The notes beneath the pieces are model-generated. The model made no database searches and was not told where the DNA came from. It worked only from the letters and a program-made list of their open reading frames with translations. A stretch of 64,000 nucleotides of DNA from Cytophagales bacterium. Its GTDB lineage: Bacteria; Bacteroidota; Bacteroidia; Cytophagales; Spirosomataceae. The position numbers and the translations under genes were made by a program. Shown here piece after piece: positions 1 to 64,000 of this stretch. The stretch covers positions 1 to 64,000 of the forward strand of contig JAAFJP010000027.1 of the NCBI GenBank assembly GCA_013298125.1, in the 5' to 3' direction. How positions within the stretch are numbered: position 1 is the stretch's first letter; the number at the start of each line of letters is the position of its first letter.

Positions 1-1398
1 GAGGCTAATTTGACCGTAACAAAAACGGTAAACAAAGCTACCGCAGGACAAAATGAAGTATTGAAATATACCTATGTGATTACAAATCCGAATGCTTCGG
101 TGGTGAAAACTACGTTCCAAGATAATTTACCAGCATCGGCAGGAGGTTCATTCAAGTACGTAGCTGGAACACTTACAGGACAAGGTGCAGCTATTGTTGC
201 CCCAGCCTCTTATGGAGATTCAACGTCAATGGTAATTCGTGATTTGAATGTACCAGCCAATGGAAGTTTGACACTCACGGTTGATGTTAATACAGGTACA
301 TTTACGCTTGCACAAACAGGTCAAAATGTGGCTAACGTAACACCAGACCCAACTTCTGGTTTCCGAGGAATTACTTATAATTCAAGTTCAGCCAATACAT
401 TAATCGGAGCTTGCGTAGCAGGAACAACAGCACCAACATTGAGTGCAACGACGGCAACAAATACTTGTCCAACGACAACGGTAAACTTGAATAGTTTGGT
501 AACAAGCTCATGTCCAGCAGGTTCAACCTTGGAATGGCATAATGTTGCAACGGGATTGAGTGCTGCCAATAAAGTAACGAATCCAGTTACCGTATCGGGA
601 ACTTATTATCCTACTTGTTTTGATGCTACGAACGCTTGTTACAGTCCAGCACCAGCTACGGGCGTAACCACAACGGTTAAACTTTGCTTCACAGGCGGAG
701 GAGGAAGTAATCCTTCACAAAATGTACCATCAGGAGGTTCAAAATCTGGAGATGCAGGAACAGAATTAGTGCCATCGGGCGGAACAGGACCATATAATTA
801 TGCCAATGGAAGCTCAGACCCTGCGTGTGTAGCACCAGTTTCAGGAGCGTTGCCATTGCCAGCATCAAGTAATTTGGTAGTAAACTCAAATGGTTCGTAT
901 AGTTATACCGCACCGACTACGGCAGGAACATACTATTTCTGTATCAAAGTTTGTGATAGCTCAACGCCAACGCCAATTTGTACGATTTCGACATATACCA
1001 TCACGGTAGCAGCCCCAGGTTCAGTAACCTTCGGTGGACCAGGAGGTGCATCGCCAACACAAACAGCGACGACCAATCAACCAAAATCTGGAAATGCCGC
1101 AACAGAATTAGCCCCAACGGGTGGAACAGCTCCGTACAATTACTCAAATGGAAGTTCAGACCCATTGTGTGTAGCACCAGCAGGAGCAACAGCATTGCCA
1201 GCATCAAGTAACTTGGTAGTTAATTCAAATGGTACATACAGTTACACAGCTCCTGCAATGGCAGGCGTATATTATTTCTGTATCAAAGTTTGTGATTCAA
1301 CTTCTCCAACGCCTGTTTGCTCTATTGCGACTTATAAAGTTACGGTAACTCCTCCTGCGTGTGTAGTAGGTACGGCAGTACCGAGTTTGAAGAATTAA
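1..1398 (+). CDS. C-terminal part of a DUF11/Ig-like repeat surface protein (5' end outside window)
   Basis: The reading frame is open from base 1, so the gene begins upstream and only its last 465 or so codons are seen. The first ~110 residues form a DUF11-type domain (motifs LTVTKTV, YTYVITNPNAS, FQDNLPA) of the kind found in bacterial surface proteins. Next is a Cys-containing module (TNTCPTTTVNLNSL ... LEWHN ... YYPTCFDATNACYSPAP), then two ~107-aa Ig-like units that each end in YYFCIKVCDS. The same two module types occur in the 3790-aa neighbour downstream. The protein stops at VVGTAVPSLKN, at the start of what in the neighbour is another module, and carries no recognisable T9SS sorting domain. 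Its role is inferred to be structural or adhesive at the cell surface; no enzymatic motif is visible. Confidence 0.85.
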   Translation, partial: EANLTVTKTVNKATAGQNEVLKYTYVITNPNASVVKTTFQDNLPASAGGSFKYVAGTLTGQGAAIVAPASYGDSTSMVIRDLNVPANGSLTLTVDVNTGTFTLAQTGQNVANVTPDPTSGFRGITYNSSSANTLIGACVAGTTAPTLSATTATNTCPTTTVNLNSLVTSSCPAGSTLEWHNVATGLSAANKVTNPVTVSGTYYPTCFDATNACYSPAPATGVTTTVKLCFTGGGGSNPSQNVPSGGSKSGDAGTELVPSGGTGPYNYANGSSDPACVAPVSGALPLPASSNLVVNSNGSYSYTAPTTAGTYYFCIKVCDSSTPTPICTISTYTITVAAPGSVTFGGPGGASPTQTATTNQPKSGNAATELAPTGGTAPYNYSNGSSDPLCVAPAGATALPASSNLVVNSNGTYSYTAPAMAGVYYFCIKVCDSTSPTPVCSIATYKVTVTPPACVVGTAVPSLKN

Positions 1399-1407
1399 GA
1401 ATTGACA

Positions 1408-1456
1408 TTTTACAGTAGCTAATCGTTTGATTATTTAACGATTAGCTATTGTAAAA
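1408..1456 (+). terminator. Long hairpin, probable transcription terminator
   Basis: Arms 1408-1427 and 1437-1456 pair over 20 bp with one mismatch around a 9-base loop, ten bases after the stop codon of the preceding gene. The left arm begins with a T-run and the right arm ends in AAAA, so it could act in both directions, including for the minus-strand gene ending at 1512. Confidence 0.65.
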
Positions 1457-1511
1457 CAAATTGCTGATTTGAAGGAATATTATGGTTTATTTTCTTGGGA
1501 TAAAAGCTAAA

Positions 1512-2147
1512 TTAACGATTAAGGATAAGGTCTTTTAGTTTTCGGAGGATGAAAACGATTTGTAGGAGGTCTTCTTTACGAGTAGCATTAAATTCTTTGC
1601 TAACACAATATTGATTATCCAAGAGCGTCGCAAAACTCCAAACACTACCAAACAGATACCCACCGTAAATGGGTTTTTTCTCTTGGTTTTGTTCTTGGGC
1701 AATAAGCATGGCAGTTAGAAGTTGCCCTTCGGGGTCATTTTTCTCACCACGTTTTTTCTTAAATTCTTGAAGGAAAAAATAGGGATGAGTTGGTTTGTTG
1801 AAAGGAAGAGAAGTTGCCACAAGGCAATCACAAATGACAGATAAATCATAATCACCAACTTTTGCAGCAATAGGACGTTCATAAAATACTTTGGCTTTTT
1901 CTGACATTTCAATGTCTGCGAGACTGAAAAGTAATCCGACCATTTTGATTTTCAATTCTTCTTCGTTCCAATACGAAGCATCGGTTTGAGCATCTTTGAG
2001 GATTTTTTCAAAAAAAGCATTTTCAAAATCATTGAGTTCAAAAGTAGAAGATAGCCAATAGTCTAAGGATTGACAAGATTTATTGACTTGGAGATTGTAA
2101 GCAAGGGCTATATCGTTGGGGTCGTAACCTAATTTGTTCTTTTCCAT
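1512..2147 (-). CDS. Hypothetical protein, possible PD-(D/E)XK nuclease-like fold
   Basis: This gives 211 aa from the ATG at 2147 (MEKNKLGYD). The frame stays open to a TTG at 2198, but the added 17 residues are poorly protein-like, so the ATG is preferred. It is soluble, with no signal peptide or membrane segment. A stretch with a conserved-looking Asp (YDLSVICDCLVA), then FLQEFKKKRG containing an E-x-K, then a Gln-bearing helix (EGQLLTAMLIAQ), resembles the order of PD-(D/E)XK nuclease motifs. A hydrophobic C-terminal helix (LQIVFILRKLKDLI) follows. The fold assignment is an inference from motif order only. The gene is the only minus-strand gene among the plus-strand adhesin genes and looks independent of them. 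Confidence 0.6.
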   Translation of the reverse strand: MEKNKLGYDPNDIALAYNLQVNKSCQSLDYWLSSTFELNDFENAFFEKILKDAQTDASYWNEEELKIKMVGLLFSLADIEMSEKAKVFYERPIAAKVGDYDLSVICDCLVATSLPFNKPTHPYFFLQEFKKKRGEKNDPEGQLLTAMLIAQEQNQEKKPIYGGYLFGSVWSFATLLDNQYCVSKEFNATRKEDLLQIVFILRKLKDLILNR

Positions 2148-2504
2148 AAATTTGAGAATGATTTTACCTATTTTTTTGCAAAGATACCAATATTTCAAAT
2201 ACTTAAAGGAGTCTTGAATTATTGAAATAATATTAATCTGGAATAAAAGCCTAAGTTAAATTTAATCAACCTTCTGAAAATCAGAGGGGTAGAAGTTTAT
2301 TGACTTACGCCAAATTCCGCTACGGGTGAAATATGCCCACAACGTTCTTTTCATCGGAAATGAAATCTAATTAATTTCCTTAACGATTTACTATTACGAA
2401 TAATCATACATATTAACCATTGCCAAGTCATTATAAAACGTATTCAAATTGAAATAATCATACAAAATTATTTCTTGGAGAATTTAATTAATTAAAAAAT
2501 ACTT
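2148..2504. other. Intergenic region between divergent genes
   Basis: About 350 bases without a convincing gene. It must hold the promoters of the minus-strand hypothetical gene and of the giant adhesin gene at 2505. A short word resembling the GACTTACGC terminus of the element at 57654-57850 occurs near 2302. No clear hairpin or operator was recognised. Confidence 0.4.
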
Positions 2505-5500
2505 ATGGGAAAGCCGCTACTTTACTCATTTTTTAACGCTAAGACTGCGTTTAGTTCTCGAACATCTGATTTTTCGGAGGTTCAGAATAATCCGTCTGTG
2601 AGTGTAAATTCAAGGTTTCTTCAAGGAAAACTATACACTTTACTGATAGCGTTTTTGTGTTCTTTTATTTCAATCCATGAAATTTCTGCACAGACCGCTT
2701 CCAACATTTGTCCCGCTACAACGGTCAATTTAATGACCAAAATTGATAGCACGACAAAACCCCTTGGAGCAATCGTAACTTGGCATACAGGTACACCCGC
2801 AACGGCTCTCAACCGAGTCTCTAATCCCACCGCAGCCTTGGCAGGAACGTATTATGCGACCTACTATGATGGCGTAGCGATGTGTTATGGTGGTACTGTT
2901 GGACCTTTAACGGTTACAATTAATTCATGTATTCCAATGAATTATACTAACGTCTGTCCATTAGCTTTTGTGGATTTGATGTCCAAGGTAGATAGTACCG
3001 CAAAACCCGTAGGGAGTTTTGTGTCTTGGCATACAGGTACACCCGCAACCGCTGCCAATCGTGTAGCGAATCCTTCTATGGTAGGGACTTCGGGTGCATA
3101 CTATGTAGCTTATTTTGACCCTATCAGTAATTGTTATGGTTCAACATCAGTAGCGGCGAATGTTACCATAAATACTTGTCCTCCATCAGTATTTACCTTG
3201 ACAAATACGTGTCCATCGACAACCGTCAATTTGAATACAAAAGTTGATAGTACCTCAAAACCCGCAGGGACGTTTGTCTCATGGCATACAGGTACACCCG
3301 CAACCGCCGCTAACCGAGTAGCGAATCCTACGGCGGTGGGGACTTCTGGTTCATATTATGTAGCTTATTTTGACCCAATCAGTAATTGTTTTGGTGGTAC
3401 ATCATCGGCATTGACTGTTACTGTAACGGTTTGTACACCACCTTTGGCAATTGTTCAACCAACTCCAACGACAAAAACACCAAACACACCAGTTACAGGA
3501 ACAGCCCCAACGGACTTAACGCCAACGGGAGGCGTAGGAACTTTGACGTATTCGGATGGTACAAACGACCCTCTTTGTACAGTACCATCAGGTTCATTGG
3601 CGTTGCCAGTGAGTAGCAACTTAACGGTGAATGCAAGTACAGGAGCATATTCATACACAACTCCTTCGACCCCAGGAACTTATGTTTTCTGTATCAAGGT
3701 TTGTGACAGTGCGACACCAACACCAAATTGTGTTTTAGGAAAATATACGGTGACAGTTCCGTCAAGTCCTTTGGCAATTGTTCAACCAACACCAACGATA
3801 AAAACACCAAACACACCAGTTACAGGAATAGCCCCAACGGACTTAGTACCAACGGGTGGAACGGGAACATTAACGTATTCAGATGGAACAAATGACCCTC
3901 TTTGTACAGTACCATCAGGTTCAACAGCATTGCCAGCAAGTAGCAACTTAACGGTGAATGCAAGTACAGGAGCATATTCATACACAACTCCTTCGACCCC
4001 AGGAACTTATGTTTTCTGTATCAAGGTTTGTGACAGTGCGACACCAACACCAAATTGTGTTTTAGGAAAATATACGGTTACAGTTCCGCCAAGTCCTTTG
4101 GCAATTGTAACGCCACCAACACAAACAGGTTTACCAAATACACCAAAAACAGGCATAGCCCCAACGGACTTAACTCCAACGGGTGGAACGGGAACTTTGA
4201 CGTATTCAGATGGAACAAATGACCCTCTTTGTACAGTACCATCAGGTTCAACAGCATTGCCAGCAAGTAGCAACTTAACGGTGAATGCAAGTACAGGAGC
4301 ATATAGCTACACAACTCCTTCGACACCAGGGACTTATGTTTTCTGTATCAAGGTTTGTGACAGTGCGACACCAACACCAAATTGTGTTTTAGGTAAATAT
4401 ACGGTTACCGTTGCTCCACCGCCTTGTAATGCAGGAACAACAGCTTTAACTTTAACAGGAACAGCCCAATCAAACGTATGTCCAGCCACAACGGCAGATT
4501 TAAATTCGATGGTATCTGGAACGTGTCCAGTAGGGTCAAGTATAGAATGGCATACAACTAATACAGGATTGAGTGCAGCTACGACGGTTTTGACTCCAAC
4601 GGCAGTTTTGGCAGGAACGTATTATCCTGTGTGTCATGATGTTACGAATATGTGTTACAGTCCTGCCCCTTACGTAGGCGTAACCGTTACGATTGTAGCA
4701 CCATGTCCAACGACATCAATTGTTAAAAATAATATTTGTCCAGCTACAACGGTTAATTTATTGACCCAAGTAAATATCACGACGGCAATTCCAGTAGGTA
4801 CAACGGTTTCGTATCATACGGGTACACCCGCAACGGCAGCCAATGAGGTAGCAAGTCCAAGTGCTGTAACGGCAGGGTTTTATTATGTAGCTTATAAAGA
4901 TGCCGCAAATAATTGTTACAGTCCTACGGGAACGGCAATCCAAGTAATTATTAATGGTTGTCCTCCTTTGACTCCGATTGCGAAGACGAATATTTGTCCA
5001 GCGACTTCGGTTAATTTATTAACGCAAGTAAATCTTACGACAGCTTTACCAGCGGGTACAACCCTTAGCTGGCATACAGGTACACCTGCAACGGCTGCCA
5101 ACGAAATCGCAAACCCATCAATTGTAACGGCGGGTATTTATTATCCTGCCTACAAAGATGCAGCGAATAATTGTTACAGTCCGACGGGTAATCCGATACA
5201 AGTAACTATCAATGCTTGCCCTCCATTACCACCAATTGCTAAAACCAATATTTGTCCAGCTACGACGGTTAATTTATTGACCCAAGTAACTTTAACAGTG
5301 CCAGTACCTCTTGGAACGACAGTTTCATATCATACAGGTACACCTGCAACGGCTGCCAATCAAGTGGCTAATCCATCAAGTGTGGGTGCGGGGATGTATT
5401 ATGTAGCGTATAAAGATGCTCTGAATAATTGTTACAGTCCAACAGCACCAATTCAAGTAACGATTAATACTTGTCCAGTGGTAAATATCAATTGCCCAAA

Positions 5501-8500
5501 TCCATTGGCGGTGGCTTCTAAAACGAATCCTACTACTTGCGGAGGAACAGACGGCAGTATTTCAGTATCGGGCTTAACCGCTTCAACGACTTATTCAGTA
5601 AGTTATCAATTGAACGGAGGAACACCAGTATTGAATAGTTTGACGGCAGATTTGACTGGAAAAGTTACGATAACTGGCTTAGGCATAGGTTCTTATACGA
5701 AAATAAAAGTCGTATTCCCTTGTAAATCAGATTCAGTATCGACGGCTTTGTTTGGTCCAGCATCTTGTATTCCACCAGTTGTGACAGTACAAGACACTAC
5801 CAAAAAAGTATGTGTTCCATTGGTGAATTTAGGACCTCCAAACAGTACGGTTAGTGCTTGTTCGGGTTATCCATTGGTGGCAGGGGCTTCGGCAACGGTT
5901 ACGAATGTGGCAGGTCAGATTTGTATTACCTACGTTCCAAAACCAGGTTACTCAGGTACGGATTCGGTATGTGTGAGAGTATGTGACCCTGTGACGGGCG
6001 TTTGTTCAGAAATCAAAGTCCCTGTTACGATTCAACCAATTCCATTGGCAATTAATGACATCAACGCAACGATGATGAATATGCCAGTGTCGGGAAGTGT
6101 AGCGACGAATGATACCAAAATTTTACCAACCGATACTTTTGCACAACTCACAAACTTAACGCAGGGCGGAAGCATCGTATTCAATCCAAACGGAACATAT
6201 ACTTATACACCAGCAACAGGTTTTGTGGGTAAAGATTCGATTCGCTACTCGCTTTGTAGTGCAGGAAACTGTACCTTGGCTTGGTTGTATTTGACGGTTG
6301 TGAAACCAGATATTACGAAAAATCTTCCACCAGTTGCTCAAAATGATGTGGCTCAAACCAATATGGGCGTATCGGTTGCAGGGAATTTGGTAAGCAATGA
6401 TTTTGATCCAGAAGGAGGTCCATTGAGAACTAATATTGTTCCTGTGGTATTCCCAACGCACGGAACGGTGACGATTAATCCAAACGGAACGTATGTCTAT
6501 ACGCCAGTTTTAGGGTACATCGGAACTGATACTTTCAAATATGAAGTGTGTGATGAATTGAATCAATGTGTGATTGCGGAGGCGACGATTTATATCCGTC
6601 CAGATTTGAATGGACCAAATATGAATGACAAGCCAAATGCACAAGACGATTCGTATCGTACGCCGATGAATATTCCAGTAACAGGAAACATTCGTAACAA
6701 CGATTCAGACCCTAATGGTGACATTTTAGCAACTACGGTTGTAACACCTGCGGCTCATGGAACATTTGCTTTGAACTCAACGACGGGAGCATTTACTTAC
6801 ACACCAACCCCAGGTTATTACGGTCCAGACCAAGTAAAATACAAGGCTTGCGACCCATCTGGATTGTGTGATACGGCTACGGTTTATATCGTAGTAGAAC
6901 CACCAGTACCAAATGCTCAGTTGGACATCAATATCACGAATGTCAACCAACCAGTTTCGGGTAATATTCTGACGAATGATAATGGCGGAGGATTAGCGAT
7001 GACCTTAAACACCACGCCAATCAAAGCACCATCGCACGGAACGATAACGATTCTTCCAAACGGAAACTATACTTACACGCCAGCCGCTGGTTTTGTAGGG
7101 AAAGATTCTATTAGATATGTGATTTGTAATGCAGCCGCACTTTGCGATACAGCATGGTTGATGATTCAGGTAATTAATCCAAACCCTGCCATCAATGATG
7201 CACCAATTGCCAATGACGATGTAGCTCAAACACAAAAAAATACGCCTGTAAATGGCAAGGTGACTAATAATGACCTTGACCCAGACGGCGACCCGCTGAC
7301 GGCTTCGGTAGTAACACAACCAGCCAACGGAACATTAGTCTTGAATCCTGACGGAACATATACTTATACGCCAAACCCTAATTTCACGGGCAAGGATAAG
7401 TTCCAATATCAGGTTTGTGATGCTCAGGGAGCTTGTGATACGGCTTGCGTAGTGATTACGATTACGCCAGACATCAACGGAGCGGTTAATGACAAACCAA
7501 ATGCTCAGGACGATGCAGCCATTACGCAAATGGGTAAACCAGTAACCAGTTCATTAAGACCGAACGATTCTGACCCTAATGGTAATGCACTCACATATAC
7601 AACAACGCCAGTAACACCACCAACCAACGGGACGGTAAGTATCTCAACAGGAGGTAATTACACTTACACACCAGCCCCAGGTTTCTATGGTACTGATAAG
7701 TTTAGATACAGAGTTTGTGATAATGGAGCTCCAAGTTTGTGTGATACCGCAACGGTTTATATTACCGTCATGCCAAATTCACCAGATGCTCAAAACGACA
7801 TCAATATAACTTTTGTGAATAAGCCTGTTTCAGGTAATGTTTTGACGAATGATTCGAACAATGGTTTACCAATGACCGCCAATCCAGTCTTGACAGTTCC
7901 TGCCTCAAATGGAGTATTAACATTGACAGCTAACGGAACTTATACTTATCAACCTGCATTGAATTTTGTGGGTAAAGATTCAGCTCAATACGTAGTTTGT
8001 AATGTAGCAAGTCGTTGCGATACGGCATGGATTTATGTGACTGTGATTTCACCATCATTGACGACTAACAATCCTCCGATTGCTCAAAACGACAATGCAC
8101 AAACATTGATGAATCAGCCAGTACCTGGGAAGGTTACGAACAATGATATCGACCCAGATGGCGACCCATTGACGGCAACTTTATTAGGTCAGCCATCAAA
8201 TGGAGGCGTTATTATGAATCCTGACGGAACTTATACATACCAACCTGACCCAGGTTTTGTAGGTACAGATAAATTCTGTTATAAAGTTTGTGATTCAAAA
8301 AATGCTTGTGATTCGGCTTGCGTAACGGTAACAGTTTCACCAGATTTGAATGGAAATGCCAACGACAAACCAAACGCACAAGACGATGCAGTATTGACCA
8401 AAGTAAATACGCCAGTGTCAGGTTCGATGAAACCAAACGATTCTGATCCAAACGGAAATACTTTGACATATACAACTACGCCAGTTTCAGCACCAACAAA

Positions 8501-11500
8501 CGGAACGGTGACGATTTCTTCAAATGGAAACTATGTCTATACACCTGCCAATAATTATGCAGGAACAGACAAGTTTACCTACAAAGTTTGCGATAATGGC
8601 GTACCAAGTTTGTGTGACACCGCAACGGTTTATATAACCATTACGCCAGCGAAAATTGATGCGGTCAATGACATTGCCAATACACCAAAGAATACTTCGG
8701 TTTCTGGAAATGTACAGACGAATGACGACCCACAAGGACAACCAGTTATTACAGGTATTATCTCAGGAGATGCACCTAAACATGGTGTCGTTACGATAAA
8801 TCCAAACGGTTCTTATACCTACACACCAACAACAGGTTATGTAGGAAAAGACTCGGTAAGATACGTGATGTGTGTGAACGAGATTCCTTTGACAAAATGT
8901 GATACGGCATATATTTACTTCAACGTAATTGATACGCCAACGACACAAAATGATAAGCCAATTGCGAGCAACGATGTAGCCACCACGCCACAAGGAACGC
9001 CAGTAAAAGGAAATGTTTTGGGCAATGACCAAGACCCAGACGGCGACCCATTGACGGCTTCGGTTTGTGCGAATCCAAGTAATGGAACGTTGGTATTGTC
9101 TCCAAACGGGAATTATACTTATACGCCAATTGCAGGATTTGTAGGAAAAGATACCTTCAAATACAAAGTTTGTGATAATGGAAATCCAGTAAAATGTGAT
9201 ACGGGAACGGTTGAAATTGAAGTGAAAGCTATTGTGCCGCCTGCGGGAACAAACATTGCTCCACAAGCCAATGACGATGCCTTGATTACGAAAATGGATA
9301 CGCCTAAATCGGGTAATGTTGGTACAAACGACATCGAACCAAATGCAGGACAAGTATTGACATTTACGCAATTGACAAGTCCTCCAAACGGAACATTGGT
9401 ATTCAATAATACGACGGGTGCTTATACCTTCTCGCCAAGTCCAGGATTTGTAGGAAATACATCATTCAAATATAAAGTTTGTGATAATGGGAATCCTGTA
9501 AAATGTGATTCGGCAACGGTGATGATTACGGTATTGACGGGTGATAAAATCACTAAACCATTGGCAATCAACGACATCAACGTAACATTCGTAAATGTGC
9601 CAGTAGCTGGAAATGCTTTGACGAATGATGAGGCAAATGGAAATACAGTAACGACCACCTTAGTATCAGGTGCAAACGGAACACCGAAACACGGAGCGAT
9701 TACCTTACTACCAAACGGGGAGTATTTCTATACACCAGCGACAGGATTTATCGGTAAAGATTCAGTTCAGTATTCGTTGTGTAATAATTTGATACCTGTT
9801 GAATGTGATTTGGCTTGGATATACGTAACCATTGCTCCATATCCTTCACCAACGGAAAATGATAAGCCAATTGCGATGCCAGATGTTGCGGTTACGGACA
9901 AAGGAAAACCAGTTTCAGGAAATGTTTTGGGCAATGATATTGACCCAGATGGTAATCCACTGACGGTTTCAGTAGTCAATAATCCAACGAATGGAACATT
10001 AGTCTTGAATCCAAACGGAACATTTACTTATACACCAAATCCAACGTTTGTGGGTACGGATGTATTCAAATACAAAGTTTGTGACAATGGTGTTCCAGCA
10101 AAATGTGACACGGCAACGGTAACGATAAAGGTATTACCAATCGACCCAACGGTCAATCCATTGGACAACAAAAAACCAACGGCTAATGATGATTTGGTAA
10201 CCACTCAGGACGGAAAACCCGTAACAGGTTCGGCAGCTCCAAACGACAGTGATCCAGATTTGGGACAGACTTTGACCTTCACCGCAACCAGTTCACCAAC
10301 GAACGGAAGCGTAACGATGCTACCAGACGGAACCTTCTCATACGTTCCAGTCCCAGGCTTTGTGGGTACAGATTCGTTCACTTATCAAGTGTGTGATAAT
10401 GGAAATCCTGTAAAATGTGATTCGGCAACGGTGATTATCAAAATCGACCCATCGAGTACCAAACCTGATGCTGTTGATGATATTAACATCACACAAACAG
10501 GCAAACCTACGACGGGTAATGTTTTGACGAATGACAACTTGAACGGTTCACCAGTGACGGTTGCAGTGACGACACCGCCGACCAACGGAACGATTGTTAT
10601 CAATCCAACGACGGGTGCCTATACGTACACACCAACCCCTGGATTTGTGGGTAAAGATTCTGTTCAATACAAAATCTGTAACAACCAAATCCCGACAGAA
10701 TGTGATTCGGCTTGGATATTTATCAACGTTGCACCAACGCCTTTGGTAGGATTCAACAATCCTCCAATTGCCTCACACGACGTGAACACAACGCCAATGA
10801 ACACGCCTGTAACGGGTAATGTAAGTGGCAACGATGTAGAATTTGATGCAGGACAAACATTGACTTTTGTGAGTCTCGGAAATCCTCCAAGCGGAACGGT
10901 GGTCATGAATCCGAATGGAAGTTACACGTACACGCCAGCCCCAGGATTTGTAGGAAATGATACCTTCAAATACAAAGTTTGTGACAATGGAAATCCATCG
11001 CTTTGCGATATGGCAAGCGTAACCATTACGGTAAATTACCCAACGATTCCACCAACAGGAAATCATCCTCCTGTGGCAGTTGATGACGTTGCAAGCGGAC
11101 AAGTAGGAAAACCATTGACCATCAATGTGGGTACAAACGACAAAGACCCAGACGGTAATCCGCTTGTGTTCACAGCAATCGGAGGAAATCCAAATGTAAC
11201 GATTTCACCATCGGGTGTATTGACTTACACGCCTCAGATTGACCCAATTACGGGATTAATCATTGGAGGAAACACCGTTATTTACAAAGTATGTGACAAC
11301 GGAAATCCAGCGAAGTGTGATACGGCAACGGTTTACTTATTGGTAACACCATCGACGACTAAACCATTGGCAGTCAATGACATCAATAGTACACCGATGA
11401 ATACTTCGGTCACGGGAAGTGTCGCAACCAATGACGATAAAAAAGGTTTGCCAGCAACGTTCACGGTATTGACACCGCCAAGTAAAGCGACAGTCTTTGT

Positions 11501-13877
11501 GATGAATCCAGATGGTTCGTACAGTTATTTACCGAATACCAATTTTGTCGGTAAAGATTCTGTCAGATACCAAATCTGTAATAATCTCGTACCAGTAGAA
11601 TGTAGCACAGCGTGGTTGTACATCAATGTGATTGCTCCACCAACGACCTCGAACGATAAGCCAGTGGCAAATCCAGATGCCGTTCAGACCTTGGCAAATA
11701 CGCCCATTACGAGTACGGTCTTGAATAATGATACCGACCCAGAAGGGCAACCATTGACGGCAACGGTATTATCACCAACGAGCAACGGAACATTGGTATT
11801 GAATCCAAACGGAACATATACCTACACCCCAGCGATTGGTTTTATCGGTAAAGACAAGTTCAAATACCAAATCTGTGACAACGGCAATCCAGTAAAATGT
11901 GATACCGCCAGCGTAACGATTGATGTAAACCCGAAAACAACCCCAGCGGGTGCAAATGATGCTCCAATGGCACAAGATGATGCGGTGAGTTCAACGAAGA
12001 ATATCCCTGTAACAGGTTCAGCCGCACCAAACGACTTTGAACCAAATGCAGGACAGACGCTTACGTTTACCACTATTTCATCGCCATTGAACGGAACGGT
12101 TACGATGCAAGCAAACGGAACATTCACTTATACCCCTGCCAATAATTTTGTGGGTGGTGATAGTTTCAAATACAAAGTTTGTGACAATGGAAGTCCAAGC
12201 AAATGTGATACGGCAACGGTTTATGTAACCATTTTACCAACGCCAGTACCATCTGCCACCGCTCCATTGGCAATTAATGATATTAACCTAACGCCTAAAA
12301 ACACGGCGGTAACAGGTAATATCTTGACGAATGATGATAAGAAAGGCTTGCCAGTAACGACCACTATACTGACACCAGCCGTAAACGGAACATTGGTATT
12401 GGGTGCAAACGGGGCTTATACCTACACGCCAAATAACAATTTCGTAGGCAAAGATTCGGTTCGTTACGAAATCTGTAACAACAAAGTGCCAGCGGAATGC
12501 GACCAAGCATGGGTGTATATCACGGTAATAAGTCCACCAGCGACTACGCCAACGAATCCACCAATTGCGATGCCAGACGTAAACCAAACTTTGGTGAACA
12601 AGCCAGTAAGCGGAACAGTAGCCAACAACGACAGTGACCCAGATTTAGGACAGCTATTGTCATACACCAAACTAACGAATCCATTGAACGGAACGATTGC
12701 CTTCAACGGAGTCACGGGAGCATACACCTACACGCCTAACACAGGTTTCGTAGGTACGGATATGTTCACGTACAGAGTTTGTGATAATGGTTCGCCCGTA
12801 CAATGTGCTTCGACGACGGTAACGATCAAGGTTACACCAGATTATAGCAACGGTGGCAACATCAAGCCAGTGGCGAACGATGATTTGTACTCGACTAACA
12901 AAGGTGTAGGTGTTTCGGGTAATGCTTCGTTCAACGACAGCGACCCTAATGCAGGTCAGACGTTAAGTTACGCAGCGATTTCAATCCCTGCCAACGGAAC
13001 GGTAACGATGAATGCAGACGGTAGTTTTGCTTACGCTCCAAACGCTACGTTTGTAGGAACTGATAAATTCTTATACAAAATCTGTGACAATGGTATTCCT
13101 CAAATGTGTGATACCGCCACGATTTATATTAGTGTGAATCAACCACAAGCCGTAACGTGTGTAACCTTCACGATTAAAGCATTATTGGAAGGACCATATA
13201 GCACATCATCGGGTAAAATGACAACGACATTGAACCAAAGAGGATTGTTGCCAGGTCAAACACCAATCGGTCAATTTGCGATTGCAACACCAAACGGACA
13301 GCCTTACTCAGGTGCTCCTTGGAACTATGCAGGAACGGAAGCCATGCCAGTAGGCGGTTATCCAGCAACGGTAACGGACTGGGTTTTAGTCTCACTTCGT
13401 ACGGATGAAACCAAAGCCAGCACGGTATTCAGAGCGGCAGCCTTATTACACGAAGACGGAACGATTAGTTTCTTGTCGCCATGTATTAGTGTTCCCAATG
13501 GTTCGTACTACGTGTTAGTTGAACATCGCAATCACATGGGAGTCATGTCACCAACGCCAGTACCAGTAACCAATGGGGTCTTGACACATGACTTTACTTT
13601 GGCAGAAGGCTATACTACCTCGAATCCTCCATCATTTGGACAAAAAGTTAAAGGTACGACTAATCCTAAGTTCGTGATGTACGCAGGTGATTTGAGAAAA
13701 GCCTTGTCGGCTGATAATTACGATATTAACTCCAATGACTCATCGACTTGGAAAATCCAGTCAGGGGTCTTTGACCAATATCGTTCAGGCGACTTGAACT
13801 TAAATGCAGATACCAATTCAAATGATAGTGCCATCTGGAAAGCCAATAGTGGTAAGTACTCGGCGGTGCAGCATTGA
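2505..13877 (+). CDS. Giant Ig-like/cadherin-like tandem-repeat surface adhesin (3790 aa)
   Basis: The N-terminus has a long polar stretch, a hydrophobic segment (about residues 44-56) and a plausible cleavage site after ISAQ near residue 63; no other in-frame ATG lies close by. Residues ~68-310 are three Cys-containing WHTGTPATA modules. Residues ~313-639 are three nearly identical 109-aa Ig-like units. Four more WHTGTPATA-type modules follow to ~995, then a SprB-repeat-like segment and one Ig-like domain. Residues ~1181-3544 are 24 Big_9/cadherin-like domains (signature NND.DP.G ... G.Y.YTP ... F.G.D.F.Y.VCD). The last ~245 residues form a C-terminal domain (LLEGPY ... WVLVSLRT ... VEHRNHMGVMS) ending in two dockerin-like loops. 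A role as an exported surface adhesin or filament is inferred from architecture and from the SprF-type gene downstream. No standard type A or B T9SS signal is seen. Confidence 0.9.
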   Translation: MGKPLLYSFFNAKTAFSSRTSDFSEVQNNPSVSVNSRFLQGKLYTLLIAFLCSFISIHEISAQTASNICPATTVNLMTKIDSTTKPLGAIVTWHTGTPATALNRVSNPTAALAGTYYATYYDGVAMCYGGTVGPLTVTINSCIPMNYTNVCPLAFVDLMSKVDSTAKPVGSFVSWHTGTPATAANRVANPSMVGTSGAYYVAYFDPISNCYGSTSVAANVTINTCPPSVFTLTNTCPSTTVNLNTKVDSTSKPAGTFVSWHTGTPATAANRVANPTAVGTSGSYYVAYFDPISNCFGGTSSALTVTVTVCTPPLAIVQPTPTTKTPNTPVTGTAPTDLTPTGGVGTLTYSDGTNDPLCTVPSGSLALPVSSNLTVNASTGAYSYTTPSTPGTYVFCIKVCDSATPTPNCVLGKYTVTVPSSPLAIVQPTPTIKTPNTPVTGIAPTDLVPTGGTGTLTYSDGTNDPLCTVPSGSTALPASSNLTVNASTGAYSYTTPSTPGTYVFCIKVCDSATPTPNCVLGKYTVTVPPSPLAIVTPPTQTGLPNTPKTGIAPTDLTPTGGTGTLTYSDGTNDPLCTVPSGSTALPASSNLTVNASTGAYSYTTPSTPGTYVFCIKVCDSATPTPNCVLGKYTVTVAPPPCNAGTTALTLTGTAQSNVCPATTADLNSMVSGTCPVGSSIEWHTTNTGLSAATTVLTPTAVLAGTYYPVCHDVTNMCYSPAPYVGVTVTIVAPCPTTSIVKNNICPATTVNLLTQVNITTAIPVGTTVSYHTGTPATAANEVASPSAVTAGFYYVAYKDAANNCYSPTGTAIQVIINGCPPLTPIAKTNICPATSVNLLTQVNLTTALPAGTTLSWHTGTPATAANEIANPSIVTAGIYYPAYKDAANNCYSPTGNPIQVTINACPPLPPIAKTNICPATTVNLLTQVTLTVPVPLGTTVSYHTGTPATAANQVANPSSVGAGMYYVAYKDALNNCYSPTAPIQVTINTCPVVNINCPNPLAVASKTNPTTCGGTDGSISVSGLTASTTYSVSYQLNGGTPVLNSLTADLTGKVTITGLGIGSYTKIKVVFPCKSDSVSTALFGPASCIPPVVTVQDTTKKVCVPLVNLGPPNSTVSACSGYPLVAGASATVTNVAGQICITYVPKPGYSGTDSVCVRVCDPVTGVCSEIKVPVTIQPIPLAINDINATMMNMPVSGSVATNDTKILPTDTFAQLTNLTQGGSIVFNPNGTYTYTPATGFVGKDSIRYSLCSAGNCTLAWLYLTVVKPDITKNLPPVAQNDVAQTNMGVSVAGNLVSNDFDPEGGPLRTNIVPVVFPTHGTVTINPNGTYVYTPVLGYIGTDTFKYEVCDELNQCVIAEATIYIRPDLNGPNMNDKPNAQDDSYRTPMNIPVTGNIRNNDSDPNGDILATTVVTPAAHGTFALNSTTGAFTYTPTPGYYGPDQVKYKACDPSGLCDTATVYIVVEPPVPNAQLDINITNVNQPVSGNILTNDNGGGLAMTLNTTPIKAPSHGTITILPNGNYTYTPAAGFVGKDSIRYVICNAAALCDTAWLMIQVINPNPAINDAPIANDDVAQTQKNTPVNGKVTNNDLDPDGDPLTASVVTQPANGTLVLNPDGTYTYTPNPNFTGKDKFQYQVCDAQGACDTACVVITITPDINGAVNDKPNAQDDAAITQMGKPVTSSLRPNDSDPNGNALTYTTTPVTPPTNGTVSISTGGNYTYTPAPGFYGTDKFRYRVCDNGAPSLCDTATVYITVMPNSPDAQNDINITFVNKPVSGNVLTNDSNNGLPMTANPVLTVPASNGVLTLTANGTYTYQPALNFVGKDSAQYVVCNVASRCDTAWIYVTVISPSLTTNNPPIAQNDNAQTLMNQPVPGKVTNNDIDPDGDPLTATLLGQPSNGGVIMNPDGTYTYQPDPGFVGTDKFCYKVCDSKNACDSACVTVTVSPDLNGNANDKPNAQDDAVLTKVNTPVSGSMKPNDSDPNGNTLTYTTTPVSAPTNGTVTISSNGNYVYTPANNYAGTDKFTYKVCDNGVPSLCDTATVYITITPAKIDAVNDIANTPKNTSVSGNVQTNDDPQGQPVITGIISGDAPKHGVVTINPNGSYTYTPTTGYVGKDSVRYVMCVNEIPLTKCDTAYIYFNVIDTPTTQNDKPIASNDVATTPQGTPVKGNVLGNDQDPDGDPLTASVCANPSNGTLVLSPNGNYTYTPIAGFVGKDTFKYKVCDNGNPVKCDTGTVEIEVKAIVPPAGTNIAPQANDDALITKMDTPKSGNVGTNDIEPNAGQVLTFTQLTSPPNGTLVFNNTTGAYTFSPSPGFVGNTSFKYKVCDNGNPVKCDSATVMITVLTGDKITKPLAINDINVTFVNVPVAGNALTNDEANGNTVTTTLVSGANGTPKHGAITLLPNGEYFYTPATGFIGKDSVQYSLCNNLIPVECDLAWIYVTIAPYPSPTENDKPIAMPDVAVTDKGKPVSGNVLGNDIDPDGNPLTVSVVNNPTNGTLVLNPNGTFTYTPNPTFVGTDVFKYKVCDNGVPAKCDTATVTIKVLPIDPTVNPLDNKKPTANDDLVTTQDGKPVTGSAAPNDSDPDLGQTLTFTATSSPTNGSVTMLPDGTFSYVPVPGFVGTDSFTYQVCDNGNPVKCDSATVIIKIDPSSTKPDAVDDINITQTGKPTTGNVLTNDNLNGSPVTVAVTTPPTNGTIVINPTTGAYTYTPTPGFVGKDSVQYKICNNQIPTECDSAWIFINVAPTPLVGFNNPPIASHDVNTTPMNTPVTGNVSGNDVEFDAGQTLTFVSLGNPPSGTVVMNPNGSYTYTPAPGFVGNDTFKYKVCDNGNPSLCDMASVTITVNYPTIPPTGNHPPVAVDDVASGQVGKPLTINVGTNDKDPDGNPLVFTAIGGNPNVTISPSGVLTYTPQIDPITGLIIGGNTVIYKVCDNGNPAKCDTATVYLLVTPSTTKPLAVNDINSTPMNTSVTGSVATNDDKKGLPATFTVLTPPSKATVFVMNPDGSYSYLPNTNFVGKDSVRYQICNNLVPVECSTAWLYINVIAPPTTSNDKPVANPDAVQTLANTPITSTVLNNDTDPEGQPLTATVLSPTSNGTLVLNPNGTYTYTPAIGFIGKDKFKYQICDNGNPVKCDTASVTIDVNPKTTPAGANDAPMAQDDAVSSTKNIPVTGSAAPNDFEPNAGQTLTFTTISSPLNGTVTMQANGTFTYTPANNFVGGDSFKYKVCDNGSPSKCDTATVYVTILPTPVPSATAPLAINDINLTPKNTAVTGNILTNDDKKGLPVTTTILTPAVNGTLVLGANGAYTYTPNNNFVGKDSVRYEICNNKVPAECDQAWVYITVISPPATTPTNPPIAMPDVNQTLVNKPVSGTVANNDSDPDLGQLLSYTKLTNPLNGTIAFNGVTGAYTYTPNTGFVGTDMFTYRVCDNGSPVQCASTTVTIKVTPDYSNGGNIKPVANDDLYSTNKGVGVSGNASFNDSDPNAGQTLSYAAISIPANGTVTMNADGSFAYAPNATFVGTDKFLYKICDNGIPQMCDTATIYISVNQPQAVTCVTFTIKALLEGPYSTSSGKMTTTLNQRGLLPGQTPIGQFAIATPNGQPYSGAPWNYAGTEAMPVGGYPATVTDWVLVSLRTDETKASTVFRAAALLHEDGTISFLSPCISVPNGSYYVLVEHRNHMGVMSPTPVPVTNGVLTHDFTLAEGYTTSNPPSFGQKVKGTTNPKFVMYAGDLRKALSADNYDINSNDSSTWKIQSGVFDQYRSGDLNLNADTNSNDSAIWKANSGKYSAVQH
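3441..4421 (+). repeat. Three 327-bp tandem coding repeats
   Basis: Copies start at 3441, 3768 and 4095, an exact 327-bp spacing (109 codons). Each encodes an Ig-like unit beginning PLAIV and ending in FCIKVCDSATPTP then CVLGKYTVTV. The DNA is nearly identical across long stretches, which implies recent duplication or gene conversion. Confidence 0.9.
6045..13135 (+). repeat. Eight higher-order repeats, each of three Ig-like domains
   Basis: There are 24 consecutive ~98-aa domains that follow an A-B-C order eight times. A-type domains mostly carry a DIN motif near the start (e.g. INDIN), GKDS followed by R/Q-Y, and mostly an AW pair near the end. B and C types carry G.D.F.Y.VCD. A-type units begin near 6045, 6910, 7785, 8655, 9560, 10468, 11364 and 12264, a super-period of about 865-910 bp. 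Confidence 0.85.
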
Positions 13878-13892
13878 TGAGGTAAATTAAAT

Positions 13893-13923
13893 CCCTACCA
13901 AGGGTTCAAAACCCTTGGTAGGG
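13893..13923 (+). terminator. Palindromic hairpin after the giant adhesin gene
   Basis: Perfect 12-bp arms (13893-13904 and 13912-13923) surround a 7-base loop, 16 bases after the stop codon. The core AAGGGTTCAAAACCCTT recurs at 28920-28940, so this is a dispersed palindrome that may serve as a terminator. Confidence 0.6.
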
Positions 13924-13938
13924 TTGAAACTTCTCTTT

Positions 13939-14030
13939 CCCGTGGCTGGTGTCCTCACCAGATAATCGGGCGTAAGCATACACAAGAGTTGCTGTCGCAT
14001 AAGTGTCTGGTCGGGAGACCAGCCACGGGG
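13939..14030. repeat. REP-like palindromic element, copy 1
   Basis: A ~92-bp element whose ends are inverted repeats (CCGTGGCTGGT at the left, its near-complement ACCAGCCACGG at the right). An inverted copy with a strongly similar interior lies at 24723-24813. Both sit just downstream of surface-protein genes. Confidence 0.75.
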
Positions 14031-14050
14031 AGAAGCATTCTTTCTCTTTT

Positions 14051-14088
14051 CTCCCCTCTCTTTTGGAGAGGGGTCGGGGGTGAGGTTC
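14051..14088. repeat. Half copy of the GGGGTCGGGGGTGAGG dispersed palindrome
   Basis: It contains CTCCCCTCTC ... GAGAGGGGTCGGGGGTGAGG and matches one arm of the longer elements at 23410-23493 and 51000-51111. The 13878-14436 gap otherwise holds this element, the two repeats before it and the upstream region of the next gene; no convincing gene is seen in it. Confidence 0.7.
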
Positions 14089-14436
14089 TGCGACAAAAAC
14101 ATCAAAATCAGAAAATCCAAAAGTAGTTTTTAAATATTAATTGAGTTGTTTGAGCGTGCCAAAAATGTAGAAGTAATTGATTGAGAATGAACAAAAAACA
14201 TTCATTCATTATCTCATTCAAATTTCAACAATTGAATCCACCTCAACCAATCTCCGCCAAGATTGCATATCCACCGCTAATTTGCTGTAAGGCAGATAGG
14301 GTATGAAAAATTAACAGTAAAGATTATTCCCAAACAAGTAAAAGAGCCAATGAAATTAATTCCGTTTTCATTCATTTTTTAATTGATTCAGAATAATTCA
14401 ATACTACAAATTAAACAATTCAAACAAATTATTCAC

Positions 14437-17400
14437 ATGAGAAAACTACTATTCTCCTTGTTCTCCACGATGCTTTTTATGATGAGCATTGTTGGGACCG
14501 CCCAAGCACAAGATGATGTAGGTCCTTATGGAAAGTACGACGTGAGATTTACAACCAAAGCCATTGATTGTAACGTCTCTCCGAAAAAGCTGACCGTAAT
14601 GCTACAAGTGAGGGCAACAACCCCAGCCGATACGTTTCGTATGTGTAATGCGAACTATCGTTTTCGTTACAAATCCACCCAAATCAGGAGTTACTTCAAT
14701 GACCCACCTCCCATTAAGCGAGACCCCATTGTGAGTCAAATTCTGGTGAGTCAGGATAACTATTCGAGTGGTTCTCCTGCCAATAATTCAGCATACAATG
14801 CCACTACGGTAAACGGTTCATCGGAAGGTACGACGGATGGTTTAATTTCTGTGAATACCATATTTGCAGGTAATAAGCCAGGAGTTTTAGTAACAAATGA
14901 TTGGACAACGGTGGTTTGTGTTGCTTTTGATATTGACCCAAGCACCAATTGTTTTCAGTTATTGTGGGACGACAATGTGACATTTCCTGTAACGGGAATG
15001 ACAGGGGTTTACAATTCTGTAATCGCATCAAACGGGTCATTAATTGATTATAAAGAACTTTCAGTTAATGCGGGCGGTACATTCGGAAATCTAAGTGTCT
15101 GTGTGAATGACATTTGTACGCCTATTTTAGCGAAAAATGACATCAACCAAACTCCATTTAACACCCCTGTAAGCGGTACAGTGGCATTGAATGATATTGG
15201 TACAGGTCTAACTTTTGCGAAAACTGGTGGACCTTTAAACGGTTCAATTGTTTTTAATGCAAACGGTACTTATACTTACACGCCCAATCCAACTTTTGTA
15301 GGAACTGACATTGTTCAGTATCAAATTACGGATGCAAACGGCAAAACCAGTACCGCAACTTTATACATTACCGTACTGCCCAAAGGCGTAGTAGCTGGTC
15401 CGAATACTAAACCAGTCGCTCAGGCTGACCAAAGTTCGACCAATCCAAGTACGCCCGTTTCTGGACAAGTATTGAATAATGACTATGATTTAGACGGAAA
15501 TCCTTTGACGGTAACAACCACGCCAGTAGTTGCTCCTACGAATGGTACAGTCGTACTAAATGCCAATGGAACGTACACCTACACGCCTAATCCAGGTTTT
15601 ACGGGGATAGATTCTTTTGATTATCAGGTTTGTGATAATCAGAATCCTGCCTTGTGTAGTGTTGCCAAAGTAACGATTTATGTCAATCCAAGTTCGTCGG
15701 GAAGTGGTAATAACAATCAAAAACCAACAGCGAACCAAGATGCGTATATCACAGGCAAAGGCGTTCCTTTGACAACGGGTAATGTTTTATTGAATGATAG
15801 CGACCCAAATTCAGGTCAAATTCTAACGGTCAATACAACGCCAGTAGCATTACCTTTGAATGGAACAGTTACTTTAAATCCAAACGGTACATTTACTTAC
15901 ACACCAAATCCTACTTTTGTGGGTACGGACGTATTTACGTATCAAGTTTGTGATAATGGTACTCCTCAGTTGTGTAGCACGGCACAGGTATTAATTACCA
16001 TAAATGCTCCTGCCTCACAACCACCAGTAGTAGGTAATCCAGCGACTCCTCCAACAACACCCGAGGATGGTGGACCATACACTTTCTGTATGCCCATCAC
16101 TGACCCCGATGCAGGAGATACCTTTACGGCAAGTCTTTGCAGCCCAGCGATTCCAGCATCAGTAGGAACAGCTACGGCAGCGATTGTAAACGGTCAAGTG
16201 TGTATAACCTTCACACCAGCACCTAACTACAATGGTATCGTGCCTGTATGTGTGAAGGTATGTGATAGCTTTGGCAATTGTGTAGAAAAAACGGTCAATA
16301 TCACCGTCACCAATACACCAGATCCATTGGTCATTACACCAACCCCACAAACGGTTGTAGAAGATTCTCAGAATAATACTTTCTGTGTGCCTTTCACTTC
16401 GGCGGATGCCAATAATGGAGCGGTAAGTTTGGTAAGTTGTGGAAATCCTCAAAATGGTTCATATACAGCCACGGCGGATAATGCCAACAAAAGAATTTGT
16501 TTCACCTATACCCCAATCGGGAATTATAGTGGACCAGATAATATTTGTTTGACAATCACGGACGTAAACGGACAAACACAAAACGTGAACTTCCCGATTA
16601 CGGTAACACCAACGCCAGATGCTCCTGTGTTTACTTTGCCAGCCACCACTACGGTAGGTTCAACACCTCAGAAAAACTGTTATACCATAACAGATGCTGA
16701 CGGTGCAAACGACCCACATACGGCTTCGCTTTGTAATACACCAACCAACGGAACGGCAGTAGTAGCCATCGAAAACGGACAAGTTTGTGTGACTTACACG
16801 CCTACCAATCCAAATGTAGCGGGTACGGATGTATTGTGTATCAAAGTTTGTGATACCAATAATCCAACGGTTTGCACAACTCAGACGACCAACGTAGTGA
16901 TTGTTCCAAGTAATAATCCTCCTGTGATTGGAAATCCATCAGGACCTGTTACGACCCCAGAAGACGGTGGTCCATACACGTTCTGTATGCCAGTAACCGA
17001 CCCAGATGCAGGAAATACCTTCACGGCAAGTCTTTGCACGCCAGCAATTCCCGCTTCGGTAGGAACAGCAACTGTGCAAATGGTAGGCAATCAAGTTTGT
17101 GTAACTTTCACACCCGCACCTAATTATAACGGTGTCGTACCAGTATGTGTGAAGGTTTGTGATAATACAGGCAATTGTGTAGAAAAAACGGTTAATATCA
17201 CCGTAACTAATACACCAGACCCCTTGATTATCACACCACCAACCAAAACCGTTGCAGAAGATTCACAGAATAATTCTTACTGTGTGCCTTTCACTTCGGC
17301 GGATGCCAATAACGGAATCGTGAGTATTGTAAGTTGTGGAAATCCTCAAAAAGGTTCATACACCGCAACGACTGACAACGCCAACAAACAAATCTGTATC

Positions 17401-20400
17401 GTCTATACGCCAGTGGCAAATTACAGCGGACCAGATAATATTTGTTTGACTTTGACCGATGCTAACGGAAATGTTCAAAATGTGAACTTCCCCATCACGG
17501 TTACGCCAGTGGCTGATGCTCCTGTGTTTACGTTGCCAACAACGAGTCCAGTAGGTTCAACGCCACAAAAAGTTTGTTATCCAATAACAGATTTAGATGG
17601 TGCAAATGACCCACATACGGTTTCACTTTGTAATGTACCCACCAACGGAACGGCAGTGACAACGATTGAGAATAATCAGGTTTGTATTGTTTATACGCCA
17701 AGTAATTTGGCTTTGGCAAGTGTGGACGTTTTATGTGTAAAAGTTTGTGACACCAATGCCCCAACGGTATGTTCACAACAAACCACGACCATCGTCTATA
17801 CACCAACCAACAACCCTCCTGTGGTATCAACGCCAAGTCCAATTTCGACTTCGCCAGGTACACCTAAGACGGTTTGTATGACGGTAACAGACCCAGATGC
17901 AAGTAGCACTTCATTTACAGCAAGTCTTTGTTCAACTCCTACCAAAGGGACAGCAACGGTTTCAGTAAATAGTAGTACAAATCCTCAGCAAGTATGCGTA
18001 ACCTACACGCCAAATGCGGGTACATCAGGCACAGAGACGCTTTGTGTGAAAGTTTGTGATAATCAAAACAACTGTACAAATATTAATGTACCCGTTACGA
18101 TTGCTCAATCACCTGTACCTCCTGTAGTTATTTTCCCTCCATTTGTCGTACCAGAAGATTCTATCGGAACCATCTGTACGCCAATCATTGATGCTAACGT
18201 AGGTGATACGCACACGGTTACTTTCTGTGGAAATATCAAAAACGGAACGGCTCAGGCTCAGGTGGTAAACGGACAGTTGTGTATTACGTACATTCCCAAT
18301 CCTAATTTCTTCGGACAGGATTCTATCTGTGTACGTATTTGTGACCAAACGGGACTTTGTACTAACGTAAAAGTACCTGTAACGGTATTGAATCGTAATG
18401 ATGCACCCATTGCTACGGGCGATATTAACATCACCACGATTGGTACTACGGTAGGTGGTAATGTGTTAATCAATGATTCAGACCCAGACAATGACCCAAT
18501 GACGGTTAGTTTAGTTACAACTACCTTAAACGGTGTGTTGGTCTTGAATCCTAACGGAACGTACTCATACAAACCAAATCCAGGTTTTACGGGTACAGAC
18601 ACGTTCAAGTATAAAGTATGTGATAACGGGAATCCTCAGCTATGCTCACAAGCAACAGCCATCATTAAGGTTGTTGACCCAAACGCACCCTCGGGAAACC
18701 AATTGGCGCCTGTTGCCATTAATGACAACACTCAAACCCCTTCAGGCTTGCCATTAGTAATAAATGTAAAAGTTAACGATTATGATCCAGAAGGAGGTTT
18801 GTTGGGAACACCAACAATTGTTAGTGGCTCTGGACCATTAAACGGTACGTTAACTCAGAATGCAGATGGAACTTTCTTATATACCCCTAAACCAGGTTTT
18901 GTAGGGACAGATTCGTTTTCATATCAAATTTGTAACAATGCCACACCTCAGAAATGTGACATCGCAACAGTTACCATCAATGTAGTTGGTCCTCCTACAA
19001 CCCCTGGGGGCGGACAGACCAACTTACCTCCTGTTGCAAATCTTGACGTTAAATCAACAGTCGTGAATACGCCTCTTTTGGGAGCTTTAACCTTCTTGGC
19101 TTATGACCCTAACGTTGGGCAAACACTCACATTCTCTTTACAGTCGGGTGCTTTGAACGGCACAGCTTTTGTGAATGCAAACGGTTCGTATGTTTATACA
19201 CCAAATGCAGGTTTTACGGGTTCAGACTCGTTTACTTACAAAGTCTGTGACAACGGTACACCTCAAATGTGTGCCGTGAATACCGTGATGATTGTAGTAA
19301 GTAACGGAACGATGCCTCCTGGTGGAATTACAACGGTGAAACCAGTAGCAACGGACGACAATGCCAGTACACAGAAAAATACCAACGTGATAGTTTATGT
19401 AAAAATGAACGACTATATCACCAACGGAGGTGTTTTGACGAATCCTGTTTTATTATCAGGTAGTGGACCATTGAACGGAACGGTGATTACCAATGCAGAC
19501 GGAACATTTACGTACAAGCCAAACAATGGATTTACGGGCGTGGATTATTTCAAATACGTGATTTATAACTCAGCCAACACGGCACAGGCAGATACCGCCT
19601 TAGTTACGATTAACGTATTAAACGGAAATACGCCAATTGACCCGAGCAATCCTGGGGTGAATTTACCACCGACTGCCGTAGATGATGTGACCCAAACGCA
19701 ATCGAATACTTCGGTTTCGGGAACGGTGGCAGCCAACGATTCAGATCCAAACGTAGGTCAAACTTTGACTTATACGGTAATGAATAATCCATCGAATGGA
19801 ACGGTAGTAATGCAACCAAATGGCTCGTATGTTTATACCCCTAATTTCAATTTTGTGGGTAATGAGATGTTCACGTACAAAGTGTGTGATAATGGTATTC
19901 CTCAGAAATGTGCGATGGCAACGGCTTATATTCAAGTCAAACCAAAAGCCAATACGCCACCATCTTTGGGTAATTTAGCCACCACGCCACAAGTACCAGC
20001 GGGTGGGAAGGTCAAGATTTGCTTGCCAATCACCGACCCCGATGTGGCTGATTTACATACCGTTACGCCTTGTGGAGCATTGAATGGTTCGGTTTCTTAT
20101 TCGATAGATAATTCCGTTACACCGCATCAAGTTTGTGCAGAATACACGCCCAATGCAGGTTTCTCAGGAACGGACTCTATTTGTGTAAGAGTATGTGATA
20201 GCTTCGGAAATTGTACGACGAAGAAATATCCTGTCACGGTGATTGGTACGCCAAAACCACCAGTGATTGTGGTACAACCATTTGTCGTAAAAGAAGATAG
20301 CACGGCTACGATTTGTGTTCCGATTAATGATGCAGATGCAGGAGATTCGCACACGGTTTCTTTGTGTAATCAACCTATGCACGGAAGCGTAAATGCAGTG

Positions 20401-23391
20401 GTGAACAATAGTACAAATCCACATCAATTGTGTATTACCTACACGCCTGTGGCAAACTACTACGGTTCAGACCAAATCTGTATCAAAGTGTGTGATTCTT
20501 ACGGACAATGTACCAATGTAACGTTCCCAGTAACGATTCAGAATGTGAATGACCCACCAGTTGCGGTTAATGACATCAATATCGCTTCGCCAGGAACGCC
20601 ATCAACGGGTAATGTCTTGACCAACGATACTGACCCAGACGGAGGCGTATTGACCGTTACAGGTGTAACGACTCAACCAACGAAGGGTACAGTAACGATG
20701 AATCCAAACGGAACTTATACTTATACACCATTCCCTGGAACATCGGGAGCGGATTCGTTCAAGTACGAAGTTTGTGATAACGGAATACCAAAAATGTGTA
20801 GCATTGCTACGGTGACGATTAATATTGTCGATACAAATCCAGGTACAGGGGGAAATAATCCTCCCGTGGCAAATGGTGATGTAACGGTAACTATTAAAGG
20901 TACACCTGTGGTAATCAACGTAAAAGCCAACGATTCAGACCCTGATGCGGGACAATTGTTGGGTAATCCAACCATCATCACCCAAGGTACAAATGGTAAT
21001 GCCGTCGTCAATCCAGACGGAACGGTTACTTACACGCCAAATGCAGGTTTTGTGGGTAAAGATGCTTTTGCGTATCAGGTTTGTGATAATGGAATTCCTC
21101 AAAAATGCTCTTCAACTTTGGTTTGTGTCGATGTAAAAGATACCAATCCAACGACTCCGAAGAACAATCCTCCATCGGCTTCGCATGATGCTTATGCAGG
21201 AAATACAGGAAATCCAATTGTAGGCAATGTAAGTTTGAACGATACTGACCCAGACGGCAATCCACTGACGTATGCCTTGGTATCGAATCCTTCAAACGGA
21301 ACAATTACTTTCAATACGAACGGAACGTTTACCTATAATCCAGCACCTGGATTTGCGGGTACGGATACCTTCCAGTATCAGGTTTGTGATAATGGTATTC
21401 CGAAAATGTGTTCATTCGCAACGGTTACCTTAGTGGTATCGAATCCAAATCCAGGAGGGGGGGGCAATCCAGTAAATCGTCCACCAGTAGCGATTGATAA
21501 CTATTCGGCAACGCCAATGAATACGCCAATCAACATCAATGTAAAATCAAACGATTATGACCTTGATGCGGGTTCAAACGGTGTATTGGGCTTACCAATG
21601 TTATCACAATTCCCAGCGAATGGAACGGCAATTGTAAACTTCGACGGAACGATTAAATACACGCCAAACGCAGGTTTTGTGGGTATGGATATGTTCAAGT
21701 ATCGTATTTGCGATGGTGGTGGACTGTGTAGCGAAGCGATTGTTTCGGTGAATGTAACTGGTTCGCCAATTACGACCAATAATCCACCAGTAGCTACGAA
21801 TGATTCGAAGACAGGAGTGAAAAATAGCTTGATTTCTGGTTCAGTTGCCTTCAATGACATGGATCCAGATGCAGGTCAAACGCTTTCTTATACTTCAACG
21901 TCTCAGCCAGCTAACGGAACACTATTCTTCAATAGCAACGGAACGTACTCGTATATTCCAAACGCAGGATTCGTAGGTGTGGATGTATTCACGTATAAAG
22001 TGTGTGATAACGGAAATCCAATGTTGTGTTCGGCAGCATCGGTAACATTGACGGTTACAGATTTGACACCACCAGTAGGAGGGGGGAATACGCCACCAGT
22101 AGCCATCGTAGATTACGCTGCTACGCCTCGCAACGTGCCAGTAACTATCAATGTACTGTCAAATGACTACGATTTGTACGGAGGAGTTTTAGGATTACCA
22201 GTCAAATTGACTAATCCTTTAAACGGTTCAGTATCTCTGAATAGTAGTGGAATGTTTGTCTATACGCCAAATTCGGGCTTTACGGGAGTGGATTCATTTA
22301 CCTATCAGGTTTGTGATGATGGTTCACCAGTTCAATGTGCTACTACAACGGCTTACATCAATGTTGTAGCTCCTCCTGGACCCGTGTTACCACCAAATCT
22401 TCCACCAGTTGCCATTGACGACTCGAAAATGACGACCAAAGGAACGCCCGTTAGCGGTACCGTTGCTATGAATGACTACGACCCAAATCTTGGACAAACG
22501 ATTTCGTTCACGAAATTGACTAATCCACAAAGAGGTTCGGTAGTATTTAATTCAGACGGTAGCTATACGTACACGCCAAACGCTGGATACGTAGGAAACG
22601 ACTACTTTACTTACAAAGTTTGCGACAACTTGGGCTTGTGTACCAACGCAACGGCTTATATCACTATTTTGGATAAAGCCTGCCAAGAAATCGAATTGAA
22701 AGTATTGTTGGAAGGACCTTATAATTCATCGACGGGTTTAATGACCACCATCTTAAACCAAAGAGGATTATTGCCAGGGCAGTCACCTGTGGGTGGTTTT
22801 GGCGTTCCAACGCCAGCGGGTCAGCCTTATGCGATTCCACCGTTTGCTTATAATGGTACAGAAAGTTTGACGAGCTATCCAACGACGGTGACGGACTGGG
22901 TTTTGGTTTCATTAAGAACCAGCACCTTGGCGAATAGCACGGTATTGAGAGCGGCGGGTCTTCTCCACAATGACGGAACGATTACGTTTGTGAATCCATG
23001 TTTTGATATTCCAGAGGGAAGTTACCACATTGTTGTAGAACACCGCAACCACATGGGCGTGATGTCGAGTAGTAAAGTAGCCTTGACGGGCGGAAAAATC
23101 ATCTACGATTTTACCACTCAGGACTCTTATTCTATCTCGAATCCACCTTCATTTGGTCAGAAACGCAATACCACGACGGGTAAATACACGATGTATGCAG
23201 GGGATGTCAATAAAACATTGAAAATCGACAACTACGATATCAATGCCAATGACTCCAAAGTTTGGAAAGGCTTATCGGGCGTATTTGACCGATATATGCA
23301 CACCGACTTTAACCTCAATGCAGACACCAATTTCCAAGATAGTGCTTTGTGGAAATTGAATAGTGGTAGATACTCGGCAGTGGATCATTGA
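14437..23391 (+). CDS. Second giant Ig-like repeat surface adhesin (2984 aa) with cohesin-like head
   Basis: The start is taken at the ATG at 14437 (MRKLLFSLFS), which gives a normal signal peptide ending near TAQAQ; the longer frame from a TTG at 14383 adds residues before it. Residues ~27-225 form a head domain (YDVRFTTKAIDC ... NANYRFRY ... GLISVNTIFAG ... FPVTGM) shared with the next two proteins. Then come 15 Big_9/cadherin-like domains in three runs, interleaved with 10 domains of a related type (EDGG/EDS motif, FCMPITDPDAG, VCVKVCD). The final ~240 residues (LLEGPYNSSTG ... VEHRNHMGVMS ... dockerin-like loops) closely match the tail of the 3790-aa protein. A surface adhesin or filament role is inferred; no catalytic motif is visible. 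Confidence 0.9.
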   Translation: MRKLLFSLFSTMLFMMSIVGTAQAQDDVGPYGKYDVRFTTKAIDCNVSPKKLTVMLQVRATTPADTFRMCNANYRFRYKSTQIRSYFNDPPPIKRDPIVSQILVSQDNYSSGSPANNSAYNATTVNGSSEGTTDGLISVNTIFAGNKPGVLVTNDWTTVVCVAFDIDPSTNCFQLLWDDNVTFPVTGMTGVYNSVIASNGSLIDYKELSVNAGGTFGNLSVCVNDICTPILAKNDINQTPFNTPVSGTVALNDIGTGLTFAKTGGPLNGSIVFNANGTYTYTPNPTFVGTDIVQYQITDANGKTSTATLYITVLPKGVVAGPNTKPVAQADQSSTNPSTPVSGQVLNNDYDLDGNPLTVTTTPVVAPTNGTVVLNANGTYTYTPNPGFTGIDSFDYQVCDNQNPALCSVAKVTIYVNPSSSGSGNNNQKPTANQDAYITGKGVPLTTGNVLLNDSDPNSGQILTVNTTPVALPLNGTVTLNPNGTFTYTPNPTFVGTDVFTYQVCDNGTPQLCSTAQVLITINAPASQPPVVGNPATPPTTPEDGGPYTFCMPITDPDAGDTFTASLCSPAIPASVGTATAAIVNGQVCITFTPAPNYNGIVPVCVKVCDSFGNCVEKTVNITVTNTPDPLVITPTPQTVVEDSQNNTFCVPFTSADANNGAVSLVSCGNPQNGSYTATADNANKRICFTYTPIGNYSGPDNICLTITDVNGQTQNVNFPITVTPTPDAPVFTLPATTTVGSTPQKNCYTITDADGANDPHTASLCNTPTNGTAVVAIENGQVCVTYTPTNPNVAGTDVLCIKVCDTNNPTVCTTQTTNVVIVPSNNPPVIGNPSGPVTTPEDGGPYTFCMPVTDPDAGNTFTASLCTPAIPASVGTATVQMVGNQVCVTFTPAPNYNGVVPVCVKVCDNTGNCVEKTVNITVTNTPDPLIITPPTKTVAEDSQNNSYCVPFTSADANNGIVSIVSCGNPQKGSYTATTDNANKQICIVYTPVANYSGPDNICLTLTDANGNVQNVNFPITVTPVADAPVFTLPTTSPVGSTPQKVCYPITDLDGANDPHTVSLCNVPTNGTAVTTIENNQVCIVYTPSNLALASVDVLCVKVCDTNAPTVCSQQTTTIVYTPTNNPPVVSTPSPISTSPGTPKTVCMTVTDPDASSTSFTASLCSTPTKGTATVSVNSSTNPQQVCVTYTPNAGTSGTETLCVKVCDNQNNCTNINVPVTIAQSPVPPVVIFPPFVVPEDSIGTICTPIIDANVGDTHTVTFCGNIKNGTAQAQVVNGQLCITYIPNPNFFGQDSICVRICDQTGLCTNVKVPVTVLNRNDAPIATGDINITTIGTTVGGNVLINDSDPDNDPMTVSLVTTTLNGVLVLNPNGTYSYKPNPGFTGTDTFKYKVCDNGNPQLCSQATAIIKVVDPNAPSGNQLAPVAINDNTQTPSGLPLVINVKVNDYDPEGGLLGTPTIVSGSGPLNGTLTQNADGTFLYTPKPGFVGTDSFSYQICNNATPQKCDIATVTINVVGPPTTPGGGQTNLPPVANLDVKSTVVNTPLLGALTFLAYDPNVGQTLTFSLQSGALNGTAFVNANGSYVYTPNAGFTGSDSFTYKVCDNGTPQMCAVNTVMIVVSNGTMPPGGITTVKPVATDDNASTQKNTNVIVYVKMNDYITNGGVLTNPVLLSGSGPLNGTVITNADGTFTYKPNNGFTGVDYFKYVIYNSANTAQADTALVTINVLNGNTPIDPSNPGVNLPPTAVDDVTQTQSNTSVSGTVAANDSDPNVGQTLTYTVMNNPSNGTVVMQPNGSYVYTPNFNFVGNEMFTYKVCDNGIPQKCAMATAYIQVKPKANTPPSLGNLATTPQVPAGGKVKICLPITDPDVADLHTVTPCGALNGSVSYSIDNSVTPHQVCAEYTPNAGFSGTDSICVRVCDSFGNCTTKKYPVTVIGTPKPPVIVVQPFVVKEDSTATICVPINDADAGDSHTVSLCNQPMHGSVNAVVNNSTNPHQLCITYTPVANYYGSDQICIKVCDSYGQCTNVTFPVTIQNVNDPPVAVNDINIASPGTPSTGNVLTNDTDPDGGVLTVTGVTTQPTKGTVTMNPNGTYTYTPFPGTSGADSFKYEVCDNGIPKMCSIATVTINIVDTNPGTGGNNPPVANGDVTVTIKGTPVVINVKANDSDPDAGQLLGNPTIITQGTNGNAVVNPDGTVTYTPNAGFVGKDAFAYQVCDNGIPQKCSSTLVCVDVKDTNPTTPKNNPPSASHDAYAGNTGNPIVGNVSLNDTDPDGNPLTYALVSNPSNGTITFNTNGTFTYNPAPGFAGTDTFQYQVCDNGIPKMCSFATVTLVVSNPNPGGGGNPVNRPPVAIDNYSATPMNTPININVKSNDYDLDAGSNGVLGLPMLSQFPANGTAIVNFDGTIKYTPNAGFVGMDMFKYRICDGGGLCSEAIVSVNVTGSPITTNNPPVATNDSKTGVKNSLISGSVAFNDMDPDAGQTLSYTSTSQPANGTLFFNSNGTYSYIPNAGFVGVDVFTYKVCDNGNPMLCSAASVTLTVTDLTPPVGGGNTPPVAIVDYAATPRNVPVTINVLSNDYDLYGGVLGLPVKLTNPLNGSVSLNSSGMFVYTPNSGFTGVDSFTYQVCDDGSPVQCATTTAYINVVAPPGPVLPPNLPPVAIDDSKMTTKGTPVSGTVAMNDYDPNLGQTISFTKLTNPQRGSVVFNSDGSYTYTPNAGYVGNDYFTYKVCDNLGLCTNATAYITILDKACQEIELKVLLEGPYNSSTGLMTTILNQRGLLPGQSPVGGFGVPTPAGQPYAIPPFAYNGTESLTSYPTTVTDWVLVSLRTSTLANSTVLRAAGLLHNDGTITFVNPCFDIPEGSYHIVVEHRNHMGVMSSSKVALTGGKIIYDFTTQDSYSISNPPSFGQKRNTTTGKYTMYAGDVNKTLKIDNYDINANDSKVWKGLSGVFDRYMHTDFNLNADTNFQDSALWKLNSGRYSAVDH
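16021..17814 (+). repeat. Two 897-bp tandem blocks, each of three Ig-like domains
   Basis: Block 1 starts at 16021 and block 2 at 16918; the next domain starts at 17815, so both periods are exactly 897 bp (299 codons). Each block encodes the same three-domain order (PEDGGPYTFCMP, then EDSQNN, then VGSTPQK domains) with high similarity. Confidence 0.9.
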
Positions 23392-23409
23392 TAGGGAATG
23401 TCCGTAAAA

Positions 23410-23493
23410 CCTCACCCCCGACCCCTCTCCAATGGAGAGGGGAGAAAGCGGACGAATGCTCCCCTCTCCATCGGAGAGGGGCTGGGGGTGAGG
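23410..23493. repeat. Dispersed palindrome (CCTCACCCC...GGGGTGAGG), copy 2
   Basis: Two inverted arms, CCTCACCCCCGACCCCTCTC at the left and a near-complement ending GGGGGTGAGG at the right, each with an inner palindrome around a GGAGAGGGG word. Related copies lie at 14051-14088 (half) and 51000-51111. Short frames through it (products with a TPDPSPKERGE-like string) are artefacts. Confidence 0.85.
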
Positions 23494-23629
23494 TTTTTCT
23501 TCGGACTAAATATTTACACAAAAAAAGCAACCTTTTGGCTTAATTTTTGCTCTCAATTCATTAGATTTTTGTGCAAAATTTCGCTGAATTTTCAGAAGAA
23601 AAAATACTAAAATAACCGCCATATTTTTT

Positions 23630-23719
23630 TAAGTTATTAAGTTATTAAGTTTCAAAGTTGTTAAGTTTTTGTTTACGCTAAAACTTAACAATTTATCAAC
23701 TTAACAACTTAACAACTTC
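23630..23719. repeat. TTAAGTT/AACTTAA word array upstream of the 308-aa gene
   Basis: AAGTTATTAAGTTATTAAG and GTTGTTAAG words on the left face AACTTAACAA-type words on the right, so the arms can pair. It lies 27-117 bases before the start codon of the next gene. No separate gene is seen between 23392 and 23746. Confidence 0.7.
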
Positions 23720-23746
23720 AACAAGTCGGCACAAATCTTATTCGCC

Positions 23747-24673
23747 ATGAATAAAAAAAATATTCCAGTTTTGGGGATATTGTTACTTTCGAGTAGCGGT
23801 ATTTTCGCCCAAGAGTTGGGGTCTGGACAGTTCGATGTGAGAGTTGCTACTAACAAAATTAATTGTGCCAGTGGCAGACTTTCGGTGGACGTTCAGGTAA
23901 AAGCACATGATGAAAAATCAACTTTTTTCATGGGCGATGCCAACTACCGTCTGAATTACAATCCTTCCATTATCCGTAACCCCAGCATCAATAAACAAGT
24001 AAATTTTACCAATGTAGGCGATACCAATAGTCCTAATTATGGGTCACACAACCTCAATGGGAGTGTAGCTCGTATGAACGAAGGTATCATCTCTTTGAAT
24101 ACTTTTTATGCAGGTGCTGGAAATGCCCAAAAGGTTGATAATAAGGATTTTATGACGATTTCGACCCTTGAATTTGACATCGCTGATTTGAAAAAAACAG
24201 TCGAAATCAAATGGCAAGAGGGCGAAGGTAAGAGCTTCCCATGTACGGGTATGAACGAAGTACACGCCCGCAAGGACGCATCGGGTAATTTGGATTATGA
24301 CCTAAAAATTACCCAAGCCCAAGGCACTTTCGAGTCACTTTCAATCAACCTTGCTGAGGTTTGCAAAAGTAGCTCTTTACCCATCCAAGGGGCAGATTCT
24401 TTCTTTATTCCCGAAGGTTTTTCACCCGATGGAGACGGAGCAAACGATAAATTCGTGATTAAAAACCCCGATGGTTTATCGCTCGGCATTGAAGTATTTG
24501 ACCGCAACGGCGTGGTCGTTTACAAAAACGAAGAATACAAAAACGATTGGGACGGAAAAGCCAACCAAGAAGGTTTTTCACAAGAACGTCCAGTAAAACC
24601 AGGTACTTATTATTATGTGGTTAAACGTGGAGATGGTAAAACGTTTACTCGTTATATGACGATATTGCATTAG
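23747..24673 (+). CDS. T9SS type B cargo: cohesin-like head plus gliding-motility C-terminal domain (308 aa)
   Basis: A signal peptide (MNKKNIPVLGILLLSSSGIFAQ) is followed by a head domain at ~26-205 (FDVRVATNKINC, GDANYRLNYNPSIIR, GIISLNTFYAG, FPCTGM) shared with both neighbours. Residues ~218-308 are a classic CHU_C/gliding motility-associated C-terminal domain: FIPEGFSPDGDGANDKFVI, EVFDRNGVVVYK, W-D-G-K, PVKPGTYYYVV, and a terminal R-Y-M-T-I-L-H. In this family the domain directs export and surface attachment by the type IX system. It is much the shortest of the three head-domain proteins, with only head and sorting signal. It could be a cap, anchor or minor subunit for the long proteins (inference). 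Confidence 0.92.
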   Translation: MNKKNIPVLGILLLSSSGIFAQELGSGQFDVRVATNKINCASGRLSVDVQVKAHDEKSTFFMGDANYRLNYNPSIIRNPSINKQVNFTNVGDTNSPNYGSHNLNGSVARMNEGIISLNTFYAGAGNAQKVDNKDFMTISTLEFDIADLKKTVEIKWQEGEGKSFPCTGMNEVHARKDASGNLDYDLKITQAQGTFESLSINLAEVCKSSSLPIQGADSFFIPEGFSPDGDGANDKFVIKNPDGLSLGIEVFDRNGVVVYKNEEYKNDWDGKANQEGFSQERPVKPGTYYYVVKRGDGKTFTRYMTILH

Positions 24674-24717
24674 GATTAGGGATTAGGGATTAGGGAATTT
24701 GGGATTAGGGATTAGTG
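24671..24717. repeat. GGGATTA heptamer repeats
   Basis: Several near-perfect copies of GGGATTA begin within the stop region of the 308-aa gene and continue for ~45 bases, with one interruption (GAATTT). Confidence 0.8.
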
Positions 24718-24722
24718 TTTTT

Positions 24723-24813
24723 CCGTGGCTGGTGTCCCCACCAGACACTTGTGCGACAGCAATACTTATGTATGCTTACGCCTGACTGTCTGGTGAGGAC
24801 ACCAGCCACGGGG
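24723..24813. repeat. REP-like palindromic element, copy 2 (inverted relative to copy 1)
   Basis: The reverse complement of this ~91-bp stretch matches the element at 13939-14030 nearly end to end, including the interior GGCGTAAGCATAC and TTGCTGTCGCA words. The termini again form CCGTGGCTGG/CCAGCCACGG inverted repeats. Confidence 0.8.
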
Positions 24814-24822
24814 AAGACATTG

Positions 24823-24900
24823 TCTATTGAAAATTGACCATTGAGAATTAAATCCATTTTTTAATTTTCAATGCTCAATTTTCAATGCTCAATGTGCAAG
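24823..24900. repeat. Low-complexity ATTGAAAATTG / CAATTTTCAAT array
   Basis: ATTGAAAATTGACCATTGAG-type words on the left face TTTTCAATGCTCAA words (two direct copies) on the right, forming an extended imperfect inverted repeat. It ends ~60 bases before the start codon of the next gene. Confidence 0.65.
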
Positions 24901-24962
24901 TGAAAATTGCACACAAAACCATTCACCGCTTAGGTAAAAAATATTACACAATTTTATAAATC

Positions 24963-27900
24963 ATGAGAAAAGTAATTGCCGCCACTTTTACTTGTCTGAT
25001 ATTGTCTTGTTTTGCGTGGGCATCCTTTGCTCAAAACGCCAGATTCGACCTCAGATTAGTCCCTAAGTCGTACGATTGTGCGACCAAAGAAGTCATTGTA
25101 GTCATTCAAGTAAGAGCCAAAGATGCTAATACTGCCAATTCATTCAACATGGGAAATGCCAATTTCCGATTTGAAGTTCCAGGGAGATTCTTTGGAAAGG
25201 CGAGAGTTGTCTCACACGAAAACTTTTCGAGCGTTGCTCCATCAAGTGATTTCAATTATAATGCCCTCAATCTCAATGGCTCAAAATTATCCAACGATGG
25301 TTCTTTGGGGATTTATTCGGTTAATATCATCTATTCGGGCAACGGAACGGGAGCCAAGAGAGTAGATAAAGACTGGATAAATATAGTCTGTGTAGCAATT
25401 CCCTTTGATGATATTAAATCAGATTGTGTTGATATTCGTATCAAATCCACCACTGATTTCCCAGTTTCAGGACTAACCGAAATTGTATTCAACCCTAATG
25501 CCCCAGGAGGGTATGAAGAGATTGAATTTAAAGAAGGAAATATTGATACCCAAGCAACCATCTGTATTCAAGGGCTTTGCGGTAATGTCATCATGGCAAA
25601 ACCAGATTATTACAATGTGGCTTACAATACTATGTACAGTAGCAATGCCCTTTTGAATGATATAAAATTGGGTAAGCTAAAAATGAAAACTACGCCCATT
25701 ACTCAACCCCAAAACGGTTCTATTTCTTTCAATATCAATGGCGACTTCTCATATACTCCCAACAACGGTTTTGTCGGTTTAGATTCAACCCAGTACGAAG
25801 TCTGTGATGAAGTAAATAATTGTGCCAAAACGTGGATTTATTTCAACGTAAAAAATGCAGCAATCCTTGCTAATAACGATTATAAACTCCTGACGTATAA
25901 TACATCAGGTTCAGGCAGTCTTATCCTCAATGACATCCCTTCAACGGGTATCACCATCAAGACCAATGCTATCAAAAACGCCCAAAACGGAACAGCCACC
26001 ATCAATGCCGATGGGACGTATAATTACACGCCCAACAACGGATTTTATGGAACAGACTCCTTGCAATACGAAATTTGTAATGGGGCAAATGTATGTTCGA
26101 GAGCATGGTTGTACATCAGCGTATTGAATCCCAAAGCACCTTATGCCATTCGTGATTACAACACCACTTTATCGGGTGTTTCAGTGAATGGAAATGCTTT
26201 GAGTAATGACATTATTGCCACCGCAGATGCCGCTGGGGCAGTTTTATGGGCAAATACTACTTTTATTACCAATACCAAAAACGGTACAATGACCATTGCC
26301 GCCAACGGTGCTTATACTTACACGCCTAATGGTGGTTTTGTAGGCAAAGACTCCGCTCAATATGAAGTTTGTAATGGTGTAAATATCTGCAAAAACGAAT
26401 GGATTGTGATAACCGTCAATGGTGCCAATGCAGGTGTTTTGGCAGTCAGAGATGTACAAAATACCAGTATGAATATGGCGGTGAGTGGAAATGTTTTGAC
26501 TAACGATATTCCATCGACGGGCTTGACGGTAAAATTGACCAGTTTGACCCAACCACTACACGGTTCAATCAATATTTCAACTTCGGGAGCATACACCTAC
26601 ACACCCGCTTCGGGTTATGTGGGCAAAGATTCTATCCAATACGAAGCCTGTAATTCATCCAATGTTTGCTCAAAAGCGTGGTTGGTGATTAATACCACAG
26701 GACCAAATCCCTTGGCAGTCAGAGATGTGTATGCTGGAAATATCAACAACAACATTCAAGGTAATTTATTAACCAATGATACCCCATCTGGTGGTTTGAC
26801 TTTGAATATCAATCTCTTATCCAATCCTAAAAAAGGAGGAGTTTCGATAAGTTCAAACGGATTATTTACTTATACACCATCCAACGGTTTTGTGGGTAAA
26901 GATTCCTTGCAATATGAAGTAACCAATGGAAATGGCGTGAAGTCGAGTGCTTGGGCAGTTTTCACCGTCACGGGACCAGCCCCATTGGCAGTTCGTGATA
27001 CTTTCACGGGTGCAATGAACGCTCCCATTACGGGAAATATTCTTTCAAACGATACCCCAACGGGTGGTGTCCAAGTCATTATCAGTCCATTCCCAACGCC
27101 TTTGCGTGGTAGTTTAACATTGAGTTCAAACGGGGCATTTACGTACACACCCATCAATGGATACGTAGGTAAAGATTCCATTCAATATGAAATCACGGAT
27201 GCCAATGGCTTAAAATCAAAGGCTTGGGCGGTGTTTACGGTTACAGGGGCATCTGTGCAGGCAGTGCGTGATACATACGTGGGAAGTGTAAATTCACCAA
27301 TTACGGGTAATGTTTTAACAAACGATACACCAACGGGTGGGGTGACAGTTATCATAAACCCCTTTCCAACCCCTAAAAACGGTAGTCTCACCATGAGTAC
27401 CAATGGAGGGTTTTCTTACACACCCTCAAACGGTTACGTAGGCAAAGATTCTATTCAATACGAAATCACGGATGCGAACGGAATGAAGTCGAAAGCGTAT
27501 GCAGTTTTTACCGTAAATGGACCAAATCCAGTGGCTCAAAATGATGTAGTTACCACACCAAAAGGCAGTCCAATTACTAAAAATGTATTAACCAATGATA
27601 CGCCAACGGGTGGAGTTACCATCAACACTACGCCAAAAACACAACCTAAAAACGGTACGGCAAGTATTGCTCCAAACGGAAATATTCAATACACACCCAA
27701 TCCAAATTTTGTGGGGAAAGATTCTGTTCAATACGAAATCTCAGACCCAAATGGTTTAAAATCAACGGCTTGGTTGGTAGTAGAAGTAACGAGTCCAGTA
27801 GTGATAAACAAAGCTCCAACGCCTCAGAATGATACTTTTACAGGAAATCAGATTACAGGTAATGTAAAATTAAACGATACTGACCCCGACGGAAATCCAT

Positions 27901-28787
27901 TGACCGTAACTACAACGCCATCAGTTGCTCCACAAAACGGAACATTGATTTTATATCCAGATGGAAGTTTCAGCTATACCCCAAATCCTAATTTTGTCGG
28001 GGTGGATTTATTCCAATACGAAGTATGCGATAATGGAAATCCAAAAATGTGTAGCAAGGCAATCGTAACGCTTACCGTGACAGCCCCTGTGAGTACGATG
28101 GCGGATTTGTCTTTGACTAAATCGGTCACGCAGAAAAAAGTAGCGGTGGGCGATTTGGTTACGTATTCTATTATGGTAAAAAATGAAGGACAAACCCCTG
28201 CAACGGGCGTAACGGTCAAAGACATGATGCCCGCTGGCGTTCAGTACCAAACCAATGCCACGGCATTTGGAACATACAGTAATGCAACGGGCATTTGGAA
28301 TATCGGAACAATCCCCGCAGGTCAAACAGTAACTTTATTGATTTCCGTAAAAGTTTTAGGTCAAGGAACATTCTTTAACCGTGCAGAAGTTTTGACGATG
28401 GACGGCACAGACCCAGATTCTAAGGTAGGTAATTCTATGCAAACACCCGCCCAAAACGGTGGAAAAAGTCCATTATTAGAAGATGACTACGCCTCAACGT
28501 GCTTCTACGTACCCGTAGAAATGTGTGAAAATTTAGGAGATGAATTTGATATTTCTGTTCCATCAGGATATAGCCAAATTCAATGGTACAAAAACGGAGT
28601 AGCCATTCAAGGAGCGACAAGTTCAACCCTTCGAGTGAATACCGCAGGAGAATACACCTTCACAACTTTTGAAGGTTCATGCCCCGCAGGAGGTTGTTGT
28701 CCCGCTGTTTTTGTCATGATTTCATGCTGTAAACCAAATATTTGTGCACCGTATAGTGTTGTGAAAACTAAATCAGGGAGGAAATAA
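24963..28787 (+). CDS. Ig-like/DUF11 repeat surface protein with cohesin-like head (1274 aa)
   Basis: A signal peptide (MRKVIAATFTCLILSCFAWA, cleavage near SFAQ) precedes the shared head domain at ~26-208 (FDLRLVPKSYDC, GNANFRFEV, GIYSVNIIYSGNG, FPVSGL). Residues ~211-1040 hold nine Big_9/cadherin-like domains with the LTND.P.GG and VGKDS.QYE motifs; this GKDS type matches the A-type domains of the 3790-aa protein. A DUF11 domain follows at ~1046-1160 (ADLSLTKSVTQKKVAVGD). The tail has an Ig-like WYKNGVAIQGA segment and ends in a Cys-rich stretch (CCPAVFVMISCCKPNICAP) plus a short basic end. No sorting domain of type A or B is seen. An exported surface role is inferred. Confidence 0.9.
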   Translation: MRKVIAATFTCLILSCFAWASFAQNARFDLRLVPKSYDCATKEVIVVIQVRAKDANTANSFNMGNANFRFEVPGRFFGKARVVSHENFSSVAPSSDFNYNALNLNGSKLSNDGSLGIYSVNIIYSGNGTGAKRVDKDWINIVCVAIPFDDIKSDCVDIRIKSTTDFPVSGLTEIVFNPNAPGGYEEIEFKEGNIDTQATICIQGLCGNVIMAKPDYYNVAYNTMYSSNALLNDIKLGKLKMKTTPITQPQNGSISFNINGDFSYTPNNGFVGLDSTQYEVCDEVNNCAKTWIYFNVKNAAILANNDYKLLTYNTSGSGSLILNDIPSTGITIKTNAIKNAQNGTATINADGTYNYTPNNGFYGTDSLQYEICNGANVCSRAWLYISVLNPKAPYAIRDYNTTLSGVSVNGNALSNDIIATADAAGAVLWANTTFITNTKNGTMTIAANGAYTYTPNGGFVGKDSAQYEVCNGVNICKNEWIVITVNGANAGVLAVRDVQNTSMNMAVSGNVLTNDIPSTGLTVKLTSLTQPLHGSINISTSGAYTYTPASGYVGKDSIQYEACNSSNVCSKAWLVINTTGPNPLAVRDVYAGNINNNIQGNLLTNDTPSGGLTLNINLLSNPKKGGVSISSNGLFTYTPSNGFVGKDSLQYEVTNGNGVKSSAWAVFTVTGPAPLAVRDTFTGAMNAPITGNILSNDTPTGGVQVIISPFPTPLRGSLTLSSNGAFTYTPINGYVGKDSIQYEITDANGLKSKAWAVFTVTGASVQAVRDTYVGSVNSPITGNVLTNDTPTGGVTVIINPFPTPKNGSLTMSTNGGFSYTPSNGYVGKDSIQYEITDANGMKSKAYAVFTVNGPNPVAQNDVVTTPKGSPITKNVLTNDTPTGGVTINTTPKTQPKNGTASIAPNGNIQYTPNPNFVGKDSVQYEISDPNGLKSTAWLVVEVTSPVVINKAPTPQNDTFTGNQITGNVKLNDTDPDGNPLTVTTTPSVAPQNGTLILYPDGSFSYTPNPNFVGVDLFQYEVCDNGNPKMCSKAIVTLTVTAPVSTMADLSLTKSVTQKKVAVGDLVTYSIMVKNEGQTPATGVTVKDMMPAGVQYQTNATAFGTYSNATGIWNIGTIPAGQTVTLLISVKVLGQGTFFNRAEVLTMDGTDPDSKVGNSMQTPAQNGGKSPLLEDDYASTCFYVPVEMCENLGDEFDISVPSGYSQIQWYKNGVAIQGATSSTLRVNTAGEYTFTTFEGSCPAGGCCPAVFVMISCCKPNICAPYSVVKTKSGRK

Positions 28788-28849
28788 GATTTTAAATTAC
28801 AAGGTTACGAGGTTACAAAGTTTTGTTTTTGTGGTGTCAGAAGTATCCA

Positions 28850-28885
28850 GAGATTAGATTTGACAATTTTTTCAAATCTAATCTC
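28850..28885 (+). terminator. Perfect 14-bp hairpin downstream of the 1274-aa gene
   Basis: Arms 28850-28863 (GAGATTAGATTTGA) and 28872-28885 are exact complements around an 8-base loop, 62 bases after the stop codon. There is no strong T-run after it, so termination is likely but not certain. Confidence 0.55.
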
Positions 28886-28916
28886 AAATATAATCAATTA
28901 TTATCCTTTCTATCAA

Positions 28917-28947
28917 CCCTCCCAAGGGTTCAAAACCCTTGGGAGGG
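28917..28947. repeat. AAGGGTTCAAAACCCTT palindrome, copy 2
   Basis: Twelve-bp arms (28917-28928 and 28936-28947) around TTCAAAA. The core is identical to the hairpin at 13893-13923, with compensatory-type differences in the outer arms (CCCTCC with GGAGGG here, CCCTACC with GGTAGGG there), which suggests selection on the stem. Confidence 0.8.
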
Positions 28948-28996
28948 CTTATGATGAGAATATCTTTTCCAAATGCTCAACTAAGAACTAAGTAAA

Positions 28997-29962
28997 ATGA
29001 AAAAATATATTTTATCAATAACCCTTTTGCTGGCTTCCATGCAAATATTTGCACAACAAGAAGCCATGTACACCCAGTATAGTTTCAACCCCACCGCTAT
29101 CAATCCAGCGATGACTTCGGGTTCAAACGAAATCAACGGTAGGGTTATTTACCGTAAACGATTTTTGGGTGGAGACTTTGAGGGCGACCCCCAAACCCAA
29201 GCTGTAGCCTTAGAATTACCTTTGGCAAACGAAAAGATGAATTTGGGACTACAAATTTATAATGACGTGGCGGGTATCATCAAATCGACGGGTGCTTACG
29301 GAATCTATAATTATAAAGCCAAATTCAACGATAATTTGAGCCTCACCATGGGCATACAGGCAGGAATGACCAATTTTAGGGCAGATTTTACCAGCGTTCA
29401 ACTCATCGACCCCCGTGATCCAAACTTTGGTCAGAACATCAATAAATCTTTGATGAGCGTAGGTTCGGGTTTTAAATTGAGCAATGAAAAATGGTTTGTA
29501 GCGGTCTCCGTACCCCAATTAATCCGAACAGATTTGAGTATCATCGTCAATCCAAATTCCAAGTACAGTGCTTCCAACGCAAGGTTTTTATTCGGTATGG
29601 TGGGTTATGATTTTAGATTGAATAGAATGCTTAAATTAGAAACCAACGTCTTAGCAAAAGTCATAGAAAATGCCCCAGTAGCATTTGATTATAATGCTAA
29701 ATTTGGTTTTCACGATAAGTTTTTCTTAGGTGGCTCACTCAGAACAGCCAATGATAAATTCAACGAAAATAGTGGACAAACACGCTTAGGAGACGCTTTT
29801 ATAGGTATGATGGAAGTACAATTGACTGACCAAATCCGTTTTGGGTATGCCTATAATTTAGCGACCAACAAAGGAAATTACAGTACAGGTTCGCATGAGA
29901 TAATGTTGGCTTATAAGTTTGTTAAGAGTAGAGAATTGGAGGTTATTAATCCGAGGTTTTAG
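28997..29962 (+). CDS. PorP/SprF family type IX secretion-associated outer-membrane protein (321 aa)
   Basis: The signal peptide MKKYILSITLLLASMQIFAQ is followed by the family hallmark QQEAMYTQYSFNPTAINPAMTSG at mature residues 1-23 and a full-length beta-barrel with alternating strands (LGLQIYND, LTMGIQAGMTNFRADF, FLGGSLRTAND, IRFGYAYNLATN) ending near the outer-membrane-type C-terminus. In Flavobacterium johnsoniae SprF is needed for surface assembly of the giant adhesin SprB and is encoded beside it; PorP is required for T9SS in Porphyromonas. Placement directly after the adhesin genes fits the same role here: a dedicated outer-membrane partner for one or more of the upstream repeat proteins. 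Spacing is ~210 bp, so it may have its own promoter. Confidence 0.93.
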   Translation: MKKYILSITLLLASMQIFAQQEAMYTQYSFNPTAINPAMTSGSNEINGRVIYRKRFLGGDFEGDPQTQAVALELPLANEKMNLGLQIYNDVAGIIKSTGAYGIYNYKAKFNDNLSLTMGIQAGMTNFRADFTSVQLIDPRDPNFGQNINKSLMSVGSGFKLSNEKWFVAVSVPQLIRTDLSIIVNPNSKYSASNARFLFGMVGYDFRLNRMLKLETNVLAKVIENAPVAFDYNAKFGFHDKFFLGGSLRTANDKFNENSGQTRLGDAFIGMMEVQLTDQIRFGYAYNLATNKGNYSTGSHEIMLAYKFVKSRELEVINPRF

Positions 29963-29981
29963 AGATGACTAAAATCTCGGA

Positions 29982-31370
29982 TTATCTCGGGCGAGGTTTA
30001 GACTTGCCAACAACTTTTATCCACTGAACTGAATTTACGGAAGCATTCTCAATACTATATTCTTTTCTCAATCTGATGTCTCCATCTAAACCTGTCATAG
30101 AAGTAAAAATGGATTCTAAAAGCCCTTCTTTTGACTCTTGCACAAAGTTTGCGGGCAGTTTCTTAGATACATCGACAAAACTATAACCCGATTCTTCTGA
30201 GTAAATTTGTTTAATCCCAACAATTGTTATTTCCTGATTGCATCTATTTTCTAATTTCATGGTGTTATAAATACTTTGGTCATAGCTTGTGGTTACATCT
30301 CCATCAGACCAGAGTGTTTTATATTTTTGAGTCTCAGTTCCATACCTTGAATTTCTCTCATAACAGACCCTACAATCATATCCTCCATATTTTTTGTCAA
30401 TAGATTTCAGTAAATTATCTACTTGAATTTTACTCTTTTTCATGTAATCGGCATACTTTCTTTTGGCTTCCAGTTCGGCTTCCAATTTTTCTTGTGCTTT
30501 TTTGGCACTCATTTCATTTTCAACTTCAATATTTTCTACGGTATATCTGAAATGAACTTGTTTGGCAGCATTATATAGTTTCTGATTACGACCCGTAATT
30601 TTACTTTTTTCATATCTATCTTCTCCTCCAGCTGTATATGTTTCAAGCATCAAATCCATCAATATATTAGCATCTTTATCAGTAGATAGCTTTATTTTGC
30701 CAGCCCATCCGCCTTTTGGAGAAAATGCTGAATTACTAACGCAAGGTTCACCAATGGATTTATTTTCTCTAACTTTTCTAAAATTTGTTACCTCAAAAAC
30801 TTGTGGTTTTGGAGTAATCAGAGCAAAACTGTCTTTTGTGATGATATCTGCATAACACTCACAATCATTGTAAGGACTGAGTCTCAAAACTGCTTTATTG
30901 TTGTATTCACCCAAGTAAACAGGCTTATCAATATACGTAAGAGCAGATTTGGGTTTTACTAAATTTTCAATTCTGAATTTCAGATTAGACTTGTAGGTAA
31001 TGAATCTCCATTTTGGACTATATCCTTCGGGGTATTTTCCTTCTACGTCAATCGCAAGATTCTTGGCTAACCTTACTCTGGTATTCTTGGGATTCTTTTC
31101 TGGAATTTTCGAGTTTTCTACAAAATCTTTTTCTCGGATTTCTGAATATTTTGGACGGCTGTTTACATTAGCCTTACTTTTAACTAAACCAGTTTGTTCA
31201 ACTGTATTTTTTGATTCACGGTAAAGCTTCTCAGCTTTCCCAGCTGTATTACGTGTATTTTTAATTCCCCTATCTGCGTTAGTTAAGTTTCTATTCAAAT
31301 CATTAACGGTGGCACATGAAGTAGTTAAAATTACTAATGGAAATAAGTATGATAGAGAAAAAGTTTTCAT
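29982..31370 (-). CDS. Hypothetical lipoprotein (462 aa)
   Basis: The N-terminus (LSYLFPLVILTTSC) is a lipoprotein signal peptide with a lipobox ending at Cys19. The mature part begins with a polar, Asn/Lys-rich segment and continues as a mostly beta-rich protein with several Cys residues (NDCECYADI, GGYDCRVCYERN). A lysine/glutamate-rich helix (KKAQEKLEAELEAKRKYADYMKK) lies near residues 300-325. No named domain was recognised. It is the last gene of a three-gene minus-strand group (propeller protein, LytTR protein, lipoprotein) with a 25-bp gap to the LytTR gene. It converges with the PorP/SprF gene, 19 bp apart, and could be a membrane-anchored envelope protein regulated with its neighbours. 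Confidence 0.75.
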   Translation of the reverse strand: MKTFSLSYLFPLVILTTSCATVNDLNRNLTNADRGIKNTRNTAGKAEKLYRESKNTVEQTGLVKSKANVNSRPKYSEIREKDFVENSKIPEKNPKNTRVRLAKNLAIDVEGKYPEGYSPKWRFITYKSNLKFRIENLVKPKSALTYIDKPVYLGEYNNKAVLRLSPYNDCECYADIITKDSFALITPKPQVFEVTNFRKVRENKSIGEPCVSNSAFSPKGGWAGKIKLSTDKDANILMDLMLETYTAGGEDRYEKSKITGRNQKLYNAAKQVHFRYTVENIEVENEMSAKKAQEKLEAELEAKRKYADYMKKSKIQVDNLLKSIDKKYGGYDCRVCYERNSRYGTETQKYKTLWSDGDVTTSYDQSIYNTMKLENRCNQEITIVGIKQIYSEESGYSFVDVSKKLPANFVQESKEGLLESIFTSMTGLDGDIRLRKEYSIENASVNSVQWIKVVGKSKPRPR

Positions 31371-31395
31371 TACGAATTAGTTTTTAAAGTTAAAA

Positions 31396-31752
31396 TTAAA
31401 TATTCACGCTAAAATGCTCGTCAAAATTCAATTTTCTACGTCTGGATGCAAAAATTTTGTAATTATTAGTCATTAGTACCTCCCCAATAGTCAGATTATA
31501 ACTCTTTAAGTGTTTGCCATTTATCAAAAAAGCTCGATGAATTCTGTGAAACTGGTAACAGCCTAAGGCTTTTTCAAAGGTTTTTAAAGTTCTTGCGATG
31601 GTGATTTTCTTACCATTTTGCAAATGTAAATGCGTATAGTTTTCTTCTGCTTCAAGGAGGATTATTTCGGAAAGATGAACTCTAACTTTATTTTTGAAAA
31701 GAATTAGATAATCATCTTTAACTGTTTCGAATTGATAAATTTTTGATTTCAT
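31396..31752 (-). CDS. LytTR-family DNA-binding protein (118 aa)
   Basis: Almost the whole protein is a single LytTR DNA-binding domain: HLSEIILLEAEENYTHLHLQNGK, ARTLKTFEKALG, FHRIHRAFLING and a C-terminal NYKIFASRRRK segment. There is no receiver domain, so it is a stand-alone regulator rather than a complete response regulator. LytTR domains bind direct-repeat DNA sites and usually control extracellular or envelope functions. It sits between a secreted propeller protein and a lipoprotein, with gaps of 37 and 25 bp, so it is probably co-transcribed with them and may regulate that operon (inference). Confidence 0.88.
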   Translation of the reverse strand: MKSKIYQFETVKDDYLILFKNKVRVHLSEIILLEAEENYTHLHLQNGKKITIARTLKTFEKALGCYQFHRIHRAFLINGKHLKSYNLTIGEVLMTNNYKIFASRRRKLNFDEHFSVNI

Positions 31753-31789
31753 GGGGTTTGAGATAAGTTGATGTTGTTAGCAATATTCG

Positions 31790-34321
31790 TTAATAATCCT
31801 TCAATAAATTTAAATGAATACCCGTATTCAGGTGTACTCTACCACCAATATCTTCAAAGACTGATTGGCAACTGGTGATTTGCGTAAGGGTTACTTGATG
31901 TTTGATGGTTACTTTGGCTGATGGTGGTGGAACAGTTCCTCTATTCCAAGTGGTAGGAGAATTCCAATTGCCACTTTCAACTGTTACATAATCCCCACAA
32001 GGGTCAAAGAAACTGGCTGGATAGCGGATTTTGCCAATGTATGGAGCTATTGCCTTACCATTTATTTTGATAAAATCACCTCCAAAAAACACATCATTTT
32101 TACTAATAGCTGTACTATTAATTTTGTCAAAATCTTTAATATCAACACATAAATTACTGGTAGATACAAAAGATTTATTATAAAAATCGTAAGCCATAAA
32201 ATCTTTGCAAGTAGTACTGCCAACAATACTCACATCACCGCCCAAAAATAAGTAACACCCCTTCGATGCAATTGAATTGAAAGTTTCAAAAGAATTTATT
32301 GACGGAGTTGGAGTATTTAAAACACTTCCTGTTGTTGAATTAACTGATGCAAAACTTTTTTTTTGGACACCCCCAATTGATGAAAAATACCCGCCTATCC
32401 AAATATTATCTGTGCTTGTAGAGAAAAGAGTTCTGATTCTACCAAATGTGCTAAGAGTTGGATTCCAGTTAGTAAGCGAAAGAGATGGTAATAAATAGGA
32501 TGCACCTCCTACTCTGGTTTGTGTTGAAATCGTATTAAATTCACCTCCAACATACAACCGATTATTGGAAATGTGCATTGCGAGGACACTACTGTTAGGA
32601 TTTGGTGACCAACTATTTAAAACCCCTGTATTCCTATCAATAGCAAATAAGTTTTGTCTTCCACTACCTCCACTTGGTTCATTTAATTGTCCTCCTATAA
32701 ACACGAATTGATTATTAGCTTCTAATGAGTAGGCAAATCCCAGGTCAGGGGTATTCCAGTTTAGGATGGTACCAGTATTGATGTTATACCCTACAACAGA
32801 ACTTGTTTGAAAGGTATTTTGGTTAACCAAGTTTTTTAATGTGTACCCAGCAATGTATAATGTATTATCAATAATTTTTAGAGCATGAACACTTGCTCTT
32901 GAACTGTTTTTGATAAGATTAAATGGTAATAAGGCATCCGTCTGAGAATTAACCATATAAACTCCATCTCGTTTAGCCCCGTTGATGTGGCTGAAAGTTC
33001 CACCCATAAAAAGGTTGTTACCGGCAAAAGTCATTGTCGTAACATCACTCAAAATATCTCCGACTGGTTCTGGACTCCAACTTTCAAAACTGCCGTTGGT
33101 GATGTTTAACTTAACAGCATCATTGATTTTTCGCTCAAAATTTGCTTGTGAATTATCATTATTGGTTATAAATAGTTTCTCTAAATGTTCCCCAACCACA
33201 AATAAAGAGTTTCCTACAACCTTCATTTCTTTGGCTGTTGCTATCATGTTAAAATATTTTGTCCACAATACCCCGCTTGCAGTAGGTAAGTTTATCAGTG
33301 ATAGATTTATAGCGGTAATTCTTGTATCGAAAGTGCCTCTCGTAAACACATAAAGAATATTGTTATGAACTGTTAAAGAAGTTACCTCAGCTACAAAGTA
33401 AAGACTGTTATTAATATTTCCAGATGAACTTGATACTTGAAAAAGGTAAGTAAAAGTTTGCCCTGTCGTAGTATCTACCGAAGCACAATTATGTTTTTGA
33501 TTACTTAGAACAGGTGCGGCATTATTGAAAAAACCACCTCCAATAATTATTTTATCTTCATAAAAATCTAAATCCGAATATGTACCTGTTAATCCGCTTG
33601 CCCAATTTGGAGTTGGATTCCACGCCCTCACGTTGCCAGTTCCAATCTGAATAGAAGCAGCTTTTAAACGACTTACACCACCAACCATATTAAAATCTCC
33701 GATAATATAAAGTGAATTTCCTCTGGCATATATGCCCGTTATGCCACTGCCAGTTGCGGTATTAGTTCCTGTAACGGCTGGTACCCAAGATAATAATTGT
33801 TTTGTAGTTACATTTATTGCCGATAAATTCCCAGCGGTTTGTCCCCCAATTTGACTTACGTTTAACCCTCCAAAATAGAGTATTCCATTGTGAAAAAGGA
33901 TTCTTGCTTGTACAGAAGCACCTACACTTACAGGGATTGAAAAATTAGGCTCAAAAGTATTATCTGCCAAAATGTGTTCTATTCGTACACTTGGTAAAGT
34001 GGTATTTTCACTTTCACGGTAATAACTACCAAAAACATAAAAACCTCCATTACCGTCTGGTGTACTGCTAAAAATATAACCAATAATTTTAGGGAAGTTG
34101 AGATTTGGTTGGTCAGATGTTGTGGTAAATAAAGCACCTCCACCCGTATATTTCCCCACAGCGGTAAAATTGCCCCCTACTATTAATGTGTCTCCTCTGG
34201 TAATCATAGCATTTACTCGACCCGTTGGTGAATATACGGGAGGGGTTTCTGTTTGGGCTTTTACTAAATTGGAAAAAGTTAAATTCAAAAAAATAATAAA
34301 TGGAAGTAAGATTTTTTTCAT
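31790..34321 (-). CDS. Secreted beta-propeller repeat protein (843 aa)
   Basis: A signal peptide (MKKILLPFIIFLNLTFSNLVKAQ) leads into at least nine repeats with a [V/I/M/F]GG-x-F-xxI/V-x-G signature: VGGNFTAVGK, IGDFNMVGG, IGGGFFNNA, MGGTFSHING, IGGQLNEPSGG, VGGEFNTIS, IGGYFSSIGG, LGGDVSIVG and FGGDFIKING. These alternate with segments such as AINLTTG-like and NTGSV-like strands, as in the delta-60/DUF5122 or PQQ-like propellers of Bacteroidota. The last ~70 residues carry SGNWNSPTTWNRGTVPP, a motif common near the C-termini of secreted proteins in this phylum. There is no standard T9SS sorting domain after it. Likely extracellular; ligand unknown. First gene of the propeller, LytTR, lipoprotein group. 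Confidence 0.82.
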   Translation of the reverse strand: MKKILLPFIIFLNLTFSNLVKAQTETPPVYSPTGRVNAMITRGDTLIVGGNFTAVGKYTGGGALFTTTSDQPNLNFPKIIGYIFSSTPDGNGGFYVFGSYYRESENTTLPSVRIEHILADNTFEPNFSIPVSVGASVQARILFHNGILYFGGLNVSQIGGQTAGNLSAINVTTKQLLSWVPAVTGTNTATGSGITGIYARGNSLYIIGDFNMVGGVSRLKAASIQIGTGNVRAWNPTPNWASGLTGTYSDLDFYEDKIIIGGGFFNNAAPVLSNQKHNCASVDTTTGQTFTYLFQVSSSSGNINNSLYFVAEVTSLTVHNNILYVFTRGTFDTRITAINLSLINLPTASGVLWTKYFNMIATAKEMKVVGNSLFVVGEHLEKLFITNNDNSQANFERKINDAVKLNITNGSFESWSPEPVGDILSDVTTMTFAGNNLFMGGTFSHINGAKRDGVYMVNSQTDALLPFNLIKNSSRASVHALKIIDNTLYIAGYTLKNLVNQNTFQTSSVVGYNINTGTILNWNTPDLGFAYSLEANNQFVFIGGQLNEPSGGSGRQNLFAIDRNTGVLNSWSPNPNSSVLAMHISNNRLYVGGEFNTISTQTRVGGASYLLPSLSLTNWNPTLSTFGRIRTLFSTSTDNIWIGGYFSSIGGVQKKSFASVNSTTGSVLNTPTPSINSFETFNSIASKGCYLFLGGDVSIVGSTTCKDFMAYDFYNKSFVSTSNLCVDIKDFDKINSTAISKNDVFFGGDFIKINGKAIAPYIGKIRYPASFFDPCGDYVTVESGNWNSPTTWNRGTVPPPSAKVTIKHQVTLTQITSCQSVFEDIGGRVHLNTGIHLNLLKDY

Positions 34322-34430
34322 GATTTAGATTATTTAAATCTTGATTTCAATAATTAAAAATTATACGTTCAAATTTCCACGAATTATTTTGCAAGAACAA
34401 CCTGCGAATGCGGGGTATTTATTGGGCAAT

Positions 34431-34458
34431 AAAAAAACCGTCCTGTTTGGAACGGCTT
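34431..34458 (-). terminator. Rho-independent terminator of the caspase operon
   Basis: Read on the minus strand, CCGTTCC-AAACA-GGACGG is followed by a run of seven T, 15-40 bases after the stop codon of the caspase gene. One bulged base interrupts the stem. Confidence 0.8.
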
Positions 34459-34472
34459 GGGGTTGGAGGGTT

Positions 34473-37400
34473 TTAATTTTCTGGGAAGTATTTTTTTATG
34501 AGAGATTTATACTGTTTTGTTTGGCGGATATTATCGAATGCTTTTGTTTCATCTAAATCTCTAAGACGATAATCTAACCATTTATTTTTTGTTTCATAGT
34601 CATAGATATATTTCTTACTTAGTGCCTTTTTTAGCCAGTATATGGCATTATTTACATCACCTTCCTCTGAGTAAAATGCTGCCAATAGGAAAGAATTACT
34701 CGTTAAGGTCTCATAGCGTGTATTTTCTTTTACTAATTTTATGGTATTTTTTATATCATTTTTATATTTTGCTGAAAATACAATTTGTGGAATATTCTGA
34801 TAGCTTGGATTAATCTTGATGGCTTTTTGATAATAAAGATATGACCAGAGGTAGTCTCCTAAGTTATCTGTTTCCCTTAAAACTAAATGTGCGTAGCACG
34901 ACCCCAATGTTACGTAAGTATCTATCAAAAGGTATTCATTGCAACTTGTTTGAAGGTTAATGAATACCCTTAAATTATCAATTGCATCATCAAATGAATC
35001 TTTATTAATAATATTTAAACCACTATTATGATGTGAAAGACCTAACCAAAAGTATGACTCAGCATAGTTTGGATTAAAGTGAATTGCCTTTTGGAAAAAC
35101 TTAATAGACTTTTCATAGTCTTTCAATCCAAAATAGCTTTTTCCAAGACCTAAATAGACCATTTCAGCGGTAGAATCAATATTAATTGCTTTCTCAAATA
35201 GTTTTATAGCATCACTATACTTTTGTTGTTCATTCAGGGAATTACCCCAATTATAGTATGCTTTATTATAGAGACTGTCTAATGATATTGCTTTTTGATA
35301 ATGTTGATTAGCAATATCATATTTTTTTTGGCGGTTATACTGTAAAGCTAAATTATTGTAAGTTCTTGCATTATTTGGGACTAATCGTAAGTATTCATTG
35401 TAGTTATCAATAACTTTTTTATCATTTCCTATTAACTGATTTAGATAGCCTAATTCAAAATAATTTTCAGATAACTTACTGTATGACTGTATAACTTTGT
35501 CCAATTTTTCTATATTTTGCCTAATAATTTCCTTTTGGACTTCATTAAGAAAGGTAGCTTGTTGGAACGCAATCGTGTTATCTTTAACTTCCAAATGCAC
35601 TTTCATAGCCTCTATTCTTGGATAATCAAATTGAGTTTTTTCTAACAAATTTAGTGCTACTTGGAGTTCTTGAATGGTCGTTTTAATTTCATTATTTTGA
35701 TTATTCTGTTTCAACTTATCCCCTAAAAGTGATAAATTTCTATCCTCAATTTCTAAAAAATAGTGATTCGCCTTAATCTGTAATGCCTGAATCAAATTAC
35801 TTTTTAAGAAATCTTTACCTTCTTGATATTCAGGGATAGAAGGTATCTTTTCAAAATAATATAAAGCACAATCGTTTTCAGGAAGTATAAGATTGTTTTT
35901 TTCAAAAGCTGACTGAAAAAACTCGTAATTTTTTTTTGTGGCATTATCAGCTTTGTATTTTGCTTGTTTTAAGAGTTTGTCGATTACAACATTTTTATCA
36001 TTAGTAAAATCAGAATAATCTATTTCTTCTTTAATAGTTCCAGAAATAACATCAGCAAGGACAAAATCTTTATTCCCCCTAACTTCTGGATTCTGTTTTG
36101 AATTAAATTTATTGACTTTATCCTTTATATATTTTTCTACTTCTCCGAGGGTTACAATATTGTTTTTCTTCTCCCCAGCCTTTATTCCATCCGCTAATCC
36201 TTGTAATCCTTGAATCAGATAATAAGAGAAAAGACCACGACCCCCGCCAAATTTGTCAGATTCTTTGGATATTTCATTTGGTTGACATGAAAGAATTTTA
36301 ATAAAATTTCCCCAGTCATCATTTAATTGTAATGCTGTAACCTTTTGCCCTTTTTCACCACCTACTAAACCTCCTGCATGACAAGCGTCTGCAATAAAGA
36401 TTACTTTTACTTCTTTCTCTTTGCGGATATAATCTTCAAAAATATTCTTTAATTCTGATAATTTCAAAAAGCCTGAACCGCTTGATTTAAAATAGTTTCC
36501 ATTAGGAGAATCATGGAGAAGAAGTAAAGTTTCATCACCTGATTCTGTATCTCCATGACCTGCAAAATAAAAATATACTCTATCATGCGGTCTCAAATCT
36601 TTCTTAATATTAGTCAGTTTGTTCATAATATTAGACCGTAACGCTGTTGAATCCGTAAACAAGTGAATATTCTTTTGTGGAATTTTAAGATTATGTAAAA
36701 GATACCCAGCAAAATAACTGGCATCTTTATCTGCATAATTCAAATCCTTAATATTTTCATATTCCGACACCCCAATAACCACAGCATAAGTTTCTCCTTT
36801 TGTTTCAGACTCATTTTCAGTATCAAGAATAAGGTCGTTATAGTCCCCTCTATTTTGAGATTGTTTAATTTTTCCTCCAAAAACCTCTTTATCATAATCT
36901 CCTTCAATGGTTGGAACTTGTTTTTTTGAAGTTGCCCTCATTGTTTGTTTTACATTATCAAATAACTGCGAATAAGTCGCTCTCGCATTCATATTATTCA
37001 AAGCCCAAGCCACAGAATAAGATAACCCTCCAACATTTTGACCATTTTTTAATTTGAATTCATAACTTCTGTGTTTATCATCAGAACCCGTAAATAAAAC
37101 ATATTTTCCAAGACCAATTGGCTTATTATCTACTTTCAATAAATCATAATAACCTGAAAAATTTATGCTACCTTCTGCATTTATGGGTGTACGTTCGCCT
37201 ATTTGGTTACCTCTGTCTCTATCGCCAGTACCGGAGTAACAGCAATCTAAAATCAGGAATATTTCACCGTTTTCACCTACTTTTTGTCTAAGTTCTTTAA
37301 TCCATTTTCCTATATCATCGTCTATTATTAAGGAAGATTTTACATTTTTAGCGTTGGTAGTGAAGGCATCATAAGGTACTATTGCTTCATCTTTTCCATC

Positions 37401-37739
37401 GGTCTCATTGTTACTACCTTCTATCTGATTTCCATGCCCGGCATAGTGAATAACTATAATATCATCTTTCTTTGCTTCATCTTTTAATTGTTTAATTTTT
37501 TGTAATATTCCATCCTTTGTAGCTTTATTATCATAGAGACAGGAAATACTACTATCATTAAAACCCTGATTGATTAAAGCGTTTTTTATAAAGATTGAAC
37601 TGTTAAGTGAAGATTTTGATTCCCATGAATTGGAATATTTGTAGTCACTAATAGCGATAAGTAAAGCCTTTTTATTTTGTGAAGAGCCTTGGATAGTGAT
37701 AAAAATAAAGCTCCAAAGTAGCATTAGTGATTTTTTCAT
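34473..37739 (-). CDS. Exported tandem double-caspase (peptidase C14-like) protein with TPR repeats (1088 aa)
   Basis: An N-terminal signal peptide (MKKSLMLLWSFIFITIQGSSQ) predicts export. Caspase domain 1 spans ~23-290: KKALLIAISDY, YAGHGNQ with His102, and ILDCCYSG with Cys167. Caspase domain 2 spans ~315-570: YAVVIGVSEY, FAGHGDTESG with His395, and ADACHAGG with Cys453. Both His/Cys dyads are intact, which is unusual for tandem copies. A helical linker follows, then TPR repeats from ~735 to the end (YNNLALQYNRQKKYDIANQ, YYNWGNSLNEQQKY, YLGLGKSYFGLKDYEKS). The caspase/metacaspase family cleaves proteins; prokaryotic members often cut after basic residues (family knowledge). It is the last gene of a tight operon after sigma-like and anti-sigma-like genes, with a 3-bp gap. 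A proteolytic signalling effector in the periplasm is inferred. Confidence 0.92.
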   Translation of the reverse strand: MKKSLMLLWSFIFITIQGSSQNKKALLIAISDYKYSNSWESKSSLNSSIFIKNALINQGFNDSSISCLYDNKATKDGILQKIKQLKDEAKKDDIIVIHYAGHGNQIEGSNNETDGKDEAIVPYDAFTTNAKNVKSSLIIDDDIGKWIKELRQKVGENGEIFLILDCCYSGTGDRDRGNQIGERTPINAEGSINFSGYYDLLKVDNKPIGLGKYVLFTGSDDKHRSYEFKLKNGQNVGGLSYSVAWALNNMNARATYSQLFDNVKQTMRATSKKQVPTIEGDYDKEVFGGKIKQSQNRGDYNDLILDTENESETKGETYAVVIGVSEYENIKDLNYADKDASYFAGYLLHNLKIPQKNIHLFTDSTALRSNIMNKLTNIKKDLRPHDRVYFYFAGHGDTESGDETLLLLHDSPNGNYFKSSGSGFLKLSELKNIFEDYIRKEKEVKVIFIADACHAGGLVGGEKGQKVTALQLNDDWGNFIKILSCQPNEISKESDKFGGGRGLFSYYLIQGLQGLADGIKAGEKKNNIVTLGEVEKYIKDKVNKFNSKQNPEVRGNKDFVLADVISGTIKEEIDYSDFTNDKNVVIDKLLKQAKYKADNATKKNYEFFQSAFEKNNLILPENDCALYYFEKIPSIPEYQEGKDFLKSNLIQALQIKANHYFLEIEDRNLSLLGDKLKQNNQNNEIKTTIQELQVALNLLEKTQFDYPRIEAMKVHLEVKDNTIAFQQATFLNEVQKEIIRQNIEKLDKVIQSYSKLSENYFELGYLNQLIGNDKKVIDNYNEYLRLVPNNARTYNNLALQYNRQKKYDIANQHYQKAISLDSLYNKAYYNWGNSLNEQQKYSDAIKLFEKAINIDSTAEMVYLGLGKSYFGLKDYEKSIKFFQKAIHFNPNYAESYFWLGLSHHNSGLNIINKDSFDDAIDNLRVFINLQTSCNEYLLIDTYVTLGSCYAHLVLRETDNLGDYLWSYLYYQKAIKINPSYQNIPQIVFSAKYKNDIKNTIKLVKENTRYETLTSNSFLLAAFYSEEGDVNNAIYWLKKALSKKYIYDYETKNKWLDYRLRDLDETKAFDNIRQTKQYKSLIKKYFPEN

Positions 37740-37742
37740 GCT

Positions 37743-38513
37743 TTAAAACCTAAGATTATAAAAGAATATACCTTTTTCTAATGTAGCTAACATTTCGTTT
37801 GCCAACTGCCCGTATTCATGATTTTTTATCTTGATTATACTTCTAAGTTGTTCAATTGCCATAGTCCTATCATTTGTTTTCAGATACGCTAATGCTAAAT
37901 ACCATTGTGCATTTTCTTGAATAAAAGTATCGGAAGAATCCAAACTGAGGGGTTTCAATACCTCAATTGCTTTATTATTGGTATTTAAAGCTAAAAGGCT
38001 TACACCTTTGTATAGATTTTCACAATTGGTATTTGATTTATTTTCAATCAATTTAACAAATTTCTCATACTGTTTTTGTCTATATAAATTTAATAAAATG
38101 GGGTCTGGACAAGCATTTTCATTAGCTCCCAAACCTTCATCAATTTGATACTCAATTGAGTTTGAAATTTTGGATAAATTATTTGACTCCCACACAACTC
38201 CCCCCACAACCACCAACACACAAGCCGCTGCCACATACACCCACATACGCTTGTATAATGGAACTACCTTTTGAGGGGTATTTGTTTCTTGCATAACAGG
38301 CTCATAATCAGGTACTTTCTTGGTAATAATCTCCCGAATTTTATACTCAAAACTAATCTCTTCCAGAGCATTCAGCATGGGGCTTAATTCATCAAATTTT
38401 GCCTTTAATTCGGGTTCATTGTTGAGCCTGTCTCTGAAACGCTCCTCTCTGTTTGGCGGAAGAAGCCCCTTTAAATAGCCTTGAATGTCTCGTATGTCTT
38501 TGTCTGAAAGCAT
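37743..38513 (-). CDS. Membrane-anchored anti-sigma-like protein with TPR-like C-terminal part (256 aa)
   Basis: The N-terminal ~85 residues are soluble and helical (IRDIQGYLKGLLPPNREERF, LNNEPELKAKFDEL), in the style of anti-sigma-factor cytoplasmic domains that start with a Y/L-G-L-P motif. No zinc-binding Cys/His set is present. One strong membrane helix (WVYVAAACVLVVVGGVVW, ~91-108) follows. The C-terminal ~140 residues are TPR-like helices (LYRQKQYEKFVKLIEN, LYKGVSLLALN, AQWYLALAYLKTNDRTMAIEQL), predicted to be periplasmic. It lies 3 bp after the sigma-like gene and 3 bp before the double-caspase gene. The role as a transmembrane switch holding the sigma factor is inferred from position and topology. 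Confidence 0.8.
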   Translation of the reverse strand: MLSDKDIRDIQGYLKGLLPPNREERFRDRLNNEPELKAKFDELSPMLNALEEISFEYKIREIITKKVPDYEPVMQETNTPQKVVPLYKRMWVYVAAACVLVVVGGVVWESNNLSKISNSIEYQIDEGLGANENACPDPILLNLYRQKQYEKFVKLIENKSNTNCENLYKGVSLLALNTNNKAIEVLKPLSLDSSDTFIQENAQWYLALAYLKTNDRTMAIEQLRSIIKIKNHEYGQLANEMLATLEKGIFFYNLRF

Positions 38514-38516
38514 TAT

Positions 38517-39551
38517 TTATTGGGTTTGGAGTTTCATTAATCTGCGTAATTCTTCCAAACATTTAGGATGTTTATTATCAATTGTACCCGCTACTATCCC
38601 TATTTCTTGGGCAGTTTCTTTACTTGTTTGTCCATCACCAAACTTACCCCCAAAGTATTTACTATTGATGATTTTCTTGCAAGTGTCGCCAAGTCTATCA
38701 ATTGCTCTTCGTAATCTGAATTTTAAATCCTCAAAATCATAAAAATCGTTGATTTCATCAATACTTCCACCCAAAATTGGATAATTATCGCTCAGTCCTT
38801 CTACTTCTCTTCTGGCTATTCTCGTTCTTCTCCTTACTTCATCAATCCATTTATGATGACAAATCTCAATAAAATAGGTAAAAATTGTTGCTTTCTGTTG
38901 CTTGTCGGTATCAATAGGTCGCCATTCATAAAAACCAACGATTATGGGTTTATGGGGTATTATTTTTAATCGTTTACTGAAAGAACTAAAAGCGGTACTC
39001 CAAGTAGCATCTGAGTCCTCTTTTGTTCCATTTCTTGACTTAATATAATGCTCAACTGGATGTTCTGTTTTTTCGTGTAATTCAATAATGGCTGAATTAT
39101 TATTTGATTCTATTTTTTTATAAATACTTCCCGCAAGGTCAAAATCGCCACTGCTTTCAGCCGTTTTCAAATCTTTAATTTCTTTGTCCTCAAAATGCCA
39201 GCTTTTTATACGACTCGTAATATTATCATACACCAATTGCACCTCATGGCAACGTTTGGAAATTAATCTTAAAAAGTAAGGATTATAAATCTCTTCTAAA
39301 TAAAGTAAATAATCTATAATAGGCTGTTTGTCAGAGCTTTGCAATAATAATTCTAAATCTTCTTCTTCTTTTTCTTCTAATAAATTACCATAATTTATAA
39401 TTAGTTTGTTGTATATAGTTTGAATATTTTGACCCAATAACTGATTATTTTTTATCTGTTTAGCGTAGCCGTAAGCCATGTAATTTGCATAAGGCAAATC
39501 TCCAATAATTGCCCCTTTCAATAAACTGGTATAAAGTATTTCTTCGGTCAT
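38517..39551 (-). CDS. Sigma-70-like (ECF-type) regulator with long N-terminal extension (344 aa)
   Basis: The C-terminal half carries sigma region 2-like sequence (KATIFTYFIEICHHKWIDEVRRR, ~221-243) and a region 4-like helix-turn-helix (FRLRRAIDRLGDTCKKII ... TSKETAQEIGIVAGTIDN ... CLEELRRLM, ~283-340). The first ~200 residues are an acidic, helical extension (KEEEDLELLLQSSDK) that ordinary ECF factors of ~180 aa do not have. Its start codon overlaps the histidine-kinase stop by 4 bases (ATGA), a sign of translational coupling. The following anti-sigma-like gene is 3 bp away, a standard sigma/anti-sigma arrangement. The regulon cannot be read from the window. Confidence 0.78.
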   Translation of the reverse strand: MTEEILYTSLLKGAIIGDLPYANYMAYGYAKQIKNNQLLGQNIQTIYNKLIINYGNLLEEKEEEDLELLLQSSDKQPIIDYLLYLEEIYNPYFLRLISKRCHEVQLVYDNITSRIKSWHFEDKEIKDLKTAESSGDFDLAGSIYKKIESNNNSAIIELHEKTEHPVEHYIKSRNGTKEDSDATWSTAFSSFSKRLKIIPHKPIIVGFYEWRPIDTDKQQKATIFTYFIEICHHKWIDEVRRRTRIARREVEGLSDNYPILGGSIDEINDFYDFEDLKFRLRRAIDRLGDTCKKIINSKYFGGKFGDGQTSKETAQEIGIVAGTIDNKHPKCLEELRRLMKLQTQ

Positions 39552-41383
39552 GTTGGTAGGTTTTTTAAGTCAATTTTCAACAAAATAATTGTCCCATTTC
39601 CAGGGCTACTCTCAACGGTTAGTTTGCCTTTTAGTTCAGTTTCGGCTCTGAATTTTAGGTTTTTTAGACCCATCCCCGCCTTTCGGGTTTTGTTCATATC
39701 AAAGCCGATTCCATTGTCATCAATCCTTAGTCTGAGTTCTTTTTCGTCTTTACTGAGGTCAATCCCAACCTCTGTAGCTCTGGCGTGTTTTTCGATATTA
39801 TGAACCGACTCAGTAATGATTCTAAATAGATTTTCAGCCACAAAAGGGTTAAGATTTAAAGGTGTTTTAGGCAATGATAATTTATAAGATGGGTCATAAT
39901 TATGCTCGTATAGACTTATTAATTCGCTAACTAAGTCCTTGTTATTTAGAGAGTTCGTACTTAATCTATGAGGGATTTTCATGAGATTTTTATAAACATC
40001 ATCTAATTCATTTACTTTCTCTTCAAAGGTTTTTGAGGCATTTTCAGTAGTCGATTTTTCACTCAAAAAATTACTAAAAAATTTCTTTATCTGTAAAATA
40101 TCATGCCCTATTTCATCGTGCAAATCTCTCGCAATGCGTTTGCGTTCTTCGTCTTGAATGATGGTTTCTGACTCAAAAACTTTACGACGGGCTACTTCGA
40201 GGTCAGAGCGTTCTTGTCGGAAACGATACACAATGCCAATCGTCAAAAAGAACATTTCTACAAAAGTTCCTGCATAAAATAAATCGTGTACCGTCTGTAT
40301 CGGAATCCCGCTATAATCAGACATTACGTCTAAGGTGCTAATGAGTACGATAGGGGCAGTTGCCGCCAAAAAAAACCACGAAGGCGAATATTCTTTCTTG
40401 ATACTGACAAACAAGTGATAATAAGTAATGACGGCATTGACTGTAATTAAAGGATAAAACAGATTTCGAGCATAATAAAGCACCTCCCCAAATCCAATAA
40501 ATCCGATGAGAAGTACACACATCATAATCATTGTAATTCTACTTACTTTAAAAAACCACGAAGGCTTCTGAGTATCTACTTTTAAATATTGTTCTGCTAA
40601 GAGTAAATAACTCATATTGGACAAGCACAAAAAGGTAGCAAAAGCATTTTTATTTCTGACAAATTCGGGTAGTTTTTCAAAAATGAAATAGGTAAAATCG
40701 TTATAACAAAAGGCAATTCCAAACGACCAAACCAAGCAAAAGAAGTAGTACAAATACAGCTTCTCTCTGTAAAAAACGAAAAGAATAAAACTGAAAATCA
40801 TCATCAAAAACAAACAACCGAGGTAGGTATTATAAACTATTTCCCCTTTTTTGACTATCAGATTGGTCTCCGAAGGATTTGCCACCATCAAAAAAGGTAA
40901 TGATAAATGGTAGGCTTCGTTATAAATCCTGATGTAAACCGTCGTGTTCCGTTTAGGTTCAAGATTTACAGGAATTACCAAATATTGGCTGGCAACAAAC
41001 CTCTCAGATAACGGTACAACTCTTCCAGTATGAAAACTATTGAGTTTCCCTGCACTATCTGCCCACAAAACATTCAAACTATCAATCCCTTTGGTAATGA
41101 TTCTGACGGGAATTGTAGCATTACTTTTATTATAAAAAACAGTCTTCAACCATACCGCTTTTACGTGTTTTTCAAAGGCAATTGGAATGGCTTTTGTATC
41201 GTTCCAATCCTTGATTTGTGATAGAATTTTATAGTCTTTTATGGGATTTTTTTCTTCAGAAAATGCCCACTGAGCTGTCATTTCGTTAGTTTTGAACAAT
41301 GAATCAACTTGTACAATTGACTGAGCCAGCGTACTAAAAGATGAGATTAAAAACAGAAATACGACCCGTAAAAATTTTATCAT
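39548..41383 (-). CDS. 7TM-DISM sensor histidine kinase, NarL/HisKA_3 type (611 aa)
   Basis: Signal peptide, then a periplasmic 7TMR-DISMED2-type domain (~30-165, including VWLKTVFYNKSNATIPVRII and YIRIYNEAYHLSLPF). Seven transmembrane helices (~183-390) follow. A short coiled coil leads to the HisKA_3 box ERKRIARDLHDEIGHDIL with phosphoacceptor His422. The ATPase part has an N-box-like ITESVHNIEKHA, IDDNGIGFD and a GMGLKNLKFRAE glycine-rich lid. The periplasmic domain family is thought to bind carbohydrate-like ligands. It lies 104 bp downstream of a NarL-type response-regulator gene, its probable partner, and overlaps the sigma-like gene. This links a two-component input to the sigma/caspase cassette. 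Confidence 0.92.
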   Translation of the reverse strand: MIKFLRVVFLFLISSFSTLAQSIVQVDSLFKTNEMTAQWAFSEEKNPIKDYKILSQIKDWNDTKAIPIAFEKHVKAVWLKTVFYNKSNATIPVRIITKGIDSLNVLWADSAGKLNSFHTGRVVPLSERFVASQYLVIPVNLEPKRNTTVYIRIYNEAYHLSLPFLMVANPSETNLIVKKGEIVYNTYLGCLFLMMIFSFILFVFYREKLYLYYFFCLVWSFGIAFCYNDFTYFIFEKLPEFVRNKNAFATFLCLSNMSYLLLAEQYLKVDTQKPSWFFKVSRITMIMMCVLLIGFIGFGEVLYYARNLFYPLITVNAVITYYHLFVSIKKEYSPSWFFLAATAPIVLISTLDVMSDYSGIPIQTVHDLFYAGTFVEMFFLTIGIVYRFRQERSDLEVARRKVFESETIIQDEERKRIARDLHDEIGHDILQIKKFFSNFLSEKSTTENASKTFEEKVNELDDVYKNLMKIPHRLSTNSLNNKDLVSELISLYEHNYDPSYKLSLPKTPLNLNPFVAENLFRIITESVHNIEKHARATEVGIDLSKDEKELRLRIDDNGIGFDMNKTRKAGMGLKNLKFRAETELKGKLTVESSPGNGTIILLKIDLKNLPT

Positions 41384-41487
41384 TTTGTGTTATGTGTTGT
41401 ATGAAATTAAAATTAGAAAATTTTGCCTTTAAATAACTGATAATCAATTAAATACACAAATAAGTCCTAACTTATAATCTCTAACAC

Positions 41488-42156
41488 CTACTGTAAATAT
41501 CCATGCTTCGTGGCAATCATCACCAAGTTTGCGGCAGTTTTTGCCCCAAATTTTTTCAATAGTGTATCTCGATAATCTCTTATGGTATTATTAGAGAGGT
41601 TCATTTTATTGGCAATTTCTCGGCTGGTGATACCATCTGCAATATATCTCAATAATTTTCTCTCACGGTCATTAATCACAATTGCTTCTGCATCGTCAGG
41701 GAAGGTCATTTTTTTGAATAGATTTTTTTCGATATATTCTTTTTTATCCCACGCCACCGCTCTAATGGCTTCTCTAAATTCTTGGGCTTCAACTTTTTTA
41801 CTCAAATAACCTTTTGCCCCTTTTGCTTTTGAATTTATGATGTAAGTTGGTGCTTCTTCACCTGATAAAATAATGGGTAAAATGTCTATTTTATTTTCTT
41901 TGATAAAATCCAAAATCTCATAACCTTTCAAAAAAGGGTCTTCATTTAATCTATTATTGGGAAGTTGTAAATCCAAAATAATTACGTCAAAATGAGTCAT
42001 TTGTAATTGTTCTAAAACCTCTCGAACAGTGCTTGCCGTTTTTAGAATACTGAAATCTTCGGAGTCTTCTAAATACTTTGAAAAACTGTCGATGATAGCA
42101 CGATGGTCTTCGGCAAACAAGATTTTTATAGGGCTATTTGACTGATTAATTTTCAT
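41488..42156 (-). CDS. NarL/FixJ-type response regulator (222 aa)
   Basis: The receiver domain (~9-130) has the acidic pair in FAEDHRA (Glu16, Asp17), the phosphorylation site in VIILDLQLP (Asp62), the Ser in ILSGEE and the Lys in YLSKKV. The C-terminal LuxR-type helix-turn-helix reads DRERKLLRYIADGITSREIA and NLSNNTIRDYRDTLLKKFGA. This pairing of receiver and LuxR HTH is the standard partner of HisKA_3 kinases. The kinase gene directly downstream (104 bp) is the obvious cognate. It is probably the transcriptional output that turns on the kinase-sigma-caspase genes or their targets. Confidence 0.93.
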   Translation of the reverse strand: MKINQSNSPIKILFAEDHRAIIDSFSKYLEDSEDFSILKTASTVREVLEQLQMTHFDVIILDLQLPNNRLNEDPFLKGYEILDFIKENKIDILPIILSGEEAPTYIINSKAKGAKGYLSKKVEAQEFREAIRAVAWDKKEYIEKNLFKKMTFPDDAEAIVINDRERKLLRYIADGITSREIANKMNLSNNTIRDYRDTLLKKFGAKTAANLVMIATKHGYLQ

Positions 42157-42226
42157 AAGTCATTGATTTAAAGCACGATGTTAGCTATTTATGATTTTAA
42201 TGATACAAATATCCTATCTCTTCTCC

Positions 42227-42256
42227 AAAAATATACCCCGCAAATGCAGGGTATAT
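42227..42256 (-). terminator. Terminator after the FeeM-like acyltransferase gene
   Basis: On the minus strand, ATATACCCTGC-ATTT-GCGGGGTATAT forms an 11-bp stem with one G-T type mismatch, followed by TTTTT. It begins 11 bases past the stop codon at 42267. Confidence 0.75.
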
Positions 42257-42266
42257 TTATTTAGTT

Positions 42267-42881
42267 TCAAAAATCTATTATGATAGAGCCGTTCTTAGTA
42301 TAATGTTGAAACTTTTGCTTAAATATTTCTATGGATTTTTCAGAGGTAATATCAAATAAATGAAGCGTTTTGGGGTCTTCGATATATTTCCACATCAGGC
42401 TATTTTTGCGTAAAATAGGCTTTTGGTCAATATTATTCATGGGCAATTCTATTTTAGCGAAAAAATTAAAAATATGGTCTTTAATCGTTGCAACCCAGCC
42501 TTTAATTTGTTTTTTTTCAAGGTAAAAAGCGATACCCAAAAACAACGAAATCACGACTGTTAGATGTTGTTTGCATTCATCAGAAGTAGCAAAACGACCA
42601 ATTTCAACGTAATCGTTTTTTTCATTTAAGACATTCTTCAATTTGAATCCAAACGAAGATTCACAGGGGAATTTGTCTTCTTCGGGGTACATAAAACTGA
42701 GCGTACCCAGCACTTTCTGATTTTCGGGAGATACGGCTATCAGAACTTCGTGCCTAAATTTTCGACCTTTTAACTTGTTGATATCCAAACCACCAAAACA
42801 CTTTTTGTAAACTTTTCTTACTAAATCATGAGCTTCCAAAATCTGTTCTGGACTCTCCGCTAATTTGATTTGTATTTGCAT
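42267..42881 (-). CDS. GNAT-fold acyltransferase, N-acyl amino acid synthase (FeeM)/autoinducer synthase-like (204 aa)
   Basis: The protein has the order seen in FeeM-like and LuxI-like synthases: an N-terminal segment (LVRKVYKKCFGGLDI), a beta strand with VLIAVSPENQKVLGTLSF, then EIGRFATSDECKQH, the hallmark E-x-x-R/K-F-A region of this group, and a helix (VISLFLGIAFYLEKKQIKGWVATI). Its length fits the family. Such enzymes join an acyl chain from ACP or CoA to an amine substrate. It is a single gene with its own terminator, upstream of the response-regulator gene. A perfect hairpin abuts its start codon. The substrate is unknown and the assignment rests on motif order alone. Confidence 0.65.
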   Translation of the reverse strand: MQIQIKLAESPEQILEAHDLVRKVYKKCFGGLDINKLKGRKFRHEVLIAVSPENQKVLGTLSFMYPEEDKFPCESSFGFKLKNVLNEKNDYVEIGRFATSDECKQHLTVVISLFLGIAFYLEKKQIKGWVATIKDHIFNFFAKIELPMNNIDQKPILRKNSLMWKYIEDPKTLHLFDITSEKSIEIFKQKFQHYTKNGSIIIDF

Positions 42882-42882
42882 G

Positions 42883-42918
42883 ACGATAGAGGGTTTAAGT
42901 TTATTTACCCTCTATCGT
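42883..42918 (-). promoter_or_regulatory. Perfect 12-bp hairpin abutting the start codon of the FeeM-like gene
   Basis: Arms ACGATAGAGGGT (42883-42894) and its exact complement (42907-42918) surround a 12-base loop; the near arm ends one base before the ATG. It has no T-run and could hide the translation start or be an operator. Confidence 0.65.
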
Positions 42919-42981
42919 TTATCAGATTAACAGTCTCATTTTTTTAGTACATTTTTTTGAAAGAAAATATGTTTAGGAACG

Positions 42982-43650
42982 TTACTTTATTGGATTCCCA
43001 TTCTTTAAACTCATTTTAGGAAATAACAACCCCGTTTTTTTACAATACTGAATATATTTTTCTCCAAAATGCTTTGTCAATAATTTCTCTTCCTGTGTAA
43101 TTCTATGCCAATACGTAAGAGTAATTAGTCCCAAACAGATTACAAAAACATTCCATGCTTCCAACCAAATAAGCGTTCCAATCATCGTACAAATAGCCCC
43201 TGTATAGCTTGGGTGTCGTATTTTACCATAAATGCCTACATCGACAATCTGATGTCCTTCCTTGATTTCGGTAATATTACTGAAATAATAAGCGAGTTTT
43301 TTGATAGCATAAATCCTCAAAGCCATTCCACCCCAAATCATTCCGAAGCCTACAATTGAGGAGGTACTGATTGAAAATTTATGAGTCGTTTTTAACGCCC
43401 ATTCAACCACGGCGAGGTTGTGGATGATAATTGCCATCCCCAAAATACCTAGCATAGAGTATTTATCATCTGGATTCAATAAATCAGATTTACTCATGGG
43501 AGGTTGCGTGCTAAACAATACAACGAGGGCTAAAATGACACCCCAAATCTGGATGTCATTGACAATAGAAGGATTCACGATAAACCCCGAACCAATTAAG
43601 ATTCCGATGGTTAAAATGATTGAAATGGAGGATTGAATTTTCTTTTTCAT
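42982..43650 (-). CDS. Isoprenylcysteine carboxyl methyltransferase (ICMT)-like integral membrane protein (222 aa)
   Basis: About six membrane helices are visible, and the C-terminal half carries the family signature: YGKIRHPSYTGA (the R-H-P motif), then EEKLLTKHFGEKYIQYCKKTGLLFP. ICMT/PEMT-like enzymes methylate small or lipid-linked substrates with S-adenosylmethionine in the membrane. Bacterial members usually have unknown substrates. It stands alone, ~100 bp upstream of the FeeM-like gene in the same direction, and could share a transcript with it. No feature shows what it methylates. Confidence 0.85.
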   Translation of the reverse strand: MKKKIQSSISIILTIGILIGSGFIVNPSIVNDIQIWGVILALVVLFSTQPPMSKSDLLNPDDKYSMLGILGMAIIIHNLAVVEWALKTTHKFSISTSSIVGFGMIWGGMALRIYAIKKLAYYFSNITEIKEGHQIVDVGIYGKIRHPSYTGAICTMIGTLIWLEAWNVFVICLGLITLTYWHRITQEEKLLTKHFGEKYIQYCKKTGLLFPKMSLKNGNPIK

Positions 43651-43721
43651 AAGAATTGACTTTTAAGTTCAATCCTTAATCGTTTTGGAAAATGGTAAAC
43701 TCATTTTTTTGAAAAAAAATA

Positions 43722-43759
43722 AAAAAGCCGCAACCTGACGAATCAGATTACGGCTTTTT
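43722..43759 (-). terminator. Terminator of the small secreted protein gene
   Basis: Read on the minus strand, AAAAAGCCGTAATCTGA and a complementary arm with two wobble positions enclose a 4-base loop and are followed by a T-run. It lies ~30 bases past the stop codon at 43789. Confidence 0.8.
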
Positions 43760-43788
43760 CATAGCATAGGTTAAAGAGTTTATTACTA

Positions 43789-44181
43789 TTATTGAACAGC
43801 AATTTGACGGCTTACTGTTGTGGGTTTAGTCGTTACCAAGTTTACTTCTTTTACTATGGTTTCATTACCTTTTGAAAACTCAAAGGTATATTTTCCATCC
43901 TCTAATTCACTCATGTCATACTTTGCATGATAGCTTTTATCTTTCTTACCTACATGGTCTGTTACTAAAATTTCTCCTTTTGAGTCCTTTAGAACAACGG
44001 TCAAATCCTTATCTGTTGATTTTTCAATTAACACGTTCATTTTCAATGAGTTCACACTCTGGTACATTCCAACATCAAAGGTTTTTGCTTTGGTTGGGTC
44101 GGCGTTTTTATCGCCTGCGTTAGAGATAAAAGAGAGGGCGGACAAAGCTGCGATTGCGAAAGTTTTTGCTAATGTTTTCAT
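43789..44181 (-). CDS. Small secreted protein, paralogue 1 (130 aa)
   Basis: Signal peptide MKTLAKTFAIAALSALSFISNAG, then a compact beta-rich domain: FDVGMYQSVNSLKMNVLIEKS, LTVVLKDSKGEIL, SYHAKYDMSELEDGKYTFEFSKGNETIVKEVNL. The pattern recalls DUF3244-type small secreted proteins and the Ig-like fold of T9SS C-terminal domains, but no passenger domain is attached. It is closely related to the upstream gene at 44353, a tandem duplication. Each has its own long 5' region and start. Function unknown; a periplasmic or extracellular role is inferred from the signal peptide. Confidence 0.82.
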   Translation of the reverse strand: MKTLAKTFAIAALSALSFISNAGDKNADPTKAKTFDVGMYQSVNSLKMNVLIEKSTDKDLTVVLKDSKGEILVTDHVGKKDKSYHAKYDMSELEDGKYTFEFSKGNETIVKEVNLVTTKPTTVSRQIAVQ

Positions 44182-44352
44182 TTTCTTATTTGTTTAGAAA
44201 TTGTTGTTTAAATTTTAAATAACGTTTAGAAATACTATTAAAATATTTGTGCCAAAATATTAAATAATTGGTAGTCAGTGATTTAGATATTTATTTTGAA
44301 AATAAGATTGTTCGTTTTTGATACAATCATTGTCCACTTGTGAACATTTTAC

Positions 44353-44745
44353 TTACTCAACCACAATCTGACGATTACTTTCAGTTGGTGTTTCAGTAGC
44401 TAAGTTCACTTCTTTTACAATTTTCTCGCCGCCTTTAATAAACTCAAAAGTATATTTTCCATCTTCCAAACCACTCAGGTCAAACTTACCATGATACTTC
44501 TTTGAATTCTTGCCGATTCTTTCCGAGTAAAGTTCCTCACCACTCTCATTTTTCAAAACAACTGTCAGATTAGCATCTGTATTTTTTTCAATCATAACGT
44601 TCATTTTCAACGTATTTATGGATTGATACATTCCTACTTCAAAAGTCTTTGATTTAGTAGGAGCAACGCCACGATTCGAAGCGTTTGAGATAAAAGTCAT
44701 GGCAGACAAAGCTGCAATTGCGAAAGTTTTTGCTAAATTTTTCAT
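44353..44745 (-). CDS. Small secreted protein, paralogue 2 (130 aa)
   Basis: Same length as paralogue 1 (43789-44181), which lies downstream on the same strand, with matching architecture: signal peptide MKNLAKTFAIAALSAMTFISNAS, then VGMYQSINTLKMNVMIEKN, LTVVLKNESGEEL, LSGLEDGKYTFEFIKGGEKIVKEVNL, and a similar end (SNRQIVVE against SRQIAVQ). The two diverge mostly in charged surface positions and in the segment after the cleavage site. The 171-bp gap between them is AT-rich and probably holds a promoter for the downstream copy. No domain name beyond DUF3244-like can be supported. Confidence 0.82.
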   Translation of the reverse strand: MKNLAKTFAIAALSAMTFISNASNRGVAPTKSKTFEVGMYQSINTLKMNVMIEKNTDANLTVVLKNESGEELYSERIGKNSKKYHGKFDLSGLEDGKYTFEFIKGGEKIVKEVNLATETPTESNRQIVVE

Positions 44746-45379
44746 TTTTTTATTTGTTTAGAATGTTTTTTGTTAAATTTTTTTGTTTAGATAAATTATA
44801 ATTTTTCACAGATAGGTTAAATTTATTTTATTTTGTTAAATAGGTTTAATTAATTGATTTATAGTTGTTTATGATTTTAAATGTTTAGAGAAATTATTTT
44901 TTAAAATTATTAGATTTAGTATTATTTCGTGATTTTAGATTTAGTATTAATGTTGTTTAGAGCTTTGTTGTTCCGTTTTGTTGAGTCAAAGTTACGTGTT
45001 AAAACCAGTACCATGCAATACATATTAGCTAATCGGTCATTTTACTTGATTGAATGGTAAAATTTCGGGACATTGAGCTGATTTTAACGATGAGTGGTAG
45101 GGTAAATTTGATGAATGGTAAACGAATTTTGAAGACTTTTTCATCAAGTTCAAATAAGAGATGCAGGGGCAGAGAGATAAGTTGCATGGAAGATTGAGAA
45201 AAATTAGAATATTTAATTTTCATCCTCTTATTTTGTAAAAGGTATCCAGTAAAATTTAGTAGGCAGTAAAACAAACATAATAATTATTCCATTTCAGATG
45301 AAGTAAAAAATGATACCAAATCCAGCCCACTGCAAACTTTATACTGCCTACTACTAATACTCAATCAAAAACTATTCAT
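44746..45379. other. 634-bp AT-rich intergenic region
   Basis: Highly AT-rich, with repeated TTTAG/TTAGAT words (44870-44960), lying between divergent genes and so holding both promoter regions. An 81-codon frame on the minus strand (45029-45274) has a non-protein-like composition and is not accepted as a gene. No hairpin strong enough to name was seen. Confidence 0.5.
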
Positions 45380-46510
45380 ATGTCCCATCAATCTCTAATC
45401 CTAACTCAGAAGGCAGGTAAAGATTTATCAAAACTTCAAAAGCAATTTAATGCTAATGTAAAGAAAATCAATGAGTTAAAACAACAGTTAAAGGACGATG
45501 AAGCCGCTTTGAGACTGATTGTTACCAAGATTCAAGCTGAGATTATCCCCGTTGAGCAAAAGCATTTTGAGAAAATTACGGAATTGGTGTATGTTTTCGA
45601 TAAACACCATGATGATTCGTTTTTCAAGAAAAAAGAAAAAGCCAAGATTGCGGATTTCATCATTAATAAATCCCAAGAGCTGATTGAAGGCACGGGAAAT
45701 GAAGAATTGAAAGCCCTTTATGATAAATATGCCGATGAATCTTTTGACGAAATGAATGCCGAGGCAGAAGGTTTGACGGCTGATTTGATGAAAAATATGA
45801 TGTCGTCAATGTTTGGCGTAGAGTTTGACGACGACGCAGACGTGAGCGACCCGCACAAGATGCAGGAGTATATGGCGAGAAAAATGGAGGAAAAACAAGC
45901 CGAGGTAGAAGCCAAAAAAGCAAAGAAAAAGAAAACGGATAAGCAAATCGAGAAAGAGGAAAAAATAAAGGAAGAAGCCAAGAACATCAGCAAAGCCGCC
46001 CGCAGTATTTATACCGACTTAGTAAAAGCCTTCCACCCCGACCGTGAACGTGACGAAACCGAACGTGACCGCAAGACCGAAATCATGAAGCGGGTTACAC
46101 AGGCGTATGAGAAAGATGATTTATTTGAATTGTTAAGATTAAAAATAGAACTACAAGGCTCTGATATTGAATCACTTACGATGGCGGATGAGCAATTGAA
46201 GTATTACAATAAAATCTTGAAAGAACAAGTCAGAGAGTTAGAAGAAGCCCTTTGGCAACTACGTATGCAAGGTTCTGGACCGATGGGAGGCGAAGATTTA
46301 TTATCGAGATTTGGCGGTGATGAAAAGACCATGAAGGCAAAAATCACTCGTCAAGTTAATAAGTTGAAAAACAATATCAAGATGGTTGAGCAAGATATTA
46401 TTGCCCTCGGAGTCAAAGAAAATATGCGGAGATTCTTGAAAGATTATCAAATCCAAAGCGATTTTGATGATGATTTTATAAACTTTTTACCACCTGGATT
46501 TTTTAGGTAA
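45380..46510 (+). CDS. J-domain (DnaJ-like) coiled-coil protein (376 aa)
   Basis: Residues 1-70 and ~160-205 are charged coiled coils (KNMMSSMFGVEFDDDADV lies between them; KKAKKKKTDKQIEKEEK is strongly basic). A J-domain core follows: ARSIYTDLVKAFHPDRERD with the HPD motif at ~219-221, then TEIMKRVTQAYEKDDLFELLRLKIEL. The HPD motif stimulates the ATPase of DnaK/Hsp70 partners. The rest is coiled coil with a short Gly-rich break (GSGPMGGEDLLSRFGG). This arrangement, a J domain embedded in coiled coil without DnaJ zinc fingers, is common for stand-alone hypothetical proteins of this phylum. It is a cytoplasmic, single-gene unit; client unknown. Confidence 0.82.
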   Translation: MSHQSLILTQKAGKDLSKLQKQFNANVKKINELKQQLKDDEAALRLIVTKIQAEIIPVEQKHFEKITELVYVFDKHHDDSFFKKKEKAKIADFIINKSQELIEGTGNEELKALYDKYADESFDEMNAEAEGLTADLMKNMMSSMFGVEFDDDADVSDPHKMQEYMARKMEEKQAEVEAKKAKKKKTDKQIEKEEKIKEEAKNISKAARSIYTDLVKAFHPDRERDETERDRKTEIMKRVTQAYEKDDLFELLRLKIELQGSDIESLTMADEQLKYYNKILKEQVRELEEALWQLRMQGSGPMGGEDLLSRFGGDEKTMKAKITRQVNKLKNNIKMVEQDIIALGVKENMRRFLKDYQIQSDFDDDFINFLPPGFFR

Positions 46511-46540
46511 AAGTAAAATTATAGCTTACTATTTTTCTCT

Positions 46541-46634
46541 AATCTGCGGAATCTATCCATTTTAGTATAGATTCCGCAGATTTTCTTTTGATAATCTGCG
46601 GAATGTACCTCAAAATACATACATTCCGCAGATT
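46541..46634. terminator. Two consecutive hairpins sharing AATCTGCGGAAT arms
   Basis: Hairpin 1 has arms 46541-46556 and 46567-46582 (16 bp), hairpin 2 arms 46593-46607 and 46620-46634 (15 bp). All four arms carry AATCTGCGGAAT or its complement, so alternative pairings are possible. It lies 31 bases after the J-domain gene and may end its transcript. Confidence 0.65.
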
Positions 46635-46662
46635 ATAAGAAATTTCATTCTACATTAAAGTC

Positions 46663-46695
46663 AAAAAAGCCATCTCAGCTTCCTGAAATGGCTTT
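46663..46695 (-). terminator. Rho-independent terminator of the 46701-47722 gene pair
   Basis: On the minus strand, AAAGCCATTTCAG-GAAG-CTGAGATGGCTTT has one mismatch in a 13-bp stem and is followed by TTTT. It starts six bases past the stop codon at 46701. Confidence 0.8.
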
Positions 46696-46700
46696 GTACT

Positions 46701-47240
46701 CTAATAATTTAACCTCAACTCTCTTCTAATAATCATTGCTTGCAATTCAAGTTTACAATGAGTTCTTAATCTTTTTGCTCTTTTGTGTCCGAGAGTTTCC
46801 TTGTAGTTTTCAAATGTCACAAGAGTTTCTTTGTAAGTATATCTAAAAATAGAATGAGCATAATTACAAGCAATTGGGTCGTGAAGAAGTTGAATAAGAA
46901 CTTTTACATTTTCTTCATTTATAAATTCTTTAAATTCTTTTGTATAATTAGAATCCGAATGTAACTCTTTGATTTTCAATACAATAATATCATAATTGTA
47001 TTTTTCAAAATCTTTGTTCTTATCCGTATTCCATAAAACATCTGTTGAAATAGACAGTGGAACATCAGATTTTCCTTGTCTATTATGGGAAATTTCGGTC
47101 AATGATATTTCTTGATATGGAAGGTCGATTTCTGGTTTACATCGCCAATAAAGTTCTTCTTCAATGAAAAATTCTTCTAATGCTGGTCTCTCTTTTGTAT
47201 GTAATCTTTCTGGAATGTGTGGTAGGTCGCAAGTATTCAC
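46701..47240 (-). CDS. Hypothetical protein (179 aa)
   Basis: No family was recognised. It is a soluble protein of mixed composition with no signal peptide or membrane segment. Visible features are an acidic N-terminal part (RPALEEFFIEEELYWRCKPEID), a middle segment (YNYDIIVLKIKELHSDS) and a helical, basic C-terminus (TLGHKRAKRLRTHCKLELQAMIIRRELRL). It lies 8 bp after the gene at 47249 on the same strand and before a strong terminator, so the two form one transcript. A joint role, for example a two-protein complex, is possible but unproved. Confidence 0.65.
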   Translation of the reverse strand: MNTCDLPHIPERLHTKERPALEEFFIEEELYWRCKPEIDLPYQEISLTEISHNRQGKSDVPLSISTDVLWNTDKNKDFEKYNYDIIVLKIKELHSDSNYTKEFKEFINEENVKVLIQLLHDPIACNYAHSIFRYTYKETLVTFENYKETLGHKRAKRLRTHCKLELQAMIIRRELRLNY

Positions 47241-47248
47241 TATTAAAT

Positions 47249-47722
47249 TTACTTGGAAAAGAATTTGTAAGTAATGCTTTCAATATCTGGATTTGCGTTC
47301 TCAAAAAAAACGGTTTCAAGCCCATTTTTATAACCCGTAAAGTTGTAAAAACCGTCTCCATCTTCATCAACGGCAATCATTGAAATCCCATCCAACGATT
47401 TACGATAAATACAAATTTCATCGTCTTTTGATTTGGCACATTGAATTATGGATAAATCCGGATGGATTTGTTCTGTCAAGTCTCTAAACATTTCAAAAAA
47501 ACTCAAAATCATTGCTTTTTGCTTTTTAGTAACCTTTGGCTGACTCATTGCCTGTGTATAGGCACTATCAAGATAACTGGATTTGAATAAAGTGTGGTTT
47601 TCTGATTCAGTTTTATTCAAAAAATTATCTTCCAATAACGCAGTTCCATTCACTGAGTTTTTCGGTGAATTAGACTTTGTTCTTGATTTTAGCGAAGGTG
47701 AGTTATGTGTTCTAAGATTCAT
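47249..47722 (-). CDS. Hypothetical protein (157 aa)
   Basis: First gene of a two-gene unit with the 179-aa protein (8-bp gap). The first ~45 residues are Ser/Asn-rich and likely disordered (LRTHNSPSLKSRTKSNSPKNS). The rest appears folded: KKQKAMILSFFEMFRDLTEQIHPDLSIIQCAKSKDDEICIYRKSLDGISMIAVDEDGDGFYNFTGYKNG. The DEDGDGFYN piece resembles a single Ca-type loop but could be a surface turn. No family was recognised; no signal peptide or membrane helix is present. Confidence 0.65.
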   Translation of the reverse strand: MNLRTHNSPSLKSRTKSNSPKNSVNGTALLEDNFLNKTESENHTLFKSSYLDSAYTQAMSQPKVTKKQKAMILSFFEMFRDLTEQIHPDLSIIQCAKSKDDEICIYRKSLDGISMIAVDEDGDGFYNFTGYKNGLETVFFENANPDIESITYKFFSK

Positions 47723-47852
47723 AATGAATGATTTTACAGTTTTCTATTAAATTTTCAATATGTTCGCAAAATTTATGCTACCAAATTACACTATTAAAAC
47801 GAAAACATTATCATAAATTTTCTCAATTTTATGACAAATTATTATAGTAAAA

Positions 47853-50800
47853 TCAAACCACCTCCAAAACCTCCTCAGCCTTCACCGCCCCGCCCTGCAC
47901 TTTCAAATCTCTTGACATATAACTATACACCGCAGGAATGATATAAAGCGTTAAGGATGTGGCAAATAGCATCCCGCCCACTACGGCAATTCCCATCGAA
48001 ACTCTACTTTGTGAACCTGCCCCTAATGCCAAGGCTATTGGTAAAATACCCAAAATCGTACAAAGTGAGGTCATCAAAATAGGTCTAAAACGAGCAACAG
48101 CTGCCTCTTTTGCGGCTTGCATGGTGTTGCTTCCTGCTTCTTTTCGTTGGTTGGCGAATTCTACAATCAGGATTCCGTTTTTGGTTACTAATCCAATCAA
48201 AACGATGATTCCGATTTGTGAGAAAATATTTAAGGTCTGACTAAAATCCCATAAAGAAAGTAATGCCCCTGCAACCGCCAAAGGTACGGTTAAAAGGATA
48301 ATCAGTGGGTCAATAAAACTCTCAAATTGTGCCGAGAGGATCAAGTAAATCAGAATTAAAGCCAAAGCAAATGCAAAGACTAATGATGATGAAGACTCTT
48401 TAAATTCCTTTGATTGTCCATCGTAAGCCGTTGAAAATGAGTTATCTAAGGTTTCTTTGGCAATTTTGTCCATCTCATCCAATGCCTCACCCAAGGTTAC
48501 GCCCTTCGCCGCTTGTGCCTGCACGGTGGCAGCTACGTAACGGTTGTATCTGAACAATTGTGGCGGCGTACTTTGCTCCGTAATTTTCACTAAATTATCC
48601 AATTGTATCAAACTCCCCATATTACTTTTCACATACAAAGAGCGTAAATCTGAAACATCATTTCTTTCTGGACGGTCAATTTGCCCGATGATTTGGTATT
48701 GTTTTCCATTCATCAAAAAATACCCAAAACGCCTTCCCGAAAGCCCTAATTGCAGCGTTTGGGCAACGTCTTGAATCGAAACGCCTAAATTTTGTGCTTT
48801 TTCTCGATCAATTTCTAATCGCAGTTCTGGTTTGGTAAATTTTAAATTAACGTCCGCCACTTCAAATTTTGACGATTCACGCACTTTCGCCATAAACTCT
48901 GGAATGGTCTTTTTGAGTTTTTCAAAATTTGGTGCTTGAATGACAAATTGTATAGGTAATCCTGCCCCCGAACGTTGCCCTGTTTGAATCGTTGGCTCTT
49001 GTACTACAAACATTTTTGCCCCTGTATATTTTTTTAGTTTTGGTTGAAGTTCCTCTACAATTGCCTGTTGAGCTCTCCGATTAGTATCATTCAAAACCAC
49101 CCGAACAGCTCCCGTATTTGCCGCTCCATTTCCAAAAGGTGGTGAAGTAATCGTGATAACGCCTCGACGTTCTTTATCGGATATTTCTTTCATCATAAAC
49201 CGTCCCAATTCGTCCGTAATGCCCAACATATAGTCAAAAGTAACGCCTTCTGGACCTGTTACCGAAACCCTAAAACCGCCTCTATCTTCCATAGGAGCTA
49301 ATTCTGATGGGATTGCCTCGAATTTGAACATTGCATAAATAATCCCGATAAAAGTTACCATCAACACCCAAGCAAACCAACGAATCCGAAGAAAGCCCGC
49401 CAATGAATTTTCGTAAGCACGAGTTAATCCTTGAAAAAATGGTTCAGTAACCCGATAAAACCAGGGCTTATGATGTCCACCTTTCAAGAGTTTTGAACTC
49501 AACATCGGAGTCAAAGTCAGCGATACAAAGGCAGAAATAATCACTGAACCAGCCACCACAATTCCGAATTCTCGAAATAATCTTCCTGTGATTCCTTGTA
49601 AGAAAATAACGGGCAAAAACACGGCAGCAAGCGTAACCGTTGTGGAAATAACTGCAAAATAAATCTCTTTTGAACCTTCCAAAGATGCTTCCCAAGGCGA
49701 CATTCCTTCTTCAATTTTGGCAAAAATATTTTCTAAAACCACAATGGCATCATCCACCACAAGACCAATTGAAAGTACAATTCCTAAAAGTGAAAGCACA
49801 TTAATCGAAAAATCCATGATGTACATGATGAAAAATACGCCAATCAATGAAACTGGAATGGCAGTCAATGGAATCAATGTTGAACGCCAATCTCTCAGAA
49901 AAAGGAAAATAATCAAAGCCACCAAAGCAATAGCGATGAAGATAGTTTCCTCAACTTCCGTGATAGAACGCCTCACGTATTGGGTATAATCCAAGCCCAA
50001 AGTGATTTCAATATCATCAGGAATAGTCGTTTTTATTTGAACTAATTTCTTCTTAATATCATCCACAATCTGAATCTGATTTGCCCCTGGCTGTGGAATT
50101 ACTGCCACCGCCACCATCGGCACCATATCCCGCTTGAAAAAAGTTTTTTCGTTCTCAGGAGCTAATTCTGCAAACCCTACATCGCTGAATTTCACCACTT
50201 TATCTCCTTCTTCTCTCAAAATCAAATTATCAAAATCCTGTGGAGTTGTCAGCCTTCCTTGCGTACGCACGGTCAATTCAGTCATTGCTCCCTCAATACT
50301 TCCAGAGGGTAATTCAATATTTTGCTTAGTCAAAGCATTGACAATATCAGGAGCTGTCAGGCGGAAAGAAGATAATTTCACGGGGTCAATTCTCAGACGC
50401 ATGGCGTACTTTTTCTCTCCCCAAATCTGCACGGAACTCACACCCGTAATGGTCTGAAATTTCTCTTTGATATTTCGAGTTACGATTTCATTCAAATCTA
50501 ACAAATCTCTTTTGGCAGATTTTACGTTGATAAAATAAATCGGGTTTGAATCCGCATCGGCTTTGGCAACCACGGGCGGGTCCACATCTTTGGGCAAATT
50601 TGCCAAAGAGCGAGCCACACGGTCACGCACATCATTGGCAGCATCTTCAATATCAACCGATAAATTGAACTCAACTGAAATCGTCGAGCGACCATCACGG
50701 CTGGTTGAAGTGAGCGTACGAATCCCCGCAATACCATTGATAGATTCCTCCAAAGGTTCAGTAATTTGCGACTCAATAATGTCCGCATTTGCCCCCGTGT

Positions 50801-50954
50801 AGTTAGTTTGCACCGTTACCACAGGCGGGTCCACACTCGGGAACTCCCTGATTCCCAGATAAGTATAGCCAATTACTCCAAAAAGAATAATCAGAATCGA
50901 CATCACCACCGCCAAGACAGGGCGTTTGATAGAAGTTTCAGAAATTGATGCCAT
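47853..50954 (-). CDS. RND (HAE1/AcrB-type) multidrug efflux permease (1033 aa)
   Basis: The start is placed at the ATG at 50954 (MASISETSIKRPVLAVVMSIL); a longer GTG frame to 51005 would run into a palindromic repeat. The protein is of full family length with twelve predicted membrane helices and two large periplasmic loops. Typical motifs include YTGANADIIESQITEPLEE near the N-terminus, IDIEDA-type loop sequence, VDDAIVVLENI carrying the paired Asp of the proton relay in TM4, and RFRPILMTSLCTILGILPIAL near the C-terminus. It works with the adaptor gene directly upstream; a TolC-like outer-membrane channel is not in the window, so it must use one encoded elsewhere. A 112-bp palindrome separates it from the adaptor gene. 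Confidence 0.95.
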   Translation of the reverse strand: MASISETSIKRPVLAVVMSILIILFGVIGYTYLGIREFPSVDPPVVTVQTNYTGANADIIESQITEPLEESINGIAGIRTLTSTSRDGRSTISVEFNLSVDIEDAANDVRDRVARSLANLPKDVDPPVVAKADADSNPIYFINVKSAKRDLLDLNEIVTRNIKEKFQTITGVSSVQIWGEKKYAMRLRIDPVKLSSFRLTAPDIVNALTKQNIELPSGSIEGAMTELTVRTQGRLTTPQDFDNLILREEGDKVVKFSDVGFAELAPENEKTFFKRDMVPMVAVAVIPQPGANQIQIVDDIKKKLVQIKTTIPDDIEITLGLDYTQYVRRSITEVEETIFIAIALVALIIFLFLRDWRSTLIPLTAIPVSLIGVFFIMYIMDFSINVLSLLGIVLSIGLVVDDAIVVLENIFAKIEEGMSPWEASLEGSKEIYFAVISTTVTLAAVFLPVIFLQGITGRLFREFGIVVAGSVIISAFVSLTLTPMLSSKLLKGGHHKPWFYRVTEPFFQGLTRAYENSLAGFLRIRWFAWVLMVTFIGIIYAMFKFEAIPSELAPMEDRGGFRVSVTGPEGVTFDYMLGITDELGRFMMKEISDKERRGVITITSPPFGNGAANTGAVRVVLNDTNRRAQQAIVEELQPKLKKYTGAKMFVVQEPTIQTGQRSGAGLPIQFVIQAPNFEKLKKTIPEFMAKVRESSKFEVADVNLKFTKPELRLEIDREKAQNLGVSIQDVAQTLQLGLSGRRFGYFLMNGKQYQIIGQIDRPERNDVSDLRSLYVKSNMGSLIQLDNLVKITEQSTPPQLFRYNRYVAATVQAQAAKGVTLGEALDEMDKIAKETLDNSFSTAYDGQSKEFKESSSSLVFAFALALILIYLILSAQFESFIDPLIILLTVPLAVAGALLSLWDFSQTLNIFSQIGIIVLIGLVTKNGILIVEFANQRKEAGSNTMQAAKEAAVARFRPILMTSLCTILGILPIALALGAGSQSRVSMGIAVVGGMLFATSLTLYIIPAVYSYMSRDLKVQGGAVKAEEVLEVV

Positions 50955-50999
50955 AGTTTTGTTGATATTTTTGAAAATGTTAGGAACTATGTACGAAAA

Positions 51000-51111
51000 C
51001 CTCACCCGAGCGTCGGTCGCCCCGACCCCTCTCCCGTGGAGAGGGGAGCAAACGAACGAATACTCCCCTCTCCACGGGAGAGGGGTCGGGGCGACCGACG
51101 CTCGGGTGAGG
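51000..51111. repeat. Long perfect-type palindrome between adaptor and permease genes
   Basis: Outer arms CCTCACCCGAGCGTCGGTCG and its near-exact complement, plus inner CCCCTCTCC/GGAGAGGGG arms, make nested inverted repeats over 112 bp. It is a full copy of the dispersed element at 23410-23493, with an extra GAGCGTCGGTCG segment inside each arm. Confidence 0.9.
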
Positions 51112-51123
51112 TCTTTATTTTAC

Positions 51124-52227
51124 TTACTTAATCACCTCCCGAATCTCCACTTCCCCATCGGGTTTCACCTGCATAATACCCGTCGTTATCAGCGTATCAC
51201 CCGTCGAAAGTCCCGACAGAACTTCTACATCACGCTCGCCACGAGTACCCAATTGCACCTTCGTAGGCGTTGCTTTGCCATTTTTTACGATAAAAACTTT
51301 TGAACCTTTTTGTTCAGGAATAACTGCCTCCGTAGGAATCATAATAGCTGAACCTTTACTTTTCAAAACCAATTCAACACGAGCAAAAGAGCCTGGAATT
51401 AGCTTGTGAGAAGGATTTGGAGCAATCGCACGAATCTGTAAAGTACGAGTGATAGGGTCGATTTTGGGGTCAATTGCATAGACCGTTCCAATAAATTTTT
51501 GTTCAGAATTTTCTACTGTAAAATCCATCTTACCACCCACTCGCACGATAGACGAATATTTGGCAGGAACGGCAAACTCAATTTTGGCAGGATTGGTATT
51601 CGTCAAAGTAGCGATTTTAGTAGTTGGTGAAATATAACTTCCCATACTCACAAACCTGAATCCAATCGTTCCATCAAAAGGAGCTTTCAAAGTCATTTTC
51701 TGAATTTGTGCCGTCAAATCTTCAATATCAGCCGAAATGGTATTGACAGAATTTACCGCAATATCGTATTCTCTTTGGCTAATTGCCTCTTTTTCAAGGA
51801 GTTTCTTCTGGCGAGCCTCATTGTCTTCCGCCAATTTTTTATTGAAACCTAACTTTTTCAAACGAGCTTGCAAGTCTTCGTCGTTGATGTGAAGTAAAGT
51901 CGTTCCACGTTTTACAAAATCCCCTTCTTTGATATTCAACGTAACAATTCTACCCGAAATTTCACTTCTGAGTTCCACTTCTTCATTGGGTAAAATCGTC
52001 CCGTTGGTATTGACTAAATCATCCAAGCGTTTGGGTTGTACAACTGTTACAATGACAGAGGTTTTACCCCCTTTACCTCCCTTGCCATCTTTTCCCCCGC
52101 CCGACATCTCTTTCTTATCTTTTTCGTCTTTGGGTTTGAATAAGGTTTTGAGTTTAGGATAGAAAAAAAGCCCCAAGATTAAGAGTATGACTAAAACCGT
52201 TAAAATATTTTTGGTAATCTTTGACAT
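51124..52227 (-). CDS. RND efflux periplasmic adaptor (MFP/HlyD type, 367 aa)
   Basis: The ATG at 52227 (MSKITKNILTVLVILLILGL) gives a normal N-terminal signal anchor; the frame extends up to 52341, but the extra residues look untranslated. A Gly/Lys-rich linker (GGGKDGKGGKGG) precedes the barrel-sandwich part (EISGRIVTLNIKEGDFVKRGTTLLHI), a coiled-coil hairpin (~130-195), the lipoyl-return strand (LKAPFDGTIGF) and beta-barrel/membrane-proximal domains ending in TLITTGIMQVKPDGEVEI. In this family the adaptor bridges the inner-membrane RND pump and an outer-membrane channel. The permease gene follows downstream with ~170 bp between them, occupied by the palindrome. Confidence 0.94.
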   Translation of the reverse strand: MSKITKNILTVLVILLILGLFFYPKLKTLFKPKDEKDKKEMSGGGKDGKGGKGGKTSVIVTVVQPKRLDDLVNTNGTILPNEEVELRSEISGRIVTLNIKEGDFVKRGTTLLHINDEDLQARLKKLGFNKKLAEDNEARQKKLLEKEAISQREYDIAVNSVNTISADIEDLTAQIQKMTLKAPFDGTIGFRFVSMGSYISPTTKIATLTNTNPAKIEFAVPAKYSSIVRVGGKMDFTVENSEQKFIGTVYAIDPKIDPITRTLQIRAIAPNPSHKLIPGSFARVELVLKSKGSAIMIPTEAVIPEQKGSKVFIVKNGKATPTKVQLGTRGERDVEVLSGLSTGDTLITTGIMQVKPDGEVEIREVIK

Positions 52228-52604
52228 AAGTTTACAAATGTTGATTAGGAAGCTATTTAAACTTATTCCTTTTGTTGTAAATAGGTTCATTTTAAACCTA
52301 ATTGCCCAAAATTTATTCAAAATAGCGATGCTATTCTTCAAAGATTTAGAACGATTAGATTCAAAATGAATTCAATTTCCAATCAAAACGAAAAGTTTAA
52401 ATAGCTTCTTGAAATTATACTCGAAAATACGGCTTAAATTATTGAAAGCCTACATGGATTTCTGTTTTAGCTCAAAATTGTATATGATTTGGCAATAAGG
52501 TGCGACAAATTATATTTTCTCTTAAAAATCTGTTCTTTCCAAAAAATAATTTTTACTTTTACGAAGTTTTAAAATCCATCATTAACATCTAAATATCCGA
52601 AATC

Positions 52605-52709
52605 ATGGCAAAAGGAACATCGATGCAGAAAGCTGTTAAAAAAGAGCCTCTCAAAACAGCGAAAGAAAAAAAGCAAGAGAAGAGAGAGAAAAAATCAAAA
52701 AATGACTAA
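52605..52709 (+). CDS. Small lysine-rich protein (34 aa)
   Basis: A short frame starting MAKGTSMQKAVKKEPLKT and ending in a basic, charged run (KEKKQEKREKKSKND). More than 40% of residues are Lys or Arg. An ATG with an AT-rich leader and a strong terminator three bases after the stop codon (52713-52740) make expression plausible. Short proteins starting MAKG with a Lys-rich tail are known to me from other Bacteroidota, but no function can be named. It has no signal peptide, membrane helix or Cys. Nucleic-acid or ribosome binding is a guess from charge. Confidence 0.7.
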   Translation: MAKGTSMQKAVKKEPLKTAKEKKQEKREKKSKND

Positions 52710-52712
52710 ACC

Positions 52713-52740
52713 AAGAACACCATTTTCAGGTGTTCTTTTT
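52713..52740 (+). terminator. Rho-independent terminator after the 34-aa gene
   Basis: AAGAACACC-ATTTTCA-GGTGTTCTT forms a perfect 9-bp stem followed by TTTTTG-T-run. It ends 14 bases before the selU start codon, so transcription of selU probably starts within or just past it. Confidence 0.85.
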
Positions 52741-52753
52741 GTTTGTAAACATC

Positions 52754-53818
52754 ATGGCAGTAAAACGAATCAGTATAGAAGACTTTTTGGATTTGGCAAA
52801 AACGCACCTCGTTTTAGATGTACGTAGCCCAAGTGAGTATGCTCACGCCCACATACCCAACGCCCAAAGTTTACCTCTATTTTCGGATGAAGAGCGTAAG
52901 GTTGTAGGAACGGCGTATAAGCAACTGAGCCGTGAGAATGCCATAAAATTTGGTTTAGATTATTTCGGACCTAATATGCGGAAGATGGTTGAGCGTGTTG
53001 AATTGCTTTCAAAAGTATCTGAAAAAGAGCCACATACGACTAAAAAAATCCTTGTACACTGTTGGCGTGGGGGTATGCGAAGCGGGGCGGTATCTTGGCT
53101 TTTGGACTTGTACGGATTCCAAATTTTTACGCTCGAAGGAGGTTATAAAGCATATCGAAATTATATTTTACAGCAATTTGAAAAGCCTTACAATTTCAAA
53201 ATAATTGGGGGTTTTACAGGTTCTGGGAAAACACCTCTATTATATGGTTTACAGAAAAATAAACTTTCAATTATTGACTTAGAAGGCATTGCGAATCATA
53301 AAGGCTCGGCTTTGGGAGGTATCGGACAAGAGCCTCAACCTTCGCAAGAAATGTTTGAAAATTTGTTGGGAATGGAGTTATCAAAGCATGATTTACAAAC
53401 CCCAATTTTCTTAGAAGATGAAAGCCAACGAATTGGAAATATGCAAATTCCGATGGCGATGTGGCACACCATGCGTAAAAGTATAGTTTACTTTTTAGAC
53501 ATTCCTTTTGAGGGAAGATTGGAGTATTTGACCAAAGAATACGGTAATCTTCCAAAACCAGATTTGGTAAACGCCATCATGCGGATCCAGAAGCGTTTGG
53601 GTGGTTTGGAAACCAAAAATGCCATTAATTTTTTATTGGAAAATAACTTCAAGGAAAGTTTTAGAATCCTCTTGAAATACTATGATAAATGGTATGAAAA
53701 AGGTTTGTATAATCGTGACAATGTAGAATCATTGATTAGGAAAATAGAAGGGCAAGTAGTTGATAATGAGATTAATACGGATATTTTAATGAATAATATT
53801 ACTAAGAATGATTATTAG
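52754..53818 (+). CDS. selU: tRNA 2-selenouridine synthase SelU (MnmH, 354 aa)
   Basis: The start at the ATG at 52754 (MAVKRISIEDFLDL) is preferred over an in-frame ATG eight codons upstream that lies in the preceding terminator. An N-terminal rhodanese domain has DVRSPSEYAHAHIPNA and the active loop VHCWRGGMRSGAV with Cys103. A P-loop part follows with GFTGSGKT (~153-160). The enzyme converts 2-thiouridine to 2-selenouridine at the wobble position of some tRNAs using selenophosphate. A GNAT gene overlaps its 3' end by 11 bases, then selD supplies the selenophosphate, which makes a complete tRNA-selenation operon. Confidence 0.95.
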   Translation: MAVKRISIEDFLDLAKTHLVLDVRSPSEYAHAHIPNAQSLPLFSDEERKVVGTAYKQLSRENAIKFGLDYFGPNMRKMVERVELLSKVSEKEPHTTKKILVHCWRGGMRSGAVSWLLDLYGFQIFTLEGGYKAYRNYILQQFEKPYNFKIIGGFTGSGKTPLLYGLQKNKLSIIDLEGIANHKGSALGGIGQEPQPSQEMFENLLGMELSKHDLQTPIFLEDESQRIGNMQIPMAMWHTMRKSIVYFLDIPFEGRLEYLTKEYGNLPKPDLVNAIMRIQKRLGGLETKNAINFLLENNFKESFRILLKYYDKWYEKGLYNRDNVESLIRKIEGQVVDNEINTDILMNNITKNDY

Positions 53819-54200
53819 ACAAGCAACATTAGAAGATGAAAAAGCGATAGACGCTTTTGATCAATTTGGAGGGTATAGAAATCTTGAAATTATTAGAAAT
53901 GAAGTTTGGGTTGCGGTTTTAGAAGATAAAATTGCAGGTTTTGTAACTTTTGACCGTTCATTTTATGAAAGACCATTTCTCAGATACATTATAACTAATC
54001 CCGATTTCAGAAGAAAGAATGTAGCTAAAAAGATGATGATTTTCATCGAAGAAAAATGTAAAGATGAAAAACTGTTTACTTCCACAGAAGCAGATAATTT
54101 GCCAATGATTACCTTATTAAATCAGCTTAATTATAAAATGGCGGGTATCATAAATGAACTCCAAGAGGTTGCAGAAGTGATTTATTGTAAAGAATTATAG
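53808..54200 (+). CDS. GNAT-family N-acetyltransferase (130 aa)
   Basis: A compact GNAT domain: N-terminal [21 protein letters not shown], a central strand [15 protein letters not shown], then [25 protein letters not shown], which carries the acetyl-CoA pyrophosphate-binding motif in R-R-K-N-V-A-K form, and a C-terminal segment ([22 protein letters not shown]). It starts 11 bases inside the end of selU and ends 4 bases before selD, so it is translated from the same message. Its substrate is unknown. Its position inside a selenium operon may be chance or may point to a linked role. Confidence 0.88.
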
Positions 54201-54204
54201 ATTT

Positions 54205-55245
54205 ATGGAACAAATAAAATTAACCCAATATTCACACGGGGCGGGTTGTGGATGTAAGATTTCACCGCAAGTTTTAGACGTAATTTTGAAGGGCAATATC
54301 GCCATGCCCGATAACGATAAATTGATTGTCGGAAATCATAGTAAAGATGATGCCGCTGTCTTGGATATGGGCAATGGTACAGCTTTGATTTCGACTACTG
54401 ATTTCTTCATGCCCATCGTGGATGATCCTTTTAATTTTGGTAGAATTGCCTCTGCAAACGCCATCAGCGATGTTTATGCGATGGGAGGGAAGCCCGTTTT
54501 GGCGATTGCAATCCTCGGTTGGCCCATCAATAAATTGTCTCCCGAAGTGGCTCAACAAGTCATTGACGGCAGTAGAAGTATTTGTAAAGAAGCGGGAATT
54601 TCTTTGGCGGGCGGACACAGTATTGACTCACCCGAACCTATTTTTGGCTTGGCAGTAAACGGTATAGTTCCTATCGAAAACATCAAACAAAACAACAAAG
54701 CCCAAGACGGTGATGTCTTGTTTTTGACTAAACCTTTGGGCGTTGGAATCTTGACAACTGCCGAGAAAAAAGACCTTCTCAAAGACGAACACAAAGATTT
54801 GGCCGCTAATCAAATGATGCAACTGAATAAGGTAGGAGAGGAGTTAGGTAAATTAAATTCAGTAAACGCCATGACGGACGTGACGGGTTTTGGGCTTTTG
54901 GGGCATCTTACCGAAATGGCAGAAGGGAGCGGATTGAGTGCAGTGATTGATTTTAAGAATATTCCCTTAATTACTCCGTCTATTTTTGAATATATCGAAA
55001 AAGGCTCTGTCCCAGGTGGAACTAACAGAAATAGAGATAGTTATGGTCATAAAATTGGCAAAATGTCCGAAGAAAAATGGGCTATCCTCGCCGACCCACA
55101 AACCTCTGGCGGATTGTTGATTTCGGTGGATAAAAATAAAACGGATGAAGTGATTAAAGTATTGAAATACAATGGATTAGAAGAGTTTGTAATGCCCATT
55201 GGATATTTAAAAAGTGTTGGCGAAAATGTGGTTGAGGTGGTTTGA
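54205..55245 (+). CDS. selD: Selenide, water dikinase SelD (346 aa)
   Basis: Strongly similar along its length to the Escherichia coli enzyme as I know it. The N-terminus has [14 protein letters not shown] with Cys15, Cys17 and Lys18; the first Cys of the pair corresponds to the catalytic residue. ATP/metal-binding motifs include [49 protein letters not shown] and [13 protein letters not shown]. It makes selenophosphate from selenide and ATP. Cys, not selenocysteine, is present at the active site and no in-frame TGA occurs, so the gene does not need selenocysteine machinery. The donor feeds SelU, encoded two genes upstream. Confidence 0.96.
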
Positions 55246-55342
55246 TAAAAATGGTTACTCAAACTGTCAGATAAATGACAATTATTACGTAACAATTTTC
55301 ATAATTTGCCGTTCAAATATTTAAACAAAACCATTTTTTTTT

Positions 55343-56008
55343 ATGAAAAAAGCACTCTTATTTCTTTCTCTCTCAATTTTAACTTTCGGAGCAATGTCTC
55401 AAAGTGGCACATCTTTTGAATTAGGCGGAGCAATTGGCTCTTCTGTCGGAAGTATTAGTGCATCGGGTTTTCAGAATTGGGGACTTGGCTCAAAGAAGAA
55501 ATTTTATGTGGGCACGGGCGTACGATTCACCTCATTTTTTGGAAGCAATGTCAATTTCACGACTGCCCCTGCCGATTTAACGGGTGAAGACAAAAACATT
55601 GATACGCTTTTAGCTCCAAGTCCAGGGGTGAGTTCTCTTAATTTGATGATTAGTTTGGGCTACAAAGTCTCTGAGAAATTAGACGTAGGGTTTAATATTG
55701 ATGCCATCGGTATTTCATTTGGACCAACTGGAATGCTCAATTATATCAGAAACGGAAAGGCTATTGTAACTCCTGCAAGTCCAACTTCACCGAATATCTT
55801 ATTGATAGGAGACAACGACAAAGGTTCATTGAATTCTCATTTATTTGTTCGTTATAAAATTGCTGAAAAATTAGGGCTGAAATTAGCCTACCAGTTTTTG
55901 TTTAATGAACTAACCACTACTACAAAAGTGCAGACGATTCCATCAGCAAATGATAGATTCAGAGCAAAATCTTCGATGATTTATGTGGGGTTTAATTATA
56001 ATTTTTAG
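55343..56008 (+). CDS. Outer-membrane beta-barrel protein (221 aa)
   Basis: Signal peptide MKKALLFLSLSILTFGAMSQ, then alternating amphipathic strands typical of small outer-membrane barrels: FELGGAIGSSVGSISASGF, FYVGTGVRFTSFFGS, LNLMISLGYKVSEKLDVGFNIDAIGI, SHLFVRYKIAEKLGLKLAYQFLF, ending SSMIYVGFNYNF with the terminal Phe common in outer-membrane proteins. No enzymatic motif is seen. It stands alone, ~100 bp after selD and ~270 bp before a secreted kelch-like gene. Function unknown. Confidence 0.85.
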   Translation: MKKALLFLSLSILTFGAMSQSGTSFELGGAIGSSVGSISASGFQNWGLGSKKKFYVGTGVRFTSFFGSNVNFTTAPADLTGEDKNIDTLLAPSPGVSSLNLMISLGYKVSEKLDVGFNIDAIGISFGPTGMLNYIRNGKAIVTPASPTSPNILLIGDNDKGSLNSHLFVRYKIAEKLGLKLAYQFLFNELTTTTKVQTIPSANDRFRAKSSMIYVGFNYNF

Positions 56009-56042
56009 TGTTCAAAAAACTTTAAATTGTCTTATTATTATT

Positions 56043-56136
56043 TCAGAACACGATTGCGAAACGTCGCACCGTTAAGATTAATAGAATTAACAAGATTAAT
56101 CATAAAAATCCTGTAAATCCTAAAATCGTGTTCTGA
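56043..56136. repeat. 94-bp element with TCAGAACACGATT terminal inverted repeats
   Basis: Exact 13-base terminal inverted repeats (56043-56055 and 56124-56136) flank an interior with AATCCTGTAAATCCTAAA and TTAATAGAATTAACAAG words. It matches the pattern of short dispersed elements known from other Bacteroidota genomes. The 56009-56279 gap holds this and a small hairpin at 56187-56202, and no gene. Confidence 0.8.
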
Positions 56137-56186
56137 CAAATTATTGTTTTTCAAACATTAGAATAGAAAATAAAAATTCATTTAGA

Positions 56187-56202
56187 ACCTGTTAGAACAG
56201 GT
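56187..56202 (+). promoter_or_regulatory. Small hairpin in the leader of the kelch-like gene
   Basis: ACCTGT-TAGA-ACAGGT is a perfect 6-bp stem followed by ATTTTTA, 78 bases before the start codon at 56280. It may be a weak terminator for upstream transcription or a leader structure. Confidence 0.4.
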
Positions 56203-56279
56203 ATTTTTACCCTGTTTTGAGAAATATTTAAGATTTAATTTTGGTAAAAATACATACCATCATTAAATCTTAAATTAAC

Positions 56280-57617
56280 ATGAAAAACGTCCACAAATTA
56301 ATCGTCCTCCTTGCATTATTTTTCTCTTTAAATGCTTATTCACAGACAGGTTTTACTATCAAACCAAGTCAAAATCTCAAAAATCTTCCTGCTTTACAAT
56401 CCTTCGTTTTTGGACAATCGGGGCAGTATTGGCTTTTGATTGGTGGTCGGACAAATGGCTTTCATGGATTTTCTAATTATCAAGATTTTCCTTTCAAAAA
56501 GGCAAATAAATTTGTTTATGTTTACAATACTGCCACCAATAAATTAGACAGTATGGCTACCGCTTTCTTGCCCGAAATCCTCAAAGAGCAATATACGTCT
56601 TCTAATATGCAACATTTTCAGGTAGGGAATTATCTTTATATTTCAGGTGGTTACGGTGAATTTCATGCTAAACGTCCCGACTCTACTTATAAGACTTATT
56701 CAACGCTATCGAGAGTTAATATTGCTCAAATTATCAATGCTGTACTTACCAAAAATATCATAAAGTTCAGAACCTCAGTTGTTTATGCTAAGGATAATTT
56801 AACTGCCTCAACGGGTGGAGAGATGTATAAACTTCCCGATGGAAAATTTTATTTAGTGCTTGGACATCGTTTTGATGGAACATATAGTGCAGATACTACG
56901 GCTGGCAAGACCCGACAAACTTACCTTGATTCAGTTCATGTTTTCAAACTTACAGAAACGCCTTCGAGTATCGCCATAACCCCAGGTTCAAGGCAGTATA
57001 TTTCTGATAATTTATCTGATAATACTACCCAATTTAGACGGAGGGATTTATTGGTAGTTCCTGCCATTCAGAGAGGAGGACAAGGCATCGGGCTGACCGT
57101 TTACGGAGGGGTATTTACTACCAATGTTTTACCTTTTCGGAATCCTATTTATTTGAAAGGCGGAGCTATTCCAAATTATCAATTAGACAAAACCTATATC
57201 CAAACTTCCAATATTTATGCAACGGCAAATGTCGAAATGTATGATGCGATTAATGACGTAATGCTCACTACGGCTTTTGGGGGCATTGGCAATGATACAA
57301 CTAAAAAGGGTAGAGATGCTTTTACCCAAAAAATCATGACGATTAGTAAAAATAATCGAACCAACGCAACGACAGAAATAGTCAATCCAAGTAGTTTGCC
57401 TACGTTTATGGGTGCAGAAGGGATATTTGTTTCCGCTCCAAATGTACCGATGCATAATGCCCAATATGAAGTTATTAGCTACAATAGACTCCCTACGGGT
57501 ACGCCAACACTCATTGGTTACATATACGGGGGCATTGTGTCGAATTTACCAACTTGGGGTTCTTCGAATCCCACCATACCGAGTAGAATGGTTTATGAGG
57601 TTTATTTTACGAAATAG
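56280..57617 (+). CDS. Secreted kelch-like beta-propeller protein (445 aa)
   Basis: Signal peptide MKNVHKLIVLLALFFSLNAYSQ. Kelch-type strands with paired glycines are visible: WLLIGGRTNGFHGF, YLYISGGYGEF, GEMYKLPDGKFYLVLGHRF, LTVYGGVFTTN, MLTTAFGGIGND and LIGYIYGGIVSN, interspersed with the aromatic/basic positions expected between kelch blades. Its size fits a single propeller of about six blades. No catalytic residues or T9SS sorting signal are recognised. Secreted or periplasmic location is predicted; ligand unknown. Confidence 0.8.
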   Translation: MKNVHKLIVLLALFFSLNAYSQTGFTIKPSQNLKNLPALQSFVFGQSGQYWLLIGGRTNGFHGFSNYQDFPFKKANKFVYVYNTATNKLDSMATAFLPEILKEQYTSSNMQHFQVGNYLYISGGYGEFHAKRPDSTYKTYSTLSRVNIAQIINAVLTKNIIKFRTSVVYAKDNLTASTGGEMYKLPDGKFYLVLGHRFDGTYSADTTAGKTRQTYLDSVHVFKLTETPSSIAITPGSRQYISDNLSDNTTQFRRRDLLVVPAIQRGGQGIGLTVYGGVFTTNVLPFRNPIYLKGGAIPNYQLDKTYIQTSNIYATANVEMYDAINDVMLTTAFGGIGNDTTKKGRDAFTQKIMTISKNNRTNATTEIVNPSSLPTFMGAEGIFVSAPNVPMHNAQYEVISYNRLPTGTPTLIGYIYGGIVSNLPTWGSSNPTIPSRMVYEVYFTK

Positions 57618-57653
57618 TTTTTGTAAAACATTGAAAATAAGACTATTAACTTC

Positions 57654-57850
57654 AATAGGACTTACGCAAAACGTAGTTTAAGCTCAAAGGGCTGTCATTT
57701 TGGTAATTTACAAGTTTCTCAGTTAAGCGAAGCCCCACTGGGGCGACAATTTAGTCAAGTAACTGTCGCCCCGATGGGGCTTAGAATAACGGTTTTGTAT
57801 TATTTACCAAAATTTCGCCCCGATGAGGCTTTATTGCGTATGTCCTGTTC
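57654..57850. mobile_element. MITE-like element (~197 bp) with internal palindromes
   Basis: Ends AATAGGACTTACGCAA and TTGCGTATGTCCTGTT are inverted repeats of 16 bases with two mismatches. The interior has a 19-base palindrome (57730-57748 against 57764-57782, AAGCCCCA/TGGGGCTT cores) and a second pair around TTTTGGTAA/TTACCAAAA. No transposase is encoded. The whole can fold into one large hairpin. Confidence 0.7.
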
Positions 57851-57860
57851 CAATTATTAT

Positions 57861-58529
57861 TTATCTCAAAGGCGTTAATTCCACTTTACGAAACTCAACC
57901 TCTGCCCCTTCCGCTTGCAAAGCCACTTGCCCTTTCTGAACTGTAGCCCCAAATCCATCATTGACCACATCGCCGTTTAGCCATACTTTTATTTTGTCAC
58001 CACGACATTCTACTACCATTTTATTCCACTCTCCGAGAGGTTTTTCAGAATTATCCGTCAGGTTCGGAATTCTTCTTTCTTTATCTTCTGTAACGCCCCA
58101 ATTTTTCTTTGGACCTCTACGTTTTTCCATATTTGGTACGCTAATATCTTCGGCAATGCACCAAAAATCTCCCGCATTTTCGTGCATCATTTGTACTTCG
58201 ATTGACTTTGGAAATTGCTTGTATAATGCCCTTAGTGAAGAAGCATGAACCAAAACGCCACAATTTCCAGGTTTTCCAGCAAAACGATATTCCACCTCCA
58301 AACGATAATTAGAATATTTTTCTTTCGTAATCAAATGCCCTTGCGGTTCTCCCAGACTTACTAACAAACCTTTGCGGATGATAAAAGGATTGATGGCTTT
58401 GGGGTCATTGTCCATGGCTGGGACATCCACAAACCAATTATTCAAATCTTTGCCATTGAAGAGTTTAACAGCCTTTTGGGCGAAAGTGGTAGTTGAAATT
58501 AGGCTTAATAAAAGGATTAGCTTTTTCAT
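57861..58529 (-). CDS. Secreted DUF1080 (3-keto-disaccharide hydrolase-like) protein (222 aa)
   Basis: The start is placed at the ATG at 58529 (MKKLILLLSLISTTTFAQ), giving a clean signal peptide; an upstream in-frame ATG adds eight residues. The mature protein is a DUF1080 jelly-roll domain: VKLFNGKDLNNWFVD, LLVSLGEPQGHLITKEKYSNYRLEVEYRF, GVLVHAS, SIEVQMMHENAGDFW, GEWNKMVVECRGDKIKVWLNGDVVNDGF and a final QAEGAEVEFRKVEL. Members bind carbohydrates and some hydrolyse 3-keto-disaccharides. It stands alone next to the MITE-like element and may take part in polysaccharide use. Confidence 0.9.
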   Translation of the reverse strand: MKKLILLLSLISTTTFAQKAVKLFNGKDLNNWFVDVPAMDNDPKAINPFIIRKGLLVSLGEPQGHLITKEKYSNYRLEVEYRFAGKPGNCGVLVHASSLRALYKQFPKSIEVQMMHENAGDFWCIAEDISVPNMEKRRGPKKNWGVTEDKERRIPNLTDNSEKPLGEWNKMVVECRGDKIKVWLNGDVVNDGFGATVQKGQVALQAEGAEVEFRKVELTPLR

Positions 58530-58604
58530 GAACTCTTGGATTACATTTAACATTTCAAAAAATATCCGATATTTGTAGTTAAATGTAAGAAAAAATCATT
58601 TATA

Positions 58605-58817
58605 ATGACATTCAATCAACAAAATATCCAAACAGAATTACGCAATTTAGAAGAAGGTAAAAAAGCTATTTTTAAGAATGAGAAAGGTAAAGTGAAGGTT
58701 TTTCGATTGAAGAATGACTACTATTTTATTACGTTCAATGGTAATGAAATAGAAACGATAAAGGAGATTGAAGCGGTTTATGAAACAGTGATAGGTATTT
58801 TAGAAATCAACGAGTAG
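58605..58817 (+). CDS. Small hypothetical protein (70 aa)
   Basis: A short soluble protein: MTFNQQNIQTELRNLEEGKK, a central beta segment with VKVFRLKNDYYFITFNGNEIET, and an acidic C-terminus (IKEIEAVYETVIGILEINE). Charge and strand pattern look like a real folded small protein. It is divergent from the DUF1080 gene (75-bp gap) and its end overlaps the converging ceramidase gene by 11 bases. No family was recognised. Confidence 0.6.
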   Translation: MTFNQQNIQTELRNLEEGKKAIFKNEKGKVKVFRLKNDYYFITFNGNEIETIKEIEAVYETVIGILEINE

Positions 58818-59616
58818 TTTTCCAAAACCGAAAAAAAGCGTAAGTACAAAAGCTACTTAGCCCCGTCAATAAATGCCAGACTGAATGCCCCTGATACCAC
58901 GAATGAGGGTCACAATTGATTTTTTGGACATCCATTATCCTGATTTTGACGGCTACCATTATTAAAATCAGACTCAAAATCCCCAAAAGTATGTATCGTT
59001 GTCTGGGGAATTGGAAGTAATTTATTCCCATGAAAATCATCATCAATAGTATCAAAACTGGCACTAAAATACTACTCGAAACCAAGAGGTGGACTTGATA
59101 AAATGAGATGATAATAAGCACCATCGTAATAATCCAAATCCGTTTGGCACGTTCCGTAAAATTGATTTTGTGTAATACGTGATAAAGCCCAATACCTACG
59201 AGTGTGAGCGTAACCCCATAAGTCCCGTTCATATCCACCCTCTGACCCGCCCACGTGAGAGAAGCATGAAAAAAGGCACTCCCGAAACCCAGATAGATAA
59301 AACAGAAACCCATCAAAGCCGATAACAAAGGAAAATTTGCCAAACGGTTTTCAAAATTCCTATTTTTATAATCCCACCATGCAATCTGACAAATCAATAT
59401 TCCCAAAAAGAAATACACCAAATTGGAATAGGTATTCATGGATTGATGAAAGAATCTGTCAGGATTATTAAACTCGCAATACTCCACCTTCACGGCTGAT
59501 TGGCTGATGGTCATGCCTTGCCAGATGCTTCCATCAAGGGTTTGGTTTAGTCCAAACCAGATGAGAAGCATTGTTACTGTGGCTATGAAGGAGCGGATTA
59601 GGAGTTTTTGCATCAT
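58807..59616 (-). CDS. Ceramidase-family integral membrane protein (CREST superfamily, 269 aa)
   Basis: The start is taken at the first of two adjacent ATGs at 59616/59613 (MMQKLLIRSF); the longer frame reads through the end of nadB and is not likely used. Seven membrane helices are visible. Family motifs are present: NTYSNLVYFFLG in an early helix, GSAFFHASLTWAGQRVDMNG with the metal-binding His and Asp, and GHSVWHLLTGLSSF near the end with two His. Alkaline ceramidases and related CREST proteins are zinc hydrolases that cleave ceramide amide bonds. Sphingolipid-making Bacteroidota would supply the substrate. One base separates it from the nadB stop codon (TAA-G-ATG). Confidence 0.82.
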   Translation of the reverse strand: MMQKLLIRSFIATVTMLLIWFGLNQTLDGSIWQGMTISQSAVKVEYCEFNNPDRFFHQSMNTYSNLVYFFLGILICQIAWWDYKNRNFENRLANFPLLSALMGFCFIYLGFGSAFFHASLTWAGQRVDMNGTYGVTLTLVGIGLYHVLHKINFTERAKRIWIITMVLIIISFYQVHLLVSSSILVPVLILLMMIFMGINYFQFPRQRYILLGILSLILIMVAVKIRIMDVQKINCDPHSWYQGHSVWHLLTGLSSFCTYAFFRFWKTTR

Positions 59617-59617
59617 C

Positions 59618-61201
59618 TTACTTGATATTATCCAAATTATAATGCAAACCCCGATTCTCATGTCTCGCTCGGGCATCTTTAATGACCAAATACGCCACGT
59701 TAATCATATTCCGAAGTTCACAAACTTGTACTGAAATTTTTGATTGTTTATATAATTCTTCGTGTTCAATATAAATCAATTCTAAACGGTCATAAGCACG
59801 TTTTAAACGTCTATCCGTCCGCACAATTCCTACATAATTACTCATGATTGATTCTAACTCACGAGTCATTTCTGTTACCAAAACCAACTCTTCTGGATGA
59901 GTCGTACCATCATCGTTCCAGTCAGGAATATTGGTTGGAAGAACGTTGTCTTCAAAGGTTTCTATGGAAGCTAAAAATGCACGATGAGCATAGACAATCG
60001 CTTCCAATAAAGAATTGGAAGCCAGACGATTAGCTCCGTGCAAGCCCGTTGCCGAACACTCACCAGCAGCATATAAAAAATTAATATTTGTCTGCGAAAA
60101 TTCATTGACTTTCACGCCCCCACATAGGTAATGTTGAGCGGGTACAACGGGTATCATGTCCTTACCCGTGATGTCCAATCCGAGATTATCTTGGCAATAT
60201 TTATAAATCATCGGGAAGTGGTGTTTGAAGTCTTCGGGTTCGAGGTGGCGAGTGTCGAGATAGACATGATCAACTCCATTTTTTTTCATTTCGGAGTCAA
60301 TCGCACGGGCTACAATGTCACGGGGAGCAAGCGAAAGACGTTCGTCATAACGCTCCATGAAAGTGCTTTCGTCAATATTTTTCAAAATGCCACCGTGTCC
60401 ACGAACAGCCTCAGAAATCAGGAATGAAGGTTTTTTACCAGGTTGATATAAAGAAGTTGGATGAAACTGGATAAACTCCATACCTTCCACCAAAGCCTTC
60501 GCTCGATACGCCATCGCAATACCATCGCCCGTGGCAATTGTCGGATTAGTGGTACTTTGATAAACTTGTCCAATGCCACCCGTTGCCAAGAGGGTAGTTT
60601 TAGCTAAAAATGTTTCAGTTTTGCCCGTCTGAGTATTGAAAACATACGCTCCAAAGCACTTTTTATCAGGCGTATCTTTCGTAACTTTTTCGCCTAAATG
60701 ATGTTGCGTAATCAAGTCCACCGCAAAATAATGCGTAAAGAAATCGACTGATTTAAAGGCTTTTACGGTTTCTAATAAAGCCCTCTCTATCTCGTTGCCA
60801 GTTGAGTCTTTATGGTGCAAAATCCGTTGGTCGGAGTGACCACCTTCTTTCACCAAATCATACGTTCCATCGGCTTTTTTATCGAATTTTGTTCCGTACT
60901 CAATCAGCTCTTTTAAGCGTTCTGGGGCTTCTCTGACTACAATTTCGACAGCTTTTCTGTCTGATAAAAAATCACCCGCTACCATTGTATCGTCAATGTG
61001 TTTCTCGAAAGAATCCTCCTCTTTCCAGACCGTGGCGATGCCTCCTTGTGCGTATTTGGTATTACTTTCTTCGGCAACCGTTTTGGTGATAATTGCAATT
61101 TTTATGTCTTTGCCTTGCTCCTGAAAATGGTTCGCAATTTTGGCAGTATATGAAAGCCCTGCAATCCCAGAGCCAATCACTAAAAAGTCGTATTGGGGCA
61201 T
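59618..61201 (-). CDS. nadB: L-aspartate oxidase NadB (527 aa)
   Basis: Full-length FAD enzyme: N-terminal dinucleotide-binding motif (FLVIGSGIAGLSYTAKIA), the NTKYAQGGIATVW segment, GGHSDQRILHHKD around the substrate site, ALLATGGIGQ-type FAD turn, FIQFHPTSLY, RGHGGIL, APRDIVARAID and SATGLHGANRLASNSLLEA. It oxidises L-aspartate to iminoaspartate, the first step of de novo NAD synthesis; NadA and NadC are not in the window. The ceramidase-family gene follows almost without a gap, so the two are probably translated from one message although their roles differ. Confidence 0.95.
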   Translation of the reverse strand: MPQYDFLVIGSGIAGLSYTAKIANHFQEQGKDIKIAIITKTVAEESNTKYAQGGIATVWKEEDSFEKHIDDTMVAGDFLSDRKAVEIVVREAPERLKELIEYGTKFDKKADGTYDLVKEGGHSDQRILHHKDSTGNEIERALLETVKAFKSVDFFTHYFAVDLITQHHLGEKVTKDTPDKKCFGAYVFNTQTGKTETFLAKTTLLATGGIGQVYQSTTNPTIATGDGIAMAYRAKALVEGMEFIQFHPTSLYQPGKKPSFLISEAVRGHGGILKNIDESTFMERYDERLSLAPRDIVARAIDSEMKKNGVDHVYLDTRHLEPEDFKHHFPMIYKYCQDNLGLDITGKDMIPVVPAQHYLCGGVKVNEFSQTNINFLYAAGECSATGLHGANRLASNSLLEAIVYAHRAFLASIETFEDNVLPTNIPDWNDDGTTHPEELVLVTEMTRELESIMSNYVGIVRTDRRLKRAYDRLELIYIEHEELYKQSKISVQVCELRNMINVAYLVIKDARARHENRGLHYNLDNIK

Positions 61202-61204
61202 TTT

Positions 61205-61352
61205 GTTATTGGTTGAATGGTTATTGGTTTATTGGCTAATGGTTTATTAGAGAACTGGGAATTGGTTTATTAGGGAACTGGGAATTGAAAAACCAGTAAC
61301 AGTAACCAATGAACCAATCAACCAGTTTACCAATCAACCAATCAACCAACTC
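61205..61352. repeat. TTGGTTTATTGG / CCAATCAACCA word array
   Basis: TTGGTT, TTATTGG and AACTGGGAATTGG words on the left face ACCAATCAACCAG- and AACCAATGAACC-type words on the right, making a long imperfect inverted array of ~150 bp between divergent genes (nadB and the 61501 gene). No frame in it looks coding. Confidence 0.7.
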
Positions 61353-61500
61353 ACAGGCAAAGCTAAACGATTACTAAATAACCTGCATAATTTTATACTG
61401 AAAATTTCGCTAATCCGTTGATAATAACTAAATTCGACACTCTAAAAATAAAAAAGAGCAGAAACAAACCATCATTAACCAAAATTAAGGATTAAATTTT

Positions 61501-62454
61501 ATGGAAGAAAAAACACAAAGTAACGGCATTTGGAAAGTGGCTGTGGCAATATTGGCGATAGTCGCAGGGCTTTTGGGCTATATGTTGAATGACGAAAAAA
61601 CTAAAAATAAAGACCAAGTCCAAATCATTAATCAGAAAGTAGAAGAATTAGCATCGGCACGAGTTAGACTTGATTCTGTGGGTTCACAGTTAGATGCTAA
61701 AATTGCACAAATCAAAGCTTTGGGGGGAAACATTGAATCGTTAGAAGCTGCCAAAATACAGTTAGAAGCCGATAAAGTACAGTTGAAAAAAGTAAATGCT
61801 TTTTCTAAACAACAATACGATGTAAAGATTGCGGATTTCGTAACATTATTAGCCGCCAAAGATGCTGAATTAGTACAATTGAAACGTGAAAATACGAGCT
61901 TAGTTGCTAAAAACAAAGACTTATTCTCACAAAATAGTACCCTCACAAACGAGAACATGGGCTTGAAAACGGATAAGCAAAGTTTGGCAGATTCGATTGA
62001 TAATGCCTACCGTCGTAACCGTGAGTTAACAGCTAAAGTTACCCGTGCATCAGCTCTACAAGCACAATTCGTACAAGCGATAGCCCTTTCTGATAAAAAT
62101 AAGGAGCGTGACGGAGGTGTATATCGTGCCTCGAAAGTGGATAAAATTAAGGTGATTTTTCAGTTACAGCCTAATCCAATTGCCAAGCAAGACATCAAAA
62201 CTATTTTCATGCGAGTAATGGATCCAGACGGAGCGGTTTTGTATGATTCTGCAGTAGGTTCAGGTAATTTTGATTTGTTCGGAAAGGAATCAACCTATAC
62301 CGTAAAGAAAGATATCCAGTTCCAAAATAACGGTCAAGGTGTTGAAATTATCTATGGTCGTGGGTCAGCCATTCAGTATCGTGAAGGACATTATAAAATT
62401 GAATTATTCTCAGAAGGTTTCAAAATTGGAGATGGGAGTTTTGATATAAAATAA
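61501..62454 (+). CDS. Membrane-anchored coiled-coil protein (317 aa)
   Basis: A short cytoplasmic N-terminus, one membrane helix (VAVAILAIVAGLLGYML, ~14-30), then a long coiled coil (~36-200) of heptad-like K/E/L/A pattern (KVEELASARVRLDSVGSQL, IESLEAAKIQLEADKVQL). The last ~115 residues are a beta-rich domain (IKVIFQLQPNPIAKQDIKTIFMRVMDPDGAVLYDSAVGSGNFDLFGKESTYTVKK) typical of the C-terminus of a common Bacteroidota hypothetical family. It probably spans from inner membrane towards the envelope. Single gene; function unknown. Confidence 0.82.
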   Translation: MEEKTQSNGIWKVAVAILAIVAGLLGYMLNDEKTKNKDQVQIINQKVEELASARVRLDSVGSQLDAKIAQIKALGGNIESLEAAKIQLEADKVQLKKVNAFSKQQYDVKIADFVTLLAAKDAELVQLKRENTSLVAKNKDLFSQNSTLTNENMGLKTDKQSLADSIDNAYRRNRELTAKVTRASALQAQFVQAIALSDKNKERDGGVYRASKVDKIKVIFQLQPNPIAKQDIKTIFMRVMDPDGAVLYDSAVGSGNFDLFGKESTYTVKKDIQFQNNGQGVEIIYGRGSAIQYREGHYKIELFSEGFKIGDGSFDIK

Positions 62455-62471
62455 TAGATTGAGATTTCATA

Positions 62472-62509
62472 AAAAATGCCCAATAGTCGTGAGATTATTG
62501 GGCATTTTT
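62472..62509. terminator. Bidirectional terminator between converging genes
   Basis: AAAAATGCCCAATA and its complement (62496-62509) form a 14-bp perfect stem with A- and T-runs on both flanks. It serves the gene ending at 62454 on the plus strand and overlaps the last codons of the minus-strand PIN gene. Confidence 0.85.
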
Positions 62510-62966
62510 ATTTGTACAAAATGAAATCTTCGTGCTTAAATTTACGCACATCTAAGAAGACTTGGTCGAGATGGTCAAAATCGCCATCTGTTGTATAAAG
62601 TTCTAAGCCAAGTAATGAAGCTGTCGAAGCAATCCATAGGTCATTTTTGCCCATATTTCTGGGTGTATCGAAACTGTATTCTGTAAAGTTGGGGTTTACT
62701 CTTTGGGAGAAATTATCAATTTCGATATATGTATTTACAAGGAGATTAGTAACTTCAATTATGATTGATTTATCAATAATTTCTTCCAAAAGAAACTGCT
62801 TTTTGACTCCCCATTTTTGTCTTGAAGCAATACCTTTCACTTCGGCAATTGAAACAATGGAAACATAAGTATCTTTTTGAGATGGAATAATATAATCTTT
62901 CAGAAATTGTTGTTTTGAGTCTCTTGCCAAATAAATCAAGAGATTAGAATCAAGTAAAATGTTCAT
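62508..62966 (-). CDS. PIN-domain ribonuclease toxin (VapC-like, 152 aa)
   Basis: The PIN fold shows its usual acidic positions: LLDSNLLIYL with Asp6 near the N-terminus, SIAEVKG with Glu near residue 42, and GKNDLWIASTASLLGLELYTTDGDFDHL near the C-terminus with further Asp residues. PIN toxins cut RNA. The gene starts inside the antitoxin's stop codon (4-base ATGA overlap), as in many type II toxin-antitoxin pairs. Membership of the VapC group itself is likely but not certain. Confidence 0.85.
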   Translation of the reverse strand: MNILLDSNLLIYLARDSKQQFLKDYIIPSQKDTYVSIVSIAEVKGIASRQKWGVKKQFLLEEIIDKSIIIEVTNLLVNTYIEIDNFSQRVNPNFTEYSFDTPRNMGKNDLWIASTASLLGLELYTTDGDFDHLDQVFLDVRKFKHEDFILYK

Positions 62967-63184
62967 TTATTTTCTCTTAAAATTTTCAGTGCAGCCTCCA
63001 TTTCTTCATCAGTCAAGAAATCTTCGGCATCAATATTTGCTATTGCCTCCATTTGCTTTCTGCCCGTCAATCCTGTCTTGTGTGCAAATGCACTCGTTCC
63101 ACCAGCCGCCAAAATCTCTTCCGCAGAATACGATTTATGCGTTCTGAACTGATAAATTGGTTTTGTTTTCAAGGAATCTTTCAT
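62963..63184 (-). CDS. Putative antitoxin of the PIN pair (73 aa)
   Basis: The start is put at the ATG at 63184 (MKDSLKTKPIYQFRTHKSYS). A longer frame to 63268 adds a hydrophobic stretch that reads as upstream sequence containing a terminator (AAAGCTCAATC palindrome near 63220-63250). The protein is small and charged; the segment SYSAEEILAAGGTSAFAHKTGL resembles antitoxins of PIN partners, and the acidic C-terminus (DAEDFLTDEEMEAALKILRENK) would contact the toxin. The 4-base overlap with the toxin gene supports the pairing. Confidence 0.75.
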   Translation of the reverse strand: MKDSLKTKPIYQFRTHKSYSAEEILAAGGTSAFAHKTGLTGRKQMEAIANIDAEDFLTDEEMEAALKILRENK

Positions 63185-63273
63185 AAATATTACGAATGTT
63201 TTATCAAAAATAATGAAAAAAAGCTCAATCATATCCGATGATTGAGCTTTTTTTATAAGAATTTGCAAATTCT

Positions 63274-64000
63274 CTAATCCAGTAATCCACGATAACTCGA
63301 ATCTTTCGGAGGATTAATTTCACTTGATTTTTCAACGGGAGCATCTAAGGTTATTAGCTTAAATTCTCCTTGATTATAGGCATCCAACATCTGTTGTCCT
63401 TTGTCGGTCAAGATGCCGTTTTGGATGTCCACCGAATTAATGAAATCCATTGAATAATCCATCGCACGTTTCATCTCGCCCAACTTTTTACCCATGTCAT
63501 CTTGGATATATTCCATTGATTCATCAAAATAAAACTTCTTGTCTGGATTACCTTTGAAGATGCTGATGGCAGTTTTTAAAGCATTCGATGACGACTTAAC
63601 TATCTCATATTCAGCTTCTTTGAGCTTAACTTTGATTTCAGTTTCTTTGATGATATAGTCTGCCGAAGACGATACTTTTTCCATAAAACCCAAGACCGTC
63701 TTCATGTTTCGTTGTAGTGGTAACAACTTTTCGTTCATCTCTTGCAAACCTGCCCCTTCGATGGTAGCGAGTGAAGCCGCCTCTCTCATACCTGGTTTAT
63801 CAGTCATGGTATTTGCTTTGTTGGCTTCGGCAAATTTTGCTTTGATTGTATCGTTATTTTCACCAATCTTTTTGTTCAATTTCACCAATTGACCCGCCAA
63901 AATATCAATCTGACCCGACATTTTTTCTTTCTTTTCACGTAAATCAGAAATATAGATTTTCATGATAGCGATGGGGTCAAGTTGTACGATTAAGCCCGCA
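63274..64000 (-). CDS. Coiled-coil hypothetical protein, 5' end beyond window (at least 229 aa)
   Basis: An ATG at 63963 gives 229 aa, but the frame is open upstream of it to the window edge with protein-like codons (GLIVQLDPIAIM precedes), so the gene probably begins outside. It is helical and coiled-coil-rich (DLREKKEKMSGQIDILAGQLVKLNKKIGEN; TEIKVKLKEAEYEIVKSSSNALKTAIS) with a likely disordered C-terminus (EKSSEINPPKDSSYRGLLD). No named domain was recognised. It precedes the antitoxin/PIN pair on the same strand with ~90 bp between. Confidence 0.65.
   Translation of the reverse strand, partial: AGLIVQLDPIAIMKIYISDLREKKEKMSGQIDILAGQLVKLNKKIGENNDTIKAKFAEANKANTMTDKPGMREAASLATIEGAGLQEMNEKLLPLQRNMKTVLGFMEKVSSSADYIIKETEIKVKLKEAEYEIVKSSSNALKTAISIFKGNPDKKFYFDESMEYIQDDMGKKLGEMKRAMDYSMDFINSVDIQNGILTDKGQQMLDAYNQGEFKLITLDAPVEKSSEINPPKDSSYRGLLD

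Follow-up and report, generated by a model that had tools for sequence, protein, structure and literature searches.

Here we report a gene cassette, in a 64,000-nucleotide stretch of Cytophagales DNA (the window), that probably converts a cell-envelope signal into changed gene expression. Its most likely reading, which we put forward tentatively, is an envelope switch in which an exported caspase acts on a membrane anti-sigma factor and frees the ECF-like sigma factor held there. We favor this reading because the genes for the sigma factor, the anti-sigma protein and a caspase protein with two catalytic dyads are arranged with near-zero spacing in an order kept in relatives, because a Cys pair in the anti-sigma protein tracks a long C14 neighbor, and because the Craspase system, as presented in PMC10028731, provides a precedent.

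Organization of the cassette

The five genes described in the earlier note, encoding a response regulator, a kinase, a sigma factor, an anti-sigma protein and a caspase protein, were all confirmed on the minus strand. Their claimed layout was borne out, including the coordinates, the 4-base overlap of the kinase and sigma genes (39548-39551) and the 3-base gaps at the sigma/anti-sigma and anti-sigma/caspase junctions, while the response regulator and kinase genes are separated by 104 bases. Two further upstream genes, FEE and ICM, probably belong to the unit, which would then be larger than previously described. The features, in window positions, are as follows.

42982..43650, minus strand: ICM, ICMT/PEMT-like membrane methyltransferase, 222 aa (Pfam ICMT 2e-15, PEMT 1e-15)
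42267..42881, minus strand: FEE, predicted FeeM-like N-acyl amino acid synthase, 204 aa (PF21926 28.9 bits, cut-off 27)
41488..42156, minus strand: NarL-type response regulator, 222 aa (Pfam Response_reg 9.9e-18, GerE 2.1e-13; alignment)
39548..41383, minus strand: 7TMR-DISM sensor kinase with HisKA_3, 611 aa (Pfam 7TMR-DISM_7TM 4.1e-21, DISMED2 7.8e-10, HisKA_3 1.4e-5, HATPase_c 2.6e-11)
38517..39551, minus strand: ECF-like sigma factor, 344 aa (N-terminal extension of about 153 aa and sigma core; TIGR02937)
37743..38513, minus strand: anti-sigma-like protein, 256 aa (N-terminal part, transmembrane segment at about 90-108, TPR-like part with Cys135/Cys164)
34473..37739, minus strand: predicted exported protein, 1088 aa (caspase domain 1 with H102/C167, domain 2 with H395/C453, TPRs)
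31396..31752, minus strand: LytTR-only regulator, 118 aa (Pfam LytTR 2.7e-17), weakly indicated as a possible associated part

A scan for Bacteroidota-type promoters gave nothing convincing directly upstream of the cassette, and a Pfam scan of nine proteins from this stretch revealed no CRISPR gene.

The sigma protein has a sigma-70 ECF core with regions 2 and 4. It matches NCBIfam TIGR02937 over residues 221-338 (45.3 bits, cut-off 42.9), and the Pfam region 4 match is only 0.065, below the cut-off. The full sigma model built here spans residues 154-336, so the N-terminal extension comprises about 153 aa and not the roughly 200 aa claimed earlier. One match to the extension, in G042, was discarded for its unrelated gene context. 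A single-sequence AlphaFold2 model of the sigma protein (mean pLDDT 35.2) was too poor for a fold search.

Recurrence in other genomes

The earlier note had proposed looking for the same gene order elsewhere and would have taken its absence as a refutation; the unit was indeed found in nine relatives beyond the window (G398, G462, G437, G454, G569, G578, G446, G572, and G460), which share the order of a sigma gene, a one-TM anti-sigma gene with a predicted periplasmic TPR part, and a C14 caspase gene. The whole order from response regulator to caspase is present in G398, and G479 is alike up to its contig end. In the fetched regions of six of the nine relatives (L055, L146, L147, L149, L151, and L152) no kinase was labelled, and the kinase may or may not feed the sigma switch. 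The recurrence of related gene orders indicates that this is a real system.

The anti-sigma family occurs in 166 of 200 genomes of the bacterial family. Among the matches listed, a CHAT (57) or C14 gene (12, window included) lies within 5 kb of 69 of 149 anti-sigma places, where a rough uniform model predicts about 0.4 such pairings; from the side of the protease, of the 151 C14 places listed, only 12 are that close to a listed anti-sigma gene. Outside the family, a CHAT neighbor was found in 7 of 11 anti-sigma loci (L174, L175, L177, L179, L181, L182, and L183), and in L184 a C14 gene lies beside the sigma gene. The CHAT domains keep invariant His and Cys columns in six of six aligned proteins, which we take to be the catalytic pair. 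Among 20 loci picked by their caspase (L185-L204), an anti-sigma gene was present only in L201, and L202 has a caspase of the domain 1 type with no anti-sigma gene found. These labels come from models built on the window's own proteins plus one CHAT protein and one sigma factor of G462, which distant relatives may escape. Open reading frames were called mechanically, with some wrong starts (L145, L147, and L151), for which export was judged by eye if at all.

The partners of the sigma/anti-sigma pair vary, including C14, CHAT, C14 together with CHAT, and a cluster of FHA, PP2C, caspase and kinase genes, while the pair itself stays. In some loci (e.g., L165, L173, and L175) the CHAT partner is on the opposite strand, an arrangement that fits co-regulation as well as partnership. 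Both observations favor a somewhat unlikely alternative, in which ordinary envelope proteases free an autoregulating sigma factor and the exported caspases, or CHAT proteins elsewhere, are its outputs, processing or degrading envelope proteins, attackers or the cell itself. The position of the caspase gene, last in a tightly packed run with the next minus-strand gene starting 151 bases on, agrees with such an output role, whereas the presence of TPRs on both the caspase protein and the anti-sigma protein counts against it.

The caspase protein

The exported protein matches Peptidase_C14 (PF00656, 4.4e-36) in two stretches and also contains TPRs in the Pfam scan. Both dyads are intact at the motif positions claimed earlier, H102/C167 and H395/C453, and the protein is predicted to be a protease. 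Its N-terminus, MKKSLMLLWSFIFITIQGSSQ, is of a hydrophobic, export type as judged by hydropathy and by eye; together with the hydrophobic segment of the anti-sigma protein, this agrees with the earlier placement of the protease and the anti-sigma TPR part in the periplasm, as predicted for both.

In a domain tree, most rows of which were fetched on account of their anti-sigma gene, domain 1 clusters with anti-sigma-linked caspases (12 rows, support 97/91) and domain 2 with small caspases from sigma/anti-sigma regions (5 rows, support 95/90). Since the two domains fall into different groups, a point absent from the earlier note, the window protein has the appearance of a fusion, and the occurrence of both caspase types in regions with the same anti-sigma family argues against caspases being outputs alone. 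All 12 aligned caspases of the domain 1 group retain His and Cys, suggesting that catalysis matters for something. Four proteins considered as degenerate caspases (L147, L149, L151, and L152) were rejected as such, as the alignment contains their His (GHA) and Cys (DxCHSQ).

The PADLOC 'caspase' model, a candidate-defense model, matches the window protein at 1.2e-26, which is in line with the output role. The EACC1-type caspase model NF047832 scored 85.7 bits against a cut-off of 140, and the cassette was not assigned to the EACC1-associated systems. A search of genome contigs with the caspase protein returned one locus, an uninformative TPR match in a Planctomycetota MAG.

The anti-sigma protein

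A class I anti-sigma identity of this protein is suggested by a weak match to model NF052375 (5.3e-6, 26.6 bits, well under the cut-off of 100). It has a single hydrophobic segment at residues 90-108, followed C-terminally by weak Pfam TPR matches, and we infer that the N-terminal part is cytoplasmic. No solved structure matched this part in a PDB search. A PDB search with the anti-sigma protein gave no match named Csx30 in a PDB copy that may lack the full Csx30 chain, the profile hits being TPR and other unrelated chains. The single-sequence AlphaFold2 model (mean pLDDT 48.4) was too poor for a fold search.

A Cys pair in the periplasmic part is present in 10 of 13 anti-sigma proteins whose gene has a long C14 gene no more than three genes away, versus 3 of 91 others, an association that an output role of the caspase does not readily explain; the pattern may merely reflect common descent. 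In L054, one of the three exceptions, the contig stops ahead of the caspase place. The single C14-linked case in an independent set, L266, is without the pair.

Cleavage after positively charged residues, described in PMC6426788, prompted the idea of an Arg-Gly site in the linker. An Arg-[Gly/Glu/Asp] motif as a P1-Arg cleavage site was rejected as a discriminator after the independent set: in the first set of about 45 anti-sigmas it was present in 16 of 21 protease-linked versus 9 of 25 unlinked proteins (p 0.009), and in the independent set in 10 of 15 versus 23 of 43 (p 0.55). The latter set comprised 60 loci, with L250 and L264 outside the counts as they had no anti-sigma passing the filters; anti-sigma loci were drawn from the top of score lists. 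The window protein itself has neither the motif nor the basic residue found in the linker of many relatives. This absence would suit a decidedly improbable alternative, whereby TPR-TPR contact alone shifts the anti-sigma conformation and the protease has another substrate. The TPRs of both partners and their common predicted compartment are compatible with it, but the dyad conserved throughout the domain 1 group is not what contact without cutting would lead one to expect.

FEE, ICM, and the two-component system

FEE is present in 7 of the 200 family genomes, and ICM adjoins it in all seven loci. Its Pfam FeeM match makes it a predicted N-acyl amino acid synthase; five of the seven aligned members match FeeM at E <=1 (best 8.1e-10), and a PDB search with the 7-row FEE profile revealed no relative. 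A caspase gene lies within 4.6 kb of FEE in six of six readable loci, the caspase in L214 being a 200-aa piece; the kinase is found in six of seven and the response regulator in five of seven. Sigma and anti-sigma genes were seen in only four of the seven (the window, L053, L054, and L145). The response regulators of the window and four other FEE loci have in common extra residues after the phospho-acceptor strand. LytTR-like reading frames occur in FEE loci L212, L213, and L214 (the last also by Pfam) and caspase locus L146, as well as in L167 and L186.

This distribution and the shared residues would be expected if FEE, ICM, the kinase, the response regulator and the caspase formed the core, with a self-made lipid signal controlling the exported caspase and the sigma/anti-sigma pair as a local addition. 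We regard that arrangement as quite unlikely. Against it, L212 has no kinase before its contig end, L215 has no response regulator and L214 is in pieces, and a weak FEE match (G676, 3.8e-4) is without a labelled caspase, kinase or ICM.

Proposed mechanism

Under the envelope switch that we favor, the sigma factor would be held at the inner membrane by the N-terminal part of the anti-sigma protein, and the caspase TPRs would contact its periplasmic TPR part. An envelope signal would activate one caspase domain, possibly by means of the other, and the active domain would cut or destabilize the anti-sigma protein; we infer cleavage by the caspase. Further proteases would complete the breakdown and release the sigma factor. 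The target of the kinase and response regulator would probably be the expression level of the cassette and not the anti-sigma protein, and FEE and ICM would probably make a lipid sensed by the kinase or the caspase part.

The earlier note had likewise read the cassette as an envelope signal leading to anti-sigma proteolysis; the recurrent sigma/anti-sigma/caspase unit and the predicted shared periplasm uphold it in part, and the length given for the sigma extension did not stand. The failure of the Arg-Gly motif, the few C14 places with an anti-sigma gene and the PADLOC defense-model match count against the switch. An unlikely, more elaborate version has FEE and ICM making an N-acyl amino acid methyl ester, which would serve as a quorum-like signal of the cell's own making; in response to it the kinase and response regulator would raise the cassette, and a two-caspase periplasmic cascade would then cut the TPR anti-sigma and free the ECF sigma. 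The cassette would thereby belong to a phylum-wide family in which TPR anti-sigmas go together with exported CHAT or C14 proteases, and which would be the periplasmic, CRISPR-free equivalent of Craspase.

Comparison with known systems

To our knowledge, the role of most bacterial caspase homologues is not known. A similar point is made in PMC3501461. That exported C14 or CHAT proteins are repeatedly paired with a membrane anti-sigma suggests regulated sigma release as a role that can be tested; the pairing may also be a wider background for the Csx30/CASP-sigma module of Craspase. Among the matches listed from freely available journal papers, the CHAT domain and sigma factors were joined in Craspase work and otherwise by single mentions of each.

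In the model given in PMC10028731, the TPR-CHAT protease Csx29 cleaves Csx30 and relieves inhibition of CASP-sigma. The window cassette resembles this type III-E Craspase in that a TPR-containing protease of the caspase superfamily is encoded together with an ECF-like sigma factor and its inhibitor, the last only predicted in the window, and the proposed anti-sigma cleavage would parallel this cytoplasmic scheme by analogy. In contrast to Craspase, the window protease is of the C14 and not the CHAT type, is predicted to be periplasmic and is encoded beside a one-TM anti-sigma gene; CHAT genes adjoin the same anti-sigma family elsewhere.

Metacaspase and sigma-70 operons, described in PMC3501461 for Myxococcus, Anaeromyxobacter, Haliangium, Sorangium, Ralstonia, and Fibrobacter, likewise put the genes for a caspase homologue and a sigma factor into one predicted operon, whereas in section 13 of that article neither an anti-sigma nor a CHAT counterpart nor FeeM/ICMT genes are mentioned. 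The EACC2 caspase systems, according to PMC8195603, have a similar neighborhood of caspase, ECF sigma and TPR genes (DUF1822 there); the present layout differs in its anti-sigma gene and export-type N-terminus, and the Pfam and NCBIfam scans, whose libraries may hold no EACC2 model, gave no match of that name.

Acyl amino acid methyl esters were described in Roseovarius, and PMC11580390 states that earlier work had turned up no candidate synthase genes. Such an ester would arise if ICM methylated an acyl amino acid. FEE has a Pfam FeeM match, and FEE and ICM together are a concrete candidate for the synthesis of these esters.

Regulated proteolysis of anti-sigma factors is exemplified by RseA and DegS. 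This type of regulation is also mentioned in PMC10028731. As in RseA/DegS, the predicted anti-sigma protein here would cross the membrane once, extend into the periplasm and hold the sigma factor; unlike that system, no DegS-type site-1 protease is encoded with the pair, and the adjacent protease gene encodes a C14 caspase.

The five-gene cassette and its conservation

Re-reading of the window bore out the five genes of the cassette (34473..42156, minus strand) as the earlier note had described them, with their coordinates, 4-base overlap, 3-base gaps and domains, and both intact catalytic dyads claimed for the caspase protein (His102/Cys167 and His395/Cys453) are present. The sigma assignment stands, as the protein passes TIGR02937, while the extension, previously put at ~200 aa, is reduced to ~153 aa because the full sigma model begins at residue 154. 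At E <=0.001, the double-caspase gene is the sole PF00656 (Peptidase_C14, C14) match in its own genome, with two stretches in one frame.

Apart from its own genome, three of the 200 family genomes carry a near-full-length match to the sigma protein: G479 (41%), G398 (39%) and G462 (25%). The gene-order search in relatives, suggested earlier, showed that G398 retains ICM-FEE-RR-kinase-sigma-anti-sigma-caspase, where RR is the response regulator and FEE and ICM are tabulated below. The same order is found in G479 as far as the anti-sigma gene, where the contig stops, and G462 has sigma-anti-sigma-caspase without labelled kinase or RR. Among the matches listed from 395 phylum genomes, own excluded, sigma matches fall mostly in the core (about 209-341), the exceptions being G375 (93-339, internal stops) and G042 (36-154, unrelated context).

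Other features of the window
2505-23391: two very long ORFs (3790 aa and 3002 aa)
31396-31752: LytTR-only regulator, near the caspase gene
42267-43650: FeeM-like acyltransferase (FEE) and ICMT-like methyltransferase (ICM)
43789-44745: tandem pair of closely similar 130-aa proteins whose N-termini look export-like, lying upstream of ICM

ORFs resembling the LytTR-only regulator were seen in loci L146, L212, L213 and L214, and also in L167 and L186.

The FEE-ICM pair

FEE is present in seven of the 200 family genomes and is adjoined by ICM in all seven, forming a candidate producer of acyl amino acid methyl esters. A caspase gene lies <=4.6 kb from FEE in 6/6 readable loci (the window, L053, L145/L215, L212, L213 and L214, the last with a 200-aa piece); in the seventh (G479) the contig ends too early to read the caspase place. 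The seven loci hold a kinase in six cases, an RR in five (in pieces in L214) and sigma/anti-sigma in four. Extra residues after the phospho-acceptor strand are common to five FEE-locus RRs and absent from those of L164 and L179. FeeM was matched by 5/7 FEE members (best E 8.1e-10), and a PDB search with the seven-row FEE profile found no relative. The order-level search (194 genomes) added a single weak FEE match, in G676, in a region with no labelled caspase, kinase or ICM. In L214 (5706-12311; the FEE locus of G453), the kinase, regulator and caspase genes are fragmented and apparently decaying.

Caspase-superfamily neighbours of the anti-sigma family

The anti-sigma profile, built from five rows, matched in 166/200 family and 205/395 phylum genomes; C14 and CHAT were found in 122 and 126 of the family genomes, respectively. 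Among the matches listed (149 anti-sigma, 150 CHAT and 151 C14 places), 69 anti-sigmas have one of these genes <=5 kb away (CHAT for 57, C14 for 12), the chance expectation under a rough uniform model being about 0.0014 per anti-sigma for each. Conversely, an anti-sigma lies within 5 kb of 56/150 CHAT but only 12/151 C14 places among these matches.

We read 104 anti-sigmas from 44 first-set and 58 second-set loci; two further second-set loci yielded none. For 88 of them, a C14 or CHAT gene occurs somewhere in the sequence read, which was all 64 kb in the case of the window and about 5-17 kb otherwise; for 49, a CHAT gene, or a C14 gene of at least 290 aa, lies within three genes. The arrangements include sigma-anti-sigma-C14, CHAT alone, sigma-anti-sigma-C14-CHAT (L147, L149, L151, L152 and L164) and a convergent FHA/PP2C/caspase/kinase cluster, with domains scanned in L155. 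In 20 loci chosen by caspase matches (L185-L204), an anti-sigma was seen in L201 only.

This cluster is conserved. In L155 (869-7565) it encodes FHA, PP2C, small caspase, Ser-Thr kinase, TPR and PKD-laminin G proteins, convergent with a sigma/anti-sigma pair; similar loci are L150, L153, L156-L159, L161-L163, L168 and L171. The window's own genome has a second sigma/TPR anti-sigma pair on contig C34 (L165, 7384-11646), accompanied on the opposite strand by a TPR-CHAT gene whose product looks exported.

Two caspase domains

In a tree of 46 of the 59 caspase domains found, with FHA/PP2C-cluster domains thinned to three, domain 1 groups with 11 other caspases (support 97/91), ten of them from anti-sigma loci and L202 being the exception. 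Domain 2 groups with four small caspases (L156, L162, L163 and L172; support 95/90), each in a region where three to five genes separate it from a sigma/anti-sigma pair. This association with anti-sigmas is not independent, since nearly all tree loci were fetched for their anti-sigma or sigma. The separation of the two domains is an independent result of the tree and suggests a fusion of two caspases, with placement uncertain because both lie on long branches. In L053 and L147, the two other domain-1-type proteins scanned, DUF4384 matched under the Pfam cut-off, with no second caspase and no TPRs.

Proposed mechanism and known systems

We favour a partnership in which the exported caspase acts on the anti-sigma and may cleave it, because the caspase and the anti-sigma TPR part share a predicted location, the His/Cys dyads are kept (12/12 aligned caspases, 6/6 CHAT domains), and an anti-sigma Cys pair accompanies C14 (10/13 versus 3/91 others), a pattern that common descent could also explain. 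An Arg-Gly cleavage site proposed in the anti-sigma linker failed on an independent set and was rejected.

In a PDB search with a CHAT-domain profile from anti-sigma loci, CHAT-protein chains, which we take to be Craspase chains, matched only below significance (E 0.19-0.29). Metacaspase/sigma operons have been on record since 2012 (PMC3501461), and a 2021 paper (PMC8195603) describes EACC2 caspases encoded alongside ECF sigma and TPR genes. The Csx29/Csx30/CASP-sigma module (PMC10028731) offers the closest published logic for a caspase acting on an anti-sigma; for the cassette, cleavage is what we infer.
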